Below are positions 1-24,805 of a DNA stretch of 24,805 nucleotides, piece by piece. The DNA lies in IMG/VR virus record IMGVR_UViG_3300027797_001483, positions 1-24,805 of that record, one strand, 5' to 3'. A model generated the notes under the pieces. The model had not been told where the DNA came from, did not search any database, and saw only the letters and a list, made by a program, of their open reading frames with translations. How positions within the stretch are numbered: position 1 is the first letter of the stretch; each line of letters opens with the position of its first letter. This DNA comes from a virus. The translations under genes were made by a program, and so were the position numbers.

Positions 1-73
1 AGCACAGTCCTGGCAATCATACGATCCCGACAGCGAAGAAATCTGGCGTGATCTTGTTGCCCGGTTAGATTAA
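1..73 (+). CDS. 3' end of an unidentified gene (partial)
   Basis: The frame beginning at base 2 is open from the window edge and ends at TAA 71-73, giving the last 23 residues of a protein, acidic and ending in LVARLD. It runs in the same direction as the following genes. A late promoter element follows its stop by 7 bases, so this gene closes the preceding transcription unit or runs through. The fragment is too short to assign a function. Confidence 0.6.
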   Translation, partial: AQSWQSYDPDSEEIWRDLVARLD

Positions 74-80
74 CTAAACC

Positions 81-88
81 CATAAATA
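81..88 (+). promoter_or_regulatory. T4-type late promoter element (CATAAATA)
   Basis: CATAAATA matches the T4 late consensus TATAAATA at 7 of 8 positions. It lies between the stop at 73 and the ATG at 109. In T4 the element is centred near -10, so transcription would start around base 94. It is recognised by RNA polymerase carrying the phage late sigma factor and sliding clamp, neither of which is in this window. It would drive the block starting at 109. Confidence 0.6.
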
Positions 89-108
89 ACACAAAGGTAC
101 TGGCTATC

Positions 109-366
109 ATGCAGAAAAAAACTCGCAGCATTCTGGAAGAATTAGACACGATCTATCAAGATCGATTTCAGGATCGCGATCGTCGCTATGTGGTAGAAAG
201 TCGTGCCACAAATGTGATTGCCAGCGCCATTAGACTAATCGAACAGATTGAATCAGCGTATCCTGTTGATCAAGCCGAAAATTTAGTACGTAAATTGCTA
301 AATGCAATTCGTGATCGAGATCCAAAAAAATTCACAAGAACAGTCAGGAGAAGTGATGCAGATTAA
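109..366 (+). CDS. Small conserved-type phage protein, function unknown
   Basis: This is an 85-residue, highly charged and probably all-helical protein. It has an Arg/Asp-rich N-terminal half and ends with KKFTRTVRRSDAD. The ATG at 109 follows AAAGG at 94-97 and a late promoter element at 81-88. The last 11 bases overlap the next gene, which starts at ATG 356, suggesting translational coupling. No catalytic motif, signal peptide or membrane segment is visible. Position and promoter type suggest a late, virion-assembly-associated protein. That role is inferred from context only. Confidence 0.7.
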   Translation: MQKKTRSILEELDTIYQDRFQDRDRRYVVESRATNVIASAIRLIEQIESAYPVDQAENLVRKLLNAIRDRDPKKFTRTVRRSDAD

Positions 367-733
367 ACACATACTCAAAGAACAAACGCCTGTGGCACCA
401 CCTGCACAGCCCGGTGCACCTGCTGCACCTGCTGCACCTGCAGTAAAAAATGTTCAACAAGCAGCTGGACAGGTCAAAGGCCAACAAACCCAGGGCATGT
501 TGAATGTACAGGCACTGAAACAACTGTTGCCGGGCGTAGATGGTGCCAAGTTGACACAGGCCATGCTGGCTGTCAAGTCAGGTGCCATGACTGCAGCACA
601 CTATCAGATACTGGGTATTGCATTTCAAGAATTGGTGCAGGCCGATCCTGCTACCACTGTCAAAGTAATGAACTTGTTGAAGCGAGTACAACAGGAACCA
701 GTCTCAGAATCCAAAACAAAAGGCTCAAGATAA
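356..733 (+). CDS. Pro/Ala-rich small late protein, function unknown
   Basis: This is a 125-residue protein. The frame is open further upstream to an ATG at 302, but the start at 356 is preferred because AGGAG lies at 346-350 with ideal spacing and it avoids a long overlap. Residues 10-30 are a Pro/Ala-rich linker encoded by repeated GCACCTGCT-type codons. The rest is probably helical, with no enzyme motif. The N-terminus MQIKHILKE resembles those of several neighbours (737, 2643, 6999, 8306). A virion or scaffold-associated role is plausible from context but unproven. Confidence 0.7.
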   Translation: MQIKHILKEQTPVAPPAQPGAPAAPAAPAVKNVQQAAGQVKGQQTQGMLNVQALKQLLPGVDGAKLTQAMLAVKSGAMTAAHYQILGIAFQELVQADPATTVKVMNLLKRVQQEPVSESKTKGSR

Positions 734-736
734 ATC

Positions 737-2617
737 ATGCAGATTTTTGAATTAGCTCAAAAACAGCAGAGTACTCTGTTGATTGAAAGTGTATGCTGCA
801 ATCTCACTAGAGATCAACGCCGCATAGTAGAAGGCATTGTCAGCGAACTACGCCCTTTGTTTGAAACAACTCTCACTGCTGATCAAATACAACAGATTTT
901 TGGCTTGGCACAAAAAAAACAAGCAGCTCAAGGCGGTGTTGGTCGCACCACAATCGGTCGTGCTGTGGACGCAACCAAGGCAGTGGGCAGCGCAGTAGGT
1001 GCTGCCGCTGGCACAGTCAACAAGGCCATTGACGGATTGGGTCGTTATCTACAGACAACTGCACCTGTACAATATTTTGATCAAAAATTTGAAAAGTTAA
1101 AGACCGATGTCACTGCAAAATTGGGTGCGGATAGTGCTGTGATCAAGACCATCAATCAGTTGGGGCAATATGCCCGAGCCAATCCTGGCAAGACAGCATT
1201 TGTGATCGGAACATTGACAGCAGTGGCTGCCTTGACCACAGGCCCGGGCGGTGGTGCTGTTGCAGGACAAGTGTTGCGCGGCGCAGTAGAATTGCTCAAA
1301 GGTGAAAAACTGTCAACTGCTGTGGGCAAGGGTCTCAAGACAGCAGCATTTGGTTATCTCACAGGTTCAGTGCTGGATAGCATCGGCGAGTGGTTCCGTA
1401 CCTGGACCTTGAACATGGTGCAGTACGCACCTGAAATTAGACAAGCCAAATTTGGATGGAGTCAAACAATTTCGTGGCAAGTTCCCGGTTATAGCGAAAC
1501 TCGAACCCAAATTCAAAGCATCGACGCTTACTTTAGAAATGCTGATGCAGACCAGCTATCACAATTGGTCAAAACATTCAACAGTACCAACGATGCCAGT
1601 GTTAAAGATCAGGCATTCAATGCATTTAGAAAAATCTTTGCAAAGGCTCGAGAGGAAGGGTATTTTGAAGGCGCTCTTGCTGACGACAATGCTGCACGAC
1701 TGTTGGCCATAGCCAACGACAAAGCTTATCAGAACACAGTCAAACTGACCAAAGGCATAGCAGCAGCCGCACAAGGCGCTGTACAAGCTGCTGCAGGTGC
1801 AACTAAAACTGCTACTGCTACTGCTGCTGATCCTGCTGCTGCTCCGGCACCGACAGCACCAACAGCAGCACCTGCCGCAGGCACCGCAACAAATGAAGTT
1901 CGTGAACGTTATACCAGATTGACCAATAAAGAAATACGTGAAATATTTGCTATTGCAGGCGGACAGATCACAGAAGGCCCTGTCTTAGACAAACTCAAAT
2001 CTTTTGGAACCAAACTGACAACAAAGCAGATAGACACAGCAGCACTACTAAATCATTGGAAATTTGCCAAGAGTCCAACCGACAGTGGCCTTATCGCTAA
2101 GATATTACGTAGCAATAATGTATCAGACAATGTCATAAAGGATATTTTTGATGAGATGAATATTGAAATTGATACTCCTGCCAGCGGTGGATCTAAAACT
2201 GCTCCTGCTGCTGCTACTCCTGCTGCTGCAGGCACTCCTGCTGCCGCTCCTGCTGCTGCAGGCACTCCTGTAGCTGCTGCTACCACATATAATTTTGCCA
2301 AGGCAGCAGCAGACAAACTGGCCAAGGGTCAGGCAGACCAACAGGCCGCACTACAACAGGTAAAAGCTAATACCGCGGCTAATACAGTAAAATCTGCTGC
2401 AGATGGAAAAATCAAAGCAGACGCAGATGCTGCCAAAGCCAAACCGGGATTTCAACAAACTACTGCCGATAAGTTGGCTATAAAAACTGCTGCTGCACGA
2501 GGCATTAGAGAAAACAAACAAATTCTCAAAATTTATGAAACGATGACTACGACACAACGTAGACAGTTGATCAAAAATTTTAAAAGAATTGACAATAATC
2601 ACAGCAAAATTTTCTAA
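737..2617 (+). CDS. Large multi-domain protein with Ala/Pro linkers, probable virion protein
   Basis: This is a 626-residue protein starting 3 bases after the previous stop. An N-terminal charged helical region (about 1-90) is followed by an Ala/Gly-rich region. Around residues 152-182 there is a hydrophobic Ala/Gly/Thr stretch that could be membrane-active or a packed helix pair. A globular region runs to about 350. Two Ala/Pro/Thr linkers (about 350-387 and 480-520) flank a compact charged domain (about 388-480), and a helical C-terminus ends in a basic tail. This bead-and-linker layout fits a flexible structural or internal virion protein. No lysozyme, protease or other enzyme signature was recognised. 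Ala codons dominate the linkers, which creates long meaningless minus-strand frames. Confidence 0.75.
   Translation: MQIFELAQKQQSTLLIESVCCNLTRDQRRIVEGIVSELRPLFETTLTADQIQQIFGLAQKKQAAQGGVGRTTIGRAVDATKAVGSAVGAAAGTVNKAIDGLGRYLQTTAPVQYFDQKFEKLKTDVTAKLGADSAVIKTINQLGQYARANPGKTAFVIGTLTAVAALTTGPGGGAVAGQVLRGAVELLKGEKLSTAVGKGLKTAAFGYLTGSVLDSIGEWFRTWTLNMVQYAPEIRQAKFGWSQTISWQVPGYSETRTQIQSIDAYFRNADADQLSQLVKTFNSTNDASVKDQAFNAFRKIFAKAREEGYFEGALADDNAARLLAIANDKAYQNTVKLTKGIAAAAQGAVQAAAGATKTATATAADPAAAPAPTAPTAAPAAGTATNEVRERYTRLTNKEIREIFAIAGGQITEGPVLDKLKSFGTKLTTKQIDTAALLNHWKFAKSPTDSGLIAKILRSNNVSDNVIKDIFDEMNIEIDTPASGGSKTAPAAATPAAAGTPAAAPAAAGTPVAAATTYNFAKAAADKLAKGQADQQAALQQVKANTAANTVKSAADGKIKADADAAKAKPGFQQTTADKLAIKTAAARGIRENKQILKIYETMTTTQRRQLIKNFKRIDNNHSKIF
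2217..2270 (+). repeat. Tandem 30-bp period repeat in an Ala/Pro linker
   Basis: A 24-base block occurs perfectly at 2217-2240 and again at 2247-2270, a 30-base period. It encodes repeated Pro-Ala-Ala-Ala-Gly-Thr units in the second linker of the 626-residue protein. The repeat number could vary by slippage or recombination, changing linker length in frame. Confidence 0.85.
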
Positions 2618-2642
2618 AAATATAGCGGAGATAGCTAACAAC

Positions 2643-4544
2643 ATGAATTTGAATTTGAATGAAGGCGGTAATGTATTCAAAGACACTGCTGGACAACCGT
2701 TGACCCAGCGTATTGCACAAGCAGATGTCATGCCCACAGCACAGTGGCTAGAGAAGATCACTGGCCTGGACCTCACAAAAGACAAAGATAAACGCGATGG
2801 CAAACCCGTCAAATGGCTAGGGTCCACTGGACGCAAGGCAGATTCTGGTGATTTGGACATGAGTGTTGATGCCGGTGAAATGAATAAAGATCAGTTGGTA
2901 GCTGTATTGACCAAATGGTGCAATAGCAAAGGTGTAGACCCTGCACGTTATATCAAGAAAACAGGTTCGGCAGTACACTTCTTTACTGCCATCGGCGGCA
3001 ATCCTAAAAACGGCTTTGTACAAACAGACTTCATGTTCAGCAACAAGCCACGCTGGACACAGTTTGTATTAAGCAGTGATCCACGCAGTCAGTACAAAGG
3101 TGCCTTGCGCAACATCATGATGAACAGCATGGCCAAGGCCCTGGGCTACAAGTTAAATCAAAATGATGGTATTATGGATCGTGCCACGAATGAACTGATC
3201 ACCGACGATCCTTCCATGGTGGCACAAATGCTGCTGAGTCCCAACTCTACCATTGCTGATCTCTACAGCGTGGAATCTATCTTAAAAGCCCTAGAAGCTG
3301 ATCCCAAACGTGCTGCAAAAATTGCTGACTTCAAGGCACACATGGAACGCGAAGGTATAAAATTTGACGAAGGCATCTACGAGAACACAGCACTATACAC
3401 AGAATACAACGAAGTCAGCATGATGGCTCGTTTACGTGATCGCATTGTGAATCAGGGCATGCAGGTCATTGTGGAAGGAGTGCGCATTGAACACCCCGAA
3501 GACATGATCTTTGATCAACGACCCAGTGCCGGCCTCAAGCAAGCACTTGACGGTATTGTGACTGCTGCTCGCAATCCCAGCGAAACCACAGTGAAATGGG
3601 ATGGAAAACCTGCCATCATATTTGGCCGCAAACCTTCGGGTGAGTTTGTGTTGACAGACAAGTCAGGATTTGGTGCCAAGGGCTATGACGGCCTGGCCAC
3701 CAGCACAGATCAAATAGCCCGGATTATGGCACAGCGCGGTGGAGAACGTGGTGAACTGATTGCCTTATATCAACGCTTGTTTCCCTTGCTGCGTCGCGCA
3801 GTACCTGAAGATTTCCGTGGCTATATTCAAGGCGATCTGTTGTATAGCCAAACCCCAGAGTTAAAAGGCAACAACTATGTGTTCACACCCAACACTGTGA
3901 CATACACAGTTCCAGCCAACACAGACCTGGGTCAGAAGATTGGTCAAAGCACAGCAGCAGTGGCCATTCATACTTCTTTGGCAGCGCCAGGAGCAGCTGC
4001 CACACCCATACGTGCTGCTGCCCTGGCAGACAGTCCAGGTCTGCTGATACTGGATCCCAGTCTAAAAAATCCCAAACAGATCAAGCTCGACGCTGCCACT
4101 GTCAAGGATGCTACTCAATTGCTCACAAAATACGGTGCAGCCATGGATCAATTGTTTGATCCTGCTGAACTTAGAGCACGCAAGATCAGTGATTTTCCGG
4201 CCTTGGTCAAGACCTACATCAACAGTCGTGTGCGTACTGGCAGCTATGATAATTTGATGAGTGGTTTTGGTGACTGGGTCAGACAAAAGTCCCCAGCCAA
4301 GGCACCACGCATATTTGAATGGGCCACTGAAAACAAACAGGCAGTGGCAGCCCTGTTCCAAGCGTTCTTGGAAATTTCTAGTCTTAAAAATCAAGTGGTA
4401 CGTCAACTAGATGCTCAGGCACAAGATGTGCAGGCCAGCATCAACAACGAGCCTGGACATGAAGGTTATGTGGGACAAAACATGAAGTTTGTGGATCGTT
4501 TTAGATTCAGCAAGGCAAACTTTGCCTTAAACAACCCGGATTGA
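2643..4544 (+). CDS. Protein with Pol-beta-like and KxDG ligase-like nucleotidyltransferase signatures
   Basis: This is a 633-residue protein. The frame opens earlier (TTG 2589), but ATG 2643 is chosen: it has CGGAG at 2626-2630 and removes the overlap with the previous gene. Two enzyme-like signatures are visible. Residues 60-72 read G-S-T-G-R-K-A-D-S-G-D-L-D, the GS...DxD arrangement of Pol-beta-fold nucleotidyltransferases. Residues 318-323 are KWDGKP, matching motif I (KxDG) of ATP-dependent ligases and capping enzymes, whose Lys is adenylated or guanylylated. It is followed by a motif-III-like GYIQGDLLY (393-401) and a hydrophobic GLLILD (466-471) near the motif IV position. Motif V is not clear. 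It sits among structural genes with no known ligase partner. A large phage family of unknown function is the likely home, and activity is inferred from motifs only. Confidence 0.7.
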   Translation: MNLNLNEGGNVFKDTAGQPLTQRIAQADVMPTAQWLEKITGLDLTKDKDKRDGKPVKWLGSTGRKADSGDLDMSVDAGEMNKDQLVAVLTKWCNSKGVDPARYIKKTGSAVHFFTAIGGNPKNGFVQTDFMFSNKPRWTQFVLSSDPRSQYKGALRNIMMNSMAKALGYKLNQNDGIMDRATNELITDDPSMVAQMLLSPNSTIADLYSVESILKALEADPKRAAKIADFKAHMEREGIKFDEGIYENTALYTEYNEVSMMARLRDRIVNQGMQVIVEGVRIEHPEDMIFDQRPSAGLKQALDGIVTAARNPSETTVKWDGKPAIIFGRKPSGEFVLTDKSGFGAKGYDGLATSTDQIARIMAQRGGERGELIALYQRLFPLLRRAVPEDFRGYIQGDLLYSQTPELKGNNYVFTPNTVTYTVPANTDLGQKIGQSTAAVAIHTSLAAPGAAATPIRAAALADSPGLLILDPSLKNPKQIKLDAATVKDATQLLTKYGAAMDQLFDPAELRARKISDFPALVKTYINSRVRTGSYDNLMSGFGDWVRQKSPAKAPRIFEWATENKQAVAALFQAFLEISSLKNQVVRQLDAQAQDVQASINNEPGHEGYVGQNMKFVDRFRFSKANFALNNPD

Positions 4545-4573
4545 ACAGGTACCAACCGATTTCTGCCTTTTGG

Positions 4574-4581
4574 TATAAATA
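4574..4581 (+). promoter_or_regulatory. Perfect T4 late promoter TATAAATA
   Basis: This is an exact match to the T4 late consensus, placed 43 bases before the ATG at 4625, and the strongest late element in the window. Transcription would begin near 4587. It drives a single gene that ends at a hairpin terminator, forming a self-contained, probably high-output late unit. Confidence 0.8.
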
Positions 4582-4624
4582 AGTGCAGGGACGAAACATT
4601 CCCACTTAACCAAGGAGAATTAAA

Positions 4625-5092
4625 ATGGCAGTATTCAATCCAGCAAACGGTGATGCACAACCGGTATTTGCCTTAGACTTAGCAAACGGCCCACAACAGG
4701 GCCAAATCTCTTCAGCTGCACTAGTGCAGATGGCCGGTCCAAAACTGGACTTTTTCAACGTTGTTGTCCAGAACGGTTCACAACAGAACATTGACTTGCA
4801 AAACCAGTTGGGTAACGTAACATCAGGTGTTTTTACACCAGGCGTTGTTGTTCAACTAAATCAAAGCATCCAAGAGACAGCCACCATTGCCATGTATCAG
4901 GTGGAAGCCTCTTCGGCTGGTCAGATCAGCTATGCTGTTTATCCAAGTGGCGCTTACACAGCAGCTACTCTACAAGCTCAACTGCGTGCCTTGGGTAACA
5001 TTCAGATCACAGCCAGCGATGGTACAGTGACAGGTGTTAACGTTACAGGTACAGACGTTGTAAACGTAGGTTTCAAACTAGCTGCAAGTTAA
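4625..5092 (+). CDS. 155-residue abundant late (probably virion) protein
   Basis: The protein has 155 residues, is rich in Gln, Ala, Val, Thr and Gly, poor in charge and has no Cys. This looks like a beta-rich structural protein. Its control signals stand out: the only perfect TATAAATA element in the window, an AAGGAG ribosome site at 4612-4617 eight bases from ATG, and a hairpin terminator right after the stop. This isolated strong unit suggests a protein made in high copy, such as a decoration, tail or fibre-associated protein. That role is inferred; no family was recognised. The C-terminal third (residues about 125-155) has alternating Val/Thr/Gly strands. No signal peptide or membrane segment is seen. 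Confidence 0.8.
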   Translation: MAVFNPANGDAQPVFALDLANGPQQGQISSAALVQMAGPKLDFFNVVVQNGSQQNIDLQNQLGNVTSGVFTPGVVVQLNQSIQETATIAMYQVEASSAGQISYAVYPSGAYTAATLQAQLRALGNIQITASDGTVTGVNVTGTDVVNVGFKLAAS

Positions 5093-5119
5093 TTTCGAGT
5101 CAGTCAAGTATAGACTCTG

Positions 5120-5149
5120 AGCCCCGGATTTATTTCGGGGCTTTGTTTT
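5120..5149 (+). terminator. Rho-independent terminator
   Basis: The stem AGCCCCG (5120-5126) pairs perfectly with CGGGGCT (5136-5142) across a 9-base loop. T-rich TTGTTTT follows. It lies 28 bases after the stop of the 155-residue gene and 20 bases before the next ATG, so it ends that single-gene late unit. Confidence 0.9.
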
Positions 5150-5169
5150 GACCATTAAATACCTATACT

Positions 5170-5832
5170 ATGCAACCACTCAACCCAATTCCATTATGGC
5201 CTATCTTGATGTACGATTTTCAGTGGGACAACCACGATCAACATCGAGATGAGCTTGCTCAGGTATGTTACGAGCTTGAAGCCAAGAAACATGTCAGCAA
5301 TGTAGCACCAGATGCCAAACGTGGCCTGTATGAGAGCGGCTTTGACTTTGTGTCTACAGATTCGTCTGCTGTTCTTGCATTCAGTCACTGGGCCAAACAG
5401 TGTATGTTTCGTGCTGCTGCTAATGCCAACAAGGCCTATTGGCCCCCAGGTATGAATGTCACAGTAGAGATACACGAATCCTGGTGTCACATCACACGTG
5501 ATGGTGGCTATCATGACATGCATGCCCATCCTGGTAGTTCTTGGTCTGCTATCTATTATGTAGACACCGGAGACATGGGTGCTGCTGAAGATAAAAATGG
5601 TGTCAACAGATTTTACAACCCCAATAATTGTGGGTATGCAGATGCAGGAATGGCCTGGGTCAATCGCAACACCAGTATTGACTTCAGAGCAGAACCTGGT
5701 ATGATGGTGGTTTTCCCCAGTTGGCTACAACATTCTGCTGTGGTTTACCGCGGTACACAGGATCGTATTGTGATTGCACTAAATTGCAGAATCACCAGAT
5801 CTGACCTGTCACAGGTATCATTGTCTATATGA
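5170..5832 (+). CDS. 2OG-Fe(II) oxygenase-like phage protein
   Basis: The protein has 220 residues and resembles the phage/bacterial 2OG-Fe(II) oxygenase group of TIGR02466/PF13759 type. Residues 118-121 read HAHP, followed by a beta-strand IYYV (128-131). Near the C-terminus PSWLQH (184-189) supplies the distal His188, followed by R199 in DRIVIALN. These are the iron- and 2-oxoglutarate-binding elements expected of the double-stranded beta-helix fold. Such enzymes hydroxylate proteins, nucleic acids or small molecules; the substrate is unknown. The ATG at 5170 is 20 bases after a terminator and lacks an obvious ribosome site. The next gene overlaps its stop (ATGA). The HxH rather than HxD spacing should be checked against family members. 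Confidence 0.75.
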   Translation: MQPLNPIPLWPILMYDFQWDNHDQHRDELAQVCYELEAKKHVSNVAPDAKRGLYESGFDFVSTDSSAVLAFSHWAKQCMFRAAANANKAYWPPGMNVTVEIHESWCHITRDGGYHDMHAHPGSSWSAIYYVDTGDMGAAEDKNGVNRFYNPNNCGYADAGMAWVNRNTSIDFRAEPGMMVVFPSWLQHSAVVYRGTQDRIVIALNCRITRSDLSQVSLSI

Positions 5833-6254
5833 GTCAACGCATACGATGCCAGACTCGATTTGATATTACCGAAACAGGTGTAAAGAATCGTAGTCACAAG
5901 GCCAATACGCAGTTCAAAGATGTCTCGGGTCGTGTAATTGGCACAGAGTCGGAATGGAACCGGGCCAGAAATCAACAGTGCAACTGGGAAACTGTGAATC
6001 AAATCATCTCCTTGCGAACCTTGCCAGAAAATATCACCCGGCCTGTACACAATGCGGACACTGGCATTTGGTCGTTTGAATTTGTAGTGGTTGATCCTGC
6101 CACTGTGGCCTGTGATGGTAATCCAGTGGGTTATCTGCAAAAAGACTGCGAAGATGTGCCCATGATCCAGGGCCTGGATGAAACAGGAGAAATTGCACCG
6201 GTCTTGGTGTCCTTGGGTGCAGATGCCAACATCTGGTTTGAGCTGTTAGCATAA
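5829..6254 (+). CDS. Conserved-type phage protein, function unknown (possible virion protein)
   Basis: This is a 141-residue protein whose ATG overlaps the previous stop (ATGA), so its translation is probably coupled to the oxygenase gene. It is mixed alpha/beta in appearance. It has a basic N-terminus and an aromatic strand (IWSFEFVVV, about residues 77-85), and ends in an acidic, hydrophobic tail. There are three Cys at 7, 50 and 96 and a fourth at 107, without clear metal-binding spacing. No enzyme motif, signal peptide or membrane segment is visible. The stop codon is embedded in the next late promoter element. Confidence 0.65.
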   Translation: MSQRIRCQTRFDITETGVKNRSHKANTQFKDVSGRVIGTESEWNRARNQQCNWETVNQIISLRTLPENITRPVHNADTGIWSFEFVVVDPATVACDGNPVGYLQKDCEDVPMIQGLDETGEIAPVLVSLGADANIWFELLA

Positions 6255-6257
6255 ATA
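6250..6257 (+). promoter_or_regulatory. T4-type late promoter element (CATAAATA)
   Basis: This is a 7 of 8 match to TATAAATA that overlaps the TAA stop at 6252-6254 of the preceding gene. It lies 21 bases before the ATG at 6279, so transcription would begin near 6263. It would drive the group 6279-8644. Confidence 0.6.
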
Positions 6258-6278
6258 AAACATCCTGGGACACACAGC

Positions 6279-6542
6279 ATGGTTGACACAACCGATATTG
6301 AAAAAAAGAGTTTGGAAGCACATGTGGAATTGTGTGCCGAACGCTATCGTTATCTGGAAGAAAAGTTAGAATCACTTGAAGCCAGATCAATTGAAAATAA
6401 CAAGATGATTTCTGACATACGGGGCATGATACAGACAGTGGTTGCCAATCGCAATGATCAGATCATCAAGTGGGGCCTGGGCATTATTGTTACACTGGGC
6501 GGAATAGTGGGCTGGCTCGTAACGCATTACGTACTTAAATGA
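6279..6542 (+). CDS. Coiled-coil protein with a C-terminal membrane anchor
   Basis: This is an 87-residue protein. Residues about 10-50 are charged heptad-like helix (repeated Leu with Glu/Lys/Arg), predicted coiled coil. Residues about 64-85 form one hydrophobic segment (WGLGIIVTLGGIVGWLV) ending the protein. This layout resembles XhlA-type haemolysin/holin-associated proteins and other tail-anchored phage proteins. A lysis-related or membrane role is therefore possible, but no sequence motif proves it. It follows a late promoter element, and the next gene overlaps its stop (ATGA at 6539-6542). Confidence 0.65.
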   Translation: MVDTTDIEKKSLEAHVELCAERYRYLEEKLESLEARSIENNKMISDIRGMIQTVVANRNDQIIKWGLGIIVTLGGIVGWLVTHYVLK

Positions 6543-7039
6543 AACAAAACACTGCCATACCACAGCTGGAAAAGCTGATGCAACAAGAATTTGACCAAAT
6601 CAAAGATAATCTAATATTCAGTGCCGACGGTCTTTACCATGTGTTTGACAGCTACACAATAACTCCAAAAAACAAAGAAAGTTTTGAAGTGGCCAGACCA
6701 CAGCGTGATGTCAAGACCTTTGGCAGTTTGCGTGTGGCACTGAGTTGGTGCATTGCCGACAAGTATAGACAGCTGGCACTGGCACACAGTCTACAGAATT
6801 TAGATCAAGAAAAACAACGTATCTACGCAGATATTGAGGTGCGTCAAGCTGTTTCAAAACGCATGCAGGATCCAGATCAAGCAGAATTTACCCAACTCAA
6901 GATCACCATGAAGAAAAACCACCTGTCCAGGGTGGAACAACAATTGACCAAATGTGTCAATTTGGCTAAATACTGGCAAATACAAGGATTCAATCGCGAT
7001 GAAACTGCACGAATTAGACCAACACAATCAACAAGATAA
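6539..7039 (+). CDS. Helical phage protein, function unknown
   Basis: This is a 166-residue protein whose ATG overlaps the previous TGA, so it is likely coupled. It is rich in Gln, Lys and Asp, with long predicted helices in the C-terminal half (about 75-150). The N-terminal region contains a short beta-like segment with DGLYHVFDSYTI. No known domain or catalytic motif was recognised. The last 41 bases overlap the next gene, whose ATG lies at 6999. Context suggests a late virion-assembly protein, but this is a guess from position. Confidence 0.65.
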   Translation: MKQNTAIPQLEKLMQQEFDQIKDNLIFSADGLYHVFDSYTITPKNKESFEVARPQRDVKTFGSLRVALSWCIADKYRQLALAHSLQNLDQEKQRIYADIEVRQAVSKRMQDPDQAEFTQLKITMKKNHLSRVEQQLTKCVNLAKYWQIQGFNRDETARIRPTQSTR

Positions 7040-8306
7040 AGCCCAACAGGTGCTGCAGGCCAGACTGGGTCACACAGTATCTTTTGCCAATCTGACCATG
7101 CGCGAATCTCGTCACATGCTGTTGCGTGTGCGTGGCCTGCTCAGCGAGCACAGATCCACTACAGCAGCACATTCAAGCGAACGTGATCCTGCTTATCTCA
7201 AACTGTTGATGTTGGAATCGGGTCTCAAAGGGCGTCTGAAAGAAGTGGCTCCTGTTGTACCTGGAGCAGCTGGTGCTGTTCCTGTGGATACAAAAGATCC
7301 CAAGGTACAAGCTGCAATGAAGAAAAGCCAGGCCGGCCAAACCTTGAATCCAGATGAACAAAAGCTGGTGGGCATGGTTGCTGCCACTGCCATGCAAAAA
7401 GAATCACAACAGTCTCGCCGCAGGTTGCGCGAAAGCGAAATCCAGCAGGCACAGGTTGTGTTGGCTGCCCAAGACATAGTTGATCAAGTACAAAAGATGT
7501 TGGAACAGATCAGTGCCATGCAGTTCAAAGACCTACCGGCTCTGACAGATTCAATCAAGAACGACATGGGTGTTGACCAAGCCACTGCTTATCAATCTGC
7601 TACTGCTGCTGCACTTACACAACTGCTACAATCAGTGCAACAAGGTAAAACAGCATTGGAAGGTGCACAAGGAACACTGACAGGTCAAGAACCTGTTGTG
7701 CCAGGTCAAGAACCTGCTGCAGACATGGGTGCAGATCTCAATGCTGAACCTGCTGCGGACATGGGAGCTGATTTAAATGCTGAACCTGCTGCGGACATGG
7801 GTGCTGATGAAGAAGAGCCAACACCTCTTGGTGCTCCTGAGGCTCTAGGCCGTGACCGTCGCAACGCAGGCGGTGTGATGGAAGGTACACATACACGTAC
7901 CAATACATATCGTATTAACGGTCAAGATATGATTGAATATCTTGCCAATGAGACAGGTGCTCAAGTAGAAATGCGTGGTGATGATGTTGGTATCTTAACA
8001 GTTGATACTATTACATTTCCTAGGCTAGCAAAATTGGCTGCTGATTTAGCTCAACAAGGCAAAATCAAAGCAATTGCTGGTCCGGCAACCAGAGACATGA
8101 CAGGCAGAGCAGTGCCTGTTGGTGGAAATTATATGTCTGGTCCTAGTCGCCGTGACATTGGTGAAGCAACCAAAAAGAAAGGCAGCAAGCCAGACTTCTT
8201 AGATGTAGATAAGGATGGCGACAAGAAGGAACCATTCAAGAAAGCTGTTGGTGACAAGAAAGCAGCTCCCAAGAAAGGCGTAAATCCTTTTGCCAAAAAG
8301 AAATAA
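6999..8306 (+). CDS. Large late protein with tandem acidic repeats and a DxDxDG loop
   Basis: The protein has 435 residues. The frame is open from 6954, but ATG 6999 has AAGGA at 6984-6988 and yields the MKLHEL N-terminus typical of its neighbours. The N-terminal half (1-235) is mainly helical. Residues 238-273 are three copies of a 12-residue acidic unit (EPAADMGADLNA). A small globular domain follows (about 290-370), then a Lys-rich tail. Within it, residues 402-411 read D-V-D-K-D-G-D-K-K-E, resembling a calcium-binding EF-hand or Excalibur loop, lacking the Cys of Excalibur. No enzyme motif was found. It is probably a structural or virion-internal protein. The stop overlaps the next ATG (TAATG). 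Confidence 0.7.
   Translation: MKLHELDQHNQQDKAQQVLQARLGHTVSFANLTMRESRHMLLRVRGLLSEHRSTTAAHSSERDPAYLKLLMLESGLKGRLKEVAPVVPGAAGAVPVDTKDPKVQAAMKKSQAGQTLNPDEQKLVGMVAATAMQKESQQSRRRLRESEIQQAQVVLAAQDIVDQVQKMLEQISAMQFKDLPALTDSIKNDMGVDQATAYQSATAAALTQLLQSVQQGKTALEGAQGTLTGQEPVVPGQEPAADMGADLNAEPAADMGADLNAEPAADMGADEEEPTPLGAPEALGRDRRNAGGVMEGTHTRTNTYRINGQDMIEYLANETGAQVEMRGDDVGILTVDTITFPRLAKLAADLAQQGKIKAIAGPATRDMTGRAVPVGGNYMSGPSRRDIGEATKKKGSKPDFLDVDKDGDKKEPFKKAVGDKKAAPKKGVNPFAKKK
7710..7817 (+). repeat. Three tandem 36-bp coding repeats
   Basis: Units at 7710-7745, 7746-7781 and 7782-7817 (the last diverging at its end) encode the 12-residue acidic unit beginning EPAADMGAD. The unit sits in the linker between the helical N-terminal half and the C-terminal domain of the 435-residue protein, and varies only at synonymous or near-synonymous positions. 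Confidence 0.85.
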
Positions 8307-8644
8307 TGAAACTGATTGAATTTGAAGTAAATTCAGCAAACACACAGAAACTGGCTGCACTTAGCCAGTTTTTGTTGTCACGTGCCCAAGACACAGATGC
8401 TGAAAAAAAAATATCGATCGCAGCATTTGTTGATTTGGCCAAAAATATAGGAGTCAGTTTGAATGACGCACAATTACGTAATCTTGTGCAACAGGCTCCT
8501 TTGAAAGAATTGATTGCTGATGTCACTGACACAGAAGTCATATTCAAAGGTGCGGTTGAAGGTGCACCCAACATGACAGTGGATCAGGCTCGCGAAACTG
8601 TCAATACCATGGCCCAGCGAGCATTAAACAAAAAAGGACTCTGA
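8306..8644 (+). CDS. Small helical late protein, function unknown
   Basis: This is a 112-residue protein whose ATG shares a base with the previous stop (TAATG), indicating coupling. It appears mostly helical and acidic, with a basic C-terminus (RALNKKGL). The N-terminus MKLIEFE follows the M-K/Q/N-I/L pattern with a nearby L-x-E seen in other genes of this block. No motif, membrane segment or signal peptide is seen. It is followed after one base by a tiny membrane-protein gene. Confidence 0.65.
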   Translation: MKLIEFEVNSANTQKLAALSQFLLSRAQDTDAEKKISIAAFVDLAKNIGVSLNDAQLRNLVQQAPLKELIADVTDTEVIFKGAVEGAPNMTVDQARETVNTMAQRALNKKGL

Positions 8645-8645
8645 C

Positions 8646-8762
8646 ATGTTAGAAACAATTTTCTGGTTACTGGTAGGTGCATTTATTGGTTGGAATTTCC
8701 CACAACCCGATTATGCAAAATCAATTCAAGCTAAAATACTAGGCCTGTTTAAGAAATCGTGA
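8646..8762 (+). CDS. 38-residue single-pass membrane peptide
   Basis: ATG 8646 lies one base after the previous stop and the frame runs to TGA 8760-8762. The N-terminal residues 3-16 (ETIFWLLVGAFIGW) are hydrophobic, followed by NFPQP and a short amphipathic basic tail ending LGLFKKS. Short proteins of this layout, with a hydrophobic helix then NFPQP-type turn, recur in T4-like phages as I recall them, with unknown function. The next gene starts at GTG 8759, overlapping this stop (GTGA), which supports real translation here. Confidence 0.65.
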   Translation: MLETIFWLLVGAFIGWNFPQPDYAKSIQAKILGLFKKS

Positions 8763-9331
8763 ATGTTGTTTATATTCACGGGGCTTCGGCCTCCGGGGAT
8801 AGTTTCAACTACATTCGTCACCATTTAAATCATCCTGTTGAAACTGTTATAGAGTACAACAGCACTAATGGATTTAAACATAATCTAAACAGAATGCGAG
8901 AAACTATTTCGCAATCTCGCGGCTCAATTTTTTTTGTAGCTCATAGTCTGGGTGGAATTTATGCACTGCATTTGGCCCAAGACTTTTTCGATCGAACAGC
9001 AGGGGCAGTCACACTCGCTACACCCTACGGTGGATGCCGCGAAGCAGTATTGGCTCAATTCTTTTTACCATTTAATCAACTCATGCGCGACATCAGTCCC
9101 GGCAGTGAACCCATGGCCAGTGTACCCAAGATGCGTGTGCCACGAAATTGGACCAATGTGGTAACCACTTGTGGCAGCAATCCATTTATAACAGCCCCAA
9201 ACGACGGAGTAGTAACTGTGGAAAGTATGAAACATTTACCAGACCAGATGGAATTGGTCTTGTTGGAATCTACTCACTACGAAGTGGTTTTATCACCAGA
9301 AACAGTAAATATTATTACCGACAGAATTTGA
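8759..9331 (+). CDS. Alpha/beta-hydrolase (esterase/lipase-like)
   Basis: This is a 190-residue alpha/beta-hydrolase-fold protein starting at GTG, overlapping the upstream TGA. Residues 3-8 (VVYIHG) give the first core strand and the HG oxyanion-loop motif. The nucleophile elbow is AHSLGG (61-66) with Ser63. The remaining triad is likely Asp149 (NDGVV) and His173 (THYEVV), in correct order and spacing. There is no signal peptide, so it acts in the cytoplasm unless released on lysis. The substrate is unknown; candidates are lipids, acylated polysaccharides or a thioester. It closes the left late block and precedes a sigma70 promoter. Confidence 0.8.
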   Translation: MNVVYIHGASASGDSFNYIRHHLNHPVETVIEYNSTNGFKHNLNRMRETISQSRGSIFFVAHSLGGIYALHLAQDFFDRTAGAVTLATPYGGCREAVLAQFFLPFNQLMRDISPGSEPMASVPKMRVPRNWTNVVTTCGSNPFITAPNDGVVTVESMKHLPDQMELVLLESTHYEVVLSPETVNIITDRI

Positions 9332-9356
9332 CAACACAATTGATTGATGTTATACT
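9328..9356 (+). promoter_or_regulatory. Near-consensus sigma70 promoter
   Basis: TTGACA (9328-9333) and TATACT (9351-9356) are separated by exactly 17 bases. Only one position departs from the host consensus. The -35 overlaps the stop of the hydrolase gene. It would give host-polymerase (early) transcription of the PPPVYY-protein gene at 9450, iscU and possibly further genes, with a leader of about 85 bases. Confidence 0.75.
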
Positions 9357-9449
9357 ATAGATGTATTAGCAGTGCATTATATGGAGTCAGACACATGTTA
9401 ATATGCAGTTGCAACAAAGATGGTTTAATTTATCTCTCAAGAGAATATT

Positions 9450-9791
9450 ATGAAGAAAATTATTTTAACAATCGCCCTACTCGCATTTACTACGACCACA
9501 GCCCTGGCTGGTGGTTACGGCCATGGGCCTCGCGGCGGCTATAACGGTGGCTGGAACAATTGGGGAGCTGCTGTGTTGGGTGCAGTCATAGGTGGCGCAC
9601 TGGTGTATGGGTCAACACCCTACTACTCATCACCACCTCCAGTGTATTATGCACCACCTCCGGTGTATTATGTACCACCTCCAGTTTATTACACACCACC
9701 ACCGGTATATTATGCACCACCGGTTAATACAGCACCATACAGTCCGGCTCCTGTGTTATATTGGGACGCTAATTGTCAGTGTTATAGATAA
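9450..9791 (+). CDS. Exported Gly/Tyr/Pro-rich repeat protein
   Basis: The protein has 113 residues. Residues 1-20 are a clear Sec signal peptide: basic KK, a hydrophobic core, and an ALA|G-type cleavage site. A Gly/Tyr/Trp-rich stretch follows, then a Gly/Ala hydrophobic helix (about 38-53, AAVLGAVIGGALVYG), then four 7-residue PPPVYYx units (about 62-89). The end has two Cys (NCQCYR). The pattern resembles small bacterial envelope proteins with glycine-zipper segments more than phage virion proteins, so it may be host-derived. It lies 12 bases before iscU and probably shares its promoter. Function is unknown; a periplasmic or outer-membrane location is inferred. Confidence 0.75.
   Translation: MKKIILTIALLAFTTTTALAGGYGHGPRGGYNGGWNNWGAAVLGAVIGGALVYGSTPYYSSPPPVYYAPPPVYYVPPPVYYTPPPVYYAPPVNTAPYSPAPVLYWDANCQCYR
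9630..9725 (+). repeat. Tandem 21-bp repeats encoding PPPVYY units
   Basis: Four units of 21 bases lie at 9630-9650, 9651-9671, 9672-9692 and 9693-9713, with a partial fifth to 9725. Each encodes a variable residue followed by PPPVYY. Third-base differences between units show the repeat is not freshly duplicated. Confidence 0.9.
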
Positions 9792-9803
9792 AAGGAGTAC
9801 AAT

Positions 9804-10178
9804 ATGGCATATTCAGATAAAGTATTAGATCACTATGAGAACCCACGCAATGTTGGATCATTTGACAAAGGTGACCCAGATGTAGCAACCGGTATGGTTG
9901 GGGCACCGGCTTGCGGTGACGTGATGAAGTTACAGATCAAAGTTATCGATGGCGTTATTACAGATGCTCGCTTCAAAACATACGGATGCGGAAGTGCAAT
10001 TGCCAGTAGCTCATTAGTCACTGAGTGGGTCAAAGGGCGAACTCTTGACGAAGCAGCGACAATTAGAAATACTGAAATCGCTCAGGAACTCGCCCTCCCG
10101 CCGGTTAAAATACATTGCTCAATTCTTGCAGAAGATGCTATCAAAGCAGCAATAGCAGACTACAGAAACAAACACTGA
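9804..10178 (+). CDS. iscU: IscU Fe-S cluster assembly scaffold
   Basis: This is a 124-residue protein very close to proteobacterial IscU along its whole length. IscU builds [2Fe-2S] and [4Fe-4S] clusters from IscS-derived sulfur and iron. All cluster and catalytic positions are present: Cys37 and Asp39 in GAPACGD, Cys62 in YGCGSA, and His104-Cys105 in the KIHCS segment. The LPPVK motif (98-102) that binds the HscA chaperone is intact. AAGGAG at 9792-9797 precedes ATG 9804. Gmd follows 84 bases later and iscA after that, instead of the usual iscS-iscU-iscA order; iscS is 7 kb away. It appears functional. The high similarity to bacterial versions suggests acquisition from a host. Confidence 0.95.
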   Translation: MAYSDKVLDHYENPRNVGSFDKGDPDVATGMVGAPACGDVMKLQIKVIDGVITDARFKTYGCGSAIASSSLVTEWVKGRTLDEAATIRNTEIAQELALPPVKIHCSILAEDAIKAAIADYRNKH

Positions 10179-10262
10179 TGATGCATTCGAATTTTAATCT
10201 AGTGTTACCTGTGTACGGACAGAATCTAGAATAGATAATTCATCAAATTGATAACGGGAAAT

Positions 10263-11246
10263 ATGAAGAAAATTGCATTTGTTACAGGTATGACCGGACA
10301 AGATGGTCCATATCTTGCCAAACTACTTTTGGAAAAAGATTATAAGGTTTATGGACTGGTCAGACGTTACTCAAACCCAAATTTAGATAATATAAAATTT
10401 CTAGGCATTGAAAATGAAGTGGAGCTGATCACCGGAGACATTACAGATGATGGCTGTATGTACCACTTGGTTAAGAGCCTGAGGCCAAATGAATTTTATA
10501 ACCTTGCTGCACAAAGTTTTGTTGGTGCCAGCTGGGATCTTAACAAAATAACCACTGAAGTTAATGCTGTGGGAGTTTTGAATATTCTAAATGCCATCAA
10601 GCAACACAATCCCAGTACCAAATATTATCAGGCCAGTACCTCAGAGATGTTCGGCAACAGCATTGAAATCTCTGGTGGCCAGCAAGACGAAACAACACCA
10701 TTCTGGCCACGCAGCCCTTACGGTGTTGCCAAGCTGTATGCCTATTGGATGACTGTTAACTTTCGTGAAAGTTATAGTTTACATGCATCAAACGGTATTT
10801 TGTTCAATCATGAATCGCCAATTAGAGGTAAAGAATTTGTCACACGCAAGATCACCGACGGTGTTGCCCGTATTAAACTTGGTCTACAAGACAAAATTGT
10901 TTTGGGTAACCTAGATGCCAAACGTGATTGGGGCTTTGCTGGAGACTTTGTTGAAGCCATGTGGTTAATGCTACAACAACCAGAGCCTGGTGACTATGTT
11001 ATTGCTACAGGTGTACAATACACTATTGGTGATCTGTTAGAACGTGCATTTAAATATGCCGGCATCGATGACTGGCAAAGCTATATTGAAACTAACCCAG
11101 CATTTGTGCGCCCTGCAGAATTACACAGCCTGTGCGGTAATCCTGCCAAGGCAGAATCAGTGTTGGGTTGGCAGCGCAAGACTGATTTTGACGGACTTGT
11201 TAAAATGATGGTCGAAGCTGATATTAAACGCTACAGCGGGAAATAA
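10263..11246 (+). CDS. gmd: GDP-mannose 4,6-dehydratase
   Basis: This is a 327-residue short-chain dehydrogenase of the GMD family, converting GDP-D-mannose to GDP-4-keto-6-deoxymannose, a precursor of GDP-fucose, rhamnose and related surface sugars. The NADP-binding GMTGQDG (9-15) carries the GxxGxxG glycines. The catalytic set is Thr126 and Glu128 in STSEMFG with Tyr153 and Lys157 in SPYGVAK. NHESPIRG (182-189) is the family's substrate loop. ATG 10263 is preferred over an in-frame TTG at 10248 because GGGA precedes it at proper spacing. It is shorter than the E. coli enzyme (about 370) through loss of an internal loop near residues 265-280, with the C-terminus intact. Gmd is known in other T4-like phages, where host-surface or fibre glycan changes are suspected. 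Here it separates iscU from iscA. Confidence 0.93.
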   Translation: MKKIAFVTGMTGQDGPYLAKLLLEKDYKVYGLVRRYSNPNLDNIKFLGIENEVELITGDITDDGCMYHLVKSLRPNEFYNLAAQSFVGASWDLNKITTEVNAVGVLNILNAIKQHNPSTKYYQASTSEMFGNSIEISGGQQDETTPFWPRSPYGVAKLYAYWMTVNFRESYSLHASNGILFNHESPIRGKEFVTRKITDGVARIKLGLQDKIVLGNLDAKRDWGFAGDFVEAMWLMLQQPEPGDYVIATGVQYTIGDLLERAFKYAGIDDWQSYIETNPAFVRPAELHSLCGNPAKAESVLGWQRKTDFDGLVKMMVEADIKRYSGK

Positions 11247-11250
11247 TTAT

Positions 11251-11577
11251 ATGATTACCATAACTGAAACAGCAGCAAAGAAGATAGTCAGCAACATTGT
11301 GAAACGTGGCCGTGGCCAAGGTATTCGAGTGGGTGTAAAGACCACCGGCTGTTCTGGTCTTGCTTATGTACTTGAATATCTGGACGAAGCTCCGTGTACA
11401 TGGGACTGGACCGAGTATGAGCGGGACGGTGCTCGAGTTTGGGTAAATGCCAAGGATCTGGCCTACATCGACGGACTTGAAATTGATTATAAAAGACAAG
11501 GTCTTAACGAAGGCTTTGATTTCGTCAACCCCAAAGAGGCAGCACGTTGCGGCTGCGGAGAAAGCTTTACAATCTAA
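11251..11577 (+). CDS. iscA: IscA A-type Fe-S carrier
   Basis: The protein has 108 residues and belongs to the IscA/HesB family, which carries iron or Fe-S clusters to target proteins. The three conserved cysteines are Cys34 in TTGCSGLAY, and Cys100 and Cys102 in the C-terminal CGCGESF. LNEGF and FVNP segments before the end match the family closely, favouring IscA over ErpA or SufA, though the distinction is modest. It has a Trp-containing stretch (about residues 48-62) at the place where family members vary. It begins 4 bases after gmd, and its stop overlaps the start of the exonuclease gene (TAATG), so it belongs to the same transcript. Confidence 0.92.
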   Translation: MITITETAAKKIVSNIVKRGRGQGIRVGVKTTGCSGLAYVLEYLDEAPCTWDWTEYERDGARVWVNAKDLAYIDGLEIDYKRQGLNEGFDFVNPKEAARCGCGESFTI

Positions 11578-12287
11578 TGATAACACAACGATATAATTAT
11601 GCTCCGCTCAGCCGGGAAACCGTCGACGGTAAAAGACATTACTGTTTGCCAAATGGCAAAAAAGTCCCCAGCGTCACAACAATTCTAGATAAAACCAAAA
11701 GCTCGGAAAGTCGAGAAGCTTTAGCTAATTGGAAAAAGCGTGTTGGCGAACAACAAGCCCAGCAGATCACCACAGAAGCTGCTAACCGTGGAACACGCAT
11801 GCACACATATCTGGAACAGTATGTGTTGCAGGATGAAATGAAGCCGTTACCTGGTAATCCATTTGCACACCCTTCGTGGTTCATGGCAGCTGAAATTATC
11901 TTGCAAGGCCTACAACATGCCACAGAATTCTGGGGCACAGAAGTTCCTGTATATTACAGTGGGCTATATGCTGGCACCACAGACTTGGTGGGAGTCTGGA
12001 AAGACCGTCCTGCCATCATGGACTTCAAACAAAGCAACAAGGTCAAAAAACGCGAATATATTGCAGACTATTTCCTACAGCTGGCAGCTTACGCATTGGC
12101 ACACGACGAAATGCACGGTACTGAAATCAACCAGGGCGTTATTTTAATGGCTGTACAGCCCAAACTCTTGGAAGATCAGACCTATACCAAACCACAGTAC
12201 ATGGAATTTGTGATAGAAGGCGACGAATTTAAGTACTGGAAAAACGAATGGATCAAACGTGTAGAGCTCTACTACCAGACAGCATAA
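11577..12287 (+). CDS. PD-(D/E)XK exonuclease (RecB/Cas4-like fold)
   Basis: The protein has 236 residues. The start at ATG 11577 (sharing a base with the iscA stop) is preferred to an in-frame upstream codon inside iscA. The nuclease signature is complete: His76 in RGTRMH, Glu122, Asp136 in GTTDLVG, the core Asp149-Phe-Lys151 in IMDFKQS, and the RecB-family QxxxY motif at Gln168-Tyr172. This is the layout of phage exonucleases and MGME1-like or Cas4-like nucleases acting on DNA ends. Only one Cys is present, so it lacks the Fe-S cluster of true Cas4 and AddB proteins. That matters because it sits directly downstream of iscA. Its likely role is DNA degradation, recombination or replication-end processing. 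Confidence 0.85.
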   Translation: MITQRYNYAPLSRETVDGKRHYCLPNGKKVPSVTTILDKTKSSESREALANWKKRVGEQQAQQITTEAANRGTRMHTYLEQYVLQDEMKPLPGNPFAHPSWFMAAEIILQGLQHATEFWGTEVPVYYSGLYAGTTDLVGVWKDRPAIMDFKQSNKVKKREYIADYFLQLAAYALAHDEMHGTEINQGVILMAVQPKLLEDQTYTKPQYMEFVIEGDEFKYWKNEWIKRVELYYQTA

Positions 12288-12290
12288 ATA
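12283..12290 (+). promoter_or_regulatory. T4-type late promoter element (CATAAATA)
   Basis: This is a 7 of 8 match to TATAAATA that includes the TAA stop of the exonuclease gene. It lies 23 bases before the tail-spike ATG at 12314, with transcription expected from about 12296. It switches the region from early to late expression for the spike gene. Confidence 0.65.
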
Positions 12291-12313
12291 CCTGATCAAA
12301 TAGGTATACGCTA

Positions 12314-13900
12314 ATGGCCATTGTACAAATCTCCCGCATCACAAACCGAAAAGGTTTGATAGAAAACTTACCGCAATTGGCCGGTGCAGAACTGGGCTAT
12401 GCAGTAGATACACGTCAATTGTTTATCGGTAACGGAACCTTGCAGGAAGGTGCACCTGTTATTGGCAACACAGAGATACTGACAGAGTTTTCGGATATTG
12501 CTGCACTCAGCAATTATGTGTACAAGGACATTGCAGTAGGGTATGCAGCACAGACAGGTCCCACTACCAGTGATCCTGTGGTGCGTACAGTTCAAGCCAA
12601 ACTGGACGATTTTGCAGATGTCAGAGACTTTGGTGCTGTAGGCGATGGAGAAACAGATGACACAGCTGCCATCAATCGAGCCCTGTTTCAATTGTATTGT
12701 GTAGCTGCCAACACGCAGATTCGTCGCACCTTGTATTTTCCTGCAGGCACTTACAAAATTACAGAAACCATTATTATACCCACTTATGCCAAACTGGTAG
12801 GTGAAGGCGCCAATTGTGCCACGGTGTTTCTGGATACCAGCAGTGATATTTCTAGCCTCAGTGCCTACGTGGCCAGATACGGTGACAGCCTGCAACAGAC
12901 TGGCGTAAACATCGGCAACAATGGTGCCACTGCTCCTGCCAACATTGAAATAAGTTCAATCACATTTGAAACAGCAGAAGCCACAGATGTATTCTTGGTA
13001 GAAGATGCCACACAATGCTATTTTGACAGCGTGAATTTTGTAGGTCCACTGACAGAGGTCGATATCACCAACAACACCAGCACAGACAACATAGCAGGTG
13101 TAAGATTTGCCAGCACAGCAGGTCTGGTGTGTAATCAGATCACATTTGACAAGTGTCGTTTTCAAGGACTCACATACGGTATTGAAACAGACCAGCAAGT
13201 TCAATCTGTCACTGTCAGCAACGGGGCGTTCGTAACCCTGTATCAGGGCATAGTGCTGGGCACAGGCACAGTGGTCAATGGTGGAGCAACTGGTTTCAGA
13301 GCACAGCAAAATCTGTTTGATGCAGTATATGCCGAAGGTATCATCTACGGAGATATCAATCTAAATGTTTCAGCCTACAATGCATTTTATGATGTAGGTA
13401 ATCACTACTCTTCTGGTCCGCAGACCGCTGTCATACTGTTTGACAGTGACAACAATGTGTCCATCACAGACATGTTCAGCAGAGACGATGTGGATGCACT
13501 GACACAGGCCAGAATTACTGTGACAGGATCATCCGCAACAACAGGCACACAGATTCAACTGGGACACTATGCTAGAGAAAATGGTAGAAGTTTTGTGTTG
13601 GGCAACAATCAGACCAATCAGACCATATTCACAACAGATTCTTCCAATTTTAAGGCCTTTCAAATGACCTATACCATTGTACGCGATGTCAGTGTACGAT
13701 TTGGAACCTTGACAGTGACCAAGGTCACTGCTGATGACAGTAGTCTGACCTTGGCCTACACAGATGATTTTACAGAAAATATCACAACTGGCATCACACT
13801 GGCTGTGACTCAGAGCACAAACTTGGCCTTGGTAAAATATTCCAGCACCAACAGCGGTATCATCGGAACTTTAACCTACTCACTTGCACATCTGGCATAA
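12314..13900 (+). CDS. Tail spike/fibre protein with pectate-lyase-type beta-helix
   Basis: The protein has 528 residues. Residues 1-50 form a short N-terminal module containing ELGYAVDTRQLFIGNGT, a pattern common at the start of T4-like fibre proteins and suited to virion attachment. At 103-117 VRDFGAVGDGETDDT is the hallmark opening of the pectate-lyase-3 superfamily, followed by a right-handed parallel beta-helix to about residue 390 and a beta-rich C-terminal part. Such spikes bind and often cut host surface polysaccharides. Catalytic residues cannot be placed from sequence alone. It has its own late promoter element, and the next ATG follows directly after its stop. Transcription from host early promoters is not evident. 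Confidence 0.88.
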   Translation: MAIVQISRITNRKGLIENLPQLAGAELGYAVDTRQLFIGNGTLQEGAPVIGNTEILTEFSDIAALSNYVYKDIAVGYAAQTGPTTSDPVVRTVQAKLDDFADVRDFGAVGDGETDDTAAINRALFQLYCVAANTQIRRTLYFPAGTYKITETIIIPTYAKLVGEGANCATVFLDTSSDISSLSAYVARYGDSLQQTGVNIGNNGATAPANIEISSITFETAEATDVFLVEDATQCYFDSVNFVGPLTEVDITNNTSTDNIAGVRFASTAGLVCNQITFDKCRFQGLTYGIETDQQVQSVTVSNGAFVTLYQGIVLGTGTVVNGGATGFRAQQNLFDAVYAEGIIYGDINLNVSAYNAFYDVGNHYSSGPQTAVILFDSDNNVSITDMFSRDDVDALTQARITVTGSSATTGTQIQLGHYARENGRSFVLGNNQTNQTIFTTDSSNFKAFQMTYTIVRDVSVRFGTLTVTKVTADDSSLTLAYTDDFTENITTGITLAVTQSTNLALVKYSSTNSGIIGTLTYSLAHLA

Positions 13901-14323
13901 ATGTGGCCACCAACCTACCAAGAAAGACTTGCTGATTGGGTTCGTCTTCGGCAAGCAGCAGCAGCACTTGAACAACCAGAACAGCTGATGTTGATTAACG
14001 ATTGGTGGTTCAGAGCCCCAATCGTTAATCATTTAATACTGTGGGAGAATGCAAGAAGCTGGCCCACACCCTGGCACCTATTGAACAACAATGGCTATTG
14101 TGAACTTGCAAGAGCCCTGGGTATAGTGTATACTATAATGCTAGTGGAAAATTACACAGATTTAAAAATCATACAGACAACACAAGACAATTTAGTCCAG
14201 GTCGATCATGGGAAATATATATTGAATTGGGCACCGGGCGAGATGTTAAATACCCACTCAACACCAATCCCCACTGTTAAGAACATGATCGACAGTTCTG
14301 AATTAGAAAGTTTTTTACAATAA
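13901..14323 (+). CDS. Trp-rich phage protein of unknown function
   Basis: This is a 140-residue protein whose ATG immediately follows the tail-spike stop. It is unusually rich in Trp (nine within the first 120 residues) with NDWWFRAPIVNHLILWEN as a striking central stretch. I recall similar short proteins next to fibre or RNR genes in T4-like phages but know no function. No catalytic motif, signal peptide or membrane segment is evident. A role as fibre partner is possible from position. A candidate sigma70 promoter for the downstream nrdA lies inside its coding sequence. Confidence 0.7.
   Translation: MWPPTYQERLADWVRLRQAAAALEQPEQLMLINDWWFRAPIVNHLILWENARSWPTPWHLLNNNGYCELARALGIVYTIMLVENYTDLKIIQTTQDNLVQVDHGKYILNWAPGEMLNTHSTPIPTVKNMIDSSELESFLQ
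14106..14134 (+). promoter_or_regulatory. Candidate sigma70 promoter for nrdA
   Basis: TTGCAA (14106-14111) and TATACT (14129-14134) are spaced by 17 bases, inside the preceding gene and about 190 bases before nrdA. The -10 region continues as ATACTATAATG, closely resembling the TATACTATAG of the promoter at 9328-9356. That supports an early promoter for the nrd/isc block. The -35 match is only 4 of 6. Confidence 0.4.
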
Positions 14324-14330
14324 GCGACCA

Positions 14331-16649
14331 ATGACAATTCAAGTACAAAAAAGAAACGGTAATCGTGAGCCTTTAAACATCGACAAATGGCAAGCACAAA
14401 TTACCAAGGTCTGCAGTGGCACAGCAGATGTAAGTCAAAGCATGATAGAAATCAAAAGTCAGCCACACTTTTATGATGGTATTACCACCAAAGAAATTGA
14501 TGAAATTACTCTACGTGCCATAGTTGACCTAATTGACGTAGAATCAAATCCTGATATTGGCAACGTCAACTATCAATACGTGGCAGGCAAGCAACGTTTA
14601 TCAATGCTGCGCAAAGATGTATATGGCTCCTATGAACCTCCTCGCCTGTATGAAATCGTATGCAAAAATGTAGCAGCAGGTGTATACACCAGTGAACTGC
14701 TGACTTGGTATACCGAAGATGACTGGAATCGCATGGATGACATCTTGGATCATGCCAAAGATGAACAGTATGGCTATGCTGCTATCGAACAGTTGATCGA
14801 AAAGTACCTGGTACGTAATCGCACCACACGAGAAACATACGAAACTCCACAAGTACGCTACATGGTTGCTGCGGCCACTGTGTTTCACAGCGAAGAGCCC
14901 AATTCGGCTCGTATAAAATACATCAAGGAATATTACAATGCGGCGTCTGACGGTCTTTTTACTCTTGCCACTCCTGTTCTGGCCGGGCTGGGAACTCCAA
15001 CTAAACAGTTCAGTAGTTGTGTTCTTATTCGTAGTGATGACAATCTTGATAGCATCTTTGCTTCAGGAGAAATGATGGCCAAGTATGCGGCCAAACGTGC
15101 TGGCATTGGCTTAGAGATTGGCCGATTACGGCCATTGGGCGCACCTATCCGCGGTGGTGAGATTCAACACACAGGCATGATTCCATTCTTGAAGAAATGG
15201 TTCGGTGATTTGCGTTCATGTTCACAAGGAGGTATTCGCAATGCAAGTGCTACAGTATTTTATCCCATTTGGCATTATCAGTTTGATGATCTTATTGTAC
15301 TTAAGAACAACCAAGGAACCGAGGAAACCCGAGTCCGTCATATGGATTATGGGGTTGTGCTTAGTGCTTTCTTCTGGAGACGATTCAAGAACAAAGAAAT
15401 GATCACATTCTTTGATCCCAATGAAGTGCCTGATCTCTATCAGGCATTTTATAGCAACACACGGCTGTTTGAAGAGCTGTATGTCAAATACGAAAAGCGT
15501 CGAGACCTACGCAAGAAAACAATGAGTGCTGAGGAAGTATTCAAAGGCGGCCTGCTAAAAGAACGTACAGACACAGGGCGTATCTATCTTGTGTTTATTG
15601 ACAATGTCATGAACCAAGGGCCATTTGACCCTGAGTATCATACAATCTATCAAAGCAATTTGTGTTGCGAAATCCTATTGCCTACTGTGCCATTCCAAAG
15701 ACTAGACGACGACAAAGGGCGTATTGCCTTGTGTACACTGGGCTCAATCAATTGGGGTGCGTTCCGTAACCCAGAAGACATGCGTCGTGCTTGTCGCATC
15801 TTGCATCGCAGCCTAAACAACATACTAGACTATCAGGACTTCTTGAGTATCCAAAGCAAACTAAGCAATGATGAAATCAGACCGCTTGGTATTGGCATCA
15901 CCAACTTGGCCTATTGGCATGCCAAGCGCGGACTAGAGTACGGCGAAACAGATGCGCTGGCAGAAGTTAAAAGTTGGGCAGAACATCAGGCATTTTATCT
16001 AACAGAAGCCAGTGTAGAGCTGGCAGAAGAACGCGGCAAGTGCTTGGGTTCAGACCAAACACGCTACGGACAAGGCAAGTTTCCTTGGGAATTACGTGCT
16101 GCTGGTGTCAACGAGCTGACAGACTTCGCCGCAGAACTTCCTTGGGAACCCCTGCGTGAACGCATGATCACATCTGGTGTACGCAATGCCACTGTGATGG
16201 CAATTGCTCCTGTGGAGTCCAGCTCAGTTGTTATCAACAGCACCAACGGCATTGAAATGCCCATGAGCTTGATCACTGTTAAAGAAAGCAAGGCAGGATC
16301 ACTTGTACAGGTTGTTCCTGAATATCAAAAGCTGAAGAATCGATATCAGCTGATGTGGGAACAAACTGACTGTGTGGGATACTTGAAGACCAGTGCTGTA
16401 CTTGCAGCTTATGTGGATCAAAGTATTAGTACCAATACATTCTATAATCCTGCACACTTTCCTGGACGTAAAGTGCCAACAACACTGATTGCCAAGAATC
16501 TAATGCAGGCACACCAATGGGGAATTAAAACTTTCTATTATAGCCTCGTGAATAAGCAAGGTAGCAAGGCTGCACCAGAAGATGCTCCAGCAATGTTGGA
16601 AGCCATTGACTTTGACAACGAAGAAGATTGCGAATCTTGCAAATTATAA
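14331..16649 (+). CDS. nrdA: Ribonucleotide reductase class Ia, large subunit
   Basis: This is a 772-residue NrdA, which reduces ribonucleoside diphosphates to deoxyribonucleotides using a radical supplied by NrdB. Residues 4-90 are an ATP-cone regulatory domain (VQKRNGNREPLNIDKW). The redox pair is Cys230 (SSCVL) and Cys468 (LCTLGS). The thiyl-radical Cys445 sits in SNLCCEI with Asn443 and Glu447. The phosphate-binding segment is APVESSSV. The radical-transfer tyrosines are Tyr736-Tyr737. The tail ends in CESCKL, whose CxxC is re-reduced by glutaredoxin or thioredoxin; a phage glutaredoxin gene lies at 20022. This spacing is tighter than the CxxxxC of E. coli. Length and motifs indicate a complete enzyme. 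In most T4-like phages nrdB follows closely; here two other genes intervene. Confidence 0.96.
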   Translation: MTIQVQKRNGNREPLNIDKWQAQITKVCSGTADVSQSMIEIKSQPHFYDGITTKEIDEITLRAIVDLIDVESNPDIGNVNYQYVAGKQRLSMLRKDVYGSYEPPRLYEIVCKNVAAGVYTSELLTWYTEDDWNRMDDILDHAKDEQYGYAAIEQLIEKYLVRNRTTRETYETPQVRYMVAAATVFHSEEPNSARIKYIKEYYNAASDGLFTLATPVLAGLGTPTKQFSSCVLIRSDDNLDSIFASGEMMAKYAAKRAGIGLEIGRLRPLGAPIRGGEIQHTGMIPFLKKWFGDLRSCSQGGIRNASATVFYPIWHYQFDDLIVLKNNQGTEETRVRHMDYGVVLSAFFWRRFKNKEMITFFDPNEVPDLYQAFYSNTRLFEELYVKYEKRRDLRKKTMSAEEVFKGGLLKERTDTGRIYLVFIDNVMNQGPFDPEYHTIYQSNLCCEILLPTVPFQRLDDDKGRIALCTLGSINWGAFRNPEDMRRACRILHRSLNNILDYQDFLSIQSKLSNDEIRPLGIGITNLAYWHAKRGLEYGETDALAEVKSWAEHQAFYLTEASVELAEERGKCLGSDQTRYGQGKFPWELRAAGVNELTDFAAELPWEPLRERMITSGVRNATVMAIAPVESSSVVINSTNGIEMPMSLITVKESKAGSLVQVVPEYQKLKNRYQLMWEQTDCVGYLKTSAVLAAYVDQSISTNTFYNPAHFPGRKVPTTLIAKNLMQAHQWGIKTFYYSLVNKQGSKAAPEDAPAMLEAIDFDNEEDCESCKL

Positions 16650-16664
16650 CTCAGGAACATATTA

Positions 16665-17279
16665 ATGTTAGAAACAATATGTGATATTATGATAGACGCT
16701 TACAAGCGTAATTGGATTACAAGTCGTGATGGTAATGTCAGCATTCGTCATCACGGCCGAGACCATTTCTATATTACACCAACTGGTGTGCGTAAGCAAA
16801 CTCTGCAGCCGGATCAGTTTAAAAAGATCAGTACCGATGGTTTACTTTGGAAAGAAGAACCTTATACTGATATCAGTGCCAATCTAAAACCCAGCGGTGA
16901 ATTGCCCATGCATCTGGGTCTGCAGAGAAAGATTGATACCGAAGTGCGAGTAATCATGCACTTTCACCCCACATATACCACCGCGGCAATGTACGCAGGT
17001 ATTGACCTACCGTGGCTACTCGACCAATTTCCGGAACTGAGTCGATATACCTCAGTTGGTCCAAATGTTGGTATATTACCACCTATCACACAAGACTTGG
17101 CTGATGCCTGTATCAAGAACATTGGATTAAATGCAGATACAGGTGAGATCAAGTACAACATCATTGGCATGGATAGACACGGCGTTGTTGCCGTTGACAC
17201 AACACCGTGGCGAGCTTATGAGCACATCGAACGATTGGAACACATTTGCAAGATAGTGCTTGCATCAGGAAAATATTGA
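16665..17279 (+). CDS. Class II aldolase/adducin-family protein
   Basis: This is a 204-residue protein of the class II aldolase family, zinc enzymes that split or epimerise sugar phosphates (fuculose-phosphate aldolase, ribulose-phosphate 4-epimerase, MtnB dehydratase). The family pattern is intact: DGNVSIR (22-28) for phosphate binding, PSGE (76-79) with the catalytic acid Glu79, zinc ligands His99 and His101 in HFHPTYT, and His172 in MDRHGVV. The exact substrate cannot be told. AGGAA precedes ATG 16665. It lies between nrdA and iscS, 15 bases after nrdA, and iscS follows one base after its stop. It is probably co-transcribed with them. It is an unusual metabolic cargo for a phage RNR operon. 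Confidence 0.85.
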
Positions 17280-17280
17280 C

Positions 17281-18510
17281 ATGAGTTATGTAATAGATCA
17301 CACAAAATATCCAGTATATTTAGATTACAGTTCAACCACGCCCATGGACCCCTTGGTAGTAGATGCTATGATTCCCTACATGCGTGAGCAGTTTGGAAAT
17401 CCTGCATCACGTAGCCATGCCTATGGATGGACGGCAGAAGAGGCAGTTGAAAATGCCAGAACTCAGGTGGCCCTACTAGTAGGTGCCGATCCTAGAGAAA
17501 TTGTTTGGACCAGTGGTGCTACCGAAAGCAACAACTTGGCCATCAAAGGAGCTGCTCATTTCTACAAGGAAAAGGGCAAGCACATCATTACTGTAAAAAC
17601 TGAGCACAAGGCAGTGTTAGATGCTTGTCGTGAGCTGGAGCGTGAAGGTTTCGAAGTAACTTACTTGCCGGTATTGCCCAATGGCCTGATTGATTTTGAA
17701 GTGCTTGCAGCAGCCGTGCGTCCAGATACTATTTTGGCATCAGTAATGTTTGTAAACAATGAGATTGGTGTTGTTCAAGACATTTCAAAGATTGGCAAAT
17801 TCTGTCGTGACAAAGGTATTGTATTCCACGTGGATGCAGCCCAGGCCACAGGCAAGGTAGAGATTGACTTGCAAACACTGAAGGTAGATTTGATGAGCTT
17901 TTGTGCTCACAAGACCTATGGCCCCAAAGGCATTGGTGCCTTGTATGTGAGCCGCAAGCCTCGCATTCGTATTGAAGCACAGATGCATGGTGGTGGTCAT
18001 GAACGAGGTATGCGTAGTGGTACCTTGGCCACACACCAAATTGTTGGCATGGGCGAATCATTTAGACTGGCCCAACTACACATGCGAACAGAAAATGCAC
18101 GTATAGGTGCATTGCGTGACAGATTGTTGACAGGACTAGAACAAATTGAACAGGTCTACATCAACGGAGACATGAGTCAGCGTGTGCCACACAATCTCAA
18201 CATCAGTTTCAACTATGTGGAAGGCGAAAGCATGATCATGGCCTTGAAACAGCTGGCAGTGAGTTCAGGATCTGCTTGTACAAGTGCCAGCCTTGAACCC
18301 AGTTATGTACTACGAGCCCTGGGTCGCAACGACGAACTGGCACACAGCAGTATCAGATTTACTCTGGGTAGATACACCACTGAATCAGAAATAGACTTTG
18401 CCATTGAATTGATTCAACGCAAGATTGCTGGCCTAAGAGAACTTAGCCCGCTTTGGGAAATGTACAAAGACGGTGTCGATTTAGACACCATTCAATGGGC
18501 TAGTCATTGA
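17281..18510 (+). CDS. iscS: IscS cysteine desulfurase
   Basis: This is a 409-residue PLP enzyme that takes sulfur from cysteine for Fe-S clusters and tRNA thiolation. The start at ATG 17281 is preferred to an upstream TTG because AGGAAAA precedes it. It matches proteobacterial IscS throughout: LDYSSTTP near the N-terminus, [19 protein letters not shown], the PLP-binding Lys211 in AHKTYGPKG, and [13 protein letters not shown]. The persulfide Cys333 lies in [13 protein letters not shown]. The C-terminal segment [16 protein letters not shown], involved in IscU docking in E. coli, is kept. It is therefore a full housekeeping-type (group I) enzyme, not a SufS or a truncated form. It sits between the aldolase and nrdB. 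Confidence 0.95.
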
Positions 18511-18528
18511 CATACAGGAGAATATTAA

Positions 18529-19629
18529 ATGTCAAAAGCACAATACAACTTAAAAACTAAAACAGATTATCTAAATCGCAAGATGTTTCTGGATCCTGCC
18601 GGACCAGTTACAATTCAAAGATTTGAGGAGGTGCGTTATCCTAAAATTGCCAACTTTGAAACCACAGCACGTGGTTTCTTTTGGGTACCAGAAGAGATCA
18701 GTCTTACCAAAGATGCCAGCGACTTCAAAGATGCCAGCGATGCTGTCAAACATATCTTTACCAGCAACCTGCTGCGTCAAACAGCCTTGGACAGTTTGCA
18801 AGGACGCGGCCCTGCCCAGGTGTTTACACCTTGTGTCAGCTTGCCTGAACTTGAAGCTCTAATGTATAACTGGAGCTTCTTTGAAACAAATATTCACAGT
18901 CGCAGCTACAGTCACATTATCCGCAACATCTACAATGTGCCCAAAGATGTGTTCAACACCATTCACGACACTGAAGAAATTGTGGGCATGGCAAGCAGCG
19001 TGGGCCGGTACTATGATCATTTGCACATGATCAACTGCGAAAAAGAATTAGAAGTCCCTGTTAAGGAAAAAGCACACATCAAGGCAATTTGGTTAGCACT
19101 ACATGCCAGCTATGCACTGGAAGCATTCCGTTTCATGGTTTCATTTGCCACAAGTCTAGCCATGGTGGAGAATCGGATCTTTATTGGCAATGGCAATATC
19201 ATCAGTCTAATCCTGCAAGATGAACTGCTACACAAAGGTTGGACAGCTTTCTTGATCAACCAGGTTGTAAAAGAAGATCCACGCTTTGCCGAAGCCAAGG
19301 CCGAGTGTGAAGCAGAAGTATATGAAATCTACAAAGATGTTATCCACGAAGAGAAAGACTGGGCCACTTACCTGTTTAAGATGGGTCCAGTGATTGGTCT
19401 TAACGCCAACATCCTACGCGACTTTGTGGACTACACAGCAGTAGATGCACTGAAACAGATTGGTATCAAGTACCAAGGAACAGCACCGCGTACTACACCT
19501 ATTCCCTGGTTCAACAAGCATACTTCAATTGACAAGAAGCAAACAGCACTTCAGGAAAACGAAAGTACCAACTACGTGATTGGAATTATGTCTCCTGAGT
19601 TAGATTACGATCAATTACCTAGCCTGTGA
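18529..19629 (+). CDS. nrdB: Ribonucleotide reductase class Ia, small subunit
   Basis: This is a 366-residue NrdB, which holds the diiron centre and the tyrosyl radical passed to NrdA. Putative iron ligands are Asp88 (ALDSLQGR), Glu119, His123, Glu198 (ALEAFRF), Glu232 and His235 (QDELLH). The radical Tyr127 is in HSRSYSH. Compared with E. coli, where the first helix pair reads ExxH, here one extra residue gives E-T-N-I-H (Glu119 to His123), so the ligand geometry deserves checking. An 18-base duplication encodes KDASDF/KDASDA at residues 61-72. The C-terminal tail ends with acidic residues and Leu, as needed to dock on NrdA. GGAG precedes ATG 18529. It is complete. Confidence 0.94.
   Translation: MSKAQYNLKTKTDYLNRKMFLDPAGPVTIQRFEEVRYPKIANFETTARGFFWVPEEISLTKDASDFKDASDAVKHIFTSNLLRQTALDSLQGRGPAQVFTPCVSLPELEALMYNWSFFETNIHSRSYSHIIRNIYNVPKDVFNTIHDTEEIVGMASSVGRYYDHLHMINCEKELEVPVKEKAHIKAIWLALHASYALEAFRFMVSFATSLAMVENRIFIGNGNIISLILQDELLHKGWTAFLINQVVKEDPRFAEAKAECEAEVYEIYKDVIHEEKDWATYLFKMGPVIGLNANILRDFVDYTAVDALKQIGIKYQGTAPRTTPIPWFNKHTSIDKKQTALQENESTNYVIGIMSPELDYDQLPSL
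18709..18740 (+). repeat. Short direct repeat inside nrdB
   Basis: Fourteen identical bases (AAAGATGCCAGCGA) occur at 18709-18722 and 18727-18740, an 18-base period. They duplicate the peptide KDASD within residues 61-72 of NrdB. Exact nucleotide identity suggests a fairly recent in-frame duplication. Confidence 0.8.
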
Positions 19630-19635
19630 AATAAA

Positions 19636-19965
19636 ATGCCAATAGAACAAGAATTTGTGTACAAAACCCAAGACGGACAGCCACCCATGCCGTTGCATAA
19701 TTGGATAGAAACTTTACCTGCCAATCAGCAGGCTAAATTTCGTGCTGCGGAATTGCGACAATTTGACTTGAGAGATCAAGCCGTTGCCCGCGGTGATTTA
19801 GTGGTAGTCAAAGATACCGGTGTTGTCAATGACACCGTGTATGTTTGGAAAGATGAAGCCACTGCTGCTCTTGGGAAAGGAACTGATCCTGTGTGGTTGG
19901 AATTTTTTATGCAATACCAAACCGAAAACGGTATAGTATTTGAAACAGTGAATAAATCCGTTTGA
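19636..19965 (+). CDS. Small phage protein of unknown function
   Basis: This is a 109-residue protein 6 bases after nrdB. It has an acidic, Gln-rich helical N-terminal half and a beta-like C-terminal half (LVVVKDTGVVNDTVYVWKDE, about 55-74). There are no Cys residues, no signal peptide and no recognised catalytic motif. The end of the frame abuts an inverted repeat and a sigma70 promoter for the glutaredoxin gene. Co-transcription with nrdB is likely. Confidence 0.65.
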   Translation: MPIEQEFVYKTQDGQPPMPLHNWIETLPANQQAKFRAAELRQFDLRDQAVARGDLVVVKDTGVVNDTVYVWKDEATAALGKGTDPVWLEFFMQYQTENGIVFETVNKSV

Positions 19966-19990
19966 CAAAATAGTTGACGCTGTTGTCAAA
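19961..19990. repeat. Inverted repeat overlapping the glutaredoxin promoter
   Basis: TTTGACAA (19961-19968) and TTGTCAAA (19983-19990) form a perfect 8-base dyad with a 14-base spacer. Its centre falls within the -35 element at 19974-19979. It could be an operator for a repressor or activator, or form a weak hairpin ending upstream transcripts. It has no long T-tract. Confidence 0.55.
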
Positions 19991-20002
19991 AACTGCTATA
20001 AT
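19974..20002 (+). promoter_or_regulatory. Strong sigma70 promoter with extended -10
   Basis: TTGACG (19974-19979) and a perfect TATAAT (19997-20002) are 17 bases apart. TGC just before the -10 adds the extended -10 TGn element. Transcription would begin near 20009, with only a short leader to the glutaredoxin ATG at 20022. This is host-polymerase, early-type control. Confidence 0.85.
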
Positions 20003-20021
20003 TCAAAAATAGGAAATTAAT

Positions 20022-20264
20022 ATGTTAACAATATACACAAAAGATGATTGTCCATATTGCGATCGGGCAAAAGCACTATTAGAAAGTCGAGGTATCGAAT
20101 ACACCACAGTCAATGTAGGTATACGCACAGAAGCCCGTGAATTTTTAGTAGATCAAGGCCTGCGTAGTGTACCACAGGTCTTCAATGGCACAACACTTAT
20201 TCCGGGCGGCTATCAGGGTCTAGCTGCTCAAACAGAAGAATTTTGGACCCAACTTAAAGGATAA
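20022..20264 (+). CDS. Glutaredoxin
   Basis: This is an 80-residue thioredoxin-fold protein with the glutaredoxin active site Cys10-Pro-Tyr-Cys13, the cis-proline Pro51 in SVPQVF, and the GG pair at 62-63 of the glutathione site. It shuttles electrons from glutathione or host reductases to disulfides, most likely the NrdA CxxC tail. The dithiol site argues against a monothiol, cluster-carrying Grx, although it lies among Fe-S genes. AGGAA at 20012 precedes the ATG. It has its own strong promoter, and the next gene follows after 2 bases. Confidence 0.95.
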   Translation: MLTIYTKDDCPYCDRAKALLESRGIEYTTVNVGIRTEAREFLVDQGLRSVPQVFNGTTLIPGGYQGLAAQTEEFWTQLKG

Positions 20265-20266
20265 CA

Positions 20267-20569
20267 ATGAACGAAGGCGAAATCAACACAATCAAGCTCG
20301 CATCAGGCGAAGAAGTTGTGGCAAAGATTATAAAAATTGCAGACGGTATGTTGATTGTCAAACATCCAGTCAGTATCGGGCCAGGTCCCAACGGTGGTGC
20401 TCCAATGCTGATGCCCAGCATGTTTACTGCTGTAATGGATCAGGATGTGATCCTGTATGCATCAGCAATTTCGATGATTGCTCCAACTAGAGAAGATGTC
20501 AAAGTCTCCTACATCAAAGCAACCACCGGCATCGATGTGCCGGCCAAGAAACAAATTATTACAGGTTAA
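20267..20569 (+). CDS. Small beta-barrel (Sm-like?) phage protein
   Basis: This is a 100-residue protein. The N-terminal IKLASGEEVVAKI-IADGMLIVKHPV pattern (about 9-37), two strands joined by a turn with a conserved SGEEV, resembles the first strands of Sm/LSm-like barrels found in phages. A Met/Pro/Gly-rich loop follows (about 38-52), then further strands. No RNA-binding residues can be assigned confidently, so the Sm-like label is tentative. It is coupled to glutaredoxin (2-base gap). Its TAA and the stop of the opposing methyltransferase gene interlock within the four bases TTAA, with a terminator hairpin 96 bases beyond. Confidence 0.65.
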   Translation: MNEGEINTIKLASGEEVVAKIIKIADGMLIVKHPVSIGPGPNGGAPMLMPSMFTAVMDQDVILYASAISMIAPTREDVKVSYIKATTGIDVPAKKQIITG

Positions 20570-21297
20570 GGCTTAGAGAATAAGAAAAACAGTCTATCCT
20601 GATCCTGTTTTACAGTTTCAAGTGTCAGATTGTAATTCTTAGCAAACTCGTAGGCAATTTCAAAGGACCATGGGAAAATTTCAACCCATGGTCCATTTTT
20701 ATGATCATGTCCTGGGTTAACACGCATCCATAGCTTTCCGCCTGGTGCCAACAGATTGACTGTGGCACCAAAACGTAGTTCAATATCCTCACGGCTGTTA
20801 AAGTTGATGGAGCCTAGGGCAATAATGTGATCGTATGATTCAGGTTCTACTCGATAGTCTAAAATATCTACCTGGAAATCTGCACAGTTGTTGTAGGGAT
20901 CAATGCCTACCAGGTTAGGAATACGTCCCTTAAAAGGATTGTATCCACAGCCTACATCCAACACCCGTTTTGGGTCGGCACGGCAAATTTCTTCTGCAAT
21001 ACGATAGCCTGTCCATTGATACTGCTCAGTACGTGGCTTCCACACTTCTCCAAAGAACCATGTTAGGTAGCGTTGATCGGTGCGTTCTGCTAGATCACCA
21101 ACGGTGCCTTCCAGTTCAACAGCTACACCAAATGTCGACTCTAGTTTTTGTATCAGCTTCTTCTTACGTGCAGGCGTCCATGGCAAGTCATCCAATTTGC
21201 AATCATGTTTGATGGTATGCCTAACATACTCGTACTTGTCAATATTAAATGTTTCTTGCAAATTTTCTTCAATACACTTCAAAATTTTACTATTCAT
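20566..21297 (-). CDS. Class I SAM-dependent methyltransferase with an unusual N-terminal domain
   Basis: This is a 243-residue protein and the only minus-strand gene. Residues 112-118 (VLDVGCG) are SAM-binding motif I, VGID (130-133) gives the ribose-binding acid, and DILD (144-147) is the next motif. The methyl acceptor is unknown. The N-terminal 75 residues look helical and resemble an acyl-carrier-like fold: KLIQKLESTFGVAVELEGTVGDLAE parallels the second half of ACPs. The phosphopantetheine Ser appears to be replaced, so it would be a degenerate carrier-like or docking domain. It converges on the glutaredoxin operon with overlapping stops. A 10-bp hairpin in its coding sequence acts in the opposite direction. 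Confidence 0.8.
   Translation of the reverse strand: MNSKILKCIEENLQETFNIDKYEYVRHTIKHDCKLDDLPWTPARKKKLIQKLESTFGVAVELEGTVGDLAERTDQRYLTWFFGEVWKPRTEQYQWTGYRIAEEICRADPKRVLDVGCGYNPFKGRIPNLVGIDPYNNCADFQVDILDYRVEPESYDHIIALGSINFNSREDIELRFGATVNLLAPGGKLWMRVNPGHDHKNGPWVEIFPWSFEIAYEFAKNYNLTLETVKQDQDRLFFLFSKP
20665..20700 (+). terminator. Terminator-like hairpin inside the opposing methyltransferase gene
   Basis: GGACCATGGG (20665-20674) and CCCATGGTCC (20685-20694) form a perfect 10-bp stem with a 10-base loop, followed on the plus strand by ATTTTT. The T-run orientation ends plus-strand transcripts leaving the grx operon, 96 bases past its last stop. On the minus strand the same bases encode PWVEIFPW of the methyltransferase, and only a short T-run follows. 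Confidence 0.75.
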
Positions 21298-21346
21298 TAG
21301 TTTTTTCTCTAAAAAGGTAAATAAAATTACAAAGATGCAAAAAATT

Positions 21347-21375
21347 TTGTTGTCTTTGTTTTATTCAACTATATA
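21347..21375 (+). promoter_or_regulatory. Candidate AT-rich sigma70 promoter for the receptor gene
   Basis: TTGTTG (21347-21352) and TATATA (21370-21375) have 17-base spacing, followed by AAGGA at 21391 and ATG at 21402. An overlapping alternative is TTGTTT (21356-21361) with TATATT (21380-21385), spacing 18. The divergent intergenic stretch 21298-21401 is very AT-rich, so the exact element is uncertain. Confidence 0.4.
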
Positions 21376-21401
21376 TCATTATATTTTCACAAGGAACAAA
21401 A

Positions 21402-22370
21402 ATGAAACGTATTATCTCTGCGCTATTGCTAACTATAGCAATGGCACCAGCCTTTGCCTGGGAACCCGTAAAGCCCATCACTGTTGTGATTGGCAACCCA
21501 CCTGGTGCCGGCAACGAAATAGCATTTAGAAAGTTGGCCAGTATTGTTGAAAAACAAAACCCAAAAATCAACTTTATCATTCAAAATCAACCTGGCGCAG
21601 ACAGTGTGATTGCAATGAACAGTTTTGCCAAAGCAGCACCGGACGGGTATACTGTTGCACTTCCTAGTCATATGAGTACATTTGTCACCAACGATATCTG
21701 GCAGAAGTCTGTTAAGAAATTCAATTACGACGAATTTACTCCTGTAATGACAATTGGTAAGAGTCCGTTGGTTTTAGTAGCCCATGCCAAAAGCTCTGTA
21801 AATACACCCGAAGACTTTGTCAAGCGTATACAAGCAACAAAAGAACCTGTCAATGTGGCAATTGGTGGTGGTGCACATCGTACAGCATTTGAATATCTCA
21901 TGTTTAAAAACAATGGAAATGCTGACATGGTCAAAACCATCAACTTCAACGGTCCGCTGCAGGCAGTGACCAGTGTGGCCAAAGATGCAGGTGGTACCGA
22001 GTTTGGTATTATGCCTATTGCTGTAGCTAAACCTCTGGTTGAAGCTGGCAAGGTAAAGGCCATTGGATTCACTGGCACCCGCACAATGCCACAATTTCCT
22101 ACAGTGCCCTTGCTGCAAACAGTGGCACCGGGTATTGAAGTGTATGCTGCTTGGGCACTTGTATTACCACCCAATACTGCCCGAGAAATTGTTGATTGGT
22201 ATTTGAAACTGTTTGTACCGGCTGCACAAAGTAAAGAGTACCAAGAATGGATACATCAGCAGGTTGTATTCTTAGAAGATAAAGAATTAACACCTGCAGG
22301 ACTGCGTAGACAAATGGAAACATTACGCAAGACTTTTATGCCGGTGTTGGAAACTGTTAAATTGGATTGA
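21402..22370 (+). CDS. TctC/Bug-family periplasmic solute-binding protein
   Basis: This is a 322-residue protein, the typical length of Bug receptors for tripartite tricarboxylate transporters. Residues 1-19 are a Sec signal peptide with an AFA|W cleavage site. The mature part shows the family layout: a WEPVKPITVVIG start, PPGAGNEIAFR, the IQNQPGADSVIA strand and DGYTVALP, then ending ETLRKTFMPVLETV. These proteins bind carboxylates (citrate, tricarboxylates, amino or aromatic acids) in the periplasm and pass them to a TctAB-type membrane pair. No TctA or TctB gene is in this window. The ligand cannot be told. AAGGAAC precedes the ATG. The family is abundant in Burkholderiales, suggesting host origin. 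The gene heads a three-gene unit. Confidence 0.92.
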   Translation: MKRIISALLLTIAMAPAFAWEPVKPITVVIGNPPGAGNEIAFRKLASIVEKQNPKINFIIQNQPGADSVIAMNSFAKAAPDGYTVALPSHMSTFVTNDIWQKSVKKFNYDEFTPVMTIGKSPLVLVAHAKSSVNTPEDFVKRIQATKEPVNVAIGGGAHRTAFEYLMFKNNGNADMVKTINFNGPLQAVTSVAKDAGGTEFGIMPIAVAKPLVEAGKVKAIGFTGTRTMPQFPTVPLLQTVAPGIEVYAAWALVLPPNTAREIVDWYLKLFVPAAQSKEYQEWIHQQVVFLEDKELTPAGLRRQMETLRKTFMPVLETVKLD

Positions 22371-22371
22371 T

Positions 22372-22989
22372 ATGAAATATATTTTTATGGCCGGTGCACC
22401 CGGTAGCAAGTGGTCCAGCGTGGCCAAGAACATCTACTTTAGTGCCGACATTGATCGATCAGATGCCAGCTCACAACGCGAGTACTGGCACGATGCATCT
22501 GGTGTTAATCAACTGATGCACATGGGTGCATACTTTGACCCAGGCATGGAAATGGATCTACCTGTGGATCTTGCCCAGCACAGTCGAGAGCATTTGGAAC
22601 AACTGTTCGATAGTGCATTTGCCACAGACGGAACTGGCATTCGCATTATCAAGAGTCACATATTTGCACACCATATCAACTTTATTAAAGCAACATGGCC
22701 GGATTGTGCTATCATACTTGTACACAGATCTGACGATGCTTGCCTGGGCTGGTGGGTCAAGTGCGGACACTTTGACATCACATACCCCAAGTATGATAAG
22801 TATTACGTAAACTTAAGAAACATGGCCGGCATCATTGCTCAACAAAATGCCGATATACTAACAGCATGGAGAGATAGTTACTTGTTGGGTAACAATCGTA
22901 TCCTGGCAACAACTCTCAAAATTGCACAGCCACCTGCAGAGTACTATCAAGAATATAAAGAATCAGACATCGAGGTAACAGTAATATGA
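22372..22989 (+). CDS. Sulfotransferase-like P-loop protein
   Basis: This is a 205-residue protein. GAPGSKWSS (8-16) is a P-loop-like phosphate-binding turn after a first strand, and the order of this loop, RIIKSH (about 92-97) and ILVHRSDDACLGWW (about 114-127) fits the sulfotransferase superfamily's PAPS-binding elements. Nucleotide kinases are the alternative. Proteins of this type are, as I recall, common in T4-like cyanophages, with unknown substrate. It starts one base after the receptor gene, and its stop overlaps the oxygenase start (ATGA). This suggests the two act on the same target. No signal peptide. Confidence 0.75.
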   Translation: MKYIFMAGAPGSKWSSVAKNIYFSADIDRSDASSQREYWHDASGVNQLMHMGAYFDPGMEMDLPVDLAQHSREHLEQLFDSAFATDGTGIRIIKSHIFAHHINFIKATWPDCAIILVHRSDDACLGWWVKCGHFDITYPKYDKYYVNLRNMAGIIAQQNADILTAWRDSYLLGNNRILATTLKIAQPPAEYYQEYKESDIEVTVI

Positions 22990-23630
22990 CGAGTGCATGG
23001 GACACAACTAAAAAACGCAGTCGGTATCACTTTGACCACACATACTTTGATCCAGATCATGATCGTGTAGTCAGACTAGGATTTATAACTCCTTGCTGGG
23101 ACACGGAGCTAGCGAGCATCATAGAGAATTCCAAGGCCGCAACTTGGCGCACACGAGGTGCGGTAGGTAAATCACGTCCCGAGGCGGAGTTGGCAGCCGA
23201 AGACTACGATCTTGAACGCGAAGGCTATGGTGCGGATTATGTTATTACTAATCTGAACTGGTCAATTCCTCCGGTGCTGCAAGAGATAGCTGATCGCTTT
23301 GCCTTGGATGATGCCATGGTTCGTATACATGTACAACAACCAGGACAAGTGTGGAACTACCATTTAGACAAGCTGGAAAAATGGAATCCAGAAAACCCTG
23401 ACTCAGTATTGCGTGTGCAGGTACAGCTGACTGATTGGATGCCTGGCCAGTTTTGGAACTATGGCAACTATCAACACAGCATGTGGCGTGCCGGCGATGT
23501 CACTACATTTGACTGGCAGAATATTCCACATGCCACAGCCAATGCCAGCCACGGTCCCAGAGTTACCCTGCAAGTGACTGGTGTTCAAACTGCTGCCACA
23601 CAAGCATATCTCAAAACTCTTGCTGTTTGA
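22986..23630 (+). CDS. Fe(II)/2-oxoglutarate oxygenase-like protein
   Basis: This is a 214-residue protein whose ATG overlaps the previous stop. It carries a textbook Fe(II)/2OG triad: His126-x-Asp128 in NYHLDK, distal His182 in NIPHATAN, and Arg192 in GPRVTLQVTG exactly ten residues later to bind 2-oxoglutarate. The strands between (LRVQVQLTDW, AGDVTTFDW) fit the double-stranded beta-helix, resembling aspartyl/asparaginyl hydroxylase-like enzymes. It differs from the other oxygenase at 5170 in motif and layout. The substrate is unknown; the coupled sulfotransferase-like gene hints at shared modification of one target. It is complete, ending just before a late promoter. Confidence 0.82.
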   Translation: MTSAWDTTKKRSRYHFDHTYFDPDHDRVVRLGFITPCWDTELASIIENSKAATWRTRGAVGKSRPEAELAAEDYDLEREGYGADYVITNLNWSIPPVLQEIADRFALDDAMVRIHVQQPGQVWNYHLDKLEKWNPENPDSVLRVQVQLTDWMPGQFWNYGNYQHSMWRAGDVTTFDWQNIPHATANASHGPRVTLQVTGVQTAATQAYLKTLAV

Positions 23631-23651
23631 TTAACCTGGTATATTTTCCCC

Positions 23652-23659
23652 GATAAATA
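23652..23659 (+). promoter_or_regulatory. T4-type late promoter element (GATAAATA)
   Basis: This is a 7 of 8 match to TATAAATA, 18 bases before the PAAR ATG at 23677, with AGGAG at 23666-23670 between. The predicted start near 23665 would leave a very short leader that just includes the ribosome site. Confidence 0.6.
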
Positions 23660-23676
23660 ATACACAGGAGATCAAT

Positions 23677-23967
23677 ATGCCAGCTGTAGCAAGACAAGGT
23701 GACGCCGGGGCTGTACATTGCAGTGGATACACAATTGCTGCCGGATCCCCGGATGTGTTTGTTGACGGACTTCCGATAGCTCGCGACGGTGATTCCAGTA
23801 CAGTACATCAAAAACCGCAAGGTAATAAATGTGTGCCACACACAAGTAAAATTATTGCCACTAGTGCTACTATATTTGTAAACAATCGTCCCATTGCTGT
23901 GGTAGGCGACAGATTGAGTGAGTGTACACAAATAATTCAAGGCAGTAAAACTGTCTTTATTGGATAA
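23677..23967 (+). CDS. PAAR-domain spike-tip protein
   Basis: This is a 96-residue PAAR protein, the sharp cone that caps the central tail spike and is loaded on the baseplate hub (T4 gp5.4 type). The repeated short strands with PIARDGD, PIAVVGDRL and VHC/PHTS His and Cys residues match the metal-bound PAAR fold. The start ARQGDAG is typical. A strong AGGAG site and a late promoter element precede it. The following large gene starts 4 bases after its stop, consistent with a late baseplate or tail operon. Confidence 0.9.
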   Translation: MPAVARQGDAGAVHCSGYTIAAGSPDVFVDGLPIARDGDSSTVHQKPQGNKCVPHTSKIIATSATIFVNNRPIAVVGDRLSECTQIIQGSKTVFIG

Positions 23968-23970
23968 CAA

Positions 23971-24805
23971 ATGAGTTTAAGTTCAGTAATGCTAATTGCG
24001 TCGGATGGTCTGTTGCAAAATCAAGGTTTGGCCATCAGCGGCAATCTCACCATTGCCATCAACAGTTATACCAGTACCGCTGCAGTCGGCGACTATCTGA
24101 ATATTCTGAGTTCTGCGTTTGCCAACATAGGTGCAGGCAACGATCAGATCAGCACTAATACCTTTAGTTCCATACAGACCCTGGCTGCCAACACATTGCC
24201 TGCCATAACCAACGCTGTGCCTGCTGCCTATGCCAGTACTCTGGTGATTGGCAACAACACCACAGGCTTTTCTGGACTGGTATCTACACAGGCCAATTTG
24301 ATTCTGGGCAACGGCGACATCAGCAAGTTTACACAGACCTATGGTATTGTTCAGTCCTACATTGTACAGAACAATCAGTACATCAACACAGTTAAAAATT
24401 CAGAAATATTGGCACCCACCTTCAGCAACATGGATGCCTTGACCACAGGTGGACTGGCAGAAATCAACACAAACTTGCCAGTGTTTGGTTCAGATTTGTC
24501 CCAATTGGGAATAGCCTGGAGCTTGAAAAATCTTGAATATTTTGGATATCCCTGGGCACTGCTACAACAACTGATCCTGTCTGCAGGACTACTGCCAGAA
24601 TTAAACACCAGGCTGACACTGAACGGCATTACAGAAACACAGATCAACAGCATATTGCAGGACAATGCTGCTGTGTCTGCGGAATTGGACAGTATCATTT
24701 TCAGAGTCATGCAAGAAGTCACAGGTGATCTACTACAGCAAGTTTTGCTGTTGCTGGATGTGACCACTGCCAATATTACCACCATGGCAGACCTTCTGAA
24801 TCCTG
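23971..24805 (+). CDS. N-terminal part of a large late structural protein (runs off the window)
   Basis: ATG 23971, three bases after the PAAR stop, opens a frame that stays open for 278 codons to the window end. The protein is rich in Asn, Thr, Leu, Ile and Ala, nearly without Cys, Lys or Arg in its first 130 residues, and appears helical and beta mixed with many short polar linkers. It has no signal peptide, catalytic motif or membrane segment. Following PAAR, it is most likely a tail or baseplate component. No T4 counterpart is recognised from this fragment. Confidence 0.75.
   Translation, partial: MSLSSVMLIASDGLLQNQGLAISGNLTIAINSYTSTAAVGDYLNILSSAFANIGAGNDQISTNTFSSIQTLAANTLPAITNAVPAAYASTLVIGNNTTGFSGLVSTQANLILGNGDISKFTQTYGIVQSYIVQNNQYINTVKNSEILAPTFSNMDALTTGGLAEINTNLPVFGSDLSQLGIAWSLKNLEYFGYPWALLQQLILSAGLLPELNTRLTLNGITETQINSILQDNAAVSAELDSIIFRVMQEVTGDLLQQVLLLLDVTTANITTMADLLNP

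Follow-up and report, generated by a model that had tools for sequence, protein, structure and literature searches.

The window, that is the whole 24,805-nt stretch of DNA analysed here, is a fragment (and itself an IMG/VR virus record) that carries genes for IscS, IscU and IscA. The explanation that we favor, with a probability of roughly 0.6, is that an old phage IscU-IscA pair, joined later by an IscS of host origin, supplements the host ISC system, chiefly for the phage's own radical-SAM enzymes. The iscU genes of related phages are often interrupted, in a way that predicts ribosome hopping, and these interruptions matter more than the trio. The relevant features, all on the + strand, are:

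6954..8306, +, virion structural-like protein (PHROG 14154)
9804..10178, +, iscU, Fe-S scaffold, 124 aa (TIGR01999 above cut-off, PHROG 8429, residues)
9915..9920, +, iscU codons Gly38-Asp39, uninterrupted in the window; the interruption site in many relatives (alignment)
10263..11246, +, epimerase resembling GDP-mannose 4,6-dehydratase, located between iscU and iscA (PF16363; 407 bits against TIGR01472, slightly below the cut-off of 415)
11251..11577, +, iscA, A-type Fe-S carrier of a phage lineage, 108 aa (domain and PHROG matches, residues, tree)
11577..12287, +, PD-(D/E)XK exonuclease, whose gene overlaps the stop codon of iscA (PF12705 weak, PHROG 298)
12314..13900, +, tail spike-like protein (PF12708; PHROG tail spike families)
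14331..16649, +, nrdA, large subunit of class Ia ribonucleotide reductase; borders the iscS hotspot on the left
16665..17279, +, class II aldolase-like gene lying between nrdA and nrdB (PF00596)
17281..18510, +, iscS, cysteine desulfurase, 409 aa (TIGR02006 above cut-off, residues, tree)
18529..19629, +, nrdB, small subunit of class Ia ribonucleotide reductase; borders the iscS hotspot on the right
20022..20264, +, glutaredoxin (CPYC), T4 NrdC-like (PF00462, PHROG 22)
23677..23967, +, PAAR-motif protein (PHROG 281)

All three isc reading frames are open and full-length, and every catalytic residue named in an earlier sequence-only reading of this DNA is present. In alignments to the E. coli proteins, IscU has Cys37, Asp39, Cys62, His104 and Cys105 and keeps the LPPVK motif, as that reading had said; IscA has Cys34, Cys100 and Cys102; and IscS, counted from the ATG at 17281, has the PLP lysine (Lys211), the mobile-loop cysteine (Cys333) and the conserved IscU-docking C-terminus (13 residues). 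The description of the three proteins as close to proteobacterial versions fits IscU (82% identity to E. coli) and IscS (71%) but not IscA (47%), whose best betaproteobacterial match reaches 59%. Family membership was tested using the curated cut-offs of NCBIfam equivalogs and subfamilies. IscS passed TIGR02006 (728.3 bits, cut-off 643.2) and IscU passed TIGR01999 (218.1 bits, cut-off 192.4). IscA failed the IscA equivalog TIGR02011 (126.9 bits, cut-off 150.6), which counts against our explanation, and passed the A-type-carrier subfamily TIGR00049 (92.9 bits, cut-off 58.8). Strong purifying selection acts on all three (dN/dS against relatives 0.05-0.09 for IscS, about 0.07 for IscU and 0.05-0.12 for IscA), and the phage trio is presumably catalytically active.

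Are these genes truly viral? That the contig is viral and T4-like had been supposed from its letters, and both points are supported: an independent 81 kb record shows synteny with 26 of the 32 window proteins, and T4 gp23 is present on larger members of the iscU-iscA group. The gp23 major capsid protein is not encoded on the 24.8 kb fragment itself but is found on records that share the iscU-iscA region or iscS (G014, G019, G034, G035 and G039-G041). The virion structural-like protein at 6954..8306 further supports viral origin. The window appears to come from the genome of a T4-like freshwater phage, syntenic with others of this kind, that probably infects a Polynucleobacter-like bacterium of the Burkholderiaceae. 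Many IscS-bearing 'phage' records in the public collection do resemble bacterial contigs, so that host contamination or a chimeric assembly had to be considered. We reject it as extremely improbable because of the synteny and the repeated independent assemblies: the nrdA-iscS-nrdB arrangement recurs in at least three other metagenomes, and the IscS clade is phage-specific. The IscS matches in INPHARED were set aside as mostly unannotated or bacterial-looking contigs under phage labels; the sole well-annotated phage among the INPHARED matches, C48C1, carries only IscU and no IscS. No cultured phage of the group with iscS was found.

The three genes differ in distribution and origin. IscU-IscA is a conserved phage module with more than 590 and 360 IMG/VR matches, respectively; its synteny holds over dozens of contigs, and both proteins form virus-only branches separate from bacteria. 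The PD-(D/E)XK exonuclease keeps its place beside iscA across the group; the idea that it is a Cas4-type Fe-S client was dropped, as it has a single Cys and no Cas4-type cluster. iscS is rare (38 loci) and sits in the variable gap between nrdA and nrdB. A phage-only IscS clade (n = 9, SH-aLRT 100) is nested within Polynucleobacter IscS, to which the window protein is 84% identical. To judge from these data, the IscU-IscA module is old in phages and IscS is a later host-derived insertion between nrdA and nrdB. The differing tree placements and the scattered gene positions lead us to reject uptake of an intact host isc operon; the trio is not one operon, with 1.0 kb between iscU and iscA and 5.7 kb between iscA and iscS. 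The trio occurs in identical gene order in three other records (G002, G003 and G005), and IscS occurs with IscU in several further viral records. The sequence-only reading had called the trio unusual, and took its being already common in this phage group as one finding that would tell against this. The IscU-IscA pair is indeed common there but the full trio is not, IscS being a rare addition.

Phage iscU, A-type carriers and iscS have each been reported before, and the trio adds incrementally to what phages are known to carry. The marine T4-like genomes of Nishimura et al. 2017 (PMC5332604) resemble the window group in having IscU, an A-type carrier, many radical-SAM proteins and glutaredoxin; they differ in that iscS goes without mention in the main text, and in that their IscU is tied to Gammaproteobacteria/SAR86 whereas the window IscS points to freshwater Burkholderiaceae. 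A cysteine desulfurase gene, iscS, has likewise been assigned to viruses as an auxiliary metabolic gene in rumen viromes (PMC5704599), by VIBRANT (PMC7288430) and in Lime Blue phages (PMC11041744); in the portions of those papers that concern it, iscS is single and annotation-based, without the IscU/IscA partners or the phylogeny given here.

The trio shares with the E. coli isc operon (iscRSUA-hscBA-fdx-iscX) an IscS, an IscU and an IscA-like carrier with matching catalytic residues but, unlike the operon, is spread across 8.7 kb with phage genes in between and has mixed phylogenetic origins. The window carries only IscS, IscU and IscA and so does not encode a complete ISC system; HscA, HscB, ferredoxin and IscR are, as first noted, absent from it. 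HscB, IscR, IscX and Fer2 ferredoxin were also not found among the phage records searched, the window being a fragment. A candidate HscA in a relative (a 40% tblastn match) proved to be DnaK, the Hsp70 tested scoring under the HscA cut-off.

What might the trio do? Phage IscS would draw sulfur from cysteine, using PLP on Lys211 and forming a persulfide on Cys333, and would hand it to both phage and host IscU; IscA would bring finished clusters to apoproteins; and host HscA/HscB, ferredoxin and iron donor would fill in the rest of the pathway, use of the host chaperones being our inference. The main clients are probably radical-SAM enzymes, which are numerous in these phages. A link between IscU or A-type carriers and radical-SAM proteins was already drawn for marine viral genomes (Nishimura 2017, PMC5332604). 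Among our near-complete records (200 kb or longer), radical-SAM genes number 3-19 (median 12) in the 13 that have iscU and two apiece in the three that lack it (Mann-Whitney p = 0.005), a comparison that is small, partly sampled via iscU, and made without regard to phylogeny. IscS-bearing G007, G014 and G015 have 11, 8 and 25 radical-SAM genes. The window and the short trio records G002 and G005 contain none, which speaks against this reading; in G027, the closest relative, a radical-SAM gene sits slightly upstream of the window's starting point. A 166 kb record without iscU, G071, which is possibly incomplete, has nine and counts against the association.

Fe-S supply had been proposed from the sequence with host enzymes as beneficiaries; supply itself fits best, with the phage radical-SAM set as the likeliest client. 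Maintenance of host Fe-S enzymes of respiration and central metabolism during shutdown of host synthesis, with phage clients secondary, seems to us possible though unlikely: IscS is near its host version, IscU retains LPPVK for host HscA, and IscS-bearing relatives hold other metabolic genes (for instance SHMT and an sdhA-like gene in L029), but the number of phage radical-SAM genes tracks iscU, and IscA is a diverged phage form, at 59% to its nearest host counterpart not tuned to host clients. The nrdA-iscS-nrdB order of the window, G002/G005 and L002, with a glutaredoxin nearby, could instead mean that the Fe-S output of IscS supports the ribonucleotide reductase of the phage, perhaps through maturation of a ferredoxin that maintains the NrdB di-iron cofactor. 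This is less likely still, because the nrdA-nrdB gap is a hotspot with unrelated genes from which iscS is absent in most relatives, because in L012 iscS adjoins iscU away from the nrd genes, and because none of 44 records has a Fer2 ferredoxin. E. coli IscS is a general sulfur hub, and the phage enzyme reaches 434.1 bits against DndA (TIGR03235), so that its sulfur might go to tRNA thiolation or DNA phosphorothioation and not to Fe-S clusters. tRNA thiolation and DNA modification had both been raised at the outset and neither gained support: the DndA score fails the cut-off of 480, IscS co-occurs with IscU and IscA, 0 of 22 records has a PAPS-reductase/DndC-type domain, and the MnmA-type matches are partial and weak, none being full-length. 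We therefore regard this diversion of sulfur as highly unlikely. On the radical-SAM reading, a phage group that retains its own Fe-S scaffold and carrier, and at times adds its host's sulfur donor, also has an unusually large radical-SAM set, and infection may be truly limited by the supply of Fe-S clusters.

The window carries an uninterrupted iscU, but that of its relatives is often broken between Cys37-Gly38 and Asp39. The interruption consists of a stop codon and a gap of 3-7 nt (1 nt in L651) and ends at a second Gly codon; all 78 parsed interrupted alleles have GGN before Asp39-Val40. There are about 22 natural variants, which between them cover every frame and every stop codon, and a strong covarying hairpin lies 5' of the interruption. 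An HNH endonuclease gene, full or remnant, is found upstream of iscU in 55 of 70 interrupted cases versus 0 of 112 intact ones. Both halves of the interrupted gene are under purifying selection, the downstream half to the same degree as in intact alleles. We think it very likely that a mobile cassette, combining an HNH homing endonuclease with a minimal translational bypass element, targets iscU in this phage group. Ribosomes would hop from Gly to Gly and still yield wild-type IscU, and the insert would shield iscU from the endonuclease; the hopping product is so far a prediction from sequence.

Assembly error does not account for the pattern: the site recurs across many samples, and among some 1,780 matches to the remaining 31 window proteins there are just two frame splits, which fall in a single ORF. 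That every frame and every stop codon is represented rejects a simple frameshift or stop readthrough. Gene fission with a restart at Met41 would drop Asp39, whereas the GGN-GAY-GTN codons are conserved with silent changes. A search for the same architecture in other genes gave only 29 chance-like matches, mostly GC-rich out-of-frame stretches.

The arrangement resembles that of T4 gene 60 and mobA (PMC11194080, PMC5009743, PMC3014915), sharing the Gly take-off codon, stop, gap, Gly landing codon, 5' stem-loop and nearby HNH homing endonuclease gene. It differs from gene 60 in its gap (1-7 nt versus 50), in the gene affected, in its roughly 22 natural variants, in the endonuclease lying upstream of the gene, and in being predicted from sequence. 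The pattern seen in iscU looks unreported. Whether programmed translational bypassing exists in other genes of T4-related phages was a question raised in a 2010 T4 review (PMC3014915); the interrupted iscU genes are concrete, naturally varied candidates, with built-in controls in the interrupted alleles that have the hairpin and the endonuclease-linked alleles that lack both insert and hairpin. If the prediction is true, iscU would provide a second natural phage case of the gene 60/mobA arrangement, outside gene 60 itself, with dozens of variants and hops shorter than any other natural ones. Profile and fold searches of the HNH family against the PDB gave nothing significant, and the weak fold matches were mostly to Cas9 HNH domains.

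The open reading frames of IscU, IscA and IscS are each complete in the window, an entire IMG/VR virus record of 24,805 bases whose ends are not stated:

9804-10178, + strand, iscU
11251-11577, + strand, iscA
17281-18510, + strand, iscS

The sequence-only reading had reported that all three proteins keep their catalytic residues, and this is confirmed: every residue is present, with identical numbering if IscS is taken to start at the ATG at 17281. IscS and IscU exceed the NCBI equivalog cut-offs; IscA is over the cut-off for the A-type-carrier subfamily only and shares 47% identity with its E. coli counterpart. Purifying selection acts on all three genes. No hscA, hscB, fdx or iscR was found across the window, again as first noted. 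The isc genes span 8.7 kb and are dispersed among others, in the order iscU, GDP-mannose-dehydratase-like gene, iscA, exonuclease, tail spike, nrdA, aldolase, iscS, nrdB.

The viral origin of the region holds up, as gp23, the capsid gene of T4, is present on larger records that share the iscU-iscA region. An 81-kb viral record (G027) has syntenic counterparts for 26 of the 32 window proteins and two further loci (L122 and L147) have 22 apiece, all three deriving from samples other than the window's. In IMG/VR, IscU matched more than 590 stretches, IscA more than 360, and IscS 38 loci. A recurrent gene row, spike-h13901-nrdA-[variable]-nrdB-glutaredoxin, has a variable nrdA-nrdB gap in which iscS is one of several optional occupants. 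The identical trio in identical order occurs in G002, G003 and G005 (a single lineage from three samples); in L002, IscS is in the gap and IscA lies farther along. L012, in which iscS is followed directly by iscU beside the same structural genes, is an independent capture in bacterial order. IscS and IscU also occur together in G013, G014, G015, G017, G020 and G023. Serine hydroxymethyltransferase adjoins iscS on two viral records (L029:2144-5090 and L010:1370-2518), and L029 has a full-length sdhA-like flavoprotein gene as well, gp23 being present on the same record.

Phage isc genes are not new. T4-like marine viral genomes were described in 2017 as carrying IscU and A-type carriers alongside radical-SAM genes (PMC5332604), HMO-2011-type phages have IscU and ErpA (PMC9038755), viral iscS has been recorded in data sets from rumen, gut and lake (PMC5704599, PMC7288430, PMC11041744), and each protein of the trio already has a PHROGs family. 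A joint IscS/IscU/IscA set with the present phylogeny was not found in the literature searched. The trio is a new addition to a known sort of phage auxiliary gene set, and with its phylogeny an incremental advance. Unannotated INPHARED 'phage' records whose cysteine desulfurase and SufU genes look bacterial (for example OR846914, OR848143, OR844991 and OR846590) are probably host contigs, and would distort tallies of phage iscS.

The phage IscS proteins (window, L002, L003, L005, L007-L010 and L029) form a single clade (SH-aLRT 100) nested within Polynucleobacter-type IscS, and in the IscU and IscA trees the virus branches are separate from bacteria. The trio was therefore assembled stepwise; judging from these trees, an old phage IscU/IscA pair came first and a host IscS later. 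The window also encodes, at 21402-22370, a TctC-type tripartite tricarboxylate substrate-binding protein. This family is expanded in Burkholderiales, so the protein fits a Burkholderiales host and may possibly mark one.

What might the trio serve? Radical-SAM genes are plentiful in these phages, with up to 15 in the partial record G049, and 11 and 25 in the IscS-bearing G007 and G015. Of the records that reach 200 kb or more, the 13 with iscU have 3-19 radical-SAM genes and the three without have 2 each (p = 0.005, in a small comparison sampled partly via iscU, with statistics that ignore kinship). G015 (183,842 bases), G068, G075 and G084, all with iscU, have 17-25 per record. No Fer2 ferredoxin was found among 44 records; Hsp70 was found in nine of them, and the single one tested as a possible HscA proved to be DnaK. 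The initial suggestions of a role in tRNA thiolation or DNA modification fared poorly: 22 records contained neither a match of MnmA length nor a PAPS-reductase domain. Overall, the original interpretation is partly supported. The best reading is that the trio would top up host Fe-S assembly to serve the phage's own radical-SAM enzymes, chaperones and electron donor being left to the host; every catalytic step is predicted.

Among the iscU matches, two records showed the gene in two frames. Eleven loci proved to have iscU split precisely after residue 38; the other 31 window proteins gave only two splits in about 1,780 matches. The interruption lies between Gly38 and Asp39 (homologous to window 9915-9920), the insert being a stop plus a gap that ends at a second Gly codon. 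It is found in L122, L129, L145, L176, L238 (on G033), L330, L335, L372, L426 and about 65 further IMG/VR loci; in the window itself iscU is unbroken, and no endonuclease gene of the kind described below adjoins it. All 78 alleles parsed by a scan that required ...VGAPACG then TRR, and nothing more, have GGN immediately 5' of Asp39-Val40 in the downstream frame. Their gaps are 3-7 nt, with TAA, TAG and TGA stops and every reading frame represented. Out-of-frame inserts with no immediate stop, hairpin present, occur in L651/L652 (GGT-A-GGC-GAT) and L654/L656 (GGT-TGTT-GGA-GAT).

Among the phage alleles of a non-redundant set, 75 were interrupted and 114 intact; all 79 bacterial alleles were intact, and the set has 22 distinct take-off/gap/landing combinations. 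In the downstream half of iscU, pN/pS was 0.184 for interrupted alleles and 0.182 for intact ones; in the upstream half the values were 0.358 and 0.191, still below 1. The trait is scattered on the iscU tree, where it changes 33 times and well-supported branches force at least 12 of these changes, as expected for a mobile element.

A stem-loop of up to 17 pairs ends at the take-off Gly codon in all 35 distinct interrupted alleles. Mean folding energies for codons 25-38 were -25.0 (interrupted), -12.0 (intact phage) and -17.6 (bacterial) kcal/mol, and only 0.3% of synonymous reshuffles matched the hairpin's stability (mean z -3.7). Energies of -19 kcal/mol or lower also occur in two of the 112 intact alleles whose upstream sequence is long enough, and stability by itself is therefore not exclusive to interrupted iscU. 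Pairing is kept in 95.3% of cells, with 36 double changes versus 12.5 in shuffles (0/500 as high); intact alleles show 63% pairing at this site and no covariation signal.

Immediately upstream of interrupted iscU is a gene for an HNH/NUMOD3-like endonuclease of about 200 residues. Its N-terminus resembles a zinc finger, and its matches to NUMOD3 and HNH are weak (14 of 23 family members match HNH, best E 0.0014). Examples (alignment A4) are:

L335, -701 to -83 nt from the iscU Gly38 codon, endonuclease gene
L330:11014-11619, endonuclease gene
L372:6833-7438, endonuclease gene

Scored with a 23-sequence query, the gene is full at 47 and a remnant at 8 of 70 interrupted alleles, versus 0/112 intact ones (Fisher p = 4e-33). 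Conversely, a search with the endonuclease family alone found iscU adjoining in 75/75 loci having enough downstream DNA. Among distinct endonuclease-linked loci, 38 have the stop and hop insert, a few (L651/L652, L654/L656) have the out-of-frame inserts given above, and eleven (L623, L624, L625, L655, L662, L665, L673, L679, L682, L686 and L687) have an uninterrupted iscU without the hairpin, which therefore follows the insert, not the endonuclease. In most of these eleven the active-site stretch, which normally does not vary, is altered (e.g. PSCG, GSPACG), and these substitutions look like a second route to shielding the site from the endonuclease.

In T4 gene 60, the take-off and landing codons are both GGA, the stop is UAG, and there is a 5' stem-loop; the HNH gene mobA lies nearby, and the insert is thought protective against the endonuclease (PMC11194080, PMC5009743, PMC3014915, PMC2988022). 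The iscU element, with its putative hop, works alike on paper but has a far shorter gap. We regard the interrupted iscU of the window's relatives as a candidate translational bypass element of the gene 60 type; no prior report of one in iscU was found in the literature searched.

Other elements also occur in or beside iscU. In L445, L448 and L504 the linked endonuclease is a variant that shares the N-terminus but has a DUF559-type C-terminal nuclease, and the gaps are 7 nt. L155/L153 (on G038) and L144/L154 have an in-frame intein immediately before Cys62, and L672 and L677 combine an intein and the Gly38 insert within the same gene. G081 (524,565 bases) has two iscU copies (139785-140159 and 411085-411474), one of them broken by an in-frame TAG.

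Follow-up and report, generated by a model that had tools for sequence, protein, structure and literature searches.

Why would a nutrient importer's solute receptor be encoded by a bacteriophage when no membrane partner lies beside it? The window analysed here is the whole IMG/VR record IMGVR_UViG_3300027797_001483 of 24,805 bases, a 24.8-kb fragment of a phage genome. The initial annotation had read one of its genes as a phage-borne TctC/Bug receptor with no TctA or TctB nearby, and the profile and structural data bear this out. The protein belongs to the Pfam TctC family PF03401 (E = 5.5e-25, 88.8 bits for a cutoff of 27), and searches of PHROGs and NCBIfam returned nothing for it. An AF2 model built from 26 family members had a mean pLDDT of 89.5, and the 17 best PDB matches of this model in Foldseek were all receptors of tripartite tricarboxylate transporters (TTT), with TM-scores up to 0.85 and E-values between 1e-20 and 1e-25, placing the protein in the Bug subtype of the two-domain periplasmic binding protein fold. 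Its matches among solved TTT receptors were TphC, Bug27, BugD, MatC, and terephthalate-binding protein. The dN/dS of the gene against its close relatives was 0.07–0.14, indicating purifying selection. Because of this low dN/dS, the pLDDT of the model, and the fold match to TTT receptors, the open reading frame is not a chance one.

Table 1. Features of the receptor locus, with coordinates in the window
Feature	Position	Strand	Basis and remarks
Divergent SAM-dependent methyltransferase, 243 aa, DVGCG motif	20566..21297	-	Weak Pfam Methyltransf_23 match, alignment, neighbourhood counts
AT-rich divergent intergenic region, 104 bp	21298..21401	.	Probable promoters of both arms
Swappable transport slot	21300..22371	+	TctA and a long TTT-type receptor instead in sister phages L323-L328 and L332
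TctC/Bug-type solute receptor, predicted periplasmic	21402..22370	+	322 aa, ATG start; Pfam, model, fold search, alignment, tree
Sulfotransferase-like protein, PAPS-type P-loop (GAPGSKWSS)	22372..22989	+	Pfam Sulfotransfer_3, alignment; start 1 bp past the TctC stop
Putative Fe(II)/2-oxoglutarate oxygenase	22986..23630	+	Conserved H126-x-D128 ... H182 ... R192; 4-bp overlap with the sulfotransferase gene

The receptor resembles the TctC/Bug proteins TphC (7nds), TBP (8hka), BugD (2f5x), MatC (6hke), and AdpC (5oei) in Pfam profile, fold, and a putative signal peptide, with TM-scores of 0.82–0.85 to the ligand-bound members. Its N-terminus, MKRIISALLLTIAMAPAFA followed by W, looks by eye like a signal peptide that has an AxA site but no lipobox: approximately residues 1–19 comprise a basic start, a hydrophobic core, and an AFA/W cleavage site, as judged from the sequence only. 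A basic and hydrophobic leader ending ahead of W(Q)xP recurs in the alignment of the phage TctC family, and the receptor is predicted to be exported to the periplasm. The glycine loop G35-x-G37-N-acidic, located at the site of the proximal carboxylate pincer of TphC (PMC8556258), is retained in form, and the distal-site residues differ from those of cellular proteins. Unlike the solved TTT receptors, to which it is only about 20% identical, the phage protein has Glu39 in place of Asp and invariant D67, H159, and P185, and it lies in a phage operon together with a sulfotransferase and an oxygenase. Glu39 was found in 50/50 phage TctC proteins and Asp in 21/21 cellular ones; D67, H159, and P185 do not vary among the phage proteins, and the conserved residues of cellular proteins are different. 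Since HMMER and MAFFT disagreed by about two positions around H159/R160 in the pocket alignment, we limit our claims to the substitutions E39, D67, and P185 and the invariance of H159. The function might have changed because these conserved residues depart from the cellular ones, and the pattern suggests a ligand that is conserved and specific to the phage proteins.

The receptor is encoded by a genuine phage genome. A tail spike, the large and small subunits of a class Ia ribonucleotide reductase (RNR), and a glutaredoxin are encoded upstream, and a PAAR protein downstream. The gene of the T4-type capsid protein gp23 was found in 13 of the 29 larger records bearing the TctC family. The contig is that of a T4-like phage, with phage genes on either side of the receptor. 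We rejected a chimeric assembly at 21300–21400, which the initial annotation had named as an alternative, because the identical junction recurs in at least six independent contigs: L002–L006 and L008, from different metagenomes, share the methyltransferase–TctC junction with TctC proteins 87–100% identical, and four of the six share the TctC–sulfotransferase junction as well. A search of the record at a threshold as permissive as E ≤ 1 detected no TctA, and the open reading frames adjoining the receptor resemble neither TctA nor TctB; the complete phage could still encode TctA because the record is only a 24.8-kb fragment. Elsewhere in the window, genes for a class II aldolase and a class-V aminotransferase lie between the large and small RNR subunit genes (16665–18510), and further 2-oxoglutarate-oxygenase, alpha/beta hydrolase, nucleotide-sugar epimerase, and tail-spike-like genes occur at 5170–5832, 8759–9331, 10248–11246, and 12314–13900.

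The family is widespread among uncultivated phages. A scan with the single protein identified 31 viral loci, and an alignment-based scan identified 220 viral stretches encoding TctC relatives, 80 of which were kept. TctC was present in 50/50 larger viral records searched, reaching five copies in one 337-kb phage record. INPHARED (50,697 phage records) contained no TctC relative, no methyltransferase relative, and two weak matches for the sulfotransferase. The only notable match among annotated phages was a sulfotransferase relative, 34% identical, at 11239–11712 of a marine single-cell virus record (MH319720.1, AG-345-D19). A pattern scan of 84,980 prokaryote species genomes found no close cellular relative of the receptor. 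Likewise, none was found with a phage TctC profile among 300 Burkholderiales and 398 Pseudomonadota genomes, where cellular proteins reached a maximum of about 120 bits; the best 7 or 5 candidates were scored per genome, so a cellular sister at greater distance might have escaped detection. In the maximum-likelihood tree, the window protein sits deep within a phage-only clade of 50 rows (support 100/98), which together with two paralogues comprises 52 rows (100/99) and is placed on a long stem. Given this clade and the lack of a close cellular relative in the genomes scanned, the receptor belongs to a phage-only lineage and is neither a recent host capture nor a gene derived from, and close to, one of the current host. 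The expectation of the initial annotation that a Bug-family tree would name the donor genus failed for this reason. Some other phage TctC copies fell outside the clade, one of them beside a cellular gene, and phages have therefore probably acquired TctC more than once, although the long branches leave the number of acquisitions unsure.

The receptor gene also belongs to a conserved operon. Neighbour clustering with profile annotation placed a SAM methyltransferase within six genes of TctC in 86/91 distinct contigs. A sulfotransferase-like gene was near TctC in 80 of the 91, most exceptions being contig ends, and the putative oxygenase in 50. In all 66 adjacent pairs, the spacing between TctC and the sulfotransferase gene was −4 to +2 bp (−4 in 45), and in most contigs the sulfotransferase gene shares 4 bp with the oxygenase gene. 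The remaining neighbourhood depends on the phage, with RNR genes in the window and phoH-like and other genes elsewhere. This varying outer neighbourhood implies that the linkage of the module does not merely reflect overall relatedness; the loci were selected as the query's best matches, so the sample is biased. The identities of the three enzymes are putative, resting on weak Pfam matches or motifs. Pfam Sulfotransfer_3 matched the window gene with E = 2.5e-4 and its counterpart in L042 with 1.3e-6, above the cutoff, and the oxygenase is assigned by motif only because neither Pfam nor NCBIfam matched it. A ribosome-binding-site-like aaggaac precedes the TctC start codon, and promoter-like matches in the 21298–21401 region were no commoner than in shuffles. 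Many modules, including L042 (4744–6004), L051, L058, L243, L258, and L299, have two genes inserted between the methyltransferase and TctC genes: one for a PaaA/ferritin-like protein of 232 aa, the other for a 186-aa class-I glutamine amidotransferase/Peptidase_C26 protein. The initial annotation was thus correct about the phage-borne receptor and missed both the conserved operon and the widespread phage family.

What the receptor might do is indicated by the genes that take its place. The seven loci of the sister phages, whose NrdB is 83–92% identical to that of the window, have the neighbourhood of the window, namely NrdB, mostly the 109-aa, glutaredoxin, and 100-aa genes, and then the methyltransferase. 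Nucleotide homology between the window and L323 extends over 18535–21299 at 76%, breaks, and returns at 73% exactly at the sulfotransferase start (22372). These breakpoints mean that the TctC gene with its leader has been exchanged for TctA and a receptor. Several sulfotransferase-seeded loci without TctC had a 480-aa protein and a secreted protein of 350–380 aa in its place. The former is TctA by Pfam (284–285 bits in L290 and L292). The latter has a weak TctC Pfam match at best, and the first 17 PDB matches of its AF2 model (pLDDT 91.5) were all TTT receptors with TM-scores of 0.50–0.60. A TctA-seeded scan retrieved 30 viral loci, including the seven of the sister phages (L323–L328 and L332), all of which have the long receptor immediately or one gene downstream, and most of which also have a sulfotransferase or methyltransferase. 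L315 combines TctA, the long receptor, a phage-type TctC (205 bits), and the sulfotransferase in a single gene run. TctA, absent from the window, is thus found in the same slot of sister phages and ahead of a phage TctC. Among 60 methyltransferase-seeded loci with enough sequence, 46 had TctC, eight TctA with a receptor, one a receptor alone, and five neither. We count these roughly 5/60 modules without a recognisable receptor against an explanation by transport, as we do the result that TctB was not detected in 13 slot-type records. When 200 Burkholderiales were searched at E ≤ 1e-100 for a cellular source of the slot TctA, none was found with this query, which had no positive control. In one phage (L321, 4116–9256), the pair of TctA and long receptor is tandemly duplicated beside oxygenase and sulfotransferase genes.

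Other TTT parts occur in further records. An extra TctA was present in 3/50 larger TctC-bearing records. In the 158-kb record G008, TctB and TctA have a tryptophan halogenase gene on one side and phage genes on the other, and this TctA shares 70–75% identity with proteins of Burkholderiales (Bordetella, Achromobacter, Variovorax, Polaromonas, and Rhodoferax). In the loci inspected, the Burkholderiales TctB–TctA pair resembling that of G008 had no adjoining TctC. This likeness is the sole hint to a host, and it is indirect, pertaining to a relative and not to the window phage. The phage halogenase gene directly upstream of the pair (L119, 7100–11063) scored 285 bits in Pfam. In the 192-kb phage record G026 (L118, 1420–3645), a very divergent TctA and a secreted TctC-like protein adjoin a T4-type RNA ligase-like gene.

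We consider it probable that the phage contributes the receptor component of a tripartite carboxylate importer and depends on a TctA/B of the host, while relatives bring their own permease. The TTT solute receptor would be made during infection from an operon of TctC, sulfotransferase, and oxygenase, with the methyltransferase gene divergent from it. Once exported, it would capture a carboxylate-type ligand in the periplasm and pass it to a TctA/TctB permease that the host is assumed to encode, so that the infected cell might take up a solute chosen by the phage. Some relatives encode a permease at this position of the operon. The imported compound, or a product derived from it, is the probable substrate of the sulfotransferase, oxygenase, and methyltransferase. 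A transport function of the phage receptor is likely. The suggestion of the initial annotation that the receptor could alter import gains support from the TctA and TTT-type receptor in the same slot of sister phages and from TctB–TctA in another relative. Together, the conservation of the operon and the alternatives in the slot suggest that these viruses control what infected bacteria import.

The receptor could instead have lost its role in transport. During infection, it might bind a ligand or some component of the host surface and so serve in the periplasm as a sensor, decoy, or exclusion protein, with the operon enzymes modifying the cell surface. The sulfotransferase, methyltransferase, and SGNH-like neighbours would fit surface modification, the residue pattern of the receptor is specific to phages, and non-transport roles have been proposed for Bug proteins (PMC5812351). 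However, its exact exchange for a TctA permease and receptor is hard to explain without transport, and another phage carries TctB–TctA; we regard this alternative as unlikely. Still less probable, in our view, is a module that makes or scavenges a specialised metabolite, such as a carboxylate bearing sulfate or methyl groups or a precursor of hypermodified nucleotides, whose product or precursor the receptor re-imports. The frequent glutamine-amidotransferase (Peptidase_C26) and PaaA/ferritin-like insertions, the PP-loop-ATPase-like genes flanking other phage TctC copies, and the existence of a sulfolactate TTT system (table in PMC5812351) speak for it, but no pathway could be reconstructed, and the added genes differ among phages. 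The idea that a host Bug gene was recently picked up as a chance passenger (moron) of no lasting benefit, plausible as an accident given the extreme abundance of Bug genes in Bordetella, Cupriavidus, and their relatives (PMC5812351), is scarcely credible against the long-stemmed phage-only clade, the lack of a close cellular relative in the genomes scanned, the synteny kept in diverged phages, and the dN/dS of about 0.1.

The reading that a phage receptor serves a host permease has a precedent in receptor-only phage uptake by cyanophage PstS, likewise a periplasmic receptor of a nutrient importer supplied by the phage (PMC10976474). Phage nutrient receptors are known mainly from this case. Cyanophage pstS groups with genes of its hosts and has no conserved gene order (PMC10976474), whereas the phage TctC is private to phages and keeps strong synteny, with a permease added in sister phages. 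The receptor would therefore work as PstS does, yet not be recently host-derived, given the phage-only clade and the absence of a close cellular relative in the genomes scanned. In Bordetella and its relatives, orphan TctC genes far exceed TctA, and a TctAB that serves several receptors promiscuously has been put forward as a hypothesis (PMC5812351); a phage receptor with a single host permease offers a natural test of why some bacteria have many orphan TctC and few TctA. If true, a phage-evolved carboxylate receptor, set in a conserved operon and exchangeable with a receptor–permease pair, would imply that many large phages shape the carbon uptake of heterotrophic, probably betaproteobacterial, hosts.

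A broader reading, which we offer tentatively as a possibility, is that widespread large T4-like phages carry a phage-evolved import-and-modify operon for one class of carboxylate (or sulfonate), with an interchangeable slot (receptor only, or receptor and permease) coupled to enzymes for sulfation, hydroxylation, and methylation. During infection, the bacterial hosts of these phages would then gain a new route of uptake.

Parts of TTT systems have surfaced on uncultivated phages before. The passages available to us mention in passing a tctA domain match on a SUP05 viral contig (PMC4164917, and again in the review PMC6359870) and "tricarboxylate transport" genes around a myovirus norB/nirK island (PMC8115048), and UniProt gives the automatic names 'PBP2_Bug_TTT' and 'Bordetella uptake protein' to proteins of uncultured Caudovirales. 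In the open full-text literature, with most subscription papers outside the search, we found no description of the conserved operon, the slot replacement, or the phage-only clade.

Paralogous phage TctC copies or TctA are flanked elsewhere by proteins of about 410–470 aa with PP-loop ATPase-like motifs (SGGxDS), as in L120 (12240–14743 and 16810–18132), L027, L110, L111, and L117 (2694–3926). Those tested had no Pfam match, and these genes together with the TctC paralogues possibly form a second TctC-associated module.
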